NCBI GenBank assembly: GCA_903871875.1
Contig: CAIQIR010000128.1
Location: 1 to 64,000, forward strand
DNA: 64,000 bases
Direction of reading: 5' to 3'
DNA from: an uncultured Schlesneria sp.
Lineage (GTDB): Bacteria; Planctomycetota; Planctomycetia; Planctomycetales; Planctomycetaceae
Within the stretch, counting starts at the first letter, position 1, and every line of letters begins with the position of its first letter. A program made the position numbers and the translations under genes. Below, in pieces: positions 1-64,000 of this stretch. The notes under the pieces were generated by a model. It did not search any database, had not been told where the DNA came from, and worked only from the letters and a program-made list of their open reading frames with translations.

Positions 1-242
1 CAAGACCGAGACCCCAGTCCGTTCCTGATTTTACGCTCAACACGCTCGCCGAGAACGCCAGCCGTGAGCGAGCATGTGCGCAAATTGGAGATCGCGAAAC
101 CGACGCGCTGATCGAGAGGACTTGTGAGACATGCAGGCTAGAGCCGCCGTTCGAATCCATCGCCTGACAGGCTGTGCTGCTATGGCCGTCGAAGATCACT
201 CTTCTGGCGGAGGTCGGTGCAACGAACCGCATGTCGTCCATG
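1..242. other. Left edge, possible 3' end of a plus-strand gene
   Basis: The edge cuts whatever lies to the left. Two plus-strand frames are open from base 1: one ends at a TGA at 109-111, the other at a TGA at 165-167. The second gives a roughly 54-residue tail ending PPFESIA. I cannot tell which, if either, is coding. A T-loop-like GTTCGAATCC at about 149 has no pairing T-stem, so it is not a tRNA. Confidence 0.2.
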
Positions 243-785
243 TCATGGCGAAATCGAAGAACTTGACGAATTGGCGGGCGGTGTCCCTTCGATCAGTCGG
301 CGAAGGAGTGGTGTTTGAATTCGTCCGCGGAACCGAATTTTTCCGTCGAGGACCACTACGGGGACACAGGTTTTGAACTTTTCGACCAGCGTGGGGTCCG
401 ATTGAATATCGATCTCTTGAATGGCCGGCAGCCATTGCTGATGAGCACCCAGCAGTTCGGCCGCGTCGTCGCACAGCGGGCAGCCCTCGCCGACATACAG
501 CGTGGCAGTGCGAAATCGTCGGCCCGGAATGGTCGGTCGCCAGGACGGGGCGGGCAATTTTGGCCGTCCCCACAGAATCCACCAACCCAAAGCGGTCATA
601 CCAAAACCGAGGGCCACCCACATCGATTGATTGGCGTACCAGAACGATGGCAGGCCAGGCATCCGCGTCGTCAGTGTCAGGGCTCGCGAAATCACCAGCA
701 CGATTCCGGCACCGAATAAAACTCGGCCCATGGGGACCAATCGCTCGTTGTCGTCAGCGTCCGAATTGTCAGGCGACGAAAACAT
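243..785 (-). CDS. Membrane-anchored glutaredoxin-like (DUF836-type) protein
   Basis: About 180 aa. The N-terminal half carries two hydrophobic stretches (around GRVLFGAGIVLVIS and MWVALGFGMTALGWWILW). The C-terminal half is a short thioredoxin/glutaredoxin fold with the CxxC motif in GEGCPLCDDA and a cis-Pro-like segment CVPVVVLDG. The family is thought to do thiol-disulfide chemistry; the substrate is unknown. I prefer the start at 785 (MFSSPDN, with GAAAGG just upstream) over an upstream start at 860, because the longer version would run across the promoter of the divergent gene at 876. Function is inferred from the motif only. Confidence 0.7.
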   Translation of the reverse strand: MFSSPDNSDADDNERLVPMGRVLFGAGIVLVISRALTLTTRMPGLPSFWYANQSMWVALGFGMTALGWWILWGRPKLPAPSWRPTIPGRRFRTATLYVGEGCPLCDDAAELLGAHQQWLPAIQEIDIQSDPTLVEKFKTCVPVVVLDGKIRFRGRIQTPLLRRLIEGTPPANSSSSSISP

Positions 786-840
786 GAAGGCCTTTCGGAG
801 GGAAGGTTTGTGGAGCGAGTCCGCCGATAAAACAGTCGTC

Positions 841-868
841 TTGACCGAAACCAGACCCATTCTATACT
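841..868 (+). promoter_or_regulatory. Sigma70-type promoter directly abutting an ATG
   Basis: TTGACC at 841-846 and TATACT at 863-868 are separated by 16 nt. The expected transcription start falls at about 874-877, on top of the ATG at 876. No Shine-Dalgarno precedes that ATG (the bases are CTCCGCCCC), so the mRNA may be leaderless. Confidence 0.5.
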
Positions 869-875
869 CCGCCCC

Positions 876-1691
876 ATGCGTTATGTCTCGCTCGTTACCT
901 GTTTGCTGATTGTCGCCGCGGCATCTGTCATGGCAGGACCATGGACGGCGTTGAAGTCCAGTTGGTCGGGAAATGGCGGCGCGGCGGCGTCACAATGGGC
1001 TGATGAACGCGAGCTGGGACCGTATCTGCTTCGATCCGAATTTCCGTTGCACGATGTGCAAGATCTGGTGCGGGACCTGGGCGATCTGCAAGAGTCGATC
1101 GAGCGATCGTTGCATCTGAAATGTCAGCCGCAGGCGATTCAGATTCATCTGTTTAATAGTAAACGCAGCTACGACAAGTACTTGCGAATCCGGGTGCCGG
1201 AAGGTGTGAATCGTCAGGCGCTGTACGTTCCGGGAACCGATGCCGACCGCGTTTATGCATACCGCCATCGTGATCTCGAGACGGATGTCCGGCACGAGAC
1301 GACACATGCGTTGCTGCACACCGCCTTGCCTTACGTCCCGATTTGGATCGACGAAGGCCTGGCCGAGTACTTCGAAGTTCCTGCGGCGCTGCGAGTTAAA
1401 GGGCATGCCCATCGCAAAGAGTTGCAGACCGCGATTCGATTTCAACATTGGAAGCCAGGTCTTGAACATCTGGAAGCCAAACGAAAACTGATGGATATGG
1501 ACGGCAAGGATTATCGCGATGCGTGGGGCATCGTCCATTTTTTACTGCATGGACCAACTGAAGCTCGCAAAGCGCTGGATGTCTATTTCGACGAGATCCA
1601 ATCGGGATCCGCGCCGACGCCACTGAGTGATCAGCTGCGGCGACGAATTCCCGAACTCGATCAGGCCATCGTCGATCATTTGATGAAGTGA
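876..1691 (+). CDS. Secreted DUF1570-like HExxH metallopeptidase
   Basis: 271 aa with an N-terminal signal peptide (MRYVSLVTCLLIVAAASVMA). The zinc-binding HExxH is seen in VRHETTHALLH, and the downstream acidic ligand is likely in WIDEGLAEYFE. This is the pattern of the peptidase-MA-like / DUF1570 proteins frequent in planctomycetes, expected to act outside the cytoplasmic membrane. The substrate is unknown. It is divergent from the glutaredoxin-like gene and appears to be driven by a promoter touching its start codon. Confidence 0.8.
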   Translation: MRYVSLVTCLLIVAAASVMAGPWTALKSSWSGNGGAAASQWADERELGPYLLRSEFPLHDVQDLVRDLGDLQESIERSLHLKCQPQAIQIHLFNSKRSYDKYLRIRVPEGVNRQALYVPGTDADRVYAYRHRDLETDVRHETTHALLHTALPYVPIWIDEGLAEYFEVPAALRVKGHAHRKELQTAIRFQHWKPGLEHLEAKRKLMDMDGKDYRDAWGIVHFLLHGPTEARKALDVYFDEIQSGSAPTPLSDQLRRRIPELDQAIVDHLMK

Positions 1692-1703
1692 TCCGAATTG
1701 GGT

Positions 1704-1732
1704 TTGATCGTTCTTGAATCATCAGCTAATGT
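1704..1732 (+). promoter_or_regulatory. Candidate promoter for the DUF1571-panC operon
   Basis: TTGATC at 1704-1709 and TAATGT at 1727-1732 with a 17-nt spacer, in the short space after the DUF1570-like gene. It would give a leader of about 95 nt before the ATG at 1835. By eye only. Confidence 0.3.
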
Positions 1733-1834
1733 CTGGATCCGGTTCTACCGGCTTTCCTCGACGTACCGATGTGCGAACGGGGCGAGTCACGATGGATGGG
1801 AAGGATCGTTCGCATGCCGAGGATAGGTGCCCCA

Positions 1835-2674
1835 ATGCAGTCGTTTGTCTTTCGCACAACGTTTCTGGCGATCGCCGCGACGGGTCTGACGATGTGGGGC
1901 GATTTGTCGTCCCTGCGAGCCCAGGATGACGTGATCAAGACGACTTCCACCAAATCGGAAGTCACCGACAAACCACCAATCGACGAAGCCCATCCGCTGT
2001 ATAAGCTGCTGGAAGTGGCGTACAAGTCCCGCAAAGCTCTCGAGACCGTGGTCGATTACAAATGTGTGTTCACCAAGCGTGAAGTGCTGCCGAACAACAA
2101 ACTGCTCAAAACGACGATGAATCTGAGGCTGCGCGAATCGCCCTTCAGCGTCTATCTGAAATTCGTCGATCTGAATGCCGGCCGCGAAGTGATCTATGTG
2201 GAAGGTCTGAACAACAACAACATGCTGGTGCACGAAGCCGGCCTCAAGTCGGTGCTGGGAACGTTTCCGATCTCTCCGAATGGTCCCGATGCCCTGGCCG
2301 AGAATAAATATCCGGTGTCCAGGATCGGCCTGCGGAAGATGCTGAACACCGTGATCACTCAGTGGGAAAACGAGGGCAAATTCGCGGGAATCACGACCCA
2401 GAAATACCCCGATTCAAAACTGTCTGGTCAGATCTGCACCGTGTACGAAGCGGTTCACAAGCAACCGTTTAAAGAGTTCAAGTTCCATACCACGCGGCTA
2501 TGGATCGACGACGAGACGGGATTGGCGATTGGCGTGCAGCAATACAACTTCCCCGGCAAACATGACAAAGATCCAGCGATCGCCGAAGAGTATTTCTATA
2601 GCCAGCTGAAGACGAACGTCCAATTGACCGACAAGGACTTCGATCCGCGGAACCCAAGCTACTCATTCCGATGA
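1835..2674 (+). CDS. Secreted DUF1571 family protein
   Basis: About 279 aa from the preferred start MQSFVFRTT, which begins a signal peptide ending near SSLRAQ and is preceded by GAGGATAGG. Upstream in-frame starts at 1769 and 1814 would put charged residues before the signal peptide. The body (DYKCVFTKREVLPNNKLLKTT, then WIDDETGLAIGVQQYNF) resembles the DUF1571 family of planctomycetes, whose beta-rich fold recalls LolA-like lipoprotein carriers; the role is unproven. The stop overlaps the panC start (ATGA at 2671-2674), which implies translational coupling although the functions look unrelated. Confidence 0.75.
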   Translation: MQSFVFRTTFLAIAATGLTMWGDLSSLRAQDDVIKTTSTKSEVTDKPPIDEAHPLYKLLEVAYKSRKALETVVDYKCVFTKREVLPNNKLLKTTMNLRLRESPFSVYLKFVDLNAGREVIYVEGLNNNNMLVHEAGLKSVLGTFPISPNGPDALAENKYPVSRIGLRKMLNTVITQWENEGKFAGITTQKYPDSKLSGQICTVYEAVHKQPFKEFKFHTTRLWIDDETGLAIGVQQYNFPGKHDKDPAIAEEYFYSQLKTNVQLTDKDFDPRNPSYSFR

Positions 2675-3564
2675 CGCGACGAGACCCGCCCCTAACGCCG
2701 GTGGTGGTTGCCGAATCGGTGGCCGATCTGCGATCGAACGTCGTCCGGGCGCACCGCGGCGGCCAGACGATCGGGTTCGTGCCGACGATGGGCGCATTGC
2801 ATGCCGGACATGTCAGTCTGATCGAGCGGGCTCGAGCGGAATGTGACGTGGTGGTGGTCAGTATTTTCGTGAACCCGACCCAGTTCGGGCCGAACGAGGA
2901 TTTTCAGCGTTATCCCCGGCCGCGCGAGCTCGATCTGAAGATTTGTGGCGACGCCGGTGCCGACATCGTTTTTTACCCCACCGTCGACGACATGTACCCG
3001 CCTGGATATCGGACGTTTGTGGAAGTTCAGGGACTGTCCGAAATCCTCGAAGGGGCGATTCGGCCGGGCCATTTCCGCGGCGTGGCGACGGTTGTCACCA
3101 AACTGTTCCTGCTGGTTCAAGCCGACAAAGCCTATTTCGGTCAGAAGGATTATCAGCAGCAGCTGCTGATTCGCATCATGACCCGGGAATTGAATATCCC
3201 CACGGAAATTGTCACCTGCCAGACCCTGCGAGACCCTGACGGACTGGCGATGAGCAGTCGTAATGCCTACCTGTCTAGTGCGGAACGGGTCCAGGGATTG
3301 TGCTTGTGGCGAGCCCTTGACGGCGTGCGAAAATTGATCGAGGCAGGAGAACGCGATCTTGCTAAACTTCAGCAGTCGCTAGTCGACGTGATTTCGGCGA
3401 TCGACGGTGTGGTGATTGATTATGCCGTCATCGTCGATGCAGGGACTTTAGCCAGTTTGACCGCGGCGGTACCGGAAATGGTGGCCCTGGTCGCAATTCG
3501 TGTGGGAAAAACGCGGTTGATCGACAATCTGGTCCTACGCCTGACCGATCGGGCGGCTGGCTGA
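2671..3564 (+). CDS. panC: Pantoate--beta-alanine ligase
   Basis: 297 aa, the usual length. PanC condenses pantoate with beta-alanine using ATP, the last step of pantothenate (coenzyme A) synthesis in the cytoplasm. Visible signatures: the nucleotidyl-transferase HxGH element in PTMGALHAGH, the pantoate-binding VSIFVNPTQFGPNEDF, the KDYQQ segment and the KMSKS-like MSSRNAYLS. The start overlaps the previous stop. No other pan gene is present in the window. Confidence 0.95.
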   Translation: MTRRDPPLTPVVVAESVADLRSNVVRAHRGGQTIGFVPTMGALHAGHVSLIERARAECDVVVVSIFVNPTQFGPNEDFQRYPRPRELDLKICGDAGADIVFYPTVDDMYPPGYRTFVEVQGLSEILEGAIRPGHFRGVATVVTKLFLLVQADKAYFGQKDYQQQLLIRIMTRELNIPTEIVTCQTLRDPDGLAMSSRNAYLSSAERVQGLCLWRALDGVRKLIEAGERDLAKLQQSLVDVISAIDGVVIDYAVIVDAGTLASLTAAVPEMVALVAIRVGKTRLIDNLVLRLTDRAAG

Positions 3565-3613
3565 CCCGGGATCAACGCCTTGAAAATGTGCCTCTGAATA
3601 GCGAGACAAATCG

Positions 3614-4753
3614 ATGCGTCAGATTTTGTTTCAGATTCCGTTGGACCGACCCTGGAACCTCGGGCCGTTTGGTCAGGTGCCGGGATTCGGGTTTGGGCTC
3701 GTCCTGTTGCTGTGGATCGCGGTGGGAATCTGGTCGATGGTCTGGCACTACCGTGCCGCCGGCGGGAAATGGAAGCTTGCGGATCACGGGTCGTCGATCG
3801 CCACCTGGCTGGTCGTGGCGGCGTTCATTGCGTTTGGCGCCCCCAAGCTGGGGGAATACATGCGAGCCAACTGGCCGGGGCCATTTCAGACGGGCGTGCC
3901 GATTTTTGGCTATGGGCTGATGTTGTTCATCGGGTTTAGTGTGGCGGTCGCCCTGGCAGCGCGTCGGGCCGAACGAGAAGGATTATCCAGCGATGTGATC
4001 TGGGATCTGGCCACCTGGCTGTTTATTCCGGGCATCCTGGGCGCTCGCCTGTTCTACCTGATTCAGTACGGGGACAAAGTGTTCGAAGGCGTTCCACCCG
4101 CACAGTGGCCGATTGCGGCGTTGAATTTCTCGCAGGGGGGGATCGTGCTGTACGGGGCGTTACTCGGTGGCGCGGCGGGTTATTTCACGTTCTGTTACGT
4201 CCGTCGACTGCGACCACTCGGTCTGGCCGATATCATCGTGCCGTCGGTCTTTGTCGGCATTGGATTTGGCCGGATTGGCTGCTTTTTGAATGGCTGCTGT
4301 TACGGCCGCATCACCACGCTGCCCTGGGGCGTTCGATTTCCCAAGGATGGCGTCCCCTTTGTGGGTTTGGTGGAAAAGCATCTGATTCAGGCTACTGACG
4401 CGTGTACACCTCCGCTGCACCCGACGCAAATTTACAGTTCGATTGATGGATTTATGATTGCGTTCATCACCGCCTGGTATTTCTGGCATCGGCGTCGCAA
4501 CGGCGAAGTTTTAGCCGTGGCCTTGGTGATCTATCCGGTGACCCGGTTTTGCATTGAACTACTGCGAGCGGACGAGGTCGGCAAGTTTGGGACGACATTG
4601 ACGATTTCGCAGTGGATCAGCATCGCCTTATTCCTGATCAATATCGCGTTCATGATCTATTTGTCGCGGCGGCCAGCCGTCCGCGAACCGATCGTCATGC
4701 CGCCAGTCGACTCTGCCACACTGACCACGCGGATGGCCTCGGCCACCCGCTGA
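3614..4753 (+). CDS. lgt: Prolipoprotein diacylglyceryl transferase, Cys-variant
   Basis: 379 aa, longer than the roughly 290 aa of E. coli Lgt because of an N-terminal extension with about two extra membrane segments. Lgt moves diacylglycerol from phosphatidylglycerol to the lipobox cysteine of prelipoproteins in the cytoplasmic membrane. YGLMLFIGF (Y100) matches the conserved Y26 region, and HPTQIY matches the C-terminal motif. The Lgt signature reads GRIGCFLNGCCYGR at 219-232, so the positions of E. coli N146 and E151 are Cys here while R143 and G154 are kept. This may be a planctomycete Lgt type or a paralogue. 50 bp after panC, same strand. Confidence 0.85.
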   Translation: MRQILFQIPLDRPWNLGPFGQVPGFGFGLVLLLWIAVGIWSMVWHYRAAGGKWKLADHGSSIATWLVVAAFIAFGAPKLGEYMRANWPGPFQTGVPIFGYGLMLFIGFSVAVALAARRAEREGLSSDVIWDLATWLFIPGILGARLFYLIQYGDKVFEGVPPAQWPIAALNFSQGGIVLYGALLGGAAGYFTFCYVRRLRPLGLADIIVPSVFVGIGFGRIGCFLNGCCYGRITTLPWGVRFPKDGVPFVGLVEKHLIQATDACTPPLHPTQIYSSIDGFMIAFITAWYFWHRRRNGEVLAVALVIYPVTRFCIELLRADEVGKFGTTLTISQWISIALFLINIAFMIYLSRRPAVREPIVMPPVDSATLTTRMASATR

Positions 4754-5169
4754 TTCCGATCGGCGAATACCTGAATTCCGCGATTTCCCTCATCCTGGCG
4801 ATCGCGTTGCGCTCGTCGCTGATTCCGGGATCGGTTCAAAGAACGTGACGGTATCAATTTTCCGGGTTTGAGTTGTCGATTTGCGGAAATTCCGCGGCAC
4901 ACCCGCACATTTAGATGATCTTCCGCCAACCACGACCGATCATCCCCGCAGAAATTGGTTTAGGTCGACAGCCCAGCTTGACATTGCCTGAGAACTCGAT
5001 TAATGGTTTTCTCGCATTGGGTCGACCAAGAAATCAGAAGTTTAGCAATGCGTTACGTGGTGAGTGGTTTCTGTGTCACCGATCTGTTACGCATCGATCA
5101 TGTTGGTTGTCCGACAATAGAGTTTGGGTTCACGAAGTCCCCTATTTCCGAGTACTGAGGTTTGCTCCG
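4754..5169. other. Intergenic, 416 bp
   Basis: Between lgt and the acidic ORF. An in-frame extension of the acidic ORF runs back to 4915 but has no coding character. I see no convincing promoter or RNA. Confidence 0.4.
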
Positions 5170-5508
5170 ATGACCAGAGTCTTGCTCGAAGAAGAACATA
5201 CGCTGGACGCCCGGCTGCCAAACACGGCGTTGGGCCTTTTTTCCTGCTTGTCAGCGGGGATTGCCGTCTCGCCGCGAATGGCGGACGATGACGACGCGGC
5301 CCCCGCCGACGACGACGATGGTTTCGGCGACGATGATGAATTTGAAGACGACGACGAGCTCGAAGAACTCGACGACGAAGAAGATCTCGAAGATGAATTC
5401 GACGAGTTCGACGACGATGAATTCGACGACGACGAGGACGAATTCGACGACGACGAGGAACTCGACGACGATGATGACGACGATGATGACGAAGACGATG
5501 ATTACTAA
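5170..5508 (+). CDS. Extremely acidic small protein
   Basis: About 112 aa from ATG 5170 (TGAGG upstream); a start at 5278 (MADDDDAAP) is also possible. The last 75 residues are almost only Asp and Glu with spaced Phe (DDDEFDDDEDEFDDDEE-like), ending in a final Tyr. No family is recognised. The antisense frame reads as an Arg/His-rich ORF, which I take to be the shadow. A strong hairpin terminator lies 120 bp downstream and supports transcription on this strand. It could be a calcium- or cation-binding protein, or low-complexity sequence with no folded product. Confidence 0.5.
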   Translation: MTRVLLEEEHTLDARLPNTALGLFSCLSAGIAVSPRMADDDDAAPADDDDGFGDDDEFEDDDELEELDDEEDLEDEFDEFDDDEFDDDEDEFDDDEELDDDDDDDDDEDDDY

Positions 5509-5628
5509 TCAGGTCCAGTTCGCCGTGTGAACGGTTGGGGCTGCCGCCACGGCAGCAAACCAGCAACCCACCGTCATGCCGCTCTGTGATTTGTTGCGGC
5601 GGAATTGCCTGCCGCTAAGACCCGTCTG

Positions 5629-5666
5629 ACACCGGTCAGCATCAATTGCTGACCGGTGTTTGTTTT
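5629..5666 (+). terminator. Rho-independent terminator
   Basis: A perfect 13-bp stem (5629-5641 with 5647-5659), loop TCAAT, then TTGTTTT. It closes the transcript of the acidic ORF before punA, which begins 50 bp later. Confidence 0.75.
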
Positions 5667-5715
5667 CATATCGTCTCGTTGAGTGCGAAGACGACGATCC
5701 TAGGGAGCCAGTGTC

Positions 5716-6540
5716 ATGCAAGAGTTATGGGGCCAGATCGAGGCCGCGACCAGTTACATCCGTCGGTTCTGGCAGGGAACGCCCAAGGTTGGCCTGATTC
5801 TCGGAACGGGCCTGGGCGGGCTGGCCGAACAGATCGATCAGCAGATGACGATTCCCTACGGAGACATTCCGCATTTTCCGGTGTCGACCGTACAGTCTCA
5901 TGCCGGCCGACTGGTCTGTGGTACGTTGCGGGGCACGCCGATCGTCGCGATGGAAGGTCGATTTCACTATTACGAAGGCTACTCCCTGCAGCAGGTCACC
6001 TTTCCGGTCCGCGTGATGAAGGCCTTGGGAGCCGAAACACTGCTGGTGACGAATGCCGCGGGGGGAATTAATCCCCAATTGGATCTGGCCGATCTGGTCG
6101 TGATTGAAGACCACATCAATTTATTGCCCGACAATCCGTTGCGAGGCGTGAACGATGACCGGTTGGGACCGCGCTGGCCAGACCTGTGTGCTCCGTACAC
6201 CAAGTCGCTGATCGACATGACGCGCGCCACCGCATTGGAGCTCGGCATTCATCTCCACAAAGGTGTCTTCGTGGCCGTGTCGGGGCCCAATCTGGAAACC
6301 CGAGCCGAATATCGGATGCTGAAAATGATGGGAGCCGACGTCGTGGGGATGTCGACCGTGCCGGAAGTGCTGGTCGCGGTCCACAGCGGGATGAAAGTAC
6401 TTGGCTTTTCGGTCGTCACCGATCTCTGTCTTCCCGATCACCTGGAACCGGTCGACATTCCGAAGATTCTGGCGAACGCCGCGACAGGTGGCGAAAAACT
6501 CGCCAAATTGATTCCCCGCGTGATCGAGCAGCTGCGGTAG
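5716..6540 (+). CDS. punA: Purine-nucleoside phosphorylase
   Basis: 274 aa, typical of the trimeric PNP family. It cleaves (deoxy)inosine and guanosine with phosphate to free base and ribose-1-phosphate for purine salvage. Seen: phosphate-binding [17 protein letters not shown], the GRFHYYEGY segment, [10 protein letters not shown], the base-pocket Glu in [11 protein letters not shown], and VGMSTVPEV with the following VVTDLC. Monocistronic between two terminators. Preceded by GGGAGCCAGTGTC upstream of the ATG. Confidence 0.93.
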
Positions 6541-6636
6541 GTCGAGCAGACCCGCAATCAACCAGAACGGCCGTTAATCGGCACCGTCCGTCGTCATTCC
6601 GCGTATCCGTAGCGGATTGGCCGCAGGACGTAAAAA

Positions 6637-6681
6637 ATCCCCCTGCCCCGATTTCACCGCGTGAATCGGGACGAGGGGGAT
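6637..6681 (-). terminator. Terminator for sodA
   Basis: Interrupted stem: ATCCCCC (6637-6643) pairs with GGGGGAT (6675-6681), and CCCGATT (6647-6653) with AATCGGG (6664-6670). Six A residues at 6632-6637 give a U-tract on the minus strand, so it serves sodA and may also stop punA transcripts coming the other way. Confidence 0.75.
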
Positions 6682-6725
6682 GAAGACGAGTCGAGTGCAC
6701 TCGCACAATTCGGCTTCGCGCAATC

Positions 6726-7337
6726 TTACTTCTTCGCTTCCGCAAAGCGTCGCGCGACTTCCGGCCAATTCACCACGTTCCAGAACGCGGCGATGTAATC
6801 AGGACGGCGGTTTTGATAGTGCAGGTAGTAAGCATGTTCCCACACGTCCAGACCCAGGATGGGAGTGCGACCTTCCATCAGTGGGCTGTCCTGGTTCGGC
6901 GTGCTCTCGACGATCAGTTTACCTTTGTCGTACGACAGCCAGGCCCAGCCGCTGCCGAACCGCGTGGTCGCGGCGGCCGTCAGTTTTTCCTTCAGCGTGG
7001 CCAGCGAACCGAAATTGCTGGTAATGGCGGCGGCCAGATCGCCGGTCGGCTCGGCACCCGTGTGAGGGGCGAGAATCGTCCAGAACAACGAGTGATTCGC
7101 ATGTCCGCCCGCGTTGTTGCGGATCACCGTGCGAATATCTTCGGGCACAGCGGCCAGATTGCTGATGATTTCTTCTGCCGTTTTGGAAGCCAAAGCAGGA
7201 TGGCCTTCCAGTTTGGCGTTAGCGTTGTTGATATAGGCTTGATGATGCTTGCCGTGGTGGATTTCCATGGTTTTGGCATCGATATAGGGTTCCAACGCAT
7301 TCGCGGGATACGGCAGAGCTGGCAGAGTGAAAGCCAT
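6726..7337 (-). CDS. sodA: Superoxide dismutase (Fe/Mn type)
   Basis: 203 aa from [15 protein letters not shown] lies 6 nt upstream of the ATG at 7337; a second ATG at 7340 is only 3 nt away from it. The enzyme disproportionates superoxide. Metal ligands visible: H27 in [11 protein letters not shown], the His of NHSLFW, and the Asp and His of LDVWEHAYY. Complete family length. No signal peptide, so cytoplasmic. Fe and Mn forms cannot be separated safely by eye; [10 protein letters not shown] favours Mn or cambialistic. Confidence 0.93.
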
Positions 7338-7716
7338 CATGTTCTCCTGAAGAAGTCGGGCATGTGAGACGGTTGTGTCGCGTACAGACGGTTTGTCGTG
7401 TACCGATAACCTTGCGGACGACATTCTAGGAGGTCGGTTCTGTGAAGCAAACACAACGGCAACGAGATTGCCCCTGTTTGCCGTGATCCACCCGCGCCGT
7501 CGCGCCGCTGCGACACGCGAGATTTCGGTTGGGAATCTAAGCGGACTGGGTGGACGACGCGGTCCGCCGCGCGTAGAGTCTTGGGCGAGGTTGTCCTGCC
7601 TGCGTTGGTGGCAAAGGCGATTCATGGCGACCGGATGGCACAGACACCTATTTCATTTATCCTGGTCCAATCCGGTGGAACACCGGGGTTGATTGGGACT
7701 TGTCACGGAAAAATCG
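7338..7716. other. Divergent intergenic region, 379 bp
   Basis: Holds the upstream regions of sodA (minus) and the ATPase gene (plus). In-frame extensions of both ORFs reach in but lack coding character. No clear promoter hexamers seen. Confidence 0.4.
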
Positions 7717-9213
7717 ATGAAAGTCCAGCAGTTTCTTGAGCACCACGGGCTGAATCAAAACCCCTTCAGTCAGGAAGACGCCCAAACTGATCCGTTATTC
7801 CAAAAACTCTGTGCCGACGGCACCTTTCACCCGGCGTGGGACAAGATCTACGGCGATCCTTCGAACCCCTCCACGGCCGTTGTGTTCGGGGAAAAGGGCA
7901 GCGGAAAAACGGCGCTGCGGCTGCAAATTGTCGACCACACGGCCCGGTACAACGTTGAACATCCCGACCACCGGGTCTTCGTCGTGGACTACGACGATTT
8001 CAACCCCTTTCTCGACTCGTTCAATGAAAAGGTCGGCTGGGCGGGGGCTCGGCCCGAAAAGACCTTGCTCAAGTGGCGGCTGTGGGACCATATCGACTGT
8101 ATTTTGTCGCTGGCCACGACGCATATCGTCGACGACATCCTGAACGAAAAAGCCAAGGGCGAAGTCGGTCCGTTCCAGGTCGCAGCCGACAAGCTGTCCA
8201 ACCTGACGCGAGCCCAGAAACGGGATCTGCTATTGCTGGCGACGTTTTACGATCGCAGCACCGACATCGCCCAGCAAAATCGCTGGGCCAGTCTGCGACG
8301 CCGATTGGGATTCCCCAACTGGCGCAGCTACTGCGATTTCACGGTCGGCATTGGAGTCACGCTGGCGCTGTTCGGCATTCTGTTCCAACAGCAGAGCTTG
8401 AATCAATCGGGACGCTGGTGGGTGTGGCTGATTGTGCTGGCCGGATGGGCGCCCTGGCTGTGGCATCAGTCTCAAATGTTGCTGCTGTCCTGGAAGGTGT
8501 CGCGACAGATTCGGGTGCTTGATCGCCGCGTCAATCAATTGCGTTCCATCCTGTCGAACTTTGCCTCGAAGGATTTGATCGGTCAGCCGATTCCGGCCCG
8601 TGATCGCAGCGACGATCGTTACGAACTGCTGACGAAACTGCAGAACATTCTGGAAGGCCTGGGATTTGAATCGATCGCGGTGATTGTCGACCGCGTCGAT
8701 GAACCGCATCTGATTAATGGCTCGGCCGAACGGATGAAGGCGCTCATCTGGTCGATGTTCGACAATAAGTTTCTCAAGCACGCGGGGATCGGTTTCAAAC
8801 TCCTGCTGCCGATCGAAATTGGCTTCTTTTTGACGCGCGAAGACAAGTCGTTCTACGAACGTTCGCGACTCGACAAGCAGAATCTCATTCGCACGCTCGA
8901 ATGGACGGGCGAATCATTGTTCGATTTGGCCAATGACCGAGCACGCGCCTGTGCCACCAATCCCGATCCTTCTATCTCGGTCAAGAAGTGGTTCGAAGAT
9001 TCCATCAGCGAACCTGAACTGGTCAGCACCCTGGGTCGACTGCGTGTGCCCCGGCATTTGTTCAAATTCCTGCACCGGTTGCTGGTCGAACACTGTCATC
9101 GCTATACCGATGAATCGCCCAAGTGGCTGATCAACCGCGAGACCCTGCAGTCGTCGCTCGCCGTTTACATGCGCGATCTGGAAGCCTACGACCGGGGCTT
9201 GGGGACCGGTTGA
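7717..9213 (+). CDS. P-loop ATPase with central membrane segments
   Basis: 498 aa. Walker A at 58-65 (GEKGSGKT), with a Walker B-like stretch later (IAVIVDRVDE). Between them are two hydrophobic segments near residues 210-250 (VGIGVTLALFGILF and WWVWLIVLAGWAPWLW), so the ATPase domain is split by a membrane hairpin. The family is not one I can name; the architecture recalls KAP/STAND-like NTPases. The start ATG 7717 is chosen over a TTG at 7693. It stands alone with no obvious partner. Confidence 0.65.
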   Translation: MKVQQFLEHHGLNQNPFSQEDAQTDPLFQKLCADGTFHPAWDKIYGDPSNPSTAVVFGEKGSGKTALRLQIVDHTARYNVEHPDHRVFVVDYDDFNPFLDSFNEKVGWAGARPEKTLLKWRLWDHIDCILSLATTHIVDDILNEKAKGEVGPFQVAADKLSNLTRAQKRDLLLLATFYDRSTDIAQQNRWASLRRRLGFPNWRSYCDFTVGIGVTLALFGILFQQQSLNQSGRWWVWLIVLAGWAPWLWHQSQMLLLSWKVSRQIRVLDRRVNQLRSILSNFASKDLIGQPIPARDRSDDRYELLTKLQNILEGLGFESIAVIVDRVDEPHLINGSAERMKALIWSMFDNKFLKHAGIGFKLLLPIEIGFFLTREDKSFYERSRLDKQNLIRTLEWTGESLFDLANDRARACATNPDPSISVKKWFEDSISEPELVSTLGRLRVPRHLFKFLHRLLVEHCHRYTDESPKWLINRETLQSSLAVYMRDLEAYDRGLGTG

Positions 9214-9529
9214 TCCCTCCGGGAAATCGGTCGATCCCGCATTGCTGTCGACGAGATGCAGGATCGACGAAACCGCCGGGCAACGCCGCGGGACGATGCA
9301 CGATGCTCGCGACGGAATCGTCCTGGCCGGTCACGGCGTATTGCCGCGGTGAACCGCCGTGCAAATCCCTGTGTCATCTTCCAGGCTTCGGCCGGTTCTG
9401 GAGTGTCGCACGGGGGTGTCGATCGGCTATTCTCTCGTTTCTCCTATTTCTGATTTTGGATGGACCTGTTTTTGCGTGAGCCGGCACGCCTGGCTTTTCA
9501 TTCTCTTTTTCTCTTACGACGTAACTACT
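9214..9529. other. Intergenic, 316 bp
   Basis: Between the ATPase and the aminotransferase. The aminotransferase frame stays open into this region but reads as non-coding. Nothing recognised. Confidence 0.4.
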
Positions 9530-10639
9530 ATGAGCGAATCCTGGATCGCTAACCGGATGCACAAAATTGATGCCTCTGGCATCCGCAAGGTGTTTGACCT
9601 GGCGGTCAAAATGAAGAACCCGATCAACCTCAGCATTGGGCAACCGCATTTCGACACGCCGGAATCGGTGAAGCAGGCTTTGATTGCTGCGGTCGAAGGC
9701 GGAAAGAACGTCTATTCGGTGACCCAGGGCATTGCTCCTTTGCGTGACGCCCTGCAATCGCAGATCCAAACCCAATACGGCCACACCGATCGTCAGGTCT
9801 TCGTCACCAGTGGGACCAGCGGCGGCTTGATGCTGGCTCTGTCGACCCTGGTCAACGAGGGTGACGAGGTCATTGTGTTCGACCCGTACTTCGTGATGTA
9901 TAAGCATCTGGTCACGTTGGCCGGCGGGGTCTGCCGGATGATCAATACCTACCCGGATTTTCGGATTGACCTCGATCAGGTTCGCGCGGCCATCACGCCG
10001 CGAACGAAAGCCATTCTGTGCAATAGCCCGTGCAATCCGACCGGCTATGTGGCCACGGAAGCGGAACTGAAGGGGTTGGCGCAACTGGCCGCAGAGAAAA
10101 ACGTCTGCCTGATCAGCGACGAGATTTACCGCGTCTTCTGCTACGACCGTCCGTTCGTCAGCCCGGCCCAGTGGAACGATCAAACGCTGGTCATCGATGG
10201 TTTCAGCAAATCGCATTCGATGACCGGGTTGCGACTGGGGTTTGCCCACGGACCGGCTCACATTATTCAGCAGATGATCAAGCTGCAGCAGTTCACCTTC
10301 GTTTGTGCGCCGCAGCCCGTCCAATGGGCCGGTTTGGCCGCGATGCAGTGCGATGTCTCGGATCGCGTGGCCGATTACGCCCGCAAACGAAAATTCCTGA
10401 TCAAGGAACTGAGCAGCCATTACGACATCCGGGGTGCCGAAGGCGCTTTCTACCTGTTCGTGAAAGCACCCTGGGGAACCGGAACCGAATTTGTCGCGAA
10501 AGCGATCGAGAACGAATTGCTGATCATCCCCGGTAACGTGTTCAGTCAATACGACACGCATTTCCGAATCAGTTTTGCGGCCGAAGATCAGACGCTCGAA
10601 CGCGGTGTCGAAATCCTGAAGCGAATTGCCCGGAAATAG
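9530..10639 (+). CDS. PLP-dependent aminotransferase, class I/II
   Basis: 369 aa, fold-type I. The Schiff-base lysine is K227 in DGFSKSHSMTG, the pyridine-nitrogen Asp is D197 in ISDEIY, and NPTG (169-172) and the final Arg region (THFRISFA) are present. The family moves amino groups between amino acids and 2-oxo acids; the substrate cannot be read from the sequence (aspartate or aromatic type are both possible). The start at 9530 lacks a Shine-Dalgarno but begins the conserved N-terminus (MSESWIANRM). Monocistronic. Confidence 0.88.
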   Translation: MSESWIANRMHKIDASGIRKVFDLAVKMKNPINLSIGQPHFDTPESVKQALIAAVEGGKNVYSVTQGIAPLRDALQSQIQTQYGHTDRQVFVTSGTSGGLMLALSTLVNEGDEVIVFDPYFVMYKHLVTLAGGVCRMINTYPDFRIDLDQVRAAITPRTKAILCNSPCNPTGYVATEAELKGLAQLAAEKNVCLISDEIYRVFCYDRPFVSPAQWNDQTLVIDGFSKSHSMTGLRLGFAHGPAHIIQQMIKLQQFTFVCAPQPVQWAGLAAMQCDVSDRVADYARKRKFLIKELSSHYDIRGAEGAFYLFVKAPWGTGTEFVAKAIENELLIIPGNVFSQYDTHFRISFAAEDQTLERGVEILKRIARK

Positions 10640-10753
10640 GGGAAGGTCGGTTCCGACGCCCGGACCCGGTCGTCTCGGCTTGCACGAATGAGCTCCGCCA
10701 GCCAGACTCAGCGTCGATAACCAACCCGGCCCTTCCGTAGCACGATTGGCGCA

Positions 10754-12577
10754 ATGTCACTTCCCTCGATCGGACCTACCTCGCTCCTTCGCGCCTCGTT
10801 CGGCAGTCAACTGGTCGCCTGGTGCCTGGGGTTGATCGCCTGTCTGGCCGGGATGATCAATCTGATTGCCCAGTGGGATCGCGATCTGGCGAACGTCCAG
10901 TTCCTGATCCTGGTGGTCGCCCCGATTGTCTGGATGATCCATCGGCGAAAACGGACCGTCGCGCCAGTCGATACGTCGGCACCGGCCAATGACCGTCTGG
11001 CCTGGTGTCTGGCAGCCGTGGTGGGCCTGACGTCGTGGACCACCTGTTTCGTTGTCGGGCGCGATATGGTGCAACTGCCTCCCGCGTATCACGACGAATA
11101 CAGTTATCTGTTCGAGTCCAAGATCTTATTGTCGGGCGCGTTATCGGTACCCAGCCATCCGACGCATCCCGAGCTGTTTGACCAGATGCACGTCTTGAAC
11201 GAAGGCCGCATGGCCAGTCGTTATTACCCAGGGACCAGTCTCTGGTTGGCACCCTTCGTCGCCCTGGGGCATCCCTACTGGGGACAATGGCTGGCCAGTG
11301 CGCTGGCGTCGATGCTGGTGTTTTGGACCGGATATGAACTCGGCCGGCTGCGCGTCGCGCTGCTGAGCGGGTTCGCCTGTGCGCTGTCGCCCGGCGTGGC
11401 GCTGTTTGCCAATCTGTTACTGGCCCATCAAGCGACTCTCTTGGGGCTGAGTCTGTTCCTCTGGGCCTTTGTGAAGTGGCAGCGTACGCGCCGGCCGCGC
11501 GAGGTCTTGCTCGCCGGATGCGGGCTCAGCTTCGCGATGCTTTGCCGGCCCGCCACTGCGGCGGGTGTCGGACTGCCGTTTGGAATTCTGTTTCTCTACT
11601 GGCTGATCTTCGCTCGCGACGACGGGCAGCCGGTCGGTCGTGCGCTGCGGATGCGAACCCTGGTGGCGATGGGGCTGCCGCTGGTGGTCGGCTGGTGTGT
11701 CATGCTCGCTTACAACAAGGATGTGACCGGATCGTGGACGACATCGCCCTACCAGTTGTATACCGATACCTATTCGCCCCGGCATGTTTACGGCTTTAAT
11801 AACGTCTTGCGTGGCGACAAGAAACAGGGGCCGAAAGTCATCGATTCTTATGACCGCTGGGCTGCGAATCTGACACCCGAACTGGCCCTGACGAATGTTT
11901 GTAACCGTTGGATTGCCAGTTGGGTCTGGACGTTTGACGTGCTGCCACAACTGTTGAGCACGATCATCGTGCTGGGGGCGTGGCGTCGTGTTGATCGTCG
12001 TTGGCTGGCGATCGGCCTGGCGATTCTGTCACTGCATGCGATCCACGTGCCCTATTGGTACGCAGGAATCATGGGCTGGCATTACGTCTTTGAGACCGCG
12101 CCGCTGTGGTGCCTGCTGCTGGGACTGGCGACCGACCTGTTGTTTCGAGAGTGGCGTTTCAGTGGTCGCTGGCTGATGCCCGGCTGGTGGGCATTGTTAT
12201 TGGCGATCTCGCTGGCGGGGAATTACCTGCCGGCCCGTTTCTTGTTTCTGAATACGCTGGACATCCCGCGTGTCTCGGTCGGGATTGGCACGATTCAATT
12301 TCCACGTCGTCAATACGCCGAATTTGATCACTGGCTGCAATCGGCCGCGACGTCTCGACCGGCGATCATCTTGATCGAGCTCGATCCTGACGACCAGCAC
12401 GTCGATTACGTCGTGAACTCGCCGGGTCTAAGCGATCCCCTGCTCCGGGCTCGCTATCGTCGCGGCGTGACGGACATTGCGGCGGTGGCCGATGCCTTTC
12501 CCGATCGAGTCGTCTATGTCTGTGATCCCCGGCGCAAGTCCATCACGCGGTGGCCGCAGGCACCATCGGGCCAATGA
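10754..12577 (+). CDS. GT-C type membrane glycosyltransferase-like protein
   Basis: 607 aa with about ten or more membrane segments. The first periplasmic loop contains an acidic motif in PAYHDEYSYLFE, as in GT39/ArnT-like polyprenyl-phosphate-sugar transferases, followed by YYPGTSLWLAP. The family transfers sugars from lipid-linked donors outside the membrane; donor and acceptor are unknown. It ends at a bidirectional terminator shared with the convergent YTV-repeat gene. Confidence 0.7.
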   Translation: MSLPSIGPTSLLRASFGSQLVAWCLGLIACLAGMINLIAQWDRDLANVQFLILVVAPIVWMIHRRKRTVAPVDTSAPANDRLAWCLAAVVGLTSWTTCFVVGRDMVQLPPAYHDEYSYLFESKILLSGALSVPSHPTHPELFDQMHVLNEGRMASRYYPGTSLWLAPFVALGHPYWGQWLASALASMLVFWTGYELGRLRVALLSGFACALSPGVALFANLLLAHQATLLGLSLFLWAFVKWQRTRRPREVLLAGCGLSFAMLCRPATAAGVGLPFGILFLYWLIFARDDGQPVGRALRMRTLVAMGLPLVVGWCVMLAYNKDVTGSWTTSPYQLYTDTYSPRHVYGFNNVLRGDKKQGPKVIDSYDRWAANLTPELALTNVCNRWIASWVWTFDVLPQLLSTIIVLGAWRRVDRRWLAIGLAILSLHAIHVPYWYAGIMGWHYVFETAPLWCLLLGLATDLLFREWRFSGRWLMPGWWALLLAISLAGNYLPARFLFLNTLDIPRVSVGIGTIQFPRRQYAEFDHWLQSAATSRPAIILIELDPDDQHVDYVVNSPGLSDPLLRARYRRGVTDIAAVADAFPDRVVYVCDPRRKSITRWPQAPSGQ

Positions 12578-12580
12578 AAA

Positions 12581-12613
12581 AACGGGACGCAAACCGATGG
12601 TTCGCGTCCCGTT
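12581..12613. terminator. Bidirectional terminator
   Basis: Ten-bp perfect stem AACGGGACGC (12581-12590) with GCGTCCCGTT (12604-12613), plus inner pairing AACC/GGTT. It is flanked by an A-run on the left, giving U's on the minus strand. It lies between two convergent genes. Confidence 0.65.
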
Positions 12614-12649
12614 CTTGTGGTGCGGGTCAGACAGAGATCAAACTCGCGA

Positions 12650-14032
12650 TCAGATACTCAAACGGCTGGGCTTGTAGCGCGATTTCGAGATCGGGCCGGT
12701 GGAAACGGGATCCACAACCGGAGTGGAGAACTCGGCCGCGGGTGCGGCAACCGGTTGCATGTTCACCGGACCGTCTTGTGAGACGCCACAATTACCGCTG
12801 GCACAACCGCCGCTGGTGCCGCAGGAATTGCACGTTGCCGGGCAAACCGTTTGCGGAACCACTCGACAGACTTCGTAGTTTTCGACGCGTGGCACGCATT
12901 TCGACACCATGCGGGTGCAGGTTTCCTGCACTTCACGTGGGACGCAGCGGGCAACTCGCTTGGTCACGGTGAACGGTTCTTGTCGGCAGACGGTGTAAGG
13001 AATCCGGCAGGTCCGGGTTTCCATTACGGTTTTGCAGGTTTGAACAGGAACCTTGCGAGTACATTCTTCCGGAACCATCCGGCAGACGGTGTAAGGAACC
13101 TTCTGCACATGTGTTTCGCAGACGGTGCGGCAAGTCTTGACCGGAATCTGCTCGACCACTTCTTCTTGGACCATGCGACAGACCGTGTACGGCACCTTCG
13201 TCACGACACATTCGGGAACCATGCGGCAGACCGTGACGGGCACGACCTGGCGGACGATTTGTGCTTGATAAGTCGTGCAGGGAATCTGGCGTTCAACGAT
13301 GTTCGGGCACCAGACGCGTCGCGTGGTACAGATGGTGGTTGGCATCATGCAGATGACCGGGCAACCGCAGGGGCCGGGAACCAATCGTGGGCAACAAGGA
13401 CCGGGATAAGAGACCGGTTGTTGCGTCCATTGACCGCAATCCTGACGCATCGTGCGGTAAGTCGTACAGGGCTGCATCACCGTCTGGCAACGTTCCTGCT
13501 GGATGACTTCGGTCTGCTGACGCATGACTGTTTGTCGAACTTCGCGTTCGCAGGTTTGCGTCACGGGACGTTGAACGCAGCGACGCACTTCACGCATCGA
13601 CTGGTCCCAGACCACTCGCTGAGTCGTATAGGTCTGCTCGCGGCACAGGTTCTCGGTCACCGGTCGCATGACGGTATATCGTTCTTCGCGATCCGCCGTC
13701 TCGTACACCTGTCGCGCGACCTGGTACTGTTGTTCGCGATAGGCGACTTCGCTCACCGTCCGCTGACAGGTTTCTTGCACATCTTCGTAAGCAGTTTCGT
13801 AGACGGTCCGGCTGACGCTGTACTGCTGCGGTTCTTGAATCGTGTCGTAAACCGTGCGCTGGCAAGTTTGCCGTTCGACACGGCAGGTTTGGTAGCAACA
13901 CGATTGCTGGCACGCGGCCGCTGGACAACACCGGTAGCTCGCCGCTCCGCAATAGCTGCTCGCAGACACGGTCTGCGAAGATGCGGCAGCGAACACCAGC
14001 GCCACAATGGCACTGACCATCGCCCTCTTCAT
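12650..14032 (-). CDS. Cys-rich YTV-repeat secreted protein
   Basis: About 460 aa. A signal peptide (MKRAMVSAIVALVFAAASS) is followed by a mature protein with dozens of Cys. The C-terminal half has repeats of the form VPYTVCRMVPE, and the N-terminal half has related R-x-V-Y-E-T units. This matches the YTV repeat described from Rhodopirellula baltica; such Cys-rich proteins are proposed components of the planctomycete cell envelope. Start at 14032 chosen because GGGGA sits upstream and it begins the signal peptide. The antisense 444-codon ORF is a shadow of the repeat. Confidence 0.85.
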   Translation of the reverse strand: MKRAMVSAIVALVFAAASSQTVSASSYCGAASYRCCPAAACQQSCCYQTCRVERQTCQRTVYDTIQEPQQYSVSRTVYETAYEDVQETCQRTVSEVAYREQQYQVARQVYETADREERYTVMRPVTENLCREQTYTTQRVVWDQSMREVRRCVQRPVTQTCEREVRQTVMRQQTEVIQQERCQTVMQPCTTYRTMRQDCGQWTQQPVSYPGPCCPRLVPGPCGCPVICMMPTTICTTRRVWCPNIVERQIPCTTYQAQIVRQVVPVTVCRMVPECVVTKVPYTVCRMVQEEVVEQIPVKTCRTVCETHVQKVPYTVCRMVPEECTRKVPVQTCKTVMETRTCRIPYTVCRQEPFTVTKRVARCVPREVQETCTRMVSKCVPRVENYEVCRVVPQTVCPATCNSCGTSGGCASGNCGVSQDGPVNMQPVAAPAAEFSTPVVDPVSTGPISKSRYKPSRLSI

Positions 14033-14938
14033 AGTAAAGTCCCCCAATTAAACTTGGTTCACCGCCCAGAGGCGGCATCTATTCTTCACGCGGTTTCCAT
14101 CCGGGATGATGGCAGTCTCATCACCGCGCCTTGTCCCAATCGGTCGTTGTTCGGGTGTCAGTCAGCGGGGGCGTCGTCGAGGTGAACAAAATGGTCGCGG
14201 TGGAAACCGACCGACCAGCCGTTCACTTTGACAAGTCCGAACATCCCTGTCGCGTTGCTGACGTGACGCCGGAAATGATAAAGCGCGGGACAGGCGCACG
14301 CTTGAGACAAATTCTTGAAATCCGAGAAACCGAGACAAACGATAGAGTTCACCAAGTACAGACCGCATATTCAGTAGACCGTCATTCGTCCGCACGATCT
14401 ACGAAACAGGATAAGTTTGACTAACTTACCGAGATTCTGTTGATGATTCGCCTCAACCCCGATTACCGAAATCAACAGCCAGCTAGGCCCGTCACAACAC
14501 GCTCCACCCCACTCGCCCCAAGCACCCACTTTCTGATCGCCGAATCGGAAGGCGTGAGCGTTGCAATTCGGCAACATCAACGAAGGCTTGCGCACCCTCT
14601 CTGACTCCGCTCACAAGTGCACGTCGCCCACGCAAATGACGCGAACGAAACCGACTGGGGGCACCGCGCAGATCGGCGGGACGAATCGCCCCGGGGCAAT
14701 CTGCCTCGGCGGGGCAGATTGCCCCGGGGCGGAACCCACGCGCCCCGGATCCGACGCGCTTCACCGCTCATCGTGGCGTCAGTTGATGCTGCGCGGAATC
14801 GCTTGTTTTTCCGCGAAACGCGCCACTTTCCACGACCGTCGGTTCATCGGGATCGTTTGTCGCAACTGTTGGCATCGCAATTGCCTTAGCACAGTCTGTC
14901 CTTCCAGTTCGTGAAATCCCCGAACGGCGGAGAATGTC
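14033..14938. other. Intergenic, about 0.9 kb, with large hairpin
   Basis: Short ORFs here on both strands read as random. The only structure I see is the long inverted repeat at 14687-14731. The region should contain the promoters of the divergent YTV-repeat and receiver-domain genes. Confidence 0.5.
14687..14731. repeat. 19-bp perfect inverted repeat (REP-like)
   Basis: Arms 14687-14705 and 14713-14731 are exact complements with a 7-nt loop. The outer part CGCCCCGGGGC is itself nearly palindromic. No T-run follows on either strand, so it is not a standard terminator. It could be an extragenic palindromic repeat or a cruciform protein-binding site. Confidence 0.6.
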
Positions 14939-15385
14939 ATGCCCACGAATACTCATCAACGACCGCGTGTTGCACCGGCGACACCGGCGAAAAAGCCGAC
15001 CGCCAATAAACACCACATTCTGCTCGCCGAAGACGACGCGGAAATGCGGGCGATGTTGGCGCTGGCCCTGACACACGAAGGCTACATCGTGATCGAGTGT
15101 CGCGATGGCGAAGAATTGTCGCTGTGTCTCAGGGAGTCGTCGTTCCGCAATTCGGAATGCGTCGACCTGGTCATTTCCGACATTCGCATGCCGGGGATGA
15201 GTGGACTGGGCGTGCTCAAGATTCACGGATCCAAGTTGAGATGCCCACCCATCATTTTGATGACCGCGTTCGGTGACAACACCACGCGGAACGAGGCTCT
15301 CGCGGCGGGAGCCGTGGCCTTTTTTGACAAACCTTTTGGTCTGGAAGACCTGATCAAAAAAGTTCGCGAGATTGCCCCGCCGTAA
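14939..15385 (+). CDS. Stand-alone response-regulator receiver protein
   Basis: 148 aa: a basic, Pro-rich 25-residue leader followed by one REC domain. Acidic pocket AEDDAEM, phospho-acceptor Asp in LVISDIRMPGMSG, the switch Thr in ILMTAFGD, and the conserved Lys in FFDKPFG. No output domain, so it acts by protein contact or as a phosphate sink. CGGAG lies upstream of the ATG. No histidine kinase is nearby. The DegP-like gene follows after 89 bp; the stop overlaps a small GCCCCG/CGGGGC hairpin. Confidence 0.88.
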   Translation: MPTNTHQRPRVAPATPAKKPTANKHHILLAEDDAEMRAMLALALTHEGYIVIECRDGEELSLCLRESSFRNSECVDLVISDIRMPGMSGLGVLKIHGSKLRCPPIILMTAFGDNTTRNEALAAGAVAFFDKPFGLEDLIKKVREIAPP

Positions 15386-15474
15386 CGGGGCTGTGTTCGA
15401 GAACAGCACCACGGCTTGTCGTGGAAATCGTTTCACAATCAATTTTCCCAACATCGCTCCAAGGAGATCTCACA

Positions 15475-17007
15475 ATGAACCCTCGACCTGCTTACCCGAC
15501 AATCAGCGCGCTGCCCGGCCGCGTCATTGTTGCGACACTGCTCTTGCTGGGCGGACTCGGATACGCCGCCCGTGCGACGCCTCCGCATAACAATCTGGGG
15601 ACCACTCCCAGTGAAGAAAAGGCGATCAAGAATCTGGAACAGTCCGGACATGCCTTTGCTTCGATTGCCAGAAAGATCTCTCCCGCGGTCGTTTCGCTGA
15701 AAGTCGAAAAGAAGGTGGGTAACGAGATGTCGTCGGGCAATCTGCCAAATGACGATCAGTCCAATCCGCTGAATGACGAATTGCTCAAACGATTCTTCGG
15801 TGACCGCGTTCCCGATCAATTGCGTCAACGACCCACACCTGCGCCCACGCCGAAGCATGGCCAGGTTGGACAAGGTTCGGGATTCATCGTGTCGCAGGAT
15901 GGATATATCCTGACCAACCACCATGTGGTGGGCGATACGTCGAAGGTCATGGTCAAGCTGGCCGACGGTCGCGAAATGCTGGCCAAGGTTGTGGGTAGCG
16001 ATCCACAAAGTGACGTCGCCGTCATCAAGATCGATGCCACCAACCTGCCCACAATCACGCTGGGTGATTCCAACCAGACGGAAGTCGGCGAATGGGTGCT
16101 CGCCTCGGGTGCGCCTTATGGACTGACTCAGACCCTGACGGCAGGCATCGTCAGTGCGGTGGGTCGAAATAGTGTCGGTATCACTGACTACGAAAACTTC
16201 ATCCAGACCGACGCGGCGATCAACCCTGGTAACTCGGGCGGACCACTCGTCAATCTGCGAGGGGAAGTGATCGGGATCAATACGGCCATCTTCAGTCGCA
16301 ATGGCGGATCGGTGGGACTCGGTTTCGCGATTCCGATCGATATGGCCAAACAGGTTTACGACCAGATCGTCCAAAACGGCAGTGTCGTTCGCGCCTACCT
16401 GGGTGTGAGGATCCAGCCGTTGACCCCGGATCTGGCCGATCAGTTCAAGTTGAAAGATACGCACGGCGTCCTGGTGGGCGAAGTGCAGAAAGGAACACCC
16501 GGCGAAAAGGCGGGGCTGAAACAGGGTGATGTGATTGTTGATCTGGATGGCAAGAAGATTGAGGAAGCTGCCTCGTTCCGCAATGCCATCTCGATGAAAG
16601 CACCTGGAACCACGGTCAATCTGACAGTCGTTCGTGACGGTCACTCGGTCGCGATTCCAGCCAAACTGGAAAAGCTGCCGACTTCGGGAACGACAGCCGC
16701 GACCGAAGCGCCCAAGGCTTCGAATTCGTGGGGACTGTCAGTCCAACCGCTGACGCCGGAACTGGCCAAGAAGTTTGGTTATGCCCCCGACTCGGGTCTG
16801 GTGATTTCGGAGGTCGCTCCGAATTCTCCAGCCAGTGAAGCGGGCCTCGAACCCGGAATGCTGATCCAACAGGTCAATCGTCGAAGCGTCCGGACCGCGG
16901 ACGAATTCGATCAGGCGATCCATCAGGATCAAGATTCCAAATCGCTGTTACTGCTGGTGATGACCGATAAGGGGTCCCGGTTTGTGGTGCTGAAACCCAC
17001 GACCTGA
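15475..17007 (+). CDS. DegP/DegQ-type periplasmic serine protease
   Basis: 510 aa, normal Do-family length. Signal peptide or anchor around VIVATLLLLGGLGYAARA. Trypsin-like domain with catalytic triad H150 (TNHHVVGD), D180 (SDVAVIKID) and S254 (NPGNSGGPLV). Two PDZ domains follow (from IQPLTPDLADQFK and VQPLTPELAKKFG), each with the same lead-in. This family degrades or holds misfolded envelope proteins. AAGGAG at 15461-15466 fixes the start at 15475. Two hairpins follow the stop. A second, cytoplasmic-looking HtrA relative faces it from the other strand. Confidence 0.92.
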   Translation: MNPRPAYPTISALPGRVIVATLLLLGGLGYAARATPPHNNLGTTPSEEKAIKNLEQSGHAFASIARKISPAVVSLKVEKKVGNEMSSGNLPNDDQSNPLNDELLKRFFGDRVPDQLRQRPTPAPTPKHGQVGQGSGFIVSQDGYILTNHHVVGDTSKVMVKLADGREMLAKVVGSDPQSDVAVIKIDATNLPTITLGDSNQTEVGEWVLASGAPYGLTQTLTAGIVSAVGRNSVGITDYENFIQTDAAINPGNSGGPLVNLRGEVIGINTAIFSRNGGSVGLGFAIPIDMAKQVYDQIVQNGSVVRAYLGVRIQPLTPDLADQFKLKDTHGVLVGEVQKGTPGEKAGLKQGDVIVDLDGKKIEEAASFRNAISMKAPGTTVNLTVVRDGHSVAIPAKLEKLPTSGTTAATEAPKASNSWGLSVQPLTPELAKKFGYAPDSGLVISEVAPNSPASEAGLEPGMLIQQVNRRSVRTADEFDQAIHQDQDSKSLLLLVMTDKGSRFVVLKPTT

Positions 17008-17027
17008 TCCAGGCACCAGTCGGATCG

Positions 17028-17057
17028 CTTCCCGCCGCCAGCGATGGCGGCGGGAAG
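17028..17057. repeat. 13-bp inverted repeat after the protease gene
   Basis: Arms 17028-17040 and 17045-17057 are perfectly complementary, loop GCGA. No T-run. It is the first of two successive hairpins, the second being the terminator at 17079. Confidence 0.6.
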
Positions 17058-17078
17058 TCCTGACGCTGAGCTGACAAC

Positions 17079-17119
17079 GCGGGCCACCTGGTTTGACCAG
17101 GTGGCCCGCAATTGTTTTT
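17079..17119 (+). terminator. Rho-independent terminator of the DegP-like gene
   Basis: Perfect 13-bp stem 17079-17091 with 17097-17109, loop TTTGA, then AATTGTTTTT. A textbook intrinsic terminator on the plus strand. It lies between two convergent protease genes. Confidence 0.85.
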
Positions 17120-17221
17120 CGCCTTGGCGAATGTGGTGCTGATCCATTGATCTCGAACTGTCTGCATACAACAACTGTCTGAACACAGCCGGATCGGCAC
17201 GCAAGCGGACGATTCGCCGAC

Positions 17222-18235
17222 TTAGTGCGGCGACAGTACCACTTGCTGAAGTTGCCCGTCCCGAATGATCGACAACTGCAGGTCGGAATCGACCGGCACG
17301 CGGGACAGACATCGATGCAGATCATCCACGCTCGAGACGATGCGATCATTCATCGAGATGATCAAATCGCCTTCGCGAATTCCGCAGCGGAAGGCGACGC
17401 CCTTGGTCTCCACGTTGACCACCTGCACGGCCATGTTCGAGACCAGATCGAGATCAACCACCAGCGATCGTGGCAGCGGCACAACCGTGCCGGCGATGCC
17501 CAGTTGTCGGCGGCGAACACGACCATGCTGCAGGAACTCGGACGTCACCCACTGCACCGTGTTGCTGGGAACTGCGAACCCGATGCCTTGTGCAAAGGCG
17601 ATAATCGCCGTGTTGACCCCGACCACCCGGCCGCGCGTATCCACCAGCGGTCCGCCCGAGTTGCCCGGATTGATCGGAGCAGCATGTTGAATGATGTCGT
17701 CGATCAAGCGGCCGTCACCGGAACGCATGCTGCGGCCGACTCCGCTGACCACTCCGGTCGAAATCGTCGACTGCAATCCTAGCGGGCTGCCCATCGCGAT
17801 CACCAATTGTCCGACGCGCAGCAGTTGCGAATCGGCCAGACGCACATACGGCAAATCGCGGCCGGCCAGTCGCAGCAAAGCGAGATCGGTCGACGGATCG
17901 TCTCCGACGACATCGCAGTCCAGTCGATCGCCATCAGTGGTCAGCGCCGACAGACGCGATCGTCCGGCCACCACGTGACTGTTGGTGATGGCGAAGCCAT
18001 CGGGTGTCATGATGAAACCCGATCCTTGTCCTCCCTCCCGCTCGCCCGGTCGACCGGTGACCGAAATCACCGCCGGCGTGACCGTATCAACCACATGCAC
18101 CACCGCCCGGGAATAGGCGTCGAGTAATTCCAGATCCTCGCCGGGTGGCAAAGCCCGGTTATCCACCGGCCGCGAGGCATTGTCGGAGTCACCCTCTGCA
18201 GCCAAGGGACGGAATTCCCAAAATCTTTCTGACAT
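17222..18235 (-). CDS. HtrA-like serine protease without signal peptide
   Basis: 337 aa. Trypsin-like S1C domain with triad H87 (ITNSHVVAG), D117 (STDLALLRL) and S193 (NPGNSGGPLV), then one PDZ domain (GIREGDLIISMNDRIV). The N-terminus (MSERFWEFRPLAAEGDSDN) is polar, with no signal peptide or membrane anchor, so a cytoplasmic site is inferred. That is unusual for the family. It ends facing the DegP-like gene. It may be regulatory, or the true start may lie upstream, although no in-frame extension is evident. Confidence 0.88.
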   Translation of the reverse strand: MSERFWEFRPLAAEGDSDNASRPVDNRALPPGEDLELLDAYSRAVVHVVDTVTPAVISVTGRPGEREGGQGSGFIMTPDGFAITNSHVVAGRSRLSALTTDGDRLDCDVVGDDPSTDLALLRLAGRDLPYVRLADSQLLRVGQLVIAMGSPLGLQSTISTGVVSGVGRSMRSGDGRLIDDIIQHAAPINPGNSGGPLVDTRGRVVGVNTAIIAFAQGIGFAVPSNTVQWVTSEFLQHGRVRRRQLGIAGTVVPLPRSLVVDLDLVSNMAVQVVNVETKGVAFRCGIREGDLIISMNDRIVSSVDDLHRCLSRVPVDSDLQLSIIRDGQLQQVVLSPH

Positions 18236-18642
18236 GTTTGTCTTGGACCTCGCTCGCTACGAACTGGACGTTCCCCTACGGCCACGTCACGAGCGCGCGG
18301 CGGGGCTCGGTGCCGCGCCGTTGTGAATTGTCCTGCGGGGTGAATTTGCGGACTTCTTTCCATGAAGCGTAGGCAGGTGTCCGACGAACGTCCACTGCCG
18401 CGTTCCGTCGACGCACGGGCGAGAGGCTATCGTGCCGATTCACTCGAAACGTTCCGCGATTGTTGCCGGAGGATGCGAGTTGGGCCGGCTGCCGGGTGGG
18501 AATCGTCGAAAACGAGGCGCCATCGTCTCGAAGAAGTTCTGACGAGAGAGCGGCGGCGCGTGTATGGCTACTGGCTGTCAGCGGCCCAGCGGCCGAAACC
18601 AGACGCGATCAGAACGTCGAGACACAGGTCGTCAGTCGCCCG
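18236..18642. other. Intergenic, 407 bp
   Basis: Upstream region of the S1C protease gene and downstream region of the small gene at 18643, both on the minus strand. GC-rich with small stem-loops, but no gene recognised. Confidence 0.4.
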
Positions 18643-18936
18643 TTACAGGCCTTCCATCCGCTGCCGCAGTTCGTCGCGTTCTTTCCGCGTCACATCCAGA
18701 TCAAACATCAAGTATTTGATATCCAGGCGGAGTTGGGAAAGAGCTTCCTGAACGAGTACCAGAATTCGGTGGCGACGACGGACCGATTCGACGATCCGCT
18801 GAAACGCGACTTGCAGCTCCGGTTGGCCGGGACTGGGCAACGATCCGATTAGTTGACCCAATTCGGCGAGTTCTCGAGGAACGCCTTCGTCATTCTGATC
18901 AGGTTCCGCACTGGGAAATCGAAGATTGTGAGCCAC
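18643..18936 (-). CDS. Small hypothetical protein, helical
   Basis: 97 aa with a GTG start at 18936, preceded by GGAAGGA at a good distance. The sequence is highly charged and likely alpha-helical (LQVAFQRIVESVRRRHR, then VTRKERDELRQRME at the end), suggesting a coiled coil. It has the look of a conserved planctomycete protein, but I cannot name the family. Alone on its strand between two intergenic stretches. Confidence 0.6.
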   Translation of the reverse strand: MAHNLRFPSAEPDQNDEGVPRELAELGQLIGSLPSPGQPELQVAFQRIVESVRRRHRILVLVQEALSQLRLDIKYLMFDLDVTRKERDELRQRMEGL

Positions 18937-19342
18937 GAACTCATTCCTTCCAGCAATCGGAACTGGTCATTTCAGAGGCTGTTACACACGAAAACAGCGG
19001 CGGTTTCACAGGAAAATTCCGCCGCGTTAATTGTGCCCTGCTGTCCGAGCGTTCTCAACACAAAACTTAAGTGAAATCCAGTAAAAAGGTTACGAATTCG
19101 GACAGCCGAATTCGGGCCGTCGGACTGCAGGGGCGCCATGCCGACGATTCGCCTAGGCAGTTTCTGCGAAGTCCATTAGATTTAAGGACTTACTGCTAGA
19201 GAGCTAGTTTTTTTTGGCGGCTCGTCCGGTGAAAAACGAGGGTGGCTTGATCTTCAATCTGCTCGCGGTTTTGCCGGAAATTCCTGAGATTCGGCCAAGT
19301 TGTTTTCGACTCGCAGCAATTATTCCTAATTTAACGATCAGC
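18937..19342. other. Intergenic, about 400 bp
   Basis: Divergent space between the small helical protein and the giant secreted protein. Contains the inverted repeat at 19093-19114 and, at 19196-19212, a CTAG-AGAG-CTAG element followed by eight T's whose stem is too short to call a terminator. Confidence 0.45.
19093..19114. repeat. 9-bp inverted repeat, possible operator
   Basis: CGAATTCGG (19093-19101) and CCGAATTCG (19106-19114) with 4 nt between. Each arm contains the palindrome CGAATTCG, so it can also be read as two direct 8-bp sites 13 bp apart. It lies about 230 bp before the next gene start. Confidence 0.4.
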
Positions 19343-22285
19343 ATGACGACGAAGCCTGGAATGAGTGTGACGCGCGGCCTGATTCGGCGATGGACTCTGT
19401 TCCTCGTGAATCTGGCGTGGTTCGTCGTGCCTTTCCAGCCGGCGTCCTCTGAAGATTTTCTGCTGGAATTTGAAAGCCCGGAACCGTCCTGGAAGGTCTT
19501 TTTGCCACCCCAGGGTATGCAAGTCGCGATTCACGAACGTCGACGAAACAAGGGTAAAGTGGGTGGGGCCGAGTTCATTCGCCTGAACGCGACGCGTGAG
19601 CATTCGCTGGTCAGACTCGAGCATCTGGTGCCGCCGGCCACGGTGCTGGATGAATTGGAAGCGTCCCTCTGGTTTCGTTCGAGTCAGGAAGGCTTCGAGC
19701 TGGGTCTGAAAATCATCCTGCCTGACGTGCAGGATCCCGAGACGAAAACACCGCTGACCATTTCCATCACAGGTGACCGCTACACGACAGCCGACCAATG
19801 GCAACAACTGAAGTGCCGTACCTCGGACCGTGCGATCAGCGACAAATTGCGTTTGCTGCGAAAGCTGCGACAAATGGCAATCAACCCGAAAGTGATGTTC
19901 GTGGAACGGGTCACGTTGGAAGGCCCGCTTTCCGCCGGCTTGACCGATTTGCAGATCGACAATCTGGCACTGACACCGCTGGTTCGCCACCAGTCACGCG
20001 ATGCCCGTCCTGCGACGGTCATGGGGGCGTCTTCGCCCATTCAACCGGTCAGCCAGTCCACTGCCGATCCGATCCCGACGGAACCCCGTTCCAACCTGCC
20101 CGTGCGCTTCCAGATGCATCGGCTGAATGTCGAAGGCAAACCATTTTTCCCTCGGATCGTCGCCGGTCACGGAGAACGCCCTGACGTTTTCGCTGACGCG
20201 GGGATCAATGTTGTCTGGTTGCAAGATTACGAAAACACCAGTACGACCGCGGCCCTGCGAAACAAAGGTCTGTGGGTGACCGCTCCGCCGCCGTATGCCA
20301 AGGGCAGCGACGGAGAGCCGCTGGATTCGGAAAATGCCGACCTGATGCCCTTTCAAGCGAACACTTCGCCGGTCTTGTTCTGGATGCTGGGGGCGCGGAT
20401 GACGCCCGACGGACGTCCACGTCTGACCAGTTGGACGAACCAGATCCGCAACGCTGATCGCCGTTTCAACAAGCGACCAATCGCCGCCGACGTCATCGAA
20501 AACGAACGGCTCTGTTCGCGACATGTCGATCTGCTGGGAATCAGCCGGCACGTGGTCAACACCGGCTGCACGTTCGCCGATTATCGTGACTGGATGATCG
20601 AGCGTCGCGATCAGGCCTGGCCCGATACTTTTTGCTGGACCTGGATCCAGACCGAGCCGGCCCCGGCTTTCATGGACTTGGCACGACAATCCGCTTCGCC
20701 GCCCATGTTGGAACCGGAACAGATCCGCATGCAGGTTTATGCCGCCCTGGCTGCCGGTTGCCGTGGTCTGGGCTATTGGACCACGACACCGCTCGATCAT
20801 GACAGTCCGGCCGCGAAGGAGCGATTGCTGGTCCTGACGCAGTTAAACATGGAACTCGATCTGTTCGGCCAGTTGATCACCTCGGGCGGTACGCCGCAAC
20901 TGGTCACATTCAAAATCGATGCCCCGCGCAACGAGAATTCGCCGCATGCCCCCAAACCGGCCAAACCCGAACCGGTGGCCGCTAATCGATCGGGATCGCC
21001 GCCGCCGCGCAAGCCGCAAAAGGAACTGCGCGCGGCGTTGATTCGTTCCGAACTGGGCCAGTTGATGCTGCCGATGTGGCTGGAAGACAACGGACAAGTC
21101 GTTCCCGGTCCGATGGCGGCGGTCAATGTTCCGATCATCATTCCGGGCGGGGGCGAAACGGCCGCGGCTTGGGAAATCACCACGACAGGCCAACTGCGGC
21201 ATCTGGATCGCATGCCGGCCGTGGGCGGGGTGCAAATCAAGCTGCCTCGGCTCGATCAGACCGCCGCGATTCTGATGACCACCAATCAAGCGATCGTCGA
21301 AGAAATGAATCAGAAGATCGCTGCCATTCAGGATCGCAGCGCCCACCTCTGTGTGGAACTGGCTCGGCTGAAGCTGGAACGAATCCGGCTGGTGAATCAG
21401 ACCTTGCAAGAGCTGGGCGTGGCGCGTTCCGACGCACCGATCCAGCTGGGATCGGCCAAGCTCTGCTTCGATAAGGCCGAGGCGTCGTTGCGTTCGCAGC
21501 AATACGGCGACGCTCGACAAAACGCTGCCGAAGCCTTGCAGTTTGCCCGCAGCCTGCAGCGCATGGAATGGGAGCAGGCGGTCAATCGTCTGCCGAATAT
21601 CACCACCAATCCCTGGGCCTTGTCCTATCAGTCCTTGCCCGATTATTGGCGCTTGACCCGGCAGATCGAACAGATCAGCTCGTTCGACTCGCTGGAAAAC
21701 CTCCTGCCGTCGGGTGAATTTGAAGACATCAGCACGCTGGTCGCCGAACATTGGAAGCCCGAACCGTCGACCTTGGAAACGGTGCAATCGAGTGCTGAAC
21801 TGCATCACGTGGCCAAACAGGGCAAATCGAGTCTACGACTGCTGGCCAGCCCGATTGCCGGCGAGGTCGTGCCGAAGTTCGTCCCGAAACCGCTGGTGAC
21901 CGTGGTCTCGCCGGGTATTAACGTGCAGGCTGGTCAATTGGTGCGGATCACCGGTTGGGCCAAGATTCCCACCGCACTGGTTGGCAGCACCGATGGCGCA
22001 CTCATTTATGACAGCCTGCTGGGCAAAGCCGGTGCCGTGCGGCTGAAAGCCTCGCAGGATTGGAAGCCGTTCGAATTGCTGCGTCCCGTCCCCGAAAGCC
22101 AGGACATGACGATCACTCTGTCGCTGTTGGGTGTGGGTGAACTGTTGATCGATGACCTGCGGGTCACCGCCGTGGAATTGGGGCCGGAAGTGCCTCCGCC
22201 GTCACATCTCAAATCGTCGATCACTCCGACCAAGTTTTCGCGGCTCGATATTCGCCGTCTGAATCCACTGCCGAAGCGCCAATAA
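19343..22285 (+). CDS. Large secreted protein with glycoside-hydrolase-like layout
   Basis: About 980 aa from ATG 19343 (or 19361). Signal peptide around WTLFLVNLAWFVVPFQPASS. Three parts: an N-terminal beta-sandwich-like region (to about 230), a central part that looks like a TIM barrel (FFPRIVAGHGE, DAGINVVWLQDYEN, then MQVYAALAAGCRGLGYWTT), and a C-terminal jelly-roll-like module that looks carbohydrate-binding (QAGQLVRITGWAKIP, ELLIDDLRVTAVE). A Pro/Lys-rich linker lies near residue 530. I infer a polysaccharide-active extracellular enzyme; no catalytic pair is assigned and no family is named. Confidence 0.65.
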   Translation: MTTKPGMSVTRGLIRRWTLFLVNLAWFVVPFQPASSEDFLLEFESPEPSWKVFLPPQGMQVAIHERRRNKGKVGGAEFIRLNATREHSLVRLEHLVPPATVLDELEASLWFRSSQEGFELGLKIILPDVQDPETKTPLTISITGDRYTTADQWQQLKCRTSDRAISDKLRLLRKLRQMAINPKVMFVERVTLEGPLSAGLTDLQIDNLALTPLVRHQSRDARPATVMGASSPIQPVSQSTADPIPTEPRSNLPVRFQMHRLNVEGKPFFPRIVAGHGERPDVFADAGINVVWLQDYENTSTTAALRNKGLWVTAPPPYAKGSDGEPLDSENADLMPFQANTSPVLFWMLGARMTPDGRPRLTSWTNQIRNADRRFNKRPIAADVIENERLCSRHVDLLGISRHVVNTGCTFADYRDWMIERRDQAWPDTFCWTWIQTEPAPAFMDLARQSASPPMLEPEQIRMQVYAALAAGCRGLGYWTTTPLDHDSPAAKERLLVLTQLNMELDLFGQLITSGGTPQLVTFKIDAPRNENSPHAPKPAKPEPVAANRSGSPPPRKPQKELRAALIRSELGQLMLPMWLEDNGQVVPGPMAAVNVPIIIPGGGETAAAWEITTTGQLRHLDRMPAVGGVQIKLPRLDQTAAILMTTNQAIVEEMNQKIAAIQDRSAHLCVELARLKLERIRLVNQTLQELGVARSDAPIQLGSAKLCFDKAEASLRSQQYGDARQNAAEALQFARSLQRMEWEQAVNRLPNITTNPWALSYQSLPDYWRLTRQIEQISSFDSLENLLPSGEFEDISTLVAEHWKPEPSTLETVQSSAELHHVAKQGKSSLRLLASPIAGEVVPKFVPKPLVTVVSPGINVQAGQLVRITGWAKIPTALVGSTDGALIYDSLLGKAGAVRLKASQDWKPFELLRPVPESQDMTITLSLLGVGELLIDDLRVTAVELGPEVPPPSHLKSSITPTKFSRLDIRRLNPLPKRQ

Positions 22286-22651
22286 CACCCGTCCGGTGCT
22301 TCGTTCCGTGCGATCAATCTTCCTTCACGATTCGCGAATCGGATTGAGTCACTGCGGGCCTTGCGCCTGATCACTCTGGGGGGGGGCTCACGAATCGATC
22401 GCGGTCGCACCGTGTGGACGAATTATTTTCGTCCTTGTTTCCAAACGTTTGGAAGATTGCGATTAACGGGTGACAACGAATTCCTAAGATGGTTCGTTGA
22501 CGGTCATGTTGGCGGTCGCATCACTACGGTTGGAAGAATGTTCCCCTCCGCAAAGCGGCGGTTGGGGCGTACGAGAAGGACGGAATCGGATCATGAGCGG
22601 AAAAATGAATGGGAATGTTTGTCGGCAGTGCCCACTGAACGCAGTTCAGTA

Positions 22652-22733
22652 CTTGGCCAACTTGGCCAAAGGGAAAAGTGGCTCAAACGCTATAAAACAG
22701 GGATGTTTGCCAACTTGGCCAACTTTGCCAACC
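22652..22733. repeat. Short TTGGCCAAC-type repeats
   Basis: CTTGGCCAACTTGGCCA at 22652-22668, then TTTGCCAACTTGGCCAAC and a third CTTTGCCAAC unit at 22706-22733. On the minus strand they read as a Leu/Ala/Lys run (WLAKLAKLAN). They may be the degenerate 3' end of a former gene or simple repeats. Confidence 0.45.
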
Positions 22734-23152
22734 ATTTTTTCGATTTCTTCGTGACGGAATGAACCGCGTCGATCTTTTGGCGAACGGCGCCGCGCGAGCT
22801 GCCAGATTCGTTGATCGTCTCAACTGGTGAGCAGATTGCTGCCGGATCGGCCACGGCTCTCGGCGGCGGCTCGGTGGTTCGTTTGTTTTCCGCTGCATTT
22901 CTTCGTTCCCATTCCGTCAATTTGACGATTCGTAATTTCGGCAGCAGCGTTTTTTTTGAAACCACTTCGCGGTATAAGCAGGTACCAAGACGCTACGGGC
23001 CTTTTCCCGTGGAATCCAATTTTCTCCGCAGTTTGAATCGATTGACCCACACCATCTCGACCGGCAGGTTCAGAGGGTGATTCCGTCATTTTGGGTGGAT
23101 CTGCTTCGAGTTGTGTTGGGTTCTGAATGAAAAACAGCGTGCAGGAAATCAC
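22690..23152 (-). pseudogene. Possible frameshifted gene remnant
   Basis: Two minus-strand frames, 23152 to about 22955 and about 22955 to 22690, both look mildly protein-like and meet at an eight-A homopolymer (eight T's at 22950-22957 on the plus strand). The second part reads TLLPKLRIVKLTEWERR and ends KKWLAKLAKLANIPVL. Joined, they would give roughly 150 aa. No family recognised. It may equally be chance ORFs, so treat this as a lead only. Confidence 0.25.
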
Positions 23153-23415
23153 TCGGGATCGGATTCAACGGCCTTATGATCGACACGCGGAATTCGCGCC
23201 AGACCGGCGAGAGCAAACGGATCGTTCATCGCGGTCGCCCCTGTTTTTCAACTGTGACACGCTATGATTTAGTAATGATTGGCGCTGAGTGATTCGACGC
23301 ACAAAAGTCACCCGCGCAACCCATGGCCTCTGCTGCGAACGGATCTGACAGATTCGTGATCAGGACGCCGATTTTCGATTTTCCACCACGAGGGGAATGA
23401 GAGGAACGTATTTCG

Positions 23416-25572
23416 ATGACCGACGCCTCCGCAGTCCAGCTTTCCTTTCCGCAGCCGGATATCGCTCTGATCACCTTCGATGACCCCGAAAAAGGAGCCA
23501 ACATCCTTTCGCGCGGCGTCATGGATCAGTTCGCCGCCCATCTCGACACCCTGTCCAAACGAACCGACCTGGTCGGTCTGGTGGTGGGGTCGGCCAAGCC
23601 GGGCGTGTTCATCGCGGGGGCCGATATTCGCGAATTCGTCTCCGCCACCGCCAATACCAAGGCTCAGACCGCTGCCACGTCCAATCGCGGACGGGAACTG
23701 TTCCAGCGGATTGGCCAGTTGCCCTTTCCCAGCGTCGCTGCCATTAATGGCCTGTGCCTGGGCGGCGGTGCGGAATTAGCCGTCTGGTGTGATCGCCGGT
23801 TGATGACCAACGATGCGAAATCGCAGATCGGCTTCCCCGAAGTGAAACTCGGTATCTTCCCCGGTTGGGGTGGGACCGCCCGTGTGCCGCGTATCGTCGG
23901 ATTGGGTAACGCGGTCGAACTGATCACCAGCGGCGAATCGATTGGTTCCCTGGCCGCCGTGCGCATGGGACTGATCACCGACGTGGTTCCGGCCGACCGA
24001 CTGTTGGAATCGGCCATAGCCCTGGTCCGAGCCGAAACCAAATCGGGTGATTACCGCAAAGATCGCGAACGATGGCATGGCCCGATCGTGATGAGTCCCA
24101 CGGAATTCGCCTTCCTGGAGGCGACTGCCACGGCCGTCATCATGCAACAGACCAAAGGCCAATATCCCGCGCCGATGGCCGCGTTGAAGCTGATGCTCGC
24201 CACGTCGTCACTCGACGCGACAGCGGCCAGCGAACGCGAAGCGGCCGGGGTCGCGGAATTGTTTGGTTCGCCGGTCAGCCAGGCACTGATCAACGTGTTC
24301 TTCCTGACCGATCGCAACAAGAAAGACCTGGGAATCGACAATCGATCGGTGACGCCCCGGTCGATCAAGAGTGTCGGGGTGGTGGGCGCAGGCATCATGG
24401 GGTCCGGCATTGCCGCGGCCTGTCTCAAGCGAGAACTGATGGTCTCGCTGGCCGACGCCAGACCGGCCGCCCTGACAGCCGGTGTCCGTACCGCGATCGA
24501 AGAAGCGGCGTTCGACAAGGCCACTCGCGGTCCCACCACGGAACGCGTACTGAAGCTGGCCCCGCTGATGAACGAAATCGTCGACGAACAGGAATTCAGC
24601 CGCTGCGATCTGGTGATCGAAGCGATCGTCGAAAACGAAGCGATCAAACGGGAATTCCATTCTCGCGTCGAAGCGTTGCTGCCGGCCACGGCCACCCTGG
24701 CTTCGAACACGTCGGCCATTTCGATCGGACGACTGGCCGAAGGACTCAAGCGTCCGGAAAACTTCTGCGGCATCCATTTCTTCAATCCCGTGCGAAAAAT
24801 GGCACTGGTGGAAGTCATTCGGGCTCCGCAAACCAGTGACGAAACGGTGGCCACCGCCGTGGCCTTCGCCAAGGGGTTGGGCAAGAACCCGATCGTCGTC
24901 AATGACGGTCCCGGCTTCCTGGTGAACCGCCTGTTGTCTCCCTACATGAATGAAACGCTGGCCCTGTTGACCCAGGGGATTCCGATCAAGGCGGTCGACG
25001 GGGCAGCCAAGGCGTTTGGGATGCCGATGGGACCGATCACGCTGTGCGACGTGGTGGGACTGGATACCTCGTTGTTTGCCGGTCGCGTAATGGCCGAAGC
25101 GTACCCCGATCGGTTCCTTTCGTCGCCGTTGATGGAAGCACTGGTCAAGGCCGGCCGGTTGGGTCAGAAGTCGGGTGCCGGATTCTTCGTCTATCGAGAC
25201 AAGTCGGGGCGTGGCGATCCTGATCCCGCCTTTGATGCGATCCTGGCACCGTTGATCACCAATCCGCAAACGATGGATGCGGAAACGCTGACGCTGCGGA
25301 TGTTCCTGCCCATGGTTTTGGAAGCGACACGCATCCTGCAGGAAAAGAAAGTCCGTGATCCGCGCGACGTCGATCTGGGTCTGATTTTTGGAGTCGGCTT
25401 CCCTCCTTTCAAGGGCGGTCTGCTCTTCTGGGCCGATACGATTGGCACGCCGAAAATCGTCGAATTGCTGAAACCGTTCGAGTCGCTGGGCGAACGCTAT
25501 CGTCCGACGCCGTTGCTGCTTGAACTGGCTGCCGCCGGTCGTCGGTTCTACGACTTGAACACGACCCGTTGA
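23416..25572 (+). CDS. fadJ: Enoyl-CoA hydratase / 3-hydroxyacyl-CoA dehydrogenase fusion
   Basis: 718 aa, the length of FadB/FadJ alpha subunits. Residues 1-200 are crotonase-like, with oxyanion-hole and catalytic glutamates in CLGGGAELAVW and FPEVKLGIFPGWGGT. From about 315 comes an NAD-binding dehydrogenase (VGVVGAGIMGSGIA), with the catalytic His in IHFFNPVRKM and NDGPGFLVNR following. It performs hydration and oxidation steps of fatty-acid beta-oxidation. GAGGAACG upstream of the ATG. First gene of a fadJ-fadA-acyl-CoA dehydrogenase run. FadB versus FadJ cannot be settled by eye. Confidence 0.9.
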   Translation: MTDASAVQLSFPQPDIALITFDDPEKGANILSRGVMDQFAAHLDTLSKRTDLVGLVVGSAKPGVFIAGADIREFVSATANTKAQTAATSNRGRELFQRIGQLPFPSVAAINGLCLGGGAELAVWCDRRLMTNDAKSQIGFPEVKLGIFPGWGGTARVPRIVGLGNAVELITSGESIGSLAAVRMGLITDVVPADRLLESAIALVRAETKSGDYRKDRERWHGPIVMSPTEFAFLEATATAVIMQQTKGQYPAPMAALKLMLATSSLDATAASEREAAGVAELFGSPVSQALINVFFLTDRNKKDLGIDNRSVTPRSIKSVGVVGAGIMGSGIAAACLKRELMVSLADARPAALTAGVRTAIEEAAFDKATRGPTTERVLKLAPLMNEIVDEQEFSRCDLVIEAIVENEAIKREFHSRVEALLPATATLASNTSAISIGRLAEGLKRPENFCGIHFFNPVRKMALVEVIRAPQTSDETVATAVAFAKGLGKNPIVVNDGPGFLVNRLLSPYMNETLALLTQGIPIKAVDGAAKAFGMPMGPITLCDVVGLDTSLFAGRVMAEAYPDRFLSSPLMEALVKAGRLGQKSGAGFFVYRDKSGRGDPDPAFDAILAPLITNPQTMDAETLTLRMFLPMVLEATRILQEKKVRDPRDVDLGLIFGVGFPPFKGGLLFWADTIGTPKIVELLKPFESLGERYRPTPLLLELAAAGRRFYDLNTTR

Positions 25573-25748
25573 TTGCTTGTGTAATAATTGATTTTGAGCG
25601 AGGCAAAGATTTCGCCAGGCCAAACAGGAAACGATGGGTTCCGGTGCCCGGCGGAATGAACCTCACGCCTGTTGTTTGATACAGACACCGAAGACAGAGA
25701 CACCTAACGCCACATAGGCAGAAGCGCGGTTTCGCGCGGGAGTATGTT

Positions 25749-26906
25749 ATGAGTGAAGCGGTCATCGTTGACGCCGTCCGAACACCCGTGGGCCGGGCTC
25801 ACAAAGACAAGGGCGTCTTCCGCGACGTACGAAGCGACGATCTGGCGGTCGCGGTCGTGAAGGCGTTGATTCAACGCACCGGCATCGATCCGGCCGTGAT
25901 CGAAGACGTCGTGCTGGGGAATACCCAGCAGCAAGGGGAACAGGGCTTCAATGTCGCACGCAATGTCGCCTTGATGGCCGGTCTGCCGTTTACGGCGGGC
26001 GGGACAACCGTCAATCGGCTGTGCGGTTCCGCCCTGCAAGCGGTCGCACAAGCGGCGGCCTCGGCCTCGTCCGGTGCCGAAGACGTGCAGATTGTCGGTG
26101 GTCTGGAGCATATGCACCACATTCCGATGATCAAAGACATCGATATCAATCCCAAGCTGTTTAGCCGCACGTCGGCTGGCGCGTTGAACATGGGCGTCAC
26201 CGCCGAATTTCTCGCTCAATCGATGAAAATCTCGCGACAAGAGCAAGACACGTTTGCCGTCGGCAGCCATCAACGGGCGGCAGCCACTCATGCCAGCGGA
26301 CAATTCAAGCGAGAAATCGTGCCGGTCTACGGTCGTGATGAAGCCGGTTTGCGACAATTGATTGAAGTCGATCAATGCGTGCGCGGCGATTGCAGTCTGG
26401 AAAGTTTGGCGTCGTTGAAGCCGGCCTTCATGCCGGCCGGCGGTACCGTCACTGCGGGAAATAGCTCTCCGCTGAACGATGGGGCGGCGGCGCTGCTGCT
26501 GATGAGTCGCGATCGGGCGAACGAACTCGGTTTGAAACCACTTGTGAAGATTCGCGCTACGGCGATTTGCGGTGTCGATCCCTGTGCGATGGGAACCGGT
26601 CCCGTTCCCGCGACGAAGAAAGCCTTGAAACGCGCGGGCCTGACGCTGAACGATATCGATCTGATCGAACTCAACGAAGCCTTTGCCGCTCAGGCAATGG
26701 CCTGTATCCGCATGCTGAAAATGGACGAGAGTCGCATCAACGTCCGCGGTGGATCGCTGGCGATCGGACATCCACTGGGGGCCAGCGGTGCTCGTATTGC
26801 CACCACATTGATCCATACGATGGTTGATCGCAACGCCACGCTGGGCCTGGCCACGATGTGTATCGGGGTTGGCCAAGGCATTGCCGTCGTGTTTGAACGA
26901 ATCTGA
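25749..26906 (+). CDS. fadA: Acetyl-CoA C-acyltransferase (3-ketoacyl-CoA thiolase)
   Basis: 385 aa, standard thiolase length. Nucleophile C92 in NRLCGSALQA, catalytic His341 in GHPLGASGAR and second Cys371 in MCIGVGQG. It cleaves 3-ketoacyl-CoA to acetyl-CoA and a shortened acyl-CoA, the last beta-oxidation step, and would form a complex with the preceding alpha subunit. 176 bp after fadJ, same strand. Confidence 0.93.
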   Translation: MSEAVIVDAVRTPVGRAHKDKGVFRDVRSDDLAVAVVKALIQRTGIDPAVIEDVVLGNTQQQGEQGFNVARNVALMAGLPFTAGGTTVNRLCGSALQAVAQAAASASSGAEDVQIVGGLEHMHHIPMIKDIDINPKLFSRTSAGALNMGVTAEFLAQSMKISRQEQDTFAVGSHQRAAATHASGQFKREIVPVYGRDEAGLRQLIEVDQCVRGDCSLESLASLKPAFMPAGGTVTAGNSSPLNDGAAALLLMSRDRANELGLKPLVKIRATAICGVDPCAMGTGPVPATKKALKRAGLTLNDIDLIELNEAFAAQAMACIRMLKMDESRINVRGGSLAIGHPLGASGARIATTLIHTMVDRNATLGLATMCIGVGQGIAVVFERI

Positions 26907-27022
26907 CGCGGTTGAAAACGTGTGACAAAGGAACGCGACTCCGCGAATCATCCCACAACTCGTTCTGACCGGCCTCGGCCCTGGCCCGACCTTTCCTTTC
27001 CCTTGAAACCGGAGGATCGAAA

Positions 27023-28933
27023 ATGACCCCAGTGCCGACCGAGACCTCTCAATCGTCCTTTGCCGAAACGGCATTGAAATTGAGCGGGAAAAGTGACGAC
27101 GAAGCTCGCCGGACCGGTGCCATCGATCGTGCCGATGATGAAGTGGAAGCGCTGTTCGCCCAGCGCTATCAAACCACCGCCAGCCCGGCCCATCGTGCCG
27201 TCTGGGATGATTCCGGCGTGCCGATCGATTTGTTCTCGTTCGCCGCCAAGCCGACTCCGCCGAACGTGGCCAAGGTCATGGACGACTCGATCGCCGTGGT
27301 GCGGCGCCGCAGAGAGGCAGGCACGCTCTACGACACGGCCGGCAAGTTGAATACCAGCTTGCTCGAGGAACTGGGGTCGGCCGGCTATTGGGGTCTGTTG
27401 ATCGATCCTCAATACGGTGGATCTGGTGCACCATTTTCCGCTTTCGCTCCGTTTTTGACTCGCATGACGGTTGTTGAACCCACCGTCGCGGGGCTCTCCA
27501 GTGTGCATGGCTGTATCGGTGCCGTCGATCCGGTCCGGACCTTCGGCACGCCCGAACAGCAGCAACGGTTTCTGCCGCAATTCGCCAGCGGTGCTCGCTT
27601 GTCCGCATTCGCGCTCACGGAACCTTGCGCCGGGTCCGATCTGACGGCCCTTCGCACCACCGCCGTCCTCCAGGGCGACGACTATGTGGTGAACGGCGAA
27701 AAGCTGTTCATTACCAACGCGGAACCGGGCCGGACCATTGGCCTCGTTTGTCTGATCGAAGGCAAGCCTGCGGTCTTGATCGTCGATTTGCCCGATGTCG
27801 AAGACGATCGATTCCAGCTGCGAAAGTATGGCATCTATCCGTTACGACGGACGACGAACCAGGGCCTGATTTTTCGGGATTTCCGCGTCCCGGCCGAGAA
27901 CCTGTTGCGGCCGCCGAAAGGCGACGGTTTGACGATTGCTTATCACGGCTTGAATCTCGGTCGGACGGCCGTTTCCGCGTCGGCCGCCGGCAGCATGCGT
28001 GTGATGCTCGCCGAAATGTTGCCTTGGGCCAACTACCGATCGACCTACGGTGCGAAAATCTCGACGCGTGAACTGGTGCTGCGCCGCATCGGTCGTCTGG
28101 CCGGGTTGATCGTTGCGGCCGATGCCCTCACGGCCTGGTGTTCGTCGCTGATCGATAACGGGTATCGTGGCGAGATGGAGTGTATCATCGCCAAGATCTT
28201 CGGCAGCGAAGCTCAGAAAGAGGCGGCGATCGAGTTGCTGATGAAGACGCATGGCGGTCGTTCATTCCTGCATGGCCATCTGTTTGGAGATAACGTTCAC
28301 GATTTTCTCGCTCCCTGTATTTATGAAGGGGAAGGCGAAATGCTGGGGATGGCGTTCTTCAAATCGCTGGTCAAACAGCATGGTGTTGAGTTCTTCGAGC
28401 CGATTGGAAAAGCACTGCAGCAGCACGGCATCAAGCGGCCGAATCTGGCGAATCCCGCCCATCTGTGGGCTCTGCGCGAACCGATCGGACACTATGCCCG
28501 CTGGTGGATTCGCAAAAAGCTGCGCGGCAGCCCTGCTCCCCAGATTCCGGACATTCCCGAAAAACTTCGGCACCATGCCGAGTTTGCCGCGAATTTCCTG
28601 CGTCGTTCGGCGTTGGAAATCAGCGGCGTCATGCGCAAGCACCAATTGGGGCTGGCCGATCGACAATGCCGGATGGCCGAGGTCTCGGCACGAGTGCAGA
28701 CGGCGATCCTCATGCTTTGCACCAGCCTGTATGCCGGACGTCAAACGGACGAAGTGGTGCGAGCGGCCGGAGATTGCTTTTGCCAGGATTTGACCCGTTC
28801 ACTGACGGGACAGCGCCCCAGCGATCAGGATTTCCGGGCCGTCACGAAGTTGGGCGAAGCGATCCGCGATGGCGGGTTTGCTGGACTGGCGGGCCTGCAC
28901 GCGAATGAGATTTTGATGCCCTACGACAATTGA
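27023..28933 (+). CDS. Acyl-CoA dehydrogenase, long form
   Basis: 636 aa. The FAD-dependent core has [14 protein letters not shown] and [14 protein letters not shown], and the catalytic-base Glu is probably in [10 protein letters not shown], in the region where short-chain enzymes have YEGTNE. A C-terminal extension of about 180 residues follows, as in VLCAD/ACAD9-like enzymes. It makes trans-2-enoyl-CoA, the first beta-oxidation step. GGAGG precedes the ATG. It completes the fad run (116 bp after fadA). No electron-transfer flavoprotein gene is nearby. Confidence 0.9.
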
Positions 28934-29181
28934 ATTGGTCCTGATTTTCAGGGGGGCCGGCCCTGTTCGGGGACCAGGAATGGGTGGAATTGGCCCGCCG
29001 GCTGGGAAAAAGACTCTCGTCTGGGCCGCTCGTGTGGTGAAATTGCCGACCGTTTCGGCTTATCATGGGGCCATCTCAAAAATGGCCTTCCTGTGGAGTT
29101 TCAGGCGACATGGTTTGTTATCGAAGTGGCTTGATCCAGAACGGCCGCCCGCCGTTGCGCGCGATACGGACCGTGTTGCGT

Positions 29182-32100
29182 ATGGTGCTCAAGCCGACTT
29201 TCTCTGCACTGGCCCGGCAAATGTTGGTGTGGCTGGCGCTGGTCGTGTGTGGACGGGATGTCCTGCAGGCTCAGGAACCGGCTCCCGCGAAAAGTCCGCT
29301 GTCCATAGACGATGCGCTGAAAAGCTTTGTGCTGGCGTCGCCCGAACTGAAGCTGGAATTGGTGGCGGGTGAGCCCGAGGTGATGTCGCCCGTTGCGATC
29401 GCCTTTGGCGCCGACGGCTGTTTATGGGTTGTCGAGATGCGGGATTACCCCTATGGCCCCAAGCCAGGGTCCCAAGACAAACCCAAATCGCGCATCAAGC
29501 GTTTATACGATCACAATCATGATGGTCGATTTGAAACGGCGACCGTGTTTGTGGATGAACTGCTGTTCGCCACCGGTGTGTTGCCTTGGAAAGATGGCAT
29601 CATCGTGACGCTGGGGGGTGAGATCGCCTTCTTCGCCGATCGAGATGGCGACGGTCAGGCCGAATTCAAAGAGACCTGGTTCCAGGGATTCAGCCAGGAA
29701 AATTCACAACTGCGAGCCAACCATCCGACCTTCGGTCCCGATGGCTTCATCTATGTCGCCAACGGCCTGCGTGGCGGTTCGATCGTCGCCGTCAAAGCGG
29801 AATGGCGCGATAAGGCCCTGCCGTTACCGCTGGCTGGTTTCGATTTCCGATTTAATCCGCTGACCGGGGAATACGGCGCGGTCGCCGGCCACGGACAATT
29901 CGGGCTTTGTTTCGACGATTACGGAAATCGATTTGTCTGTTCGAACCGCAATCCCGTGCAGCATGTGGTGTTGGAAGAACCTTACACCCGGCGGAACCCG
30001 TTTTTCGCGATCAAGACCACGGTGCAGGACGTGGCGGCCGCGGCCGAGTACTCGAAGCTTTATCCCATCAGCCAATTCTGGACCACATCGACGCTGCACG
30101 CCAATCAATTTACCGCCGCGTGTGGCGTGACGATCTTTCGTGGCGATGGTCTGCCGCCGGAAAATAAGGGCAATGCGTTCACCTGTGATCCCACGGGCAA
30201 TCTCGTGCACCGGGAATCGCTGGTTCCGCATGGTGCGACTTTTGTCAGTCATCCGGCCGACGGCCAGCACGAGTTTCTGGCCAGTACCGACACTTGGTTT
30301 CGTCCGGTCAATCTGGCCAACGGCCCGGATGGAGCCTTGTATGTCGTCGACATGTATCGCGCGGTGATTGAACATCCCGACTGGATGCCGGCGGAACTCA
30401 GGAATCGAAAGGATTTGAACGATGGCAGTGATCGCGGTCGCATCTGGCGCGTGAAGTCGGACGAATCGATCCTGCCGCAAGAACGTCCCGATCACCCGGT
30501 CGACAAGTTGTCGATTCCGTTCTTGGTACAGCTACTGGATCATCGCAACGCCTGGCATCGCGAAACGGCGTTTCGCCTGCTGTTGGAACGCAATCGGGAT
30601 GAAGTGCTGGATGCGCTCAAAGTCAATTGGAAACAGAATCGATTGACTCGCAGCCGGCTGCCGGTGTTGTGGATGATCCGGTTGCTTGATCCTCGATTAA
30701 CGCCGGCGGTTCTCGCCTGGTCGGAAATTGACAATCGTGACCCGCGCGTTCGCGAACAGGTGATTTCCTTGATCGGTGAAAACCTGGATGAATTGCTGCC
30801 CGATGATGTGGGCGAGATGGCGGCCGAAGAAACGGACGAACGCGTTCGCTTTCGGCTGGCCCTCGACCTTAGCGGACGTAGTACCGATGCGGCGGCCGAG
30901 CGGAAAGCGCTGGTGCGATTGATCGACCGCGGTGTGGACGATCCCTGGCTGCGAGTCGCGATTGGGACGATGAAATCCGATCCGCCGCAGGCTCTGGTGT
31001 CGGACATCCTGGATCGTTGGATGACGTTGAAGTCACCGCCAGGCGGCGCGGCCGAACTGATCGAGCAATTGTCGGAAATTCTGGGTCTGCAAATGGAACC
31101 CAAGCCGGCCAGCGCGATCCTGGCGAAGTTGGTCGAATTCCATCCGCCGGGCTGGGACGCCGCGATCGCCGACATTTCTGCCGCTGGCATACGAGGACTG
31201 GGGCAAGGGGCCGCGCGGCACGGTTATTCGATCGCGGCCTTTCGCGCGGAATTGAATCCGGGTGAACGCGAACGACTCAATCAGTTGATGCACGCCCAAC
31301 GTCAGGTCGCGTCTGATAACGGCGCGGTGGCGGCTCGTCGTCTGGCGGCGATTCGCACGTTGGCCTTCGGCGAAGGTGAGGACGTCGTTTCGACGTTGCT
31401 CAATCTGGCTCTGGCCGACGCCGAGATTCCGATCCGGCTGGCGGCACTCGAAGTCCTGGGGTCACGAAATGATGCCGCGGTGGGACCAAAGATTCTGGCC
31501 GCGTACGACTCCGAGACACCGCAGTTGCGCCGCGCGATGCTCGATCTGTTACTCGCGCAAGAATCGTCGACCCTTTTGTTGTTGACGGCGCTCGAACAAA
31601 GCCAGATCAAACTGTCCGAAATTGATCCCACGCGGCAGGCCCGCTTGACTAAGCATCGCAACAAAAGCATCAGTGCCCGTGCTGAAAAGCTGTTTACTTC
31701 GGCAGTGGCCCCAGATCGCGTCGCCGTGTTGACCAAGTATCAGGCCGCGATCGACGCGAAAGGTGACCCGACACGGGGCCGAGCGATCTTTGAAAAGAAC
31801 TGCGTGACCTGCCATCGCGTGGCCAGCATTGGTGTCAACGTGGGCCCGGATATCGGAGATACGCGAGACAAACAGCCCGCTTACTTGTTGACGAATATTC
31901 TCGATCCCAATCGCGCCGTGGATGCGAACTACTTCGGATTCACGCTGGTGACGAAACAGGGCAAGGTCTATACGGGTCTGGTGAAAGCCGAGACGTCGGT
32001 TTCAATCACGATGCGGATGCCGGAAGGAAAAGAAGAAACGATTTTGCGAGCCGACATTGAGGAATTGAAGACCTCTGGACAGTCGCTGATGCCGGTCGGT

Positions 32101-32196
32101 TTTGAGAAAAATGTCTCGGTGGAACAGATGGCGGATTTGATCGCCTTCCTCAAGAATTGGCGGTATTTGGACGGTTCGATTCCCCTGCCAGAATAA
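29182..32196 (+). CDS. PVC-type cytochrome c / membrane-bound dehydrogenase fusion
   Basis: About 1004 aa from MVLKPTFSAL, which opens a signal peptide (MLVWLALVVCGRDVLQA). Residues 40-430 look like the beta-propeller 'membrane-bound dehydrogenase' domain (PVAIAFGADGCLWVVEMRDY), then a HEAT-like helical region, then a C-terminal cytochrome c with the heme motif CVTCH (FEKNCVTCHRVASIG) and the typical NILDPNRAVDANY segment. This multidomain type is characteristic of planctomycetes and verrucomicrobia and is assumed to be periplasmic and redox-active on sugars or other substrates. 50 bp ahead of the DUF1549/1553 gene. Confidence 0.88.
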   Translation: MVLKPTFSALARQMLVWLALVVCGRDVLQAQEPAPAKSPLSIDDALKSFVLASPELKLELVAGEPEVMSPVAIAFGADGCLWVVEMRDYPYGPKPGSQDKPKSRIKRLYDHNHDGRFETATVFVDELLFATGVLPWKDGIIVTLGGEIAFFADRDGDGQAEFKETWFQGFSQENSQLRANHPTFGPDGFIYVANGLRGGSIVAVKAEWRDKALPLPLAGFDFRFNPLTGEYGAVAGHGQFGLCFDDYGNRFVCSNRNPVQHVVLEEPYTRRNPFFAIKTTVQDVAAAAEYSKLYPISQFWTTSTLHANQFTAACGVTIFRGDGLPPENKGNAFTCDPTGNLVHRESLVPHGATFVSHPADGQHEFLASTDTWFRPVNLANGPDGALYVVDMYRAVIEHPDWMPAELRNRKDLNDGSDRGRIWRVKSDESILPQERPDHPVDKLSIPFLVQLLDHRNAWHRETAFRLLLERNRDEVLDALKVNWKQNRLTRSRLPVLWMIRLLDPRLTPAVLAWSEIDNRDPRVREQVISLIGENLDELLPDDVGEMAAEETDERVRFRLALDLSGRSTDAAAERKALVRLIDRGVDDPWLRVAIGTMKSDPPQALVSDILDRWMTLKSPPGGAAELIEQLSEILGLQMEPKPASAILAKLVEFHPPGWDAAIADISAAGIRGLGQGAARHGYSIAAFRAELNPGERERLNQLMHAQRQVASDNGAVAARRLAAIRTLAFGEGEDVVSTLLNLALADAEIPIRLAALEVLGSRNDAAVGPKILAAYDSETPQLRRAMLDLLLAQESSTLLLLTALEQSQIKLSEIDPTRQARLTKHRNKSISARAEKLFTSAVAPDRVAVLTKYQAAIDAKGDPTRGRAIFEKNCVTCHRVASIGVNVGPDIGDTRDKQPAYLLTNILDPNRAVDANYFGFTLVTKQGKVYTGLVKAETSVSITMRMPEGKEETILRADIEELKTSGQSLMPVGFEKNVSVEQMADLIAFLKNWRYLDGSIPLPE

Positions 32197-32246
32197 GGCG
32201 CTCTCACCGTGGTACCGGTCTGCTGGGATCGGCCTGCTCGTTAGAA

Positions 32247-34706
32247 ATGGACCGGCGAATGAACGTTTGTCGCACGTTGTGTCACGTCACGGCGATTTGC
32301 CTGTGGGGCGGATGGTCGGTTGACGCAGCCGATTCGCTGATGGTATTGCCTCACGAAGTCAAACTGACCGGACCGGCGGCTCGGCAAACACTGTTGGTCG
32401 AGAAGGCCGACGGAGCGCTGGTGACCGCAGCGGTGCGCAGCGGCGTGGTCTGGTCGTCGGGCGATGAACGCATTGCGAAGATCGTCGACGACGCGGTCGT
32501 GCCGGTCGGAAATGGTGCCACCACGATCACGGCGACGGTTGAGGGGCAATCCGCGACAGTGAAGATCGTCGTCGAGAAATTCGCCGATGCTCATCAGTGG
32601 AGCTTTCGTAACCATGTGCAGTCGGTGTTGTCGAAAACCGGTTGCAATAGCGGGGCTTGTCACGGCGCCGCGGCGGGAAAAAACGGGTTCAAATTGTCGC
32701 TGCGAGGCTATGATCCGGAAGGTGACTTCTTCGCGATCACTCGGCAGTCGCGCGGACGACGAGTCGTGTCCGACGATCCAGGCCGCAGTCTGGTTCTGAC
32801 CAAGCCGACCGCCGCGATCCCTCACAAAGGCGGACTGCGATTCACCGAGGACTCGCCCGAATATCGGGTGATCGCGGAATGGATTGCTCAGGGACAACAA
32901 CCGCCGACGGAAACAGATGGCCGCATCGCGCGACTGGAGATTCTTCCCGAGGCATCGCGGCTGAAGGCGGGGACCGAACAGCCGATGATCGTGCGAGCTC
33001 ATTTCAATGATGGGCATGTCGAGGATGTCACACGCTGGGCCAAGTACACGTCAACCAATCACACGGTCTGCTCGGTCGATGACCGAGGTCTGGTCAAGGT
33101 ACTGGGCAGCGGCGAAGGCGCGATCGTGGCGTGGTATCTCGCGCAGAACACGACGGCCACTGTCACGGTTCCGTATGTTCAGGCGGTTCCGCCGCAGGCC
33201 TTCACGAATGCGGAACGATCCAACTTCATTGACGACCTGGTCCTGGAAAAGCTGGTCGCGTTGAATATGCCCCCGTCGCCCAAATCGGGTGACAGCGAGT
33301 TTCTGCGGCGGGTGTATCTCGACACGATTGGCGTTTTGCCCACTGTCGAAGAAGTGAAAGCGTTTCTCGCCGATGCCGATCCGGCGAAGCGGACCGCGCT
33401 GATTGAACAGCTGTTGTCGCGTCCCGAGTTCGTGGACTATTGGGCCTATCAATGGTCTGACGTCTTGCTGCTGACGGGAAATCGGCTGCGTCCCGAGGCG
33501 ATCAAGGCCTATTACAAATGGATTCGCGATCGCGTGGCCGAAAACGTGTCGTGGGCCGAGTTTGCTCGGGGCGTGATTCTGGCCAAAGGCAGCACGGTCG
33601 AAAACGGCGCCGCCAATTTCTATGCACTGCATCAAGACCCGCAGGATATGGTCGAAACGACATCGATGGCCTTTTTGGGAATGTCGATCCAATGCGCCCA
33701 TTGCCATGATCATCCCAACGAGAAATGGACCAACGACGATTACTACGGCATGGTCAGCCTCTTCGCCCGCGTGCGCGGCAAGGGATGGGGCGGCGACTTC
33801 CGCAGTGGTGACGGTATTCGCACGATTTTCGTCGCCGACCGTGGTGAAGTCTTGCAACCACGTACTGCCCGTCCGCAGTTGCCCAAGCCGCTGGACGCGC
33901 AACCAGTCTCGTTCGACGATCCGACGGACCGCCGCGAATACCTGGCGAAGTGGTTGACGTCGCCGCAAAATCCCTATTTCGCCAAGGCGATCGTCAATCG
34001 AATCTGGGCCAATTATCTGGGACGTGGATTGGTGGAAGCCGTCGATGATATTCGGCTCACCAATCCCGCCAGCAACGAGAAGTTATTCCGTCGTCTGGCC
34101 GAAGAGCTAGTCCGTAGCGACTACGACTTGAAGAGTCTGATGCGGACCATTCTGCAATCGGAGACCTATCAGCGATCGCATCTGGTCTTGCCCGAGAACG
34201 AAGCGGATCAGCGTTTTCACGCTCACAGTTTTCCACGTCGGCTGAAGGCGGAAGTGTTGCTGGATGCCCTGTCACAAGTCACGCTCGTGCCCACCGTCTT
34301 CAAAGACCAGCCGCTGAACACGCGCGCCATCCAGCTGCCCGATGCCAGCGTCGCCTCGTACTTTCTCGACACGTTCGGCCGTCCGGAACGGATCCTCACG
34401 TGCACCTGTGAACGATCGGATGAACCGAGCATGACACAGGTGTTGCACCTGACGAACGGCAAGACGATCCAGGAAAAACTCGAAGCAAAAGAAGGACGCG
34501 TCAGCTCGTTGTTGGAAGCCAATGCATCACCGGCCGAAATGATCGACACGATCTATCTGGCCGCATTCTCGCGTTATCCCGACGATCAGGAACGGCAACG
34601 TTTGACGGCGGTGCTCGCCGAAGCGCCTGCTGAGGAGAAACGGTTTGCTCTGGAAGACCTCTTCTGGAGTGTACTGACGTCAAAAGAGTTTTTGTTTCAG
34701 CACTGA
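32247..34706 (+). CDS. DUF1549/DUF1553 protein with Big2 and heme motifs
   Basis: About 819 aa (start 32247 or 32259) with signal peptide (CHVTAICLWGGWSVDAA). Order: a Big2-like Ig domain (about 20-125), a cytochrome-like stretch with CNSGACHG (CX4CH), a second Ig-like piece, DUF1549 (FIDDLVLEKLVALNMPP onward) with a canonical heme motif in CAHCHDHP, then DUF1553 (FAKAIVNRIWANYLG). These proteins are planctomycete-typical and usually sit next to a DUF1501 gene; none follows here. The likely partner is the upstream cytochrome fusion. Function unknown. Confidence 0.85.
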   Translation: MDRRMNVCRTLCHVTAICLWGGWSVDAADSLMVLPHEVKLTGPAARQTLLVEKADGALVTAAVRSGVVWSSGDERIAKIVDDAVVPVGNGATTITATVEGQSATVKIVVEKFADAHQWSFRNHVQSVLSKTGCNSGACHGAAAGKNGFKLSLRGYDPEGDFFAITRQSRGRRVVSDDPGRSLVLTKPTAAIPHKGGLRFTEDSPEYRVIAEWIAQGQQPPTETDGRIARLEILPEASRLKAGTEQPMIVRAHFNDGHVEDVTRWAKYTSTNHTVCSVDDRGLVKVLGSGEGAIVAWYLAQNTTATVTVPYVQAVPPQAFTNAERSNFIDDLVLEKLVALNMPPSPKSGDSEFLRRVYLDTIGVLPTVEEVKAFLADADPAKRTALIEQLLSRPEFVDYWAYQWSDVLLLTGNRLRPEAIKAYYKWIRDRVAENVSWAEFARGVILAKGSTVENGAANFYALHQDPQDMVETTSMAFLGMSIQCAHCHDHPNEKWTNDDYYGMVSLFARVRGKGWGGDFRSGDGIRTIFVADRGEVLQPRTARPQLPKPLDAQPVSFDDPTDRREYLAKWLTSPQNPYFAKAIVNRIWANYLGRGLVEAVDDIRLTNPASNEKLFRRLAEELVRSDYDLKSLMRTILQSETYQRSHLVLPENEADQRFHAHSFPRRLKAEVLLDALSQVTLVPTVFKDQPLNTRAIQLPDASVASYFLDTFGRPERILTCTCERSDEPSMTQVLHLTNGKTIQEKLEAKEGRVSSLLEANASPAEMIDTIYLAAFSRYPDDQERQRLTAVLAEAPAEEKRFALEDLFWSVLTSKEFLFQH

Positions 34707-34728
34707 TTGCCTCGGCCTCTGTTCTTGT

Positions 34729-35814
34729 TCAATCATCGAACAGCCACATCTGGCCGGACAACGGAACGGGGCGGCGGAACTGAGTCGTGTCGAGTGGCCG
34801 GTGGCCTTGTGTCAGTTCGTACTTCTTGGCGAAGACTTCGAATGTCTGACGAATCTGATCGGCGATCTCGCCACGTCCGGTCATGCGTGTGGCGAAGCTG
34901 GCTTCGTACAACTGGCCGCCACGTGTGGACCGTAGCCGGGCCTCGATCTTTTCCCGCTGGTTCGGCAAAGCTCGGGCCAGCCAATCGAGAAAGACCGGCT
35001 TCACCGTCAGCGGCAGCCTTAACAGGACATAAGCGGCCGATGTCGCGCCGGCTTCGGATGCGGCTTTCAGTACCGATGGGATCGCGGAATCGTTGAGGCT
35101 GGGAATGACCGGAGCCACCATGACGTGGGTCGGGACCCCGGCCGCGGTCAGTTCCCGGATCGCCCGCAAGCGAGCGGCCGGGCTGCTCGTTCGCGGTTCC
35201 ATGACGCGAGTCAACGCTTGATCCAGCGTGGTGATGCTGATCGCCACGCTGATCAGATTGTGTTCGGCCATTTGTCCGAGCAGATCGAGATCGCGAGTGA
35301 CCAGCGCGTTCTTGGTGACGATTGCAATCGGTTGACGAGCGTCGAGGGCCACTTGCAGGCAGCGACGGGTCAATTGGAAATGCCGTTCGGCCGGCTGGTA
35401 GCAGTCGGTGACTCCCGACAGCATGACCAATTCGGGACGATAGCTATCGCGAGCCAGCCAGTCGCGAAACAGTTCCGGGGCCCGTTCTTTGACGAAGATC
35501 TTGGTTTCGAAATCGAGACCGGCGCTCAGATCGAGATATTCGTGTGTGGGCCGCGCATAGCAATAGCTGCAGCCGTGGGCACAGCCGCGATAGGGGTTCA
35601 AGCTGTAACGAAAGAAGACGTCGGGGCTGTCATTTTCAGAGACTACCGATTTCGACACGTCGGAAAAATACTCGGTGGGAACCCGAGTGCTGTCCTCGTC
35701 GGCGGTGAAGTCGGGATCGGAAGGATCGTCGACATACTCAATCCGGGCAAACCGATTGGCGGGATTGACTTGGGCTCCGCGTCCAACGGCGTCGGGTCGA
35801 TTCGGTTCGTTCAT
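34729..35814 (-). CDS. Radical SAM protein, PA0069/SplB-like
   Basis: 361 aa. The [4Fe-4S] CX3CX2C motif is in GCAHGCSYCYARP, preceded by SLNPYRG, both typical of the PA0069/Rv2578c family related to spore photoproduct lyase. TKIFVKERAPEL and VTDCYQPAE follow. It would generate a 5'-deoxyadenosyl radical; the substrate of this family is not established. Convergent with the DUF1553 gene (22 bp apart) and 29 bp downstream of the phosphatase gene on the same strand. Confidence 0.85.
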   Translation of the reverse strand: MNEPNRPDAVGRGAQVNPANRFARIEYVDDPSDPDFTADEDSTRVPTEYFSDVSKSVVSENDSPDVFFRYSLNPYRGCAHGCSYCYARPTHEYLDLSAGLDFETKIFVKERAPELFRDWLARDSYRPELVMLSGVTDCYQPAERHFQLTRRCLQVALDARQPIAIVTKNALVTRDLDLLGQMAEHNLISVAISITTLDQALTRVMEPRTSSPAARLRAIRELTAAGVPTHVMVAPVIPSLNDSAIPSVLKAASEAGATSAAYVLLRLPLTVKPVFLDWLARALPNQREKIEARLRSTRGGQLYEASFATRMTGRGEIADQIRQTFEVFAKKYELTQGHRPLDTTQFRRPVPLSGQMWLFDD

Positions 35815-35843
35815 GGAGCCGCTCCTTCGCCTCTGACAGGCTG

Positions 35844-37139
35844 CTAGCCAACTTTGCCCACGACCACGGTGCGATCGTCGGAGGGAACCGCGCCGACTGT
35901 GAACAGTTCCAGAGATTTCATCAGCGATTCGATGATCTCTTGTGGTTCAGACGTGCAGGCCGACAACTCGGCATCCAGTCGATCGGTCCCAAACAGTTCG
36001 CGTTGGGGGCTGGTCGCTTCGACGATTCCGTCCGTGTAGAAAATCAATTGATCCCCGCGGCACAGTGTGACCGTGGCTTCCCGTTTCTCAAATGTGGCCG
36101 ACACACCCAGCGGCAGACTTTGCGCACGATCGAGGGCTTGGATTTGACCTCCGTCGCACGATCGTAAGCGGGGTGGGTTGTGGCCAGCAGAGGCATATTT
36201 TAATCGCAATGATTTCGGATCGAAAATGGCATAGAACGCCGTGACGAACGTCCCCGTTTCACCGACGTAGTGGCTGCAAAGTTTTTCATTCAGATAGGTC
36301 AGCATTTGACTGGGGCACGAGTTGGGGCCGGAATAGGCGTGAGCGATACTGTGCATCACGGCCATCATGACGGCGGCGGGTGTCCCATGTCCACTGACAT
36401 CGGCAATCAAGATTCCCCATTGATCATCGTTCAGCGGGAAGAAGTCATAGTAGTCGCCCCCAGCCCGTTGAGCCGTTTGATAATGGGCGGCCAACCTCAA
36501 GTTGGTGATATTCGGAAGTTGTTTGGGCAGGAGTGAGCGTTGAATCCGAGCGACCGCTTTCAGCTCGCGATCGATTTCTTCGTAGGCCGACTTCAATTGA
36601 CCGGCCAGCACAAGGTTGTTGGTCGCACGTCCGAACAGGTTGGCTAACCAGACCGCTTCGGGCAAACGCTCGTGCGAGAACCCATCGGAAACTCGTCGCG
36701 TATGCAGCGACATGTTCATCGATTTTCCCTGATCCATCAGCGGGATTGCCTGCAGCGATCGTTGCTCGGACAAATACTCGGCAGCGGGGTCTTCAGGCGA
36801 AAACTGCAGATCGTTGATGATTCGCGGTTCATTGCCGTAGATCAACTCGGCGAGCAGCCCCCCCGAAAGCAGCGGCAATCGCGACTGTTCTTTCCAGGGA
36901 TTGATGTCGTCGCTCCACTCGCTGTATCGAGTGATGCGAAATGCGGGATACTCTAATCCGCGGCGACTGATCGCCAACCGCCGATCGATGTGGGGATTCA
37001 CTTCTCGCATGCGAGCATAGTATTCACGCACCATCGCCTGGGGATCGGTCTGATTGCTCAGCTCTCGCATGGTCTCCATGATTTGGGCCAATCGCTGTTG
37101 CCAGCTTTGCTCGGCCAGAAAACCCGATTGTTGAGACAT
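35844..37139 (-). CDS. RsbU-type serine/threonine phosphatase (PP2C/SpoIIE)
   Basis: 431 aa from MSQQSGFLAE (AGGA upstream). The N-terminal 180 residues look like a GAF-like sensor. A helix (IDRELKAVARIQRSLLP) leads into the SpoIIE/PP2C phosphatase with metal sites in AGGDYYDFF, ADVSGHG and DDRTVVV. Such proteins dephosphorylate anti-sigma-factor antagonists in partner-switching signalling. No anti-sigma kinase or STAS protein is nearby. A longer in-frame extension to 37388 lacks coding character. Confidence 0.88.
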   Translation of the reverse strand: MSQQSGFLAEQSWQQRLAQIMETMRELSNQTDPQAMVREYYARMREVNPHIDRRLAISRRGLEYPAFRITRYSEWSDDINPWKEQSRLPLLSGGLLAELIYGNEPRIINDLQFSPEDPAAEYLSEQRSLQAIPLMDQGKSMNMSLHTRRVSDGFSHERLPEAVWLANLFGRATNNLVLAGQLKSAYEEIDRELKAVARIQRSLLPKQLPNITNLRLAAHYQTAQRAGGDYYDFFPLNDDQWGILIADVSGHGTPAAVMMAVMHSIAHAYSGPNSCPSQMLTYLNEKLCSHYVGETGTFVTAFYAIFDPKSLRLKYASAGHNPPRLRSCDGGQIQALDRAQSLPLGVSATFEKREATVTLCRGDQLIFYTDGIVEATSPQRELFGTDRLDAELSACTSEPQEIIESLMKSLELFTVGAVPSDDRTVVVGKVG

Positions 37140-37663
37140 GAGACAGATCCTGATCACGACGAATATGGTCAACTCAATAATAGCAGAGCGGCTGTCGATT
37201 GGCGTTCGGGAATGGAAATCTTCAGCGAAATCGACAGGGGGAACAAACGACGGCAGAAGGTGTTCGACTGTCGTGATCGACAATCCCTTCGTCATGATTG
37301 ACGAAAGCTGTTTGTTTCTGGTCGGCATCTTCGAGGATTTTCGTGGAGCCGGACAGAAACGTTTTCCTCGGAGATTTCGGTATCCCACAGCAAGACTTTT
37401 TTTGATGGATTGAGGACTGCGAAGGTCTGTATCAAATCCACGTCGGCCGATTTGTTTGATGACGATTCCTCGACGTTATCGTTGTCACTTCTTCGGACAC
37501 GCGATTCGCGATGAGGTTCGAAACGCTTTCCAATCGGCCGCTCTTTCGCGATCGAGTGGATTCGTAACAGGCGACGACGGCCCCAAATGAACTTCATCAA
37601 CAGAACGCTGTCCGTGATTGGCCGCTGTGTATCGGCGAAGACGATTCGCGTAGTGGCTCTATG
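37140..37663. other. Intergenic, 524 bp
   Basis: Between the phosphatase and the SLOG/AbiGi-like gene, both on the minus strand. A 102-codon minus ORF (37292-37600) has no recognisable features and odd composition; I do not call it. The phosphatase promoter should lie here. Confidence 0.4.
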
Positions 37664-38824
37664 TTATTGATCGCTTTTCGGTTCCGGTTCTGCGACGACC
37701 GGACAGAGCGTGATCGGCCATGTGGTTGCCGCCGCCAGTTCTTTGGCGGCCTGGAAATGCGGGACAAATAGCAGCACATCGTCGGGCGTGACGTCCGTCA
37801 GATCGACGTGGCCCAGATGCCGCCATTCTTGTTCGACCGACCAATCGATGCCCGAGTCGCCGACAGCCAATTGAAAGAAAGGGCGATCCGCTTCGGGAAG
37901 ATCATTCCAACTCGCTTCGTTGCCGTAAAACACGGGACGCGCACCGCGACTGAGCAGCCAGTCACGGCGAAGACACAGGCCGTACGGTTCAAAGTCCCAG
38001 CGGACGCGATGCGGACGAAACCGGTGCAGTGACGGAAGACGTTCGAGCGGACAGGCGGTGAAACTGATCACCTGGTGTCCGCCGCGAATCGTGCGACCCG
38101 ATGCGATCAGGCGTCGCTGAGTGACGATGCGTCGCAATGCTTGCAGTGGGGAATGATCTGCTTCGGGACGGGATTCCAACAGTCCATTGGCATACGCGTC
38201 AAACGATTCGTCCGGCCAGGGACCGGGACACCCGCGGGTTGTGTGCGTTAAGAAGGTCCAGTTGTCGTCCCGCGGCAAGGGGGCCAGCAGGCTGACAGGG
38301 TTTCGAGCGGATGTTGATCCTGGCAGAGGATCAGTGCCTCGATCATCGAGTCGCGCAAAGGGAACGCCCTGCCCGGCTGTCGGCTGCCAGGTCTCGGCAC
38401 CCCGCTCACAAAGATCTTTTCGGGCGGATTCTGCTTGCAGATTCGCTTGGTCGACCAGGATGACCGGGCGGTGCGGTTGCTGAAGTCGCTCGCGCAGCAA
38501 TTGATGTATGTTCCCCTCGGCGCGAAGGGTCAGCACATACACTACCTCGGCCGCCCCAATCACCAGTCGGTCACGCAGCGGCAGGTTCGGATCGGCATCA
38601 ACTGCATCGGTGGGGACGGTGATCGATTCGCACGAAATTCCCAGCCGGGTTGCTCCCTGTCGGACAAACTCGGCTCCAGCGGTTCCCGCGGCGACAACGA
38701 GTGTTGCTTCGTCGCTGGCAATCCGCCGCAGAATAGCGCGTAAGGCCACCAGCCATGGTTCGTCCAAAGCGATGCATCGCCGGAGCCGGGACATGACGAC
38801 GGCGACTTTTTTTCCGCGGGTCAT
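37664..38824 (-). CDS. Two-part protein: SLOG-like N-terminus, AbiGi/ART-like C-terminus
   Basis: 386 aa. Residues about 1-125 read like a Rossmannoid nucleotide-sensing (SLOG/LOG-like) domain: KVAVVMSRLRR, TLVVAAGTAGAEFVRQGATR, DRLVIGAAEVVYVL and RAEGNIHQLL. A polar linker follows. Residues about 225-386 resemble the AbiGi/DUF2971 type that relates to ADP-ribosyltransferase-like folds: ISFTACPLERL, FEPYGLCLRRDWLLSRGARP, YGNEASW and VEQEWRHLG. Both assignments are by motif feel, not search. If right, it pairs a nucleotide sensor with a toxin- or defence-like effector. 69 bp after the gspG-like gene, same strand. Confidence 0.5.
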   Translation of the reverse strand: MTRGKKVAVVMSRLRRCIALDEPWLVALRAILRRIASDEATLVVAAGTAGAEFVRQGATRLGISCESITVPTDAVDADPNLPLRDRLVIGAAEVVYVLTLRAEGNIHQLLRERLQQPHRPVILVDQANLQAESARKDLCERGAETWQPTAGQGVPFARLDDRGTDPLPGSTSARNPVSLLAPLPRDDNWTFLTHTTRGCPGPWPDESFDAYANGLLESRPEADHSPLQALRRIVTQRRLIASGRTIRGGHQVISFTACPLERLPSLHRFRPHRVRWDFEPYGLCLRRDWLLSRGARPVFYGNEASWNDLPEADRPFFQLAVGDSGIDWSVEQEWRHLGHVDLTDVTPDDVLLFVPHFQAAKELAAATTWPITLCPVVAEPEPKSDQ

Positions 38825-38893
38825 GGCCGATCCCAACCGAAGAACAGACTGATCGAGATCGGTCCAGAGCAGTCGCGATGATCTGCAATCCGG

Positions 38894-39361
38894 TTACTGC
38901 TCGCTCCAGTTGTTGATGTCGTCGCCGCCTCCTTCTTCGTTTTGCTTGTTCTGCCCCGACGACCAGATGGCGGGCTTGTCGATTCCTGACGACTTGCTGT
39001 TGGGATATTCATAGTTCAACGGCATGTTCCAGGCGTCCTTCGGCACTTTTTCGACGAACGCCGCCATCGGCTTTCCATCTTTATCCGAGCCCGGATTCAG
39101 CATTGCGTTGACGTCACGCGGCCATTCGCCGTCGTGGGCCACGGCGTATTGTTTGGCAATATTTTCGAACGCGGCAATATTGCTTTTCGTCGTCCGCTTT
39201 AAGGCATCCTGTTGTCGAGCCAGCAGGTTCGGGATGACCATGGCCGCGATCACTCCAAGAATCGCCAGCACCAGCAAGACTTCCGTCAAGGTAAATCCGT
39301 CCGGCTGCCGCAGCGAAGGGCCAGGGTGCTGCAGCGATGGATTCGATGAATTTCGTTTCAT
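38894..39361 (-). CDS. gspG: Type II secretion pseudopilin GspG-like
   Basis: 155 aa. A prepilin leader cut before Phe in DGFTLTEVLLVLAILGV (Glu at +5), a long N-terminal helix, then the major-pseudopilin body with DAWNMPLNYEYPN and the GGGDDINNW tail that binds calcium in GspG. It would assemble in the inner membrane/periplasm. No other secretion gene is present in the window, so it is an orphan. The leader before the cleavage site is long (about 21 residues, MKRNSSNPSLQHPGP). Confidence 0.88.
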   Translation of the reverse strand: MKRNSSNPSLQHPGPSLRQPDGFTLTEVLLVLAILGVIAAMVIPNLLARQQDALKRTTKSNIAAFENIAKQYAVAHDGEWPRDVNAMLNPGSDKDGKPMAAFVEKVPKDAWNMPLNYEYPNSKSSGIDKPAIWSSGQNKQNEEGGGDDINNWSEQ

Positions 39362-40051
39362 GATGATTTCCGTCCCGATTCTGAAAGGGCTTGTCGGTTA
39401 TTGAGCTTAACCGATGGCATTTTAGACGTTTTATGAACGCATAACAGCGTGATGATCAGATTCAGTTTGAATTCAGGTCTTGTCGGTTTGCCATAGAGAC
39501 ATCGGGTATCGGCATTTCCGCTCGCTGCCTTGGCAATCGTAGTATCCTCATCTTTCGGTCGCCGATACAAGAAAGAGGCATTTTGTCGCGAATCAAAACG
39601 GGGCCGTCACGAGTCGCGGGCGAGGCAACAATTCTTCACCGGGCGGATTCCTGACGATCACGTCGAATTGATCACTGCAGTGGACCTCGGCGTCCGGTTC
39701 TTGAAATTTTGCCGCCGAATCGCGATTTGACTCGGATTTCGTGGGCATGACACGCTCGAAAAAACGTGGGCGGGTTGATGGGCCAATTTTGATGGGTTAT
39801 AGCGAACGACTGTCCAGGCACGCCACAAAGCGGCTTGTTGGATTTGATCGGTCTTTTGCGGAGATGCGCAATTTGACACTCGGAATTGGCCAATCAAAAC
39901 AATAGTCTGTAGAATCCCGAAGCGTTGTTGTCACCCGGTCCCTCTGGTGGGCCGTTCTTGGCGGGCACGCATTTTCGGATGATCTTGATCGTTTGCTCGA
40001 TCGAGTGTTGAGCCTGATGGGGCAGTTTCGTCCTTATAATACCTGACTCAA
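39362..40051. other. Intergenic, 690 bp
   Basis: Divergent region between gspG and accD. Several short ORFs look random. A consensus -10 box lies just before accD (separate entry). Nothing else seen. Confidence 0.45.
40035..40040 (+). promoter_or_regulatory. Consensus -10 box before accD
   Basis: TATAAT at 40035-40040. No good -35 at 16-18 nt; TTGAGC at 40008 is 21 nt away. Predicted start near 40047, only about 5 nt before ATG 40052 and 20 nt before ATG 40067, neither with a strong Shine-Dalgarno. Confidence 0.4.
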
Positions 40052-40942
40052 ATGGAACTACAGCGGATGAGTTCGGATACTCCTCCTCAGCAACGAGACG
40101 TTCACAGCACCGAGCTCAACGGTGAGGCTCCTCGAAAAAAACGAGGCGTTCCCGAGGGGTTGTGGATTCAATGTGAATCGGACTCATGTCGACACACGGT
40201 GTACCGGAAACAAGTCGAAAAGAACTTGTATCTGTGTCCCGATTGCGGCCACCATTTCACCGTTCCCGGACGTGTCCGGATTCAGCAATTGCTGGACGAA
40301 GACAGTTTTGAAGAGTGGTTTGATAACCTGACTTCGAAAGATCCGCTGGGCTTCGTCGATTCCAAGCCATACAAGGATCGTCTGGTCTCGGAACAGCGAA
40401 AAACCGGGCTGAAGGATGCCTGCATCGCGGGTCGTGGATACATGCGAGGCCGTCCGCTGGTGTTTGCGTTGACCGATTCGTCGTTCATCATGGGCAGCAT
40501 GGGCTCCGTCGTCGGCGAGATGCTGACGCGATCCGTCGAAGAAGCCACTCGTTTGAAATTGCCGCTGGTGATCGTCAGCGGATCAGGCGGTGGGGCACGG
40601 ATGCACGAAGGAATCTTGTCGCTGATGCAGATGGGAAAAGTCAGTGCAGCCTTGGGCCGGTTCCAGGCTGCAGGTGGACTTTATATCTCGGTGCTAACGA
40701 ATCCGACCATGGGCGGCGTCGCGGCAAGTTTTGCGTCTCTGGGTGACATTACGCTGGCCGAACCGAAAGCCCTGGTGGGCTTTGCGGGACCGCGTGTCGT
40801 TCGTGCCACTTGCAAGATTGATCTGCCGGCCGGTTTTCAAACCAGCGAGTTTCTGCTGGAACACGGTTTCGTCGACCGAATCGTTCCACGACCGGAACTG
40901 CGTACCGAAATTTCGCGGTTAATCGATTATTGCGGGATGTAA
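40052..40942 (+). CDS. accD: Acetyl-CoA carboxylase carboxyltransferase subunit beta
   Basis: 296 aa. With AccA it transfers the carboxyl group from carboxybiotin to acetyl-CoA to make malonyl-CoA. N-terminal zinc ribbon C41, C46, C62, C65 (so CX4C then CX2C, whereas E. coli has CX2C twice). Crotonase-like core with [12 protein letters not shown] and [14 protein letters not shown], and GPRVVRATC. Start at 40052 or 40067 is open. Monocistronic; accA is not in the window. Confidence 0.93.
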
Positions 40943-41101
40943 TTCGTACCCCGATCTGGCATAAGATTTCGGAACGAACTTCATCACGGTCGCGATCCGA
41001 TGACGAAGGTGTGCTACGGGAAAATCATGCGATAATTGACAGTTGAGGGCCACCGCGGGACATGGGAAATTTCATCTGGAATCTGATTCTGAATCGATCT
41101 G

Positions 41102-41989
41102 ATGCTGAATTTTTTGAAACATCTGCTCAGTCGTAAGCCAAGAACCGCCAAGGTGGATATTGGGGCCCGTTTCCAATTGGTGGCTCGCGTTGGACAAGGG
41201 AGCATGTCCAAGGTTTGGCGCGCGGTTGATTTGCGAACCTCGAAAACGGTCGCTTTAAAGATCCTCGATCTGGAAAAAACCAAGCGATTAGAATCGCGTT
41301 TTTTGAAGATGAAGGATCGGAAGCCGACCGAAGGTGAGATCGCCATCACGCTTAAGCATCCTCATATTGTGCGGACGCTTGAATTTGGCGTCACGACCAA
41401 AAACGAGCAATTCCTGGTGATGGAATTCATCGAAGGTACGTCGCTTAGTTATCTTGTTGATGTTCAAAACGAGGTGATGAAAAAGAATCGCCTGCGAATG
41501 ATCGTGGAACTCGGCGAGGCGATTGAATATTTCCACCGACAAAACTGGATTCATCGGGATATCTGTCCTCGTAATATTGTGGTCGATCAGAATGCGTCGA
41601 TCAAACTGATCGATTTCGGCCTGGTGGTTCCCAACACTCCCGAATACCAGGCGCCGGGCAATCGCACTGGTACCGCAATCTATATGGCGCCTGAATTGAT
41701 CAAGCGCCAGCGGACCGATCAGCGAATTGATATTTTCGCCTATGCGGTCACCTGCTTTGAGATGTACGCGAAAGAGCTGCCGTGGCCGGGCGGCGAAACG
41801 CTGGAAGCCGTGGTGCAACACATCAATCTACCGCCCAAGGATCTGCGAAAATTGGTCCCTGATATTGATCGGGTCGTGGCGAAAGTGATCATGCGAGGCT
41901 TGGCCCGTGATCCGTCCGATCGATGGCAAACAATGGGGCAGATGCTGGCGCCATTACGCGAAGCGTTAGCAAAATCGAAGTCGGAGTGA
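41102..41989 (+). CDS. Small soluble Hanks-type protein kinase, atypical loop
   Basis: 295 aa, a bare kinase domain with no membrane segment or sensor. Glycine loop VGQGSMSKVW (30-39), ATP Lys53 in VALKIL, catalytic loop HRDICPRN (151-158), DFG at 171-173 and YMAPEL. The catalytic loop has Cys155 where Ser/Thr kinases nearly always have Lys (HRDxKxxN), while the base D153 and N158 remain. Activity may be altered. No phosphatase or substrate gene is adjacent. Confidence 0.87.
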   Translation: MLNFLKHLLSRKPRTAKVDIGARFQLVARVGQGSMSKVWRAVDLRTSKTVALKILDLEKTKRLESRFLKMKDRKPTEGEIAITLKHPHIVRTLEFGVTTKNEQFLVMEFIEGTSLSYLVDVQNEVMKKNRLRMIVELGEAIEYFHRQNWIHRDICPRNIVVDQNASIKLIDFGLVVPNTPEYQAPGNRTGTAIYMAPELIKRQRTDQRIDIFAYAVTCFEMYAKELPWPGGETLEAVVQHINLPPKDLRKLVPDIDRVVAKVIMRGLARDPSDRWQTMGQMLAPLREALAKSKSE

Positions 41990-42271
41990 TCAAGAACGAT
42001 TCGGCACAGGTGAAATTCTGTTCGTATTGTCAAGTAATCCACCGAATTGGGTTGGCATTCTGGGCGAATAAAACTTACTGGGACGTTTGACATCTAACAT
42101 CTCCCTGATATTCTGCATCCGACGCAGACGGGAAAGACGGAGAATTTTCTCTAGTCCGACAACTGCCTCTCAAACGGTTTCGAGGAACTTGGAGCCGTGC
42201 GAGGACAAGCGAGACGCCGGAGGTCGGCGAACTCACGGTCGGACACCCGTATTCATGTGAAGGAGTTTAGT

Positions 42272-42601
42272 ATGAGTCGCGCATTTGGTATGTTGGCCGT
42301 TGTGGCTGTCCTGTTCTCGGTGACCTCGTCGGCGGAAGCTCGTTGCTGCCGTCAACGCTGCTGCAAACCAGCTCGTGTTCACTGCTGCCGTCAACGCTGC
42401 TGTGCTACACCAGCCCCAGCTTGCAACACCTGTACGACCGGTTGCAACACCTGTGGTTCGAACATCGTCACCACCGGCTGCACCAGTGGTTGCAGTGCTG
42501 CTCCGGCTGCCGCCGCTGCTCCCGCAGCTGCTTCGCCAACCCCAGCCGCAACGAACGCTCCGGCTCCTCCAGCCGAAGCTCCAAAGCCCGCGACCAACTG
42601 A
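42272..42601 (+). CDS. Small Cys-rich secreted protein
   Basis: 109 aa. AAGGAG sits 7 nt before ATG 42272. Signal peptide MSRAFGMLAVVAVLFSVTSSAEA, then a mature part with about 18 Cys in pairs (CCRQRCCKPARVHCCRQRCC), CNTCTTGCNTCGS, and a C-terminal Ala/Pro-rich tail. The CCRQRCC unit is repeated. No family name, but it shares the flavour of planctomycete envelope Cys-rich proteins. It is followed by an intrinsic terminator, so it has its own transcript. Confidence 0.8.
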   Translation: MSRAFGMLAVVAVLFSVTSSAEARCCRQRCCKPARVHCCRQRCCATPAPACNTCTTGCNTCGSNIVTTGCTSGCSAAPAAAAAPAAASPTPAATNAPAPPAEAPKPATN

Positions 42602-42632
42602 TTCAGTTGGTCACGACGCCGTTCGTGATTTG

Positions 42633-42668
42633 AAGGGTTCGTGCTGTTTCCAGTGCGAGCCCTTTTTT
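42633..42668 (+). terminator. Rho-independent terminator
   Basis: Left arm AAGGGTTCGTGCTG (from 42633) pairs with CAGTGCGAGCCCTT (42651-42664), two G-U pairs and one mismatch allowed, loop TTTC, then a run of T's to 42668. It ends the Cys-rich gene. Confidence 0.75.
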
Positions 42669-42819
42669 CGTTTCATCGGTCTCACTTGAGTGCCGTCAAC
42701 GACCTAAGGGACCGGCATGAAAACGGCCTCGACGGTCTGTTCGAGTCTTGATTCGCTGGAACGAGTCTGTTACTGGGGTGGAGAGCCATCAAACATCGGG
42801 GCTTCTCACGGAATTTTAC

Positions 42820-43338
42820 ATGGAATCGAATCCGTTCGCCGTTCTTTCGTTGATCGTGGCTCCGGCGATCCTGACCAATGCGACCTCGGTGCTGATCATG
42901 AGTACCAGCAATCGATTGGCGCGAGGTGTCGACCGCGCCCGCGAAATCTCGAAACAGCTGGAAGGGACGAACGAGTTTTCCGGAGAGGAGCCACAACGCC
43001 GGCTGCGTGAACTCGCGGCGGCCGAGCAACGGACGCTGCTGCTGCTTCAATCCTTACGCAGTTTTTACGTGGCGCTGGGTGGGTTCGCTTCCGCGGCTTT
43101 TGTGTCGCTGCTGGGAGCTGTTCTTGCGCCAGTGGAAGTCGAGAAAGTGGTGCTGGTACTGGAGATCGCGGGAGTCGCCACAGGGCTCATCGCTGTCAGC
43201 GCCATGGTCAACGGCTCGTTGCTGTTGCTGCGAGAAACGAGGATTGCCGTGCGAGTGATTAATGAACGAGCGGCGACCGTTCGAGAACGCGTCGCTCGCG
43301 GACGTCACTTTGCCACCGAGGGCGACGCCAATCTTTAG
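42820..43338 (+). CDS. DUF2721 family membrane protein
   Basis: 172 aa from MESNPFAVLS. Three hydrophobic segments: FAVLSLIVAPAILTNATSVL, FYVALGGFASAAFVSLLGAV and LVLEIAGVATGLIAVSAM, with a charged helix between the first two (RLARGVDRAREISKQL). This is the DUF2721 layout; function unknown. A TTG start at 42748 gives a longer form without support. Confidence 0.7.
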   Translation: MESNPFAVLSLIVAPAILTNATSVLIMSTSNRLARGVDRAREISKQLEGTNEFSGEEPQRRLRELAAAEQRTLLLLQSLRSFYVALGGFASAAFVSLLGAVLAPVEVEKVVLVLEIAGVATGLIAVSAMVNGSLLLLRETRIAVRVINERAATVRERVARGRHFATEGDANL

Positions 43339-43355
43339 GCGTCCCTCGCGATCAA

Positions 43356-44072
43356 TCAACCGGCCCAGCGCGGCATCTGGAACCAGGCTTCCTTCAAGCG
43401 GCGGCGTGCCAGACGATATTCGGGATAGAATTGTCCGACCAGTTTCCAGAAGTGGCGGGAATGATTCATTTCCCGCATGTGACAGAGTTCGTGAATCAAC
43501 ACGTAGCGAACGAGATCGGTGTCGACAAAGAGCAGCTTCTGATTCAAACTGATCGTGCCGGTGCTCGAGCAGCTGCCCCAGCGGCTTTTTTGGCAGCGAA
43601 TGGCCGTTTGCACAAAGGCGATTCCCGTTTCGGCACTCAGGCGGCGGACCCACGGAACAAGGATCGTAAAGGCCTGCCGATGCGTCCATCGCTGCAAGAC
43701 TGAATGACAGGCGGCCAGGTTGTCGACCGGCCCGCAAATCTGCAGGTGACCGTTACCATCGTCAGTCAGGGTGATTTTTCGGGAAGGCTTAGAAACATAG
43801 TCCACCATCCAGGTCCGGCCGACGGAAGGCAGGCTGATCTGGGCCGGCCGAGTTTCAATCGGTTCGGCTGTGCGGCGTTCGCGGGCTTGTTCCACCTTGG
43901 CCAACGCTGATTGGACCCACTCGTGCTTTTCATGCAGAAACGTCGGAATCAACTGACGATTGAAGCCACGTGGTACAACAACTTCCAGGCCTCGATCGAC
44001 AGTCACCCGCAGGCTCATGTATTTCGCACGAGCACTTTCGCGAATCTGATAGTCAAAATGAGGCCCGGCCAT
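43356..44072 (-). CDS. YgjP-type zinc metallopeptidase (M48-like)
   Basis: 238 aa. Zinc motif HELCH in VLIHELCHMREMNHS with a further His (RHFW), preceded by RWGSCSSTGTISLNQKL, the hallmark of the YgjP/DUF45 family. The N-terminal strand-rich part (KYMSLRVTVDRGLEVVVPRG) is also typical. Cytoplasmic, with no signal peptide. Biological substrate unknown; often near restriction or repair genes elsewhere, but not here. Ends 18 bp from the end of the convergent DUF2721 gene. Confidence 0.87.
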   Translation of the reverse strand: MAGPHFDYQIRESARAKYMSLRVTVDRGLEVVVPRGFNRQLIPTFLHEKHEWVQSALAKVEQARERRTAEPIETRPAQISLPSVGRTWMVDYVSKPSRKITLTDDGNGHLQICGPVDNLAACHSVLQRWTHRQAFTILVPWVRRLSAETGIAFVQTAIRCQKSRWGSCSSTGTISLNQKLLFVDTDLVRYVLIHELCHMREMNHSRHFWKLVGQFYPEYRLARRRLKEAWFQMPRWAG

Positions 44073-44391
44073 ACGTGTCCAACCTTCGACGCGATTTAAT
44101 CCGAGGTGTCTGTCTTGCCTGAAAACGGATTGTCCGGTCGGGCAAATGCCCGCAGCCGTCGGAATCTCGGCAAGTTCTAAAGAAAAGTCCGATTTGACGG
44201 AAGAGGCATTCGTCAGAATGGGGCGGTAGACACTCTTTGAGGCAGCGGTGCTTTGACGTCCCCCGTGAACTTAGCGAAGCCCCTTTCGTTCAGCGAAATT
44301 CACCGGCGGACGGTTTAAAGAGTGGCTGGGTGAACAGTGGTGGCCTAAACTGAGTTTTGCTCTCCACTCACAGATCTTCTGCGAAACGTCG
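44073..44391. other. Intergenic, 319 bp
   Basis: Divergent region. A small stem CGGGCA/TGCCCG at about 44138-44151, nothing else recognised. Confidence 0.35.
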
Positions 44392-45054
44392 ATGAATTAT
44401 TTCACGCATGCCTTGAACCATCTCGATCGCCCCTATTTCATGGCAAGTACCGCCATCCCCGATTGGCTTTCGGTCATCGATCGAAAAGTTCGTCTACGTC
44501 CGCGGTTGCTGGAACCCTGGCTGAATCCCGAACAGGGAATCCAATCGCAAATTGCGGCGGGGGCTTTGCGACACCTGACCGATGATGATTGGTTTCATAC
44601 GACGCGAGGGTTTGTGGAAGTGACTGGTGAACTGACCCTTCAATTTCGGCAGTATCTGGGTGCCGACGACCAATATCACTGCGGCTTCCTGGGCCATGTC
44701 GGTATGGAACTGCTGCTCGACGGTGTGTTGATGCAAATGTATCCGACGCAATTCGAGGACTATTGGCGCATCCTGGAATCGGTTGACTCAAAATTGATTG
44801 AATCGGCCGTCAATCGAATGGCGAAATTCCCTGCCGAACGACTGGCATGGTTTATCGACCTTTTTCGTCGGGAACAGTTTCTACGCTGCTATGCAGATGA
44901 CCAGTCACTGCTGCGACGCTTGAATCAAGTATTGATGCGAGTCAAACTGTCGCCGATCCCTGCGGGCGCGGTTGAGGTGGTTTCGGTCGGACGGTCACTG
45001 GTCCGCCAGAGATTGCGTGACTTGCTGCCTGCCGAGCGCTTCCATTTACCGTGA
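44392..45054 (+). CDS. Hypothetical protein, ACP-phosphodiesterase-like N-terminus
   Basis: 220 aa. Begins MNYFTHALNHLDRPYFMAST and continues with IPDWLS and GALRHLTDDDWFH, a His/Asp pattern that recalls the AcpH (acyl carrier protein phosphodiesterase) family, an HD-like helical fold. The rest is helical, with GHVGMELLLDG. If the relation is right, it could hydrolyse phosphopantetheine or another phosphodiester. No membrane segment. 40 bp before the isomerase gene. Confidence 0.5.
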   Translation: MNYFTHALNHLDRPYFMASTAIPDWLSVIDRKVRLRPRLLEPWLNPEQGIQSQIAAGALRHLTDDDWFHTTRGFVEVTGELTLQFRQYLGADDQYHCGFLGHVGMELLLDGVLMQMYPTQFEDYWRILESVDSKLIESAVNRMAKFPAERLAWFIDLFRREQFLRCYADDQSLLRRLNQVLMRVKLSPIPAGAVEVVSVGRSLVRQRLRDLLPAERFHLP

Positions 45055-45094
45055 ACTGCTGACGAATAAATCAATTTCTTGAGGTTGACCTGCT

Positions 45095-45937
45095 ATGAAG
45101 TATGGAATGAACATGCTGCTTTGGACGGCCGACGTGACCGAAGAGCATTACGGGATCCTCGAGAATCTGAAGCAGTGGGGCTATGACGGGGTCGAGTTGC
45201 CGATCTTCGATCTGGACGTGGCGAAGTATTCGAAACTCGGCAAAAAGCTGGATGAAATTGGCCTGGAACGAACGGCGGTCACTGTTTGTTCAGATGCCGA
45301 CAATCCGATTTCCGCTGATGCATCCGTTCGGGCCGCCGCACTGACTCGGCTCAAGCAGGCGATCGACGCCGTCGCCGCAGCGGGTGGCACGCTGTTATGC
45401 GGTCCGATGCATTCGGCTCTGGGGACGTTCAGTGGCAAGGGAGCAACCGCCGAGGAATGGAAATGGGCATTGGACGGGCTGACGAAGGCGGCCGACCATG
45501 CCCAAAAGAACAAAGTCACGCTGGTCTGCGAATATCTGAATCGGTTCGAGTGCTACTTTCTGACCAGCGCGGCCGATGACGCGCGATTCTGTCGCGAAGC
45601 CAATCATCCGAATCTGAAGATGATGTATGACACGTTTCATGCGAACGTGGAAGAAAAGGATCTGGCGGCGGCGATGCGTGGTTGCTGGGACCAAGTCGTG
45701 CATGTTCACATCTCGGAAAATGATCGTTCGACTCCTGGCGAAGGACATGTCGACTGGAAGACTACCTTTCAAACGCTCAAAGAATTGAAATACGACGGCT
45801 GGTTGACCGTCGAAGCCTTTGGTCTGGCGCTACCGGAACTTGCCGCCGCCACAAAAATCTGGCGACGAATGTTCCCCACCGAACAATATCTCGCCCAGAA
45901 CGCGCTGGCCTTCATGAAGAAGATGATGGCGAGTTGA
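45095..45937 (+). CDS. Sugar isomerase/epimerase, AP-endonuclease-2-like TIM barrel
   Basis: 280 aa, the length of D-tagatose 3-epimerase / allulose epimerase-like enzymes. Metal and catalytic residues likely in CEYLNRFECYF (first Glu), MMYDTFHAN (Asp, His), HVHISENDR (His) and LTVEAFG (second Glu). It would interconvert ketoses at C-3 or similar; exact sugar not readable. GAGG upstream of the ATG. Co-oriented with the AcpH-like gene. Confidence 0.85.
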   Translation: MKYGMNMLLWTADVTEEHYGILENLKQWGYDGVELPIFDLDVAKYSKLGKKLDEIGLERTAVTVCSDADNPISADASVRAAALTRLKQAIDAVAAAGGTLLCGPMHSALGTFSGKGATAEEWKWALDGLTKAADHAQKNKVTLVCEYLNRFECYFLTSAADDARFCREANHPNLKMMYDTFHANVEEKDLAAAMRGCWDQVVHVHISENDRSTPGEGHVDWKTTFQTLKELKYDGWLTVEAFGLALPELAAATKIWRRMFPTEQYLAQNALAFMKKMMAS

Positions 45938-46018
45938 GTTCGTACGACCAGACGATGATTTGTTGTTGTGAAGCCGGGGTCGGGCGGATCAGATCCGCGT
46001 CTCGACGTCAGGTCGTTT

Positions 46019-47047
46019 TCAGTGGCTCTCGTTTCGTCCGCGTTTTTCGTCTGCAGACCGCCGAGCCAGTCGCGCGGCCATGACGGAACGCAGCACGCGA
46101 AACGTGACGAAATAGAGTGCCCGCATTGCGAACTGCAGTAATTGCAGCACCGTTCGAGTCGGCCAATTGGCCGACTCGGCGACCACACGACATTCCGCTT
46201 GCAGCACCTGGTTCGCTTCGATGATCGTCGACAATTGCTCATGAGCAATCGATTGACGATATTCTCGAGCCCATTGTTCGACATACTTTGCCGGAAAGAG
46301 TGCACGGTACGCATCCGATCGCATCAACTCGACGGCACGATCGACAATGCGCAGCGCTTTCATCGGATCGGAACGAGTTGATTGCGAGACGCTGCCCGGC
46401 AAAATCGTCCATTCCATCGCGGGATGGGGCCAGTAACACAGGCCATGCCGCAGTCCAATCACCTGGATCGCAAACGTATCGCCCCAGGAACTCAAATCGG
46501 CACGGATCCCACCAAAATCCAGCAATGGCCGTATTCGGAAGATCGTTGCCGCGGAGAGAGAATGCGTCGCCGGTTCGACCATCAGCACGTCGCGCAAATA
46601 CCGCGACGGCTCCAGAAACTCCGCCTGGTTAACTCGAGTCAGTTTGCAGGTCCACAGAGGACGGCCGGATGGATCGACGCTGACAAACTGACCACAAATA
46701 AGACCTGTGGTCGGATACTGCTCGGCCATTCGCATCGCTCCCTCGAAGAAGCCAGGCAGGACGCGATCGTCGGCAGCACCACCATAAAGAAAATCGCTTG
46801 TTGCCGCTTCGATTCCCCGCTGAAACGAGGCATGGATCCCCAGATTTCGTTCGTTCTGAAGGAATCGGATCGATGGATATCGTTCGACCCAACCACGAAT
46901 CACGGACACACTCTCATCCGTCGAACAGTCGTCGATAATGATAAATTCGTCGGCAGGACGGGACTGCGTCAGCACCGCTTCAATCGCGCGCGCGATGAAT
47001 CTTCCATGATTGTAGTTGCAGATAAGGACCGTCAACGTGGAGGGCAT
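46019..47047 (-). CDS. Glycosyltransferase family 2
   Basis: About 342 aa from MPSTLTVLICNYNHGRFI (a start at 47125 is possible). GT-A fold with NYNHG, IIIDDCSTDES and a DxD-like DD in YGGAADDRVLPG. After the catalytic domain comes a helical tail with a hydrophobic stretch (MRALYFVTFRVLRSVM), perhaps membrane-associated. It adds one sugar to a glycan or lipid acceptor. Marks the left end of the polysaccharide region. Divergent from the HAD gene. Confidence 0.87.
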   Translation of the reverse strand: MPSTLTVLICNYNHGRFIARAIEAVLTQSRPADEFIIIDDCSTDESVSVIRGWVERYPSIRFLQNERNLGIHASFQRGIEAATSDFLYGGAADDRVLPGFFEGAMRMAEQYPTTGLICGQFVSVDPSGRPLWTCKLTRVNQAEFLEPSRYLRDVLMVEPATHSLSAATIFRIRPLLDFGGIRADLSSWGDTFAIQVIGLRHGLCYWPHPAMEWTILPGSVSQSTRSDPMKALRIVDRAVELMRSDAYRALFPAKYVEQWAREYRQSIAHEQLSTIIEANQVLQAECRVVAESANWPTRTVLQLLQFAMRALYFVTFRVLRSVMAARLARRSADEKRGRNESH

Positions 47048-47447
47048 CGCGTTATTCGTTACGAGAGCGACAAGGAAATTTGGATTGTTCGCGGGCCGTT
47101 CAGTGGGCGGCCCGTATTGAATCAATGGTCAATCCGCCACAGGACCGTAAACTTGTTGGAGCCAAGTTGGACAGTCGATTACGCGCCGCGTGCTCATTGA
47201 TCAGGACTGTTGAGCCAAGGAGGTTAAGGAAAATCGCGGGCAAACACAATTTGAATAATTACCGAAGACTCGTTGTGATCTTGTGCCGACATTGTTTGTG
47301 CGGGGTATCGGATTGGTCTCGGACTCGATCGACAACACGTGGATCGGTTCGGTGAAATTTCTTTTTCGCGATTGATGATTTCGTAGTGCACGTCATCAGT
47401 GTCATCTGTCATATTTGGGCTTTGGCAAACTGCGACAGGATAGAACT
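47048..47447. other. Divergent intergenic, 400 bp
   Basis: AT-richer than the flanking genes. Should hold the promoters of the GT2 gene and the HAD-APH pair. No hexamer pair I would defend. Confidence 0.35.
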
Positions 47448-48065
47448 ATGCGCATCGGCGTTGATCTGGACAACACACTCGTCTGCTACGACGAAGTTTT
47501 TTGGAAGCTGGCCACAGAACGGGAATGGATCGCCCCCGATGTGCCACGGAGCAAAGAGTTGGTGCGCGACGAATTACGACGGCTTGGTCGCGAATCCGAT
47601 TGGACGCTGTTGCAAGGAGAGGTCTACGGACCACGAATGAACGAGGCGACTCCGTTTCCGAATGCCTGGGAAGCCCTGCGAACGTTTCGCGAGCGAGGTT
47701 GGTCTGTCTTTGTGGTAAGTCATCGGACGAGAGTGCCATTTGCTGGTCCGTCTTTCGACCTGCACGCTGCCGCCCGTGATTGGTTAGCATGGCACGGGTT
47801 CCTTGAAGAACCGAAAACGGGTCTCTGTCAGGGAGGGGTTCATCTCGAGACGACGAAGCAGGAAAAAATGGCCCGAATCGGCTCGTTGAAGCTCAATTGG
47901 TTCATCGATGATTTGCCAGAGTTGTTGTTGGAACCCGATTTTCCTGCCAGTGTCCGAAAAATGTTGTTCGATCCACATTGTCATCGCCCGCCGTTGTCTG
48001 AACCGATTGTGATGGTACATCATTGGCGAGAAGTCTCTGATCTCATTTCTCGCGAGGGCTGTTGA
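47448..48065 (+). CDS. HAD-superfamily hydrolase
   Basis: 205 aa from MRIGVDLDNTLVCYD, with nucleophile D6 and acid D8 of the DxDxT motif. Later motifs: VFVVSHRT (motif II Ser), KQEKMARI (Lys), FIDDLPE (motif IV Asp pair). Likely a small phosphatase acting on a sugar phosphate. ACAGGA before the ATG. Its stop overlaps the start of the APH-like kinase by one base, so the two are translationally coupled. Confidence 0.83.
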   Translation: MRIGVDLDNTLVCYDEVFWKLATEREWIAPDVPRSKELVRDELRRLGRESDWTLLQGEVYGPRMNEATPFPNAWEALRTFRERGWSVFVVSHRTRVPFAGPSFDLHAAARDWLAWHGFLEEPKTGLCQGGVHLETTKQEKMARIGSLKLNWFIDDLPELLLEPDFPASVRKMLFDPHCHRPPLSEPIVMVHHWREVSDLISREGC

Positions 48066-49108
48066 TGAGCACACCCGTGGTTCCTCCCGAGATTTACGCC
48101 GCCGGTGTAAATCTGCTAGCCCAGTCAGGATGGGGGGCTCTGGAATCGATCGTTCCGCTTGCCGGTGGTCGCAACAATCGTGTCTATCGCGTCGTCGGTC
48201 AGTCCGCATCCGGTATTCTGAAGCAGTATCATCGAAGCGAGGGCTCTGGTCGCGACCGATTTGCGGCAGAACTTGCCTGGTATCAGTACTGCCAATCGAC
48301 GAGTGTTGGACAAGTCCCCCGTTTATGGAGTGCCGATCAAGCTGCGAACTGCGCGCTGTTCTCAGAGATTTCCGGCAGAAAACTTCTCCCTGGTGAAGTG
48401 ACCGTCAATCATGTGCGGCAGGCGGCGGAGTTCTTTTCCGACGTGAATCGCCATCGAAATACGACGCTTGCCGCACGACTTCCGCTGGCAGCGGATGCTT
48501 GCCTGTCGATCGCGGATTACTTGAATCAGATTGAACGTCGCATTCAACGATTGCAGGCCGTTCCGGTCATTGATGAACCGACAGTGAAACTGCAAAGTTG
48601 GCTTGTTGGCACGCTGGTCCCACTCTGGTGTGAAGTTCGCGCAACCATCAAACGAGGATCTTCTTCAGATCAACTCGTCGCTATCAGGAGCGTGGAGGAG
48701 CGTTGTGTTTCCCCCTCGGATTTTGGATTTCATAACGCGATCCTGACGCCGACAGGTACGTTGAAGTTTTTGGACTTTGAATATGCCGGTTGGGATGACC
48801 CCGCCAAAATGGTTTGTGATTTCTACTGGCAAGTGGAAATACCCGTTCCCAAAGAGACCCTCCCCTTGATGCTCGAAGCGACAACTTCTCAAGGCGAAGG
48901 TGTCAGCGAACGTGTGAGGCGACTATTTCCCTTGATGGGGATCAAATGGTGTGCAATCGTTTTGAACGAATTCATTGACGACGGCCGCCTCCGGCGGGAA
49001 TTCGCGGGAGGAGTCGCGGTTGTCGATTCGACTCGCAATCGGCAGTTGCAAATTGCGAGTCGAATTTCGAACGATGTCCAAGAGCTGATGCGACGCGAGG
49101 TCTGTTGA
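48065..49108 (+). CDS. Aminoglycoside-phosphotransferase-like kinase
   Basis: 347 aa. APH/choline-kinase fold: an N-terminal lobe (LAGGRNNRVYRVVG), the catalytic loop degenerate as SPSDFGFHNAIL (the usual H-x-D-x-x-x-x-N reduced to S-D-F-G-F-H-N), and the metal-binding Asp in LKFLDFEYAGWDDP. Likely phosphorylates a small polar molecule (sugar or alcohol) in this pathway. Coupled to the HAD gene, so kinase and phosphatase may act on related compounds. Confidence 0.8.
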   Translation: MSTPVVPPEIYAAGVNLLAQSGWGALESIVPLAGGRNNRVYRVVGQSASGILKQYHRSEGSGRDRFAAELAWYQYCQSTSVGQVPRLWSADQAANCALFSEISGRKLLPGEVTVNHVRQAAEFFSDVNRHRNTTLAARLPLAADACLSIADYLNQIERRIQRLQAVPVIDEPTVKLQSWLVGTLVPLWCEVRATIKRGSSSDQLVAIRSVEERCVSPSDFGFHNAILTPTGTLKFLDFEYAGWDDPAKMVCDFYWQVEIPVPKETLPLMLEATTSQGEGVSERVRRLFPLMGIKWCAIVLNEFIDDGRLRREFAGGVAVVDSTRNRQLQIASRISNDVQELMRREVC

Positions 49109-49309
49109 TCGGTCACTGTCATCGCGGTTTTCCAAGTCTGTTGGTCCACTTCACTTGGGAATCTCGCATCGCTAGACTTCGTAAACATCCTCGAAGAAGC
49201 GGAAGTACCAAGCCCGTGCAAGTAAGAATCTTCCGGCGACGAGAATGAAATCACTCCCGGAAATGTCCGCGAGCCTCAAATCGATTTTCCAAGCGGCAAT
49301 GATTTTCTG

Positions 49310-50341
49310 ATGACTCAACCTGCCTGGTACGGTGACATCGCCGTCGGACCACCAACAATTGTCGTACTTGGAGCGAATTCCTTTTCCGGTCAGGACTTTG
49401 TCGACCTGTTGCTTGATCGCCCCGAGTATCGTGTGATCGGTGTCAGTAGGTCACCCGAACGATCAGGCCTGTTTTTGAAATACCGCTCGCGGCGTGATTT
49501 GTCGCGATATCAGTACCATGCGCTCGATCTCAATCGAGACATGGATGCGATGCTCGATCTTTTCGATCAGGAACGGCCGGCCGCCATTGTCAATTTTGCT
49601 GCGCAAAGCGAAGTCGCTCCCAGCTGGGAGCATCCGGAACATTGGTTCCAAACCAATACGGTCGCCCTGGCACGGCTCGTGAATCATCTTCGCCGCCGGG
49701 ACTATCTCCGACGATACCTGCATGTCTCGTCACCGGAAGTCTATGGAACGTGCGTGGGTCGGATCACGGAAACGGCCCCGATCAATCCGAGTACTCCGTA
49801 TGCCGCGTCGAAAGGGGCGGCAGACCTGCTGCTGGAAACTTATCGCAAGCAGTTTCAGTTTCCCGTGCTGACGGTTCGCGCGACGAATGTGTACGGTGCC
49901 CGCCAGCAACTGTTCAAAATCATCCCGCGATCCGCGATTTACTTGATGCTGGGCAAGACCGTCGAACTCCACGGCGGTGGTCATGCCGTGAAATCGTATA
50001 TCCACATTCGCGACGTCTCCACCGGTGAATTGGCCATCCTCGAACAAGGACGCGTGGGAGAACTCTATCACTTGTCACCGGACGCAGGAGTTTCGGTGAA
50101 AGAGGTTGTGTTTCAGGTCTGTCAGACATTGGGTGTCGATTTTGCCACCGCAACACGTGCCGTCGACGAGCGTCCTGGGCAGGATGCTGCTTATGTGATC
50201 GATTCTTCGAAAGCCCGGTCGGAACTTGGCTGGCGATCGACGGTCTCGCTTCAAGACGGTCTGGCCGAAGTGGTCAATTGGGTTCGCGACAACCTGGATG
50301 AGATCCGCCGCCAGTCACTGACGTACGACCATCGCCCCTGA
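49310..50341 (+). CDS. NAD-dependent epimerase/dehydratase (RmlB/GMD-like)
   Basis: 343 aa, extended SDR. Nucleotide-binding GANSFSG, FAAQSEV, catalytic SSPEVYG and YAASK. The substrate loop RATNVYGARQQLFKIIP resembles dTDP-glucose or GDP-mannose 4,6-dehydratases. It would start deoxysugar synthesis by forming a 4-keto-6-deoxy intermediate, or epimerise. Plus strand, 201 bp after the APH-like gene and 40 bp before a methyltransferase. Confidence 0.85.
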   Translation: MTQPAWYGDIAVGPPTIVVLGANSFSGQDFVDLLLDRPEYRVIGVSRSPERSGLFLKYRSRRDLSRYQYHALDLNRDMDAMLDLFDQERPAAIVNFAAQSEVAPSWEHPEHWFQTNTVALARLVNHLRRRDYLRRYLHVSSPEVYGTCVGRITETAPINPSTPYAASKGAADLLLETYRKQFQFPVLTVRATNVYGARQQLFKIIPRSAIYLMLGKTVELHGGGHAVKSYIHIRDVSTGELAILEQGRVGELYHLSPDAGVSVKEVVFQVCQTLGVDFATATRAVDERPGQDAAYVIDSSKARSELGWRSTVSLQDGLAEVVNWVRDNLDEIRRQSLTYDHRP

Positions 50342-50381
50342 GTATTCATTCTCTTTCGTTTCGCTGATTTCGGAGACCAAA

Positions 50382-51044
50382 ATGGCCTACGTTGATTTCC
50401 TGTCCACAATTCATCAGCGAACAGCACGAGACTATCGCCAGCGCGTCCTCGATTTTGACAAAGCCGCGTGCGCCGAAGTGGCTGTGCAGTTTGGTCGGGA
50501 TTATTGGGACGGTGAACGACAATTCGGCTACGGTGGCTATCGCTACGATGGTCGCTGGCGAGCTGTGGCCGAGGCGATGTGCAAGCATTACGGATTGCAT
50601 GCGGGATCGCGAGTTCTTGACGTGGGCTGCGGCAAGGCGTTCTTGCTTTACGAGTTTACACAAGTCGTTCCGGGGATTGAGATCGTTGGTCTCGATATTT
50701 CGCCTTACGCAGTGGCCAATGCCAAAGAGGAAGTCCGGCCCTTCCTGGTCACCGGGGCGGCTCAGCAGTTGCCATTTGCCGATCAATCGTTCGATCTCGT
50801 GTTTTCGATAACGACCCTGCATAACCTTTATCTGTTCGACCTCTGGACTGCACTGAAAGAAATTGAGCGTGTCGGTCGAGGTGCCAAGTACATCTGTGTC
50901 GAGGCCTATCGGAACGAGCGAGAAAAGGTCAATCTGATGTATTGGCAACTGACCTGCCGGGCGTTCCACACCCCAGAGGAATGGGAATGGATTTTTCAGC
51001 AAACGGGTTACACCGGTGATCACAGCCTGATTTATTTTGAATGA
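50382..51044 (+). CDS. Class I SAM-dependent methyltransferase
   Basis: 220 aa. Motif I in VLDVGCGKAF, motif II-like GLDISPYAV, and a QQLPFADQSFDLVFS segment. GGAG precedes ATG 50382. A small-molecule or sugar methyltransferase; target not readable. Its TGA stop overlaps a following ATG (51041), the start of an apparently truncated ORF. Confidence 0.85.
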   Translation: MAYVDFLSTIHQRTARDYRQRVLDFDKAACAEVAVQFGRDYWDGERQFGYGGYRYDGRWRAVAEAMCKHYGLHAGSRVLDVGCGKAFLLYEFTQVVPGIEIVGLDISPYAVANAKEEVRPFLVTGAAQQLPFADQSFDLVFSITTLHNLYLFDLWTALKEIERVGRGAKYICVEAYRNEREKVNLMYWQLTCRAFHTPEEWEWIFQQTGYTGDHSLIYFE

Positions 51045-51180
51045 TCGATCTTTCGATCGTCTATCAGCCGTTTCATCCGACGCAATTTTGCGGGCCCGAC
51101 AAAATCTACCGCTGGTCGAATGCCCCGCTATCGTCGTCGGTCGCCATCCACAACAGTGTACGAATTTGGATTCCGTCGAT
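51041..51180 (+). pseudogene. Possible truncated gene start after the methyltransferase
   Basis: An ATG at 51041 overlaps the preceding TGA in the ATGA manner. The first 45 or so codons look protein-like (MIDLSIVYQPFHPTQF, CGPDKIYRWSN) and then run into the antisense of the 3' end of the C-methyltransferase gene at 51180, after which the frame reads as shadow. It suggests a gene cut off by a rearrangement that put the minus-strand block here. No family recognised. Confidence 0.35.
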
Positions 51181-52442
51181 TACGAATTCTTCGCCGTGTA
51201 CTCGCGAAACTCGGGCATCGGCACAACGAATCGACCACCTTGAGCCAGATATTCCGAATGGCGCGGCACGATGCGGTCCGCAAACCTCCAGGCCAAGATC
51301 ACCACCACATCGGGTTTCTTCTCGTAGATCGCTTCGGGCGCGTAAACAGGAATACGATGGCCTGGGGAAAGTGTGCCATGGCGGATGGGGTTATCATCGA
51401 CCAGGAAGTCGATTAGTTCGCCAATACGGAAATGGTGCAACAATGTTGTCACCGTCGCCGAAGCCCCGTAACCGGCGATCGAGAGTTTCTGTTCGCGGCA
51501 CCTCCTTAAGTATTCTGTGGTTTGATCGCGCAGGCGATTGACGCGATTGATGTAGGCTTCGTACGTGGCCGTGCGATAAAGTCCCGCGGCTTCTTCCCGT
51601 GCGATGTACTCGGCGACTCGTGGAGAAATCGGACGCGGTCCACCAAGTTTCTGAGCATAGCCGCGCATCGATCCGCCCTTGCTGGGGACACGTTCGATAT
51701 CGAACAACTGCATGCCATGTCGACGGAGAAATGCGTCCATGGGTTTTGCAGAGTGGTAGCAGAGATGTTCGTGGTAAATGAAGTCGAATACCAGACCTTC
51801 CACCGTATCAAGCAAGTTCGAGACTTCAAACACAAAGGCCCCATCCGGTGCGAGCACAGTACTGATCGCGTCCGCCATTTTTCCCAGGTTGTCGTTATGA
51901 GCGAAGACGTTGTTTGCAGTACAGAGATGCACTGGCCCATGTTGATTGAGAATGATTTCTGCGGTATCAGCGTCCATAAATCGCGCCAGTGTCGGAATTC
52001 CCGCAGCGGTGGCCTGTCTCGCAATGTCCTGCGCAGGATCGACACCCAGGGGAGTTAGTCCGTGACGAGCAAAGTGTCGCAGCAAAGTGCCATCGTTACT
52101 GCCGACGTCGAGCGCGATCGAACCCGCGGGCGGCGCCAACTTCGCCACGACTTCGTCCGCGTAATGTCGGAAGTGAGCGTCCAATCCGGGTGACGAGGCC
52201 GTCGTGTAGCGATAGTTAGAGAACAGCTTTACCGGATCGATCACATCGAAAATCTGGACGTGCCCACAGTTGTGGCAAAGGAACAAATCCAGCGGGAACC
52301 GTTCGTCCGCTTCGTGGGCCAGTTCGGGCGGCAGATAAGCTTCCGCCAAAGCCGATGGCTCCAGTTGGAAGACGCATTCCACATTGGCCGAATCGCAAAG
52401 GCGGCAAGTTGTTCGGCGGGTGTAAAAAGGCGATTTGTTCAT
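51180..52442 (-). CDS. Sugar C-methyltransferase-type protein
   Basis: 420 aa from MNKSPFYTRR, normal for the TylC3/NovU-like family. N-terminal zinc site C13, C16, C56, C59 (CRLCDS, CHNCGH). SAM-binding LDVGSNDGTLL. Catalytic His region FDFIYHEHLCYHS. C-terminal Rossmann-like third domain (LSIAGYGASATVTTLL). Such enzymes C-methylate keto-sugars (often C-3 of dTDP-sugars), giving branched sugars. Upstream in-frame extension to 52835 is antisense to SDR sequence and rejected. Confidence 0.87.
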   Translation of the reverse strand: MNKSPFYTRRTTCRLCDSANVECVFQLEPSALAEAYLPPELAHEADERFPLDLFLCHNCGHVQIFDVIDPVKLFSNYRYTTASSPGLDAHFRHYADEVVAKLAPPAGSIALDVGSNDGTLLRHFARHGLTPLGVDPAQDIARQATAAGIPTLARFMDADTAEIILNQHGPVHLCTANNVFAHNDNLGKMADAISTVLAPDGAFVFEVSNLLDTVEGLVFDFIYHEHLCYHSAKPMDAFLRRHGMQLFDIERVPSKGGSMRGYAQKLGGPRPISPRVAEYIAREEAAGLYRTATYEAYINRVNRLRDQTTEYLRRCREQKLSIAGYGASATVTTLLHHFRIGELIDFLVDDNPIRHGTLSPGHRIPVYAPEAIYEKKPDVVVILAWRFADRIVPRHSEYLAQGGRFVVPMPEFREYTAKNS

Positions 52443-52519
52443 GTTCACGAAAGTTCCTTGAAGCGCGGCGCGTTCCTGTGAACCCGCCGCTTGCTTCGGT
52501 CGCATTGGCTCTATCCAAA

Positions 52520-53227
52520 TCAGGGATGTTCTGGCCATCGGAGCGAAATGCCTCCGTCGACAATCAATGACTGGCCGGTAATGAACGAAGCATTCTCGCT
52601 CAGCAGGAAAAAAATCACGTTGGCGACTTCTGCAAAAGTCCCCATTCGATTGAGAGGCGATGTCTGCGCCAACCGCTGGGACAGTTCGGGATTCTTTTCG
52701 TAGAAGTCCTGGTTCTCTGGCTTGAGAAATGTGCTGGGGCAGACCGCATTGACGCGAATGCCACGGCTTCCCAATTGACAGGCGTAGTACCGAGCCATCT
52801 GGCAAATCGCAGCTTTGGCGACGTGATAGCCGCAAGGCAATTGCGGGGAAATAAATTCTGCGTTCATCGAAGAGACGAATACGATTGATCCCGGCGCAGC
52901 CTCCCTGAACAGTGGCGTTGCCAGTTCAGTCACTTGCCGTGTTGCGGTGATGCTCGTTTGGATTTCGCCTTCCCAGGCATCTCCCGTTCCGCGAAACCGT
53001 TGAAAAAAGACGAGTCCATCGATCGCGCCCTGATCGCGAACAAGCGATTCCAGCGCGACCTCTGTCGCTTGGAGTTGGGTAATATCACAACAATAGTGCC
53101 GACCAGGATTCTCGTACGACGGGTTTCGGGAAAGTGTGCTGACGACGTACCCGTTCCCTGTCGCAATCTCGGCAAAACACTTGCCCAAGCCACGCGAGCC
53201 ACCGACGAGCACGAGATGCTGGCTCAT
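52520..53227 (-). CDS. Short-chain dehydrogenase/reductase
   Basis: 235 aa classical SDR. Cofactor loop GGSRGLGK, catalytic Ser in VFVSSMNAEF, Tyr and Lys in GYHVAKAA, and a C-terminal TGQSLIVDGG. NAD(P)-dependent oxidation or reduction of a sugar or other alcohol. Only 3 bp separate it from the duplicated WbuC gene upstream, so the two are co-transcribed and probably act on the same intermediate. Confidence 0.9.
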   Translation of the reverse strand: MSQHLVLVGGSRGLGKCFAEIATGNGYVVSTLSRNPSYENPGRHYCCDITQLQATEVALESLVRDQGAIDGLVFFQRFRGTGDAWEGEIQTSITATRQVTELATPLFREAAPGSIVFVSSMNAEFISPQLPCGYHVAKAAICQMARYYACQLGSRGIRVNAVCPSTFLKPENQDFYEKNPELSQRLAQTSPLNRMGTFAEVANVIFFLLSENASFITGQSLIVDGGISLRWPEHP

Positions 53228-53230
53228 ACA

Positions 53231-54289
53231 TCAACCTTGAAGCTTGGTCCGTATTGAATCGACATAGTTCCTCGCGGCAACCGGGTCGCTGCCATCAGGC
53301 GACCACGATGCAAAGACGGTGTCGCTCCGCCGAAACGGTCCGGATGTCGTTTCCTTAACGAGAATCGAATCCGACTCGACGATCAAGCTGTGATAGGTGT
53401 TCGCCGGGACACGGCAGTAAAACGAACGACCTGAACCCAGTGGGCCGAGCGGGACGGCATCGGTTTGATTCCCCTGCTGATCAAAGAACACGTAAGTTCC
53501 AAATCCATCCAGGAAATACAGCGATTCTTCTTTATCAACGTGCAGACTGGGACGGACGTAGGTGCTGTTCGAGAACGCCATCAGCATTTCATGAAGGCGA
53601 TCGTCACCTGATTTGTGAGCGCAAATTCGCAGGCGATCCAGTTTGCGGGTTCGCAACTCGTCCTGAAGGTAGTCGTTCTCCGTCTGGCTGAATGTGACGA
53701 CCTGATCGGTCGCCGTCAGTACCAGGTCATTGATTTTTTCCAGGCCGATCAATCCCTGACGCCCCTTCCAAGAACGGATCTGCTCGTTCAAAGAACCGAT
53801 GTACGCCGCAATGGCGATCGGGTCTGATTCCGGCGGTGCCCAGTCGGCGTAGACTGTCTCGGCCGGATTAAAAGGGCCGGGTGTCCCCTCGAACAGAATT
53901 GTCTCGGGCGAACGCATAATGATGGTGTGATATACGCCTTCTGGAACTCGACAGTAATAGGCTTTTCCGGAAGCCACATCGCCCATGCAGACGACCTCGA
54001 GCAACTTTCCGTCGTCGTCGAAGAACAAGAAATCGGCTTCGCCACGAATGACAAAAATGGACTCGTCCTTGCCGATATGCTTATTAGCACGGACGTAGGT
54101 TTGATTGCTGTAGATGACAAACATCTCGTGCAACAATTCCTGCACACTGCGGTGTGTACAGATCCTCGACCGCCGCCGCGCACTCAGATTGATGGCCTGT
54201 CCAAGGAAGTCGAGATCGCCCTGTCCGAGAAAAACAATGGGATCGGTCGCATCGTAGGCCTCTGCGGTCTTCATCTTCAGTGTGGTCAT
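53231..54289 (-). CDS. Tandem-duplicated WbuC-type cupin
   Basis: 352 aa containing two copies of a WbuC-like cupin, roughly 42-150 and 220-330. Copy 1: RICTH (42-46), LLHEM, HIGKDES, YHT. Copy 2: RICAH (221-225), RLHEM, HVDKEES, YHS. Both keep the His/Glu metal-site pattern and the closing GPF-x-x-x-x-TV-x-A-x-W. Single-copy WbuC proteins (about 150 aa) occur in O-antigen clusters with no known activity; a fused pair is unusual. Start at 54289 begins right after the 5' leader; the longer form to 54334 is unlikely. Confidence 0.8.
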   Translation of the reverse strand: MTTLKMKTAEAYDATDPIVFLGQGDLDFLGQAINLSARRRSRICTHRSVQELLHEMFVIYSNQTYVRANKHIGKDESIFVIRGEADFLFFDDDGKLLEVVCMGDVASGKAYYCRVPEGVYHTIIMRSPETILFEGTPGPFNPAETVYADWAPPESDPIAIAAYIGSLNEQIRSWKGRQGLIGLEKINDLVLTATDQVVTFSQTENDYLQDELRTRKLDRLRICAHKSGDDRLHEMLMAFSNSTYVRPSLHVDKEESLYFLDGFGTYVFFDQQGNQTDAVPLGPLGSGRSFYCRVPANTYHSLIVESDSILVKETTSGPFRRSDTVFASWSPDGSDPVAARNYVDSIRTKLQG

Positions 54290-54437
54290 TTTTGTCCCAG
54301 GGATTTCAGGGGCGACGTGGCAGGGCTGGCACATAACAGCGAGCCGTCAGTCTCATCATCCGATTTGTGGCTGAGGTGATTTGGGAATCACCGGAATGGT
54401 TTGTTTTCGAATCAGTCGGTTGACGTAAGGTCGAAGA

Positions 54438-55115
54438 TCATTTTTTTTTGTCGCAGCAGAGAGCAATGAGATACGAGGCCATGGGAGAAAATCCCGTGTG
54501 AACAATCTCGTCGTTCATGGAAAAAATAAACACATTGTGGAAGTGTCGTTTCATCAACCCTTTCAGACCGGCTGCGGTCTTACAATTCACATGTCCCGCC
54601 TTGCTGCGTGGGGTGGCATAGATCTGCGATTCAAGCGAAGGCATTCCGATGATCGCCACTCCGTGCGGAACCAGGGAATCGACGGCGTTGGACATGAAAC
54701 GGTCTTCGTCTTCCGGACGGATATGCTCGAGGACGTCGAGTGAGTAGAGACCTTCGAAACCGCCTTCGACCGGCCCGCTCAGCATGTCATGGACCTTGCA
54801 TTCGAACGGCCACTGGGGATCCATGCGATTTTTCACGTCTTCGATGAACACGGGATCAAAATCGACCGCCATGACGTACGGCACTTCCTGTCGCACGATC
54901 CGCGTACAAAATGCATCCCCGCAACCCACTTCGAGAACCCGGTTCAGGCCACTCAACATTTTCGCCGCGAATTTGTAACGCGAAAAGGTGAAAGCCAACC
55001 GCTTTGGATCGTCGTGCCAAGAGACGTTTGTCGCCAGTCCCAAGGAGGTCAGGCCCTGTCGGTCTCGCAACTCAAGCAGACTCTGATATTGCGGTTCACG
55101 TGTCTCGGAGGTCAT
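54438..55115 (-). CDS. Class I SAM-dependent methyltransferase
   Basis: 225 aa. Motif I VLEVGCGDAFC, then AVDFDPVFIEDV, DMLSGP, and YSLDVLEHI. It resembles methyltransferases of polysaccharide clusters. Same strand as its neighbours: 148 bp before the WbuC gene and 52 bp after the ADH gene. Target unknown; O-methylation of a sugar hydroxyl is a fair guess. Confidence 0.83.
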   Translation of the reverse strand: MTSETREPQYQSLLELRDRQGLTSLGLATNVSWHDDPKRLAFTFSRYKFAAKMLSGLNRVLEVGCGDAFCTRIVRQEVPYVMAVDFDPVFIEDVKNRMDPQWPFECKVHDMLSGPVEGGFEGLYSLDVLEHIRPEDEDRFMSNAVDSLVPHGVAIIGMPSLESQIYATPRSKAGHVNCKTAAGLKGLMKRHFHNVFIFSMNDEIVHTGFSPMASYLIALCCDKKK

Positions 55116-55167
55116 GTGATTTTCAGCTTCTACGGGTGGAACAACACGACGGTTGCGATCGGATCAG

Positions 55168-56232
55168 TCAGTTTGCTGCGGCAGGTTCAGGGGAAATCGA
55201 CGCCAGGTTGATGAGGGGCCGTGGCGTGATGCCCGATTCCAGATCATCGAGCGCCGCATTGACTTGCACAAGCGAATATTCACGCGTCAGCAGGTGTTGA
55301 ACGGGGAGCTTACCTGCTGTGATTAATCGGCAATAACGAGGATAGTCGCGATCAGGAGCGTTGTCACCACCCCATGTTCCCAGAATCCGTTTCCCCTGGT
55401 TCAGCTGTCGTGGATCGAGATTCCAGAGTGCTCCAAAATGAGCATTTCCGACGATTGCCGTTGTCCCTCCCTGGGCGCGCACAACGCTCAAAGCCTGATC
55501 CATGACTGCGGGCACCCCGGTTGCTTCAACGGCGAAATCGAGACCCGCTGGAAAGGTACTGCGGATTGTTGAGACAGGATCCTGATGACGAATATCGATG
55601 GTTTGTGTCGCTCCTAACGATTGTGCCAGTTCCAGCCGCGAGGTATGCCGGTCAATCGCAATGACGGGATGACAACCGGCCAGGACGGCTGCCGTTACCG
55701 CGCATAAACCAACTCCGCCGACCCCGAAGACCGCCAGACTTTGACCCGGCGATGGCTGCAACGTGTTGAATACGACTCCGGCACCGGTTGGAACGGCACA
55801 ACCAATCAAGGCTGCGACACGGCGGTCGAAATCGGCAGGGATCACCGTCAGTCGGTTTTCGCTGACGACCGAGTGACGACTGAACGTCGTCACGGCGCCC
55901 GAATTCACCGTTCGTCCATTCCAGGAATACGTTGTCCCTGGAACATCGCCACCCAGTCCTTTGATCCAGGAAAGAATGACGGCATCGCCGGGGCGCACCT
56001 TGGTGACACCCGGTCCCACTTCCAGCACGACACCGGAGCCTTCATGTCCCAGGCAATGCGGCAGAAACTTATCTTCGCCGCGATAGCCGCGGGCTTCTAA
56101 CAACTGTGTGTGGCAGACACCGCTGAACGCCACTTCCACCAGCACCTGCCCCGGCTTCAGCACAGGAACCTCGATCTCGGCAAACACCAAGGGGCGTCCC
56201 AATTCTACCAGGATTGCGGCCAGCGTTTTCAT
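55168..56232 (-). CDS. Zinc-type alcohol dehydrogenase lacking structural zinc cysteines
   Basis: 354 aa from MKTLAAILVE (AAGGAA upstream), medium-chain dehydrogenase. Catalytic zinc ligands C40 (GVCHTQ), H63/E64 (GHEG) and C145 (IGCAVPTG). NAD-binding FGVGGVGLC. The lobe that normally holds the four-Cys structural zinc (residues 89-120, WIKGLGGDVPGTTYSWN) contains no Cys. Otherwise closest in feel to class III enzymes. It would oxidise or reduce an alcohol in the sugar pathway. First gene of the leftward block down to 51180. Confidence 0.88.
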   Translation of the reverse strand: MKTLAAILVELGRPLVFAEIEVPVLKPGQVLVEVAFSGVCHTQLLEARGYRGEDKFLPHCLGHEGSGVVLEVGPGVTKVRPGDAVILSWIKGLGGDVPGTTYSWNGRTVNSGAVTTFSRHSVVSENRLTVIPADFDRRVAALIGCAVPTGAGVVFNTLQPSPGQSLAVFGVGGVGLCAVTAAVLAGCHPVIAIDRHTSRLELAQSLGATQTIDIRHQDPVSTIRSTFPAGLDFAVEATGVPAVMDQALSVVRAQGGTTAIVGNAHFGALWNLDPRQLNQGKRILGTWGGDNAPDRDYPRYCRLITAGKLPVQHLLTREYSLVQVNAALDDLESGITPRPLINLASISPEPAAAN

Positions 56233-56561
56233 GCTCGAGCTTCCTTTGAATTCCCTGCTTTGCTGACGCAATGTAGCGGGAATCGAAGTGCAAGAAAATC
56301 AGCGAACGGGAAACTTTGCCAAGAATTCACAACGCGCGATCAGCCAAGTCTAGAAATCCCGATTTGACGAAATCCGCAGGACCGCAACCGCCCCTTCCGG
56401 CTGACGTGCGGCGGTTCATCCACGTCCGGCGGTCGTTGACCCGAGATTTTCCTCGCGATAGCATCAGCTCCCTCAATCGATGCCCTGTTTCTCATGGGCG
56501 ATCTTTCAAAAAAACGCAAAACGCCTTCTGTGTTCAGAGAGCACGGCACCGGAGTCTGTTC
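56233..56561. other. Divergent intergenic, 329 bp
   Basis: Between the ADH gene (minus) and the methyltransferase at 56562 (plus). The methyltransferase frame is open upstream to 56316 but reads as non-coding. No defended promoter. Confidence 0.35.
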
Positions 56562-57530
56562 ATGGGCCTTGCCAAAGGATCAATGCAGCTGTTATTGGAC
56601 GAAGCCGCCCGCGAGCCGTTTCAGGGAACGGTGGTCATGCTGGGACGTCAGAGCATTTATTTCACCAGAGATTTGCTCGCACGCTGTGCATCGGTGCGCG
56701 GGGTGACACTCCACGATGTCGGCGATGCGTCCGAAGCCCTGACCAATCCCCATGGGGATCTTTCGGCCGAACAATTTTTCCGAGCGTTGGGCTTCACGAA
56801 CGTCCATTCGATGGATGTATCGTCGTTTGAAGGGGCGGATCTGGTCCATGATATCAATCTCGAAGTTCCCCCAGAACTTCACAACAGGTTTGATGTGATT
56901 ATCGACGGGGGGACACTTGAGCATGTGTTTCACTTTCCCCAGGCCCTGGCCAACATTCATTCGATGCTGCGCCCGGGCGGGCGGGTGATTCACCTTTCGC
57001 CGTCGTCGAATCATATGGATCACGGCTTTTACATGTTTTGCCCGACCGTGTTTTGGGATTATTACGAAACAAATCAGTATTCGATCTGCGAATTCAAAAT
57101 GATCAAACATAGCCAGGACGCCCTGCGCGATCCCTGGGAGATTTCGCGATACACTCCTGGCTGTCTGGACCAGGTCGCATATGGGGGACTCGACAGCGCG
57201 ATGTACGCGATTTTTGCTGTCATGAAGAAGGAAGCCAATTCGACGAGCAATCGCATCCCGCAACAAGGCTACTATCGCCGTGTCGCCTGGTCTCAGCCAA
57301 CAACCGACTCGACCGCCGAGACTTCTCGCAGTTTGGGCGATCGGCTGCTGGATTCGTCAAAGAATCATGATGTCGCCCGGCAACTCGTGCTGTGCTCTCT
57401 CTCGTGCTACCGGGCATTACGTTACCCTGCGCAAACCTACGTTCGCTGCCGAAATTTTCTGTTCACAAAAACGCCCTTCGCGAGACTCGTGAAATGGAGC
57501 CTGCCGATGAAAACCATTGCTCGCTACTGA
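56562..57530 (+). CDS. Methyltransferase-like protein with C-terminal extension
   Basis: 322 aa from MGLAKGSMQL (GGAG 7 nt upstream). Residues about 20-200 look like a class I methyltransferase: VVMLGRQSIYF in place of a canonical GxGxG, DVIIDGGTLEHVF as the motif-IV-like segment, and MLRPGGRVIHLSP. The C-terminal 100 residues are basic and unassigned. The degenerate SAM loop leaves activity in doubt. It is the only plus-strand gene between two leftward blocks. Confidence 0.7.
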   Translation: MGLAKGSMQLLLDEAAREPFQGTVVMLGRQSIYFTRDLLARCASVRGVTLHDVGDASEALTNPHGDLSAEQFFRALGFTNVHSMDVSSFEGADLVHDINLEVPPELHNRFDVIIDGGTLEHVFHFPQALANIHSMLRPGGRVIHLSPSSNHMDHGFYMFCPTVFWDYYETNQYSICEFKMIKHSQDALRDPWEISRYTPGCLDQVAYGGLDSAMYAIFAVMKKEANSTSNRIPQQGYYRRVAWSQPTTDSTAETSRSLGDRLLDSSKNHDVARQLVLCSLSCYRALRYPAQTYVRCRNFLFTKTPFARLVKWSLPMKTIARY

Positions 57531-57632
57531 CCGCGTCTGGAAACGTTGTTTCTCTGCTTCGTTCAGGTATGCGATCAGGAAAATCGCCGCGAGATTCTTC
57601 GGTTCAGTCTTTCCCGCAACTCATTGATCGCG

Positions 57633-58559
57633 TCACAGAATGGCCCACGCCGCTTGAATCTCTTTGGTGAATTGTTCGGCGTATAGTCCGCAGGCGATAC
57701 GAGCATGTTCTTGCTCGCCCGAATGATGCAGGATCTTGTCCGGCGTCCCGAACCGCAGCAACTTGGCACCCGTGGTGACGTGGTCAGCTCGCCACTCTGC
57801 CACTGCTCCGCCCAGACCACCAATCCGCGAATGCTCTTCAATTGTGGCTACGATTTTACTTCCGTTGAACACTCGAGTGAGCAACGCCTCATCCAGTGGT
57901 TTGACTGTATGGACGCTGTAAACGGCCGTCGAAATTCCGGTGGTGTCGAGTTGTTTTGCCGTTTCCAACGCGTCAGGCAAGAGCGTGCCGGTACACAGCA
58001 ACGCGACTTCGGAACCGGTCCGCATCGAGTACGCTTGACCAATCGAGAGATCCGGTCGCGACGCATGAACGAGTGGTTCACCCTTCTTGCCGATCCGCAT
58101 ATACGAAGGGCCCGGCAATTCCAACGCCGCGCCCAACAGTGCCCGCAGTTCCCAGGCATCGGCCGGACAAAGCAGTGACATGTTTGGCAACGATCGCAAC
58201 ACGGCCAGATCTTCACAGGAGTGATGCGTTGGTCCATTTGCGGCGTAGCCCAGTCCCGCCCCCACACCCACAATCAACACGGGCAGGTTGAGGTAGCACA
58301 AATCGACGCGAATCTGCTCGAACGCGCGGTACACAGCGAATGAGGCGATGGTATAAGCGACAGGACGCATGCCGCCCAAGGCCAGGCCCGCAGCGATGCC
58401 AATCATATCCGCCTCTGCCACACCGACATTGTAAAAGCGATCGGGATGCCGATCACGAAAATCATTGAACAGGCGGTTACCGATGTCGCCACTTAATAAC
58501 ACGATCCGAGGATCACGATCGGCAAGAGCGGTCAGTTCGTCCGCGAAGGCATTTCTCAT
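57633..58559 (-). CDS. Transketolase-like, C-terminal subunit
   Basis: 308 aa. Corresponds to the pyrimidine-binding and C-terminal domains of transketolase / DXP synthase, with the conserved Glu that activates thiamine diphosphate in VGVAEADMIG. Its ATG overlaps the stop of the N-terminal subunit gene (ATGA at 58556-58559), so the two make one heteromeric enzyme transferring two-carbon (ketol) units. The location in a polysaccharide cluster suggests a dedicated role in sugar building, not central metabolism. Confidence 0.9.
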   Translation of the reverse strand: MRNAFADELTALADRDPRIVLLSGDIGNRLFNDFRDRHPDRFYNVGVAEADMIGIAAGLALGGMRPVAYTIASFAVYRAFEQIRVDLCYLNLPVLIVGVGAGLGYAANGPTHHSCEDLAVLRSLPNMSLLCPADAWELRALLGAALELPGPSYMRIGKKGEPLVHASRPDLSIGQAYSMRTGSEVALLCTGTLLPDALETAKQLDTTGISTAVYSVHTVKPLDEALLTRVFNGSKIVATIEEHSRIGGLGGAVAEWRADHVTTGAKLLRFGTPDKILHHSGEQEHARIACGLYAEQFTKEIQAAWAIL

Positions 58560-59374
58560 GGCAGCTGGAGCTCCACGAAGGCTTTGGCAAGTTCCTGGGC
58601 GGACGGAATTCGATAGTGCCAGTTATTATCGTCTTCCATGAATGACACTCCCTTGCCTTTGACGGTATGCGCGATCAGCACGGTGGGGCGACCGTCGGGA
58701 TCAGGCTCCGCTTGAATCCATTCCGCCAGGGTCGCGATATCGTGTCCATCGACTTCCACTGCGCGCCAACCAAAAGCGGCCCATTTTTCTCTGAGCGGAG
58801 CGAGTGATGTCACCTCGTCGCTGCGGCCGGTAGCCTGCCACTTGTTGTAATCGATCATGACCGTCAGACGATTCAATCGCTGTGCCGGAGCGAACAAAGC
58901 CCCTTCCCACACCGAACCTTCATTGCATTCGCCGTCACTCATCAACACACAAATGCGATTGTGATCGCCGCGAATGCGCGACGCCAGCGCGAGGCCGATG
59001 CCAACCGGCAATCCGTGTCCCAGTGAGCCGGTGGCCACTTCGATCCCCGGCGTACCTGGACTTGGATGCTCGCCCAATGCGCTCCCTGGTTCCGCGTAGT
59101 CATCAAGCCAGGAATCGGGAAAGTATCCCTTCATGGCCAACGCGGCGTACAGCGTCGTCGCTGCATGACCTTTGCTCAGGATGAAGCGATCGCGTGCTGG
59201 ATCCGCCGCCGACGACGGGTCCAGCTTAAGTTCACCCCAATAGGCCGCCACAACCATGTCCACACAAGACAGGGACGAACCCAGATGCGGCGTGCCCGCG
59301 CGAAATGAAAGTTCGAGCACCCGGCCCCGGATCCGTCGGGCAATCGACCGCAGTTCGTCGATGTTTGCAGTCAC
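58556..59374 (-). CDS. Transketolase-like, N-terminal subunit
   Basis: 272 aa. Diphosphate-binding domain with RFILSKGHAA, the TPP motif in MSDGECNEGSVWEGA followed about 25 residues on by IDYNKWQATG, and GSLGHGLPVG. Splitting transketolase into two genes is common in bacteria. Start overlaps the stop of the upstream epimerase gene (59371-59374), so three genes are coupled in a row. Confidence 0.9.
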   Translation of the reverse strand: MTANIDELRSIARRIRGRVLELSFRAGTPHLGSSLSCVDMVVAAYWGELKLDPSSAADPARDRFILSKGHAATTLYAALAMKGYFPDSWLDDYAEPGSALGEHPSPGTPGIEVATGSLGHGLPVGIGLALASRIRGDHNRICVLMSDGECNEGSVWEGALFAPAQRLNRLTVMIDYNKWQATGRSDEVTSLAPLREKWAAFGWRAVEVDGHDIATLAEWIQAEPDPDGRPTVLIAHTVKGKGVSFMEDDNNWHYRIPSAQELAKAFVELQLP

Positions 59375-60384
59375 TGGAGGTGAACCTCCTGCATGCGTTT
59401 GATATTGAAGTAGGTGGATTTGGACAACGAATCCGGCAGCTTGCCCGTACGGAACGCCGTCACGAGGCCCCGCACCGCGTCTTCGATCGATCGCCGTGGC
59501 CGATAGCCCAGCACACGCGTAATCTTTTCGGACGAGATGTGGTACGAACGCAAATCATCGGAAGGCGTCGTCACAATCTCGATGTCATTGTAGCCCAACT
59601 CCTGTCCAACAACCCGTTTGACAATCTCGGCCAGTGCCGAGACGCTGTGATTCTCGTAGCCGGCATTCAACACCTGTCCGGCGATTCGTTCGAGTGGTTC
59701 CTGCAAGACCTGTAAATAAAGGTCGGCCATATCTTCCACGTGAAAATTCGGTCGCAGCTGCGATCCACCAAATACCGTGATCCGACGGTTGTTGACCGCA
59801 TGATTGGTCAAAATATTCACGGTCAAATCCAACCGTTGCCGCGGTGAATATCCACACAACGTTGCCGGACGTAAAACCAGCGTGGTGAATTCGGACGATT
59901 GTTGCTCAAGCAGAATTGTTTCACATTCGGCTTTGAAGCGGCTGTAGTCCGTCAGCGGACGCAGAGGATGATCTTCTGTAACGTCGGGTGAATCACTGAT
60001 GCCGTAAACACTCGACGACGAAGCGTACACGAAACGCTGCACCTCCGCTTCACGACTCAGCCGGACCAGCGGCGGAAATGCGTCGAGGTTGATTGTGCGA
60101 CCCAGCACGGGATTCAGTTCGAAACTCGGATCATTGCTGATACAGGCCAGATGGATCACTGAATCGCATCCCGCCACGGCCTGGGCCACGAGCGCGGGAT
60201 CTCGCAAATCGCCGACAAATTCCTCCAGCATTGGTGATGGACGCACCTGATCGAAAACCTGCTTGCCGTACAGATACAAATCCAGCACACGAACGCGAAA
60301 GCCAGCCGCCAGCAATTTCGGCACGAGAACGGCGCCTGCATAACCTGCGCCACCTGTCACCAGCACGGTGCGAATCGAATCCAT
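59371..60384 (-). CDS. NAD-dependent sugar epimerase/dehydratase
   Basis: 337 aa extended SDR: TGGAGYAGAVL, HLACISNDPS, catalytic SSSSVYG and YSRFK, then LRPATLCGYSPR. Acts on a nucleotide sugar (epimerisation or 4-keto formation). Coupled by ATGA overlap to the split transketolase, so its product is likely that enzyme's substrate or the reverse. Different enough from the epimerase at 49310 to be a separate step. Confidence 0.87.
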   Translation of the reverse strand: MDSIRTVLVTGGAGYAGAVLVPKLLAAGFRVRVLDLYLYGKQVFDQVRPSPMLEEFVGDLRDPALVAQAVAGCDSVIHLACISNDPSFELNPVLGRTINLDAFPPLVRLSREAEVQRFVYASSSSVYGISDSPDVTEDHPLRPLTDYSRFKAECETILLEQQSSEFTTLVLRPATLCGYSPRQRLDLTVNILTNHAVNNRRITVFGGSQLRPNFHVEDMADLYLQVLQEPLERIAGQVLNAGYENHSVSALAEIVKRVVGQELGYNDIEIVTTPSDDLRSYHISSEKITRVLGYRPRRSIEDAVRGLVTAFRTGKLPDSLSKSTYFNIKRMQEVHLQ

Positions 60385-60521
60385 CCACTATTCCTTCTCA
60401 AACAAATGAGTGTTGTGATCTATTGTATTGATTGTCGGGGGCCGTCGTTTGTTGAGACCGATCCTGATTTATCGGTTTTTTGATTCACGAGGTCGACGTT
60501 TCCAACGGTTTTTCTGTGCGC

Positions 60522-62066
60522 CTATTTCAAGAGATGTTCAATATGTCGATATAGCGGCACTCGATCGATGGATGCCTTGTTTCCCGCGGTCGCGACGGCT
60601 TGAGCCCCCACAACATTGCCGATAAAACCCAAGACCTCCATCGGGGCATCTTGGACGGCACACAATGATGTAATTGCCAGAAACGCATCTCCGGCTCCAA
60701 TTCGATCAACGACTTGCGAGGCGAAGGCCGGAACATCCAGATGGCCAGCTCCAGACCGATAAACCGAACAACCCTTGTTGCCGCGAGTCACAATCACTCG
60801 GGGGCAGTTCAATCGATTCGCAACACGTTCGATCATCGGCCGCAAGTTGCCGCGGCGATCGCGGGAATCCAATCGCATCTCATGTTCTGAGATGGACACG
60901 TAATCGGCTCGGGGATAGTTCGAGATGACGTGGTATCCCAGATTCGCCGCGTTCGATTGGGTGTTGACGACCAGAAAGCGACTTTCCCGACTCAGCAATT
61001 CGATCGTCTCGCGCGTCAGAAAGCCGTGGCCGAAATCCGCCACAATCACGACATCGAATTCTGCCAGACGTCCGGCCAGGGCACTGGTCCATTGCTGGCT
61101 TTCGTCGGCCGTCGGGATCGCATCGTTCAGTTCGTTCACTTCCAGCAACTTGCTGAAAAAATACTGTTCGACGAATCGCCTTTTCACAATGGTCGGAGAC
61201 TTCTCGCGGAACAGGAATCGCGGTTCGACGTTGTCCTTCAATCGGGAACGAATGAAAGCCTCTTCCGAATTCACTTCACCCAAAATGGAATGCAACACGA
61301 CGTGATCGCAAAAGCCCGCCACGTGGTTGGCAATGGCTGCTGCACCACCCGCGAAGCGTTCGCTGGACAATGCCTTCACGACCAACGTCGGTTCCTTCGA
61401 CGACTTGCCAATTGCTTCCACATATTGGTCATCGTTAATGATGGTCTCGCCCACGACGAGCACCTTGAGCGAGCGAGATTTCTCCAGAAATTTCAGGATT
61501 TCGTCCGTTTGATAACGGTTTGAGAAGTCGGTCAGGTAATCGCTGACATCCTGAGAAAAAACCGACAGATGGCGATTCACCAGATGCGAAGCGCTGTAAG
61601 TCACATCGTCTGTGAATTCGAGTCGTCCGCCGACCGATCGGACGGCGTTTTCTTCCAGGGCAATGGCACCTGTCAAATCTTTGCCGCCACGGAATTCGGA
61701 ACCCTTTACGAAGATGTCTGGTTGCAATGTGACAATGGTTTCGATCGCCATCGGCCAGCGATTCACCGCGACAAAATCGACGATTTCCAGCGAGGCGATC
61801 GCTTCCGCACGCAGATCTTCCGGAAAGACCGGACGATGCGGGCCTTTGTTGACGAAACGATCCGGAGTCACGGTCACGACCAGCACATCGCCCAGTTCTC
61901 GGGCGGCGGCGAAATGCCGAATATGTCCGATATGCATGGGATCGAACACGCCGTGACAATGGACGACCGTCTGTCCACGGGCTTTGCACGCGGAAATTTC
62001 GCTGGCAACCGCCTCGATGGACAGAATCTTACGACGCGGCGTCTGGTCATTGGCAGCGGATGTCAT
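60522..62066 (-). CDS. Cytidylyltransferase-PfkB kinase fusion, reversed HldE order
   Basis: 514 aa from MTSAANDQTP. Residues about 30-165 are a nucleotidyltransferase with the HxGH motif (FDPMHIGHIRHF, 45-48) and VTPDRFVNKGP. From about 205 to the end is a PfkB/ribokinase-like kinase with GGAAAIANHVAG, DFGHGFLT and the catalytic GAGDAF (457-462). E. coli HldE makes ADP-heptose with kinase first and nucleotidyltransferase second; here the order is inverted. It likely phosphorylates a sugar at C-1 and activates it as a nucleotide derivative. Confidence 0.85.
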   Translation of the reverse strand: MTSAANDQTPRRKILSIEAVASEISACKARGQTVVHCHGVFDPMHIGHIRHFAAARELGDVLVVTVTPDRFVNKGPHRPVFPEDLRAEAIASLEIVDFVAVNRWPMAIETIVTLQPDIFVKGSEFRGGKDLTGAIALEENAVRSVGGRLEFTDDVTYSASHLVNRHLSVFSQDVSDYLTDFSNRYQTDEILKFLEKSRSLKVLVVGETIINDDQYVEAIGKSSKEPTLVVKALSSERFAGGAAAIANHVAGFCDHVVLHSILGEVNSEEAFIRSRLKDNVEPRFLFREKSPTIVKRRFVEQYFFSKLLEVNELNDAIPTADESQQWTSALAGRLAEFDVVIVADFGHGFLTRETIELLSRESRFLVVNTQSNAANLGYHVISNYPRADYVSISEHEMRLDSRDRRGNLRPMIERVANRLNCPRVIVTRGNKGCSVYRSGAGHLDVPAFASQVVDRIGAGDAFLAITSLCAVQDAPMEVLGFIGNVVGAQAVATAGNKASIDRVPLYRHIEHLLK

Positions 62067-62175
62067 GAGCACCACGATTCAAATCAGCGTAAAGCATAGG
62101 CGTTGATTCAACGAAACGATTGGTGAACGCACGATCGTATTCACCGCTTTCTCTGCACGCATACGATAATTCTGG

Positions 62176-63492
62176 TCAATTCGATGGTTGTTGGACGGTT
62201 TTCCAGGGCAAACGGGGCCGAATGACGGGGCCCGACCAGTTTCCGAAATACTCCGCGTTCATGGCTCCCGTGTCATGGACATCAAACGCGACCACGGACT
62301 CCTCGACAATGATTGGCCTACCCGGCACCCGACCGACGATCACGGAGACCTGGTAACGCCCGTCATTCAAGAAATTCCCAGGGATCGTGCAGGCAGACTG
62401 GTAGAGGCCCTCAGGCTGCGGAGTTCCGTACCAGGGATCGTCAGTCAAACTGACCGACCTGACGTTGGATGTCATCAGCACGAATGTCCCGTTCGAGTCT
62501 CTGAGGGAAAGTGCCGCGTAGAGCTGTTGTTCGGGAATCAGATTCCAATACTGAATCTGAATCGTGATTTCCTTAGAAATATCGACGTCCGCGGCCGGTC
62601 CTTCGAGATCCTCCTGGACGATTCGGACGGCGTGCAACTTGACCATCTCGTTGCCCGGAGCCGAATCGGGTGAGCCCCAGACGACTTCACCGGAGGTCGT
62701 TCGAACGCTTGCCACGTACTTTTGGGCGACGTCGACGGCAGGTCCGATCGCGGTCACTCGCCCACTTTCCAATAGAATTGCTCGTTGGCAAAGGCTCGTG
62801 ATGACGGGCAGGCTATGTGTGACGACCAGTACGGTTTTGCCTTGTCGACTGACTGCTCCCATCTTTCCCAGGCACTTCTGCTGGAAAGCGGCATCTCCGA
62901 CGGCCAGAACTTCGTCGATAATTAGAATCTCGGGTTCCAAATGCGCTGCCACGGCAAACGCCAGACGCACGTACATCCCACTCGAATAATATTTAACGGG
63001 TGTATCGAGGAATTTTTCGACTTCCGAGAATGCCACGATCTCGTCGAACTTGCGACGAATTTCGCTGCGCGACATGCCCAGGACAGCACCGTTCAGGAAG
63101 ATGTTTTCTCGACCCGTCAAGTCGTGATGAAACCCTGTACCGACTTCCAGCAGGCTTCTTACTCGACCATGTATTTCGATCCGCCCTCGTGTCGGATACA
63201 TGATCCGCGAGAGAAGTTTCAGCAGCGTGCTCTTTCCCGCTCCATTTCGTCCGACGAATCCGACAACTTCGCCGCGATGAACCTCAAACGAGACATCCTG
63301 TAGAGCCCAAAACAACTCCGCCTGAGGGGAACCGCTGTCATGGCGCTGACCTGTCTTGAGTATTCGAGACGGCAGCCTGGTCACGGCCTTCGCGATATTT
63401 TCAATAAATTCCGTGAAGCGATGGGATTGGAGTTTGTGTCCCAGGCGAAAGGATTTTGACAATCCTTCGACCCGAATCGCAACGTCGCTCAT
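62176..63492 (-). CDS. Polysaccharide ABC transporter ATPase (Wzt-like)
   Basis: 438 aa from ATG 63492 (AGGAA 6 nt upstream; an ATG at 63498 abuts it). ABC domain with Walker A GRNGAGKST (81-89), signature YYSSGMYVRLAFA and Walker B ILIIDEVLAVGD, then a C-terminal beta-sandwich (from about 270) as in Wzt, which recognises the glycan chain end. It powers export of a finished O-antigen or capsule chain. The cognate permease (Wzm) is not in the window. Upstream of the HldE-like gene, same strand. Confidence 0.92.
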   Translation of the reverse strand: MSDVAIRVEGLSKSFRLGHKLQSHRFTEFIENIAKAVTRLPSRILKTGQRHDSGSPQAELFWALQDVSFEVHRGEVVGFVGRNGAGKSTLLKLLSRIMYPTRGRIEIHGRVRSLLEVGTGFHHDLTGRENIFLNGAVLGMSRSEIRRKFDEIVAFSEVEKFLDTPVKYYSSGMYVRLAFAVAAHLEPEILIIDEVLAVGDAAFQQKCLGKMGAVSRQGKTVLVVTHSLPVITSLCQRAILLESGRVTAIGPAVDVAQKYVASVRTTSGEVVWGSPDSAPGNEMVKLHAVRIVQEDLEGPAADVDISKEITIQIQYWNLIPEQQLYAALSLRDSNGTFVLMTSNVRSVSLTDDPWYGTPQPEGLYQSACTIPGNFLNDGRYQVSVIVGRVPGRPIIVEESVVAFDVHDTGAMNAEYFGNWSGPVIRPRLPWKTVQQPSN

Positions 63493-63794
63493 GGACATTT
63501 CCTATGCATCAAGAGCCGCCAGGATCCGACAGGCCCGGCGGGATCGTATTTCTTTGTGTGCTGTGAGACGTATAGCTTCCATCCAGCGAAGAGTCTTGGC
63601 AAGGCATGACAACCGAAGTTGAGCCGCAATTCTGTTACGGAGTGACGACTTTGAGGCCGTGACTGCCCGCGTCAGGTGGATGGCGAAAGACTTTTTGGAG
63701 GAAGTAGATGTGGGAATTGGGTTGAACTGCTGGCGAGGAACGTCGAGGGAAAGAGATCGAAGCGTGAGAGGTGTCCCCGATGCCCGTTTCCGGA

Positions 63795-64000
63795 TTAAAA
63801 GGCGTCGTCCTCGGGATCGGTTCCTTTTGAGGTTCCTGTTCCTTCAAACAGAACTTCGATGTTGATGATCTGATTTTTTTCGACCGTCGCGTTGCTCATG
63901 TAGTCCGACACGAACAGATGCTTGGGATCCTGGCGAAAGCGGATCAGTGCTCGCATGGCGCGCCGGGCTTGCTTGAGTTTATCGGGGTCGGTCGGGGCCG
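63795..64000 (-). CDS. Partial hypothetical protein (C-terminus)
   Basis: The stop TAA is at 63795-63797 on the minus strand; the gene runs off the right edge. About 67 C-terminal residues are visible: KLKQARRAMRALIRFRQ, DPKHLFVSDYMSNATVEKNQ, IINIEVLFEG, then an acidic end DPEDDAF. No hydrophobic segments, so it is not the missing Wzm permease. Family not recognised. The open frame and coding-like residues make it likely real. Confidence 0.6.
   Translation of the reverse strand, partial: APTDPDKLKQARRAMRALIRFRQDPKHLFVSDYMSNATVEKNQIINIEVLFEGTGTSKGTDPEDDAF

Follow-up and report, generated by a model that had tools for sequence, protein, structure and literature searches.

The window analysed here, 64,000 nucleotides of an uncultured Schlesneria sp. 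(contig CAIQIR010000128.1), carries among its sugar-related genes one whose product contains two WbuC domains (Table 1). The first-pass annotation had placed a 352-residue protein at 53231–54289. A gene does lie there, but it is on the minus strand and its open frame begins further upstream, giving 367 residues; the shorter form corresponds to an internal ATG at 54289. A plus-strand reading of the same interval was ruled out, as stops break the frame. The NCBIfam model TIGR04366 (WbuC) matches the protein twice, at 115.2 and 98.8 bits, with the two copies covering model positions 3–132 and 4–132. Both domain scores exceed the membership cut-off of 42 bits, and by profile the protein is a WbuC member. 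Two domains in one chain, as had been claimed, are therefore borne out; one per chain is usual, though no formal criterion demands it. The motifs quoted from the first inspection were all located in both halves (R57-I-C-T-H61 and R236-I-C-A-H240; H69-E-M and H248-E-M; K89-D-E-S and K268-E-E-S; Tyr-H136 and Tyr-H315), and the SDR gene described as 3 bp away lies directly downstream.

Table 1. The tandem WbuC gene and its neighbours in the window.
Feature	Coordinates	Strand	Remarks
GT2 glycosyltransferase	46019..47125	-	relatives in six congeners bear N-terminal WbuC, absent here
216-residue protein, HAD-like by eye	47415..48065	+	no Pfam or NCBIfam match; conserved in cassette
APH-fold kinase	48062..49108	+	33% to Jezberella
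EPI1, GDP-mannose 4,6-dehydratase-like	49310..50341	+	45% to Jezberella
MT220 methyltransferase	50382..51044	+	cassette marker
CMT1, Methyltransf_13/14 C-methyltransferase	51180..52424	-	43% to Jezberella
SDR	52520..53227	-	GGSRGLG and YHVAK motifs; starts 3 bp downstream of tandem WbuC stop, same strand
Tandem WbuC protein, 367 residues	53231..54334	-	open frame from ATG 54334; TIGR04366 matches two stretches
Copy B, residues 205-364	53243..53722	-	H240, H248, S263 (not His), H265, E270, H315
Copy A, residues 26-185	53780..54259	-	H61, H69, N84 (not His), H86, E91, H136
MT225 methyltransferase	54438..55115	-	upstream of tandem gene; 50% to Jezberella
Zinc-type alcohol dehydrogenase (ADH)	55168..56232	-	cassette counterparts exist
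Transketolase C-terminal half (split gene)	57633..58559	-	50% to Jezberella
Transketolase N-terminal half (split gene)	58556..59374	-	55% to Jezberella
EPI2, NAD-dependent epimerase/dehydratase	59371..60384	-	cassette counterparts exist
HldE-like nucleotidyltransferase + PfkB kinase	60522..62075	-	

Ten genes of the window have counterparts, at 26–57% identity, beside a second tandem WbuC gene in Jezberella montanilacus: EPI1, both transketolase halves, the protein at 47415, the APH-fold kinase, MT220, the SDR, CMT1, MT225 and the tandem WbuC gene itself. The SDR counterpart is distant (26%), lies away from the Jezberella tandem gene and is not clearly the same SDR; counterparts of ADH, EPI2 and the HldE-like protein are found farther along. 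With MT220 as marker (E 1e-25), matches were obtained in 37 of 398 genomes of Jezberella's phylum, Jezberella included, and in 20 of 392 genomes of the window's phylum, its own included. We examined the flanks of 40 of the 41 non-Jezberella places in the former and of the 19 non-window places in the latter. The split transketolase halves, the kinase, the HldE-like protein and a dehydratase stand beside MT220 in many of these flanks, not in all. In the HldE-like protein of the window the nucleotidyltransferase part (28–168) precedes the PfkB kinase part (199–500), an order reversed from that of the HldE model NF008454, in which the nucleotidyltransferase occupies positions 314–452 of 475.

From the dehydratases, split transketolase, kinase/nucleotidyltransferase and methyltransferases we infer that the cassette would encode a conserved route to an uncommon nucleotide-activated sugar. 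In the available part of PMC12247030, split transketolases are proposed to put a two-carbon branch on keto sugars. The miharamycin and amipurimycin clusters treated there likewise combine a split-gene transketolase with sugar genes, but they are natural-product clusters, a setting unlike that of the present cassette, and according to the same part of that source their transketolases are uncharacterized in vitro. The literature matches listed named no sugar product fitting the cassette, and the search found no paper containing both 'bradyrhizose' and 'transketolase'.

The Jezberella tandem gene (locus L024, 7926–8987) was the sole relative returned by a scan of genome contigs, which detects close relatives only. 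Its copies stand in the reverse order, B-A, whereas those of the window are A-B. The two tandem proteins are 33% identical in the colinear match; window copy A, however, is 49% identical to the C-terminal Jezberella copy over 164 residues, and window copy B 51% identical to the N-terminal one over 114 residues, as against 35–38% for A–B pairs. A tree of 32 domains grouped the A copies (support 98/87), the B copies (96/87) and all four tandem domains (100/98), and a tree of 68 domains was concordant (99/87, 95/87 and 86/99, respectively). JEZ_B is a long branch in these trees, and the B pairing is weaker than the A pairing. AU tests, on groups that were chosen after the pairwise scores had been seen, rejected WIN_A with WIN_B (p 0.0257), JEZ_A with JEZ_B (p 0.0212), WIN_A with JEZ_B (p 0.0196) and WIN_B with JEZ_A (p 0.0196). 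Because tree and pairwise identities alike pair each copy with its namesake in the other organism, we read the history as a single duplication that gave two classes, which were later arranged in opposite orders. On these comparisons the classes had split by the time the two known tandem genes diverged. The opposite orders reflect either two fusions of neighbouring genes or a permutation of a tandem gene.

A search for tandem WbuC proteins and their neighbours, as the first-pass annotation had proposed, thus yielded the Jezberella protein, but none besides in the genomes, plasmids and phages sampled. No tandem WbuC other than the window and Jezberella proteins was found with query P0001 in samples of 392 and 158 genomes, with query P0003 in samples of 300 and 161, or with TIGR04366 in 170 genomes; these samples overlap and cover a small part of the species available. 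One match, in G611, spans query positions 127–340 across a stop, and a single WbuC domain was retained from that locus. Separate A and B genes side by side were not found either, no annotated flank having two WbuC genes. Viral contigs gave one WbuC locus only, L152, with a single WbuC; this IMG/VR contig, binned as viral, has a transketolase half, MT220, CMT2b and a WbuC 83% identical to the L102 copy, and may be misbinned.

We then compared the presumed metal sites. The first histidine of cupin motif 1, given as G(X)5HXH(X)3,4E(X)6G in the available part of PMC3765361, was placed by that motif and by alignment to the HWH of MncA. At this position of the HxH pair, copy A has Asn84 and copy B Ser263, and Jezberella shows the same distribution, Asn in its A copy and Ser in its B copy. 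The 68 WbuC-like domains compared are 84 hits minus duplicates and short ones, of which L013–L015 score below the WbuC cut-off. The first histidine is kept in 63 of them; the five exceptions are the four tandem domains and a Gln variant (G440), the latter a single-domain protein on a 3-kb contig. The remaining positions are nearly invariant: the second histidine (H86 of copy A) is present in 68/68, the motif-1 glutamate (E91) in 67/68, the motif-2 histidine (H136) in 67/68 and E149 in 68/68. The WbuC proteins of E. coli and Parabacteroides, outside the 68, likewise keep HxH. By alignment, each tandem copy retains three of the four usual predicted ligands and lacks one canonical one. The HxH, E, H set, nearly invariant in WbuC and implied by the name 'metalloprotein' although no formal criterion requires it, is therefore incomplete in the tandem protein. 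Both metal-site sets had earlier been described as complete, and loss of metal residues from one copy had been named as evidence to the contrary; what we find is a partial loss that affects both copies, one ligand each, with the other three present in each. The class-specific Asn and Ser in both organisms, together with a swapped order in which the classes are kept, suggest that each class has a role of its own.

A full-length AlphaFold model of the tandem protein, built from two sequences, reached a pLDDT of 42.8, too low to be of use on an intramolecular dimer; copy A alone, with five sequences, reached 75.2 with a cupin-like set of strands. Foldseek and VIA-align comparisons of the copy A model returned many cupins with nearly equal scores, some of them seed storage proteins, and the fold matches also comprised MncA/OxdC, archaeal cupin phosphoglucose isomerase, CapF and KdgF. 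The CapF cupin (2zkl) aligned with Z 10.9 and rmsd 3.1 over 108 residues, tied with many unrelated cupins. The model supports a predicted cupin fold and no function. Sequence searches of the PDB with P0001 and with one single-domain WbuC gave nothing at E 1. A 13-sequence profile gave weak cupin matches only, with MncA (2vqa) at E 0.0028 at motif 1 and CapF absent from its matches.

Among known families, TIGR04366 shares with the tandem protein a polysaccharide gene setting. The tandem copies fall in a separate branch, with RC.H...HEM where most other WbuC proteins have NN.H...RL, and the protein differs from the family in having two copies per chain, both without the first motif-1 histidine. 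The MncA/oxalate decarboxylase bicupins also have two cupin domains per chain; they, however, keep HxH where the tandem protein has N84/S263, and their gene setting is unrelated. In CapF, as described in the available part of PMC5393024, a zinc cupin epimerizes a keto-sugar nucleotide for subsequent NADPH-dependent reduction by an SDR, all in one chain. A cupin fold and, presumably, a cupin and an SDR in one sugar-nucleotide route would be common to CapF and the window. CapF, however, joins them in one chain, where the window has separate genes 3 bp apart, and its single cupin has an essential zinc according to that same part, where the window chain has two cupins each lacking one ligand. Neither the literature matches listed nor the available part of PMC6712391 named an activity for WbuC, and those matches, drawn mostly from open-access literature, contained no description of a tandem WbuC.

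The reading we prefer is that the tandem WbuC, by the logic of CapF, is an isomerase or epimerase pair that converts a keto-sugar nucleotide which an SDR goes on to reduce; we put its probability at a little under 40%. It starts from what was observed: there are two domains, the two tandem genes share a duplication and a cassette and have their copies in opposite order, and each class has lost the first histidine in its own way. On this analogy, the duplicated and diverged WbuC, a 'bicupin', would work in the unusual nucleotide-activated sugar pathway as a built-in A/B pair. The pair would shift or invert the centre next to the keto group, and the adjacent SDR would then reduce the ketone, a division of work like that between the cupin half and the SDR half of CapF. 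The A/B pairing, the substrate, the isomerase chemistry and the SDR as partner would all be additions of this reading, which we favour because the SDR, the dehydratases and the fold are all in keeping with it. The pairing of an isomerase with a reductase, as hinted in the first-pass annotation, agrees with CapF (PMC5393024, as far as available) and with the presence of a CapF gene in the E. coli gene run that ends in WbuC, but stays conditional. In the window an SDR does lie next to the tandem gene, and WbuC followed by SDR recurs in G514 and G1409; the Jezberella SDR, by contrast, is distant and non-adjacent. This loose link and the missing first histidine weigh against an isomerase pair, as do the unspecific fold matches, the ties to C-methyltransferase-like (CMT-like) proteins, the existence of only two tandem genes and the long JEZ_B branch. 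A CapF-like metal site in particular is in doubt because each copy lacks one canonical ligand.

There are two serious rivals. In the first, WbuC would have no catalytic role: it would bind a sugar nucleotide or glycan and pass the modified sugar on to its methyltransferase or glycosyltransferase, and the tandem would be a two-site binder. Six congeners (G137, G142, G144, G145, G146 and G148, one of them recognized by Pfam and NCBIfam; loci L002–L005, L007 and L008) encode a GT2 with WbuC fused to its N-terminus, and the GT2 part, in the five measured, is 64–68% identical to the GT2 of the window. The E. coli WbuC gene comes immediately after one for a glycosyltransferase, and it ends a gene run containing the CapF gene, which we take to be fnlB (FnlB). 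A block fnlA-fnlB-fnlC-wbuB-wbuC is named in the available part of PMC6712391. A binder would also be consistent with both tandem copies having lost the first histidine while keeping the fold. The GT2-fused copies, however, keep all four motif residues, and the near invariance of H86, E91, H136 and E149 has no obvious need in a mere binder. We consider this reading unlikely.

In the second rival, which we hold to be rather unlikely, WbuC would act with a Methyltransf_13/14 protein, making or holding a keto-sugar enol(ate), and the tandem would replace a single WbuC plus CMT2. Among 60 MT220 loci (the 59 flanks and Jezberella, with the window left out), a CMT-like gene of any type was found in eight of the 13 with WbuC and in none of the 47 without it (BLAST E 1e-15, half-length coverage; CMT1, CMT2 and CMT2b pooled, the CMT2b query being taken from L132, itself a scored locus). 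Fisher's p for this association is 5e-7, or 3.4e-4 with the near-identical L131–L135 counted once and 1.1e-4 with three f46 rows also merged. Absences in this comparison are soft, as several flanks stop at contig ends; the G514 WbuC lies about 18 kb from MT220, outside the flank, and L175 has a weak CMT match (E 2.5e-9) below the cut. CMT2 immediately precedes WbuC in G514, G797, G806, G915 and G1409, and where G514 has the order MT225-CMT2-WbuC-SDR-CMT1, the window has MT225-[WbuC.WbuC]-SDR-CMT1. Among 20 hand-picked genomes, four of them chosen because CMT2 had already been seen there, nine have CMT2 (G514, the query's own, and eight others at 36–39%), each with one cassette-type WbuC; in three of the congeners a further WbuC, from the other branch, is also present. 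The window and Jezberella genomes have no CMT2, only CMT1-type matches at 22–25%. For the cassette WbuCs, the tie to C-methyltransferase-like proteins is no looser than that to an SDR. On the other side, only two tandem genomes are available, G137 has a GT2-fused WbuC and no CMT2, E. coli WbuC has no CMT-like neighbour, and five of the 13 WbuC loci have no CMT within the flank. CMT2 itself seems to lack the SAM motif and is possibly a former C-methyltransferase with another job. Its glycine motif seems, by eye, to be gone in L069, L071, L130, L190, L224, L225 and L231 (for example, GLTYKDD instead); the loss was read by eye because an automated pattern was too strict, missing visible motifs in L072 and L131–L135, and the reading left out L070 and G148, with G144 partly inspected. 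An example of CMT2 is L071 10375–11610, and in most cases the gene stands directly before WbuC.

A bolder combination, which we regard as improbable, makes the tandem an obligate A/B enzyme with H/E/H centres, Asn or Ser taking the place of the first histidine, that replaces a single WbuC and a former methyltransferase without SAM motif. If it were true, WbuC chemistry would be the enolization of a keto-sugar nucleotide, and the A-B/B-A swap would mean that pairing matters and order does not. Least probable of all is plain duplication and fusion in which the copies have no separate tasks and the chain behaves as a WbuC homodimer. Gene duplication did give rise to bicupins such as OxdC, according to the available part of PMC3765361, but the class-specific Asn and Ser and the retention of the classes through the swap argue against so simple an account.

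WbuC genes turn up repeatedly in clusters for surface polysaccharides and on maps of resistance plasmids. The natural fusion of two copies in swapped order suggests subunits that may act jointly, and with an SDR, methyltransferase-like proteins and a glycosyltransferase fusion as repeated neighbours, the candidate reaction is narrowed to a testable keto-sugar step. Parts of the cassette occur in other settings. On plasmid pDCAR1 of Solidesulfovibrio carbinolicus (L151), an MT220 relative (51%) is found with split transketolases and a gene resembling aminoglycoside phosphotransferases, next to radical SAM genes; the 24.6 kb tabulated contain no WbuC. In Jezberella's phylum, five loci closely related to one another (L131–L135) have WbuC immediately after MT220.
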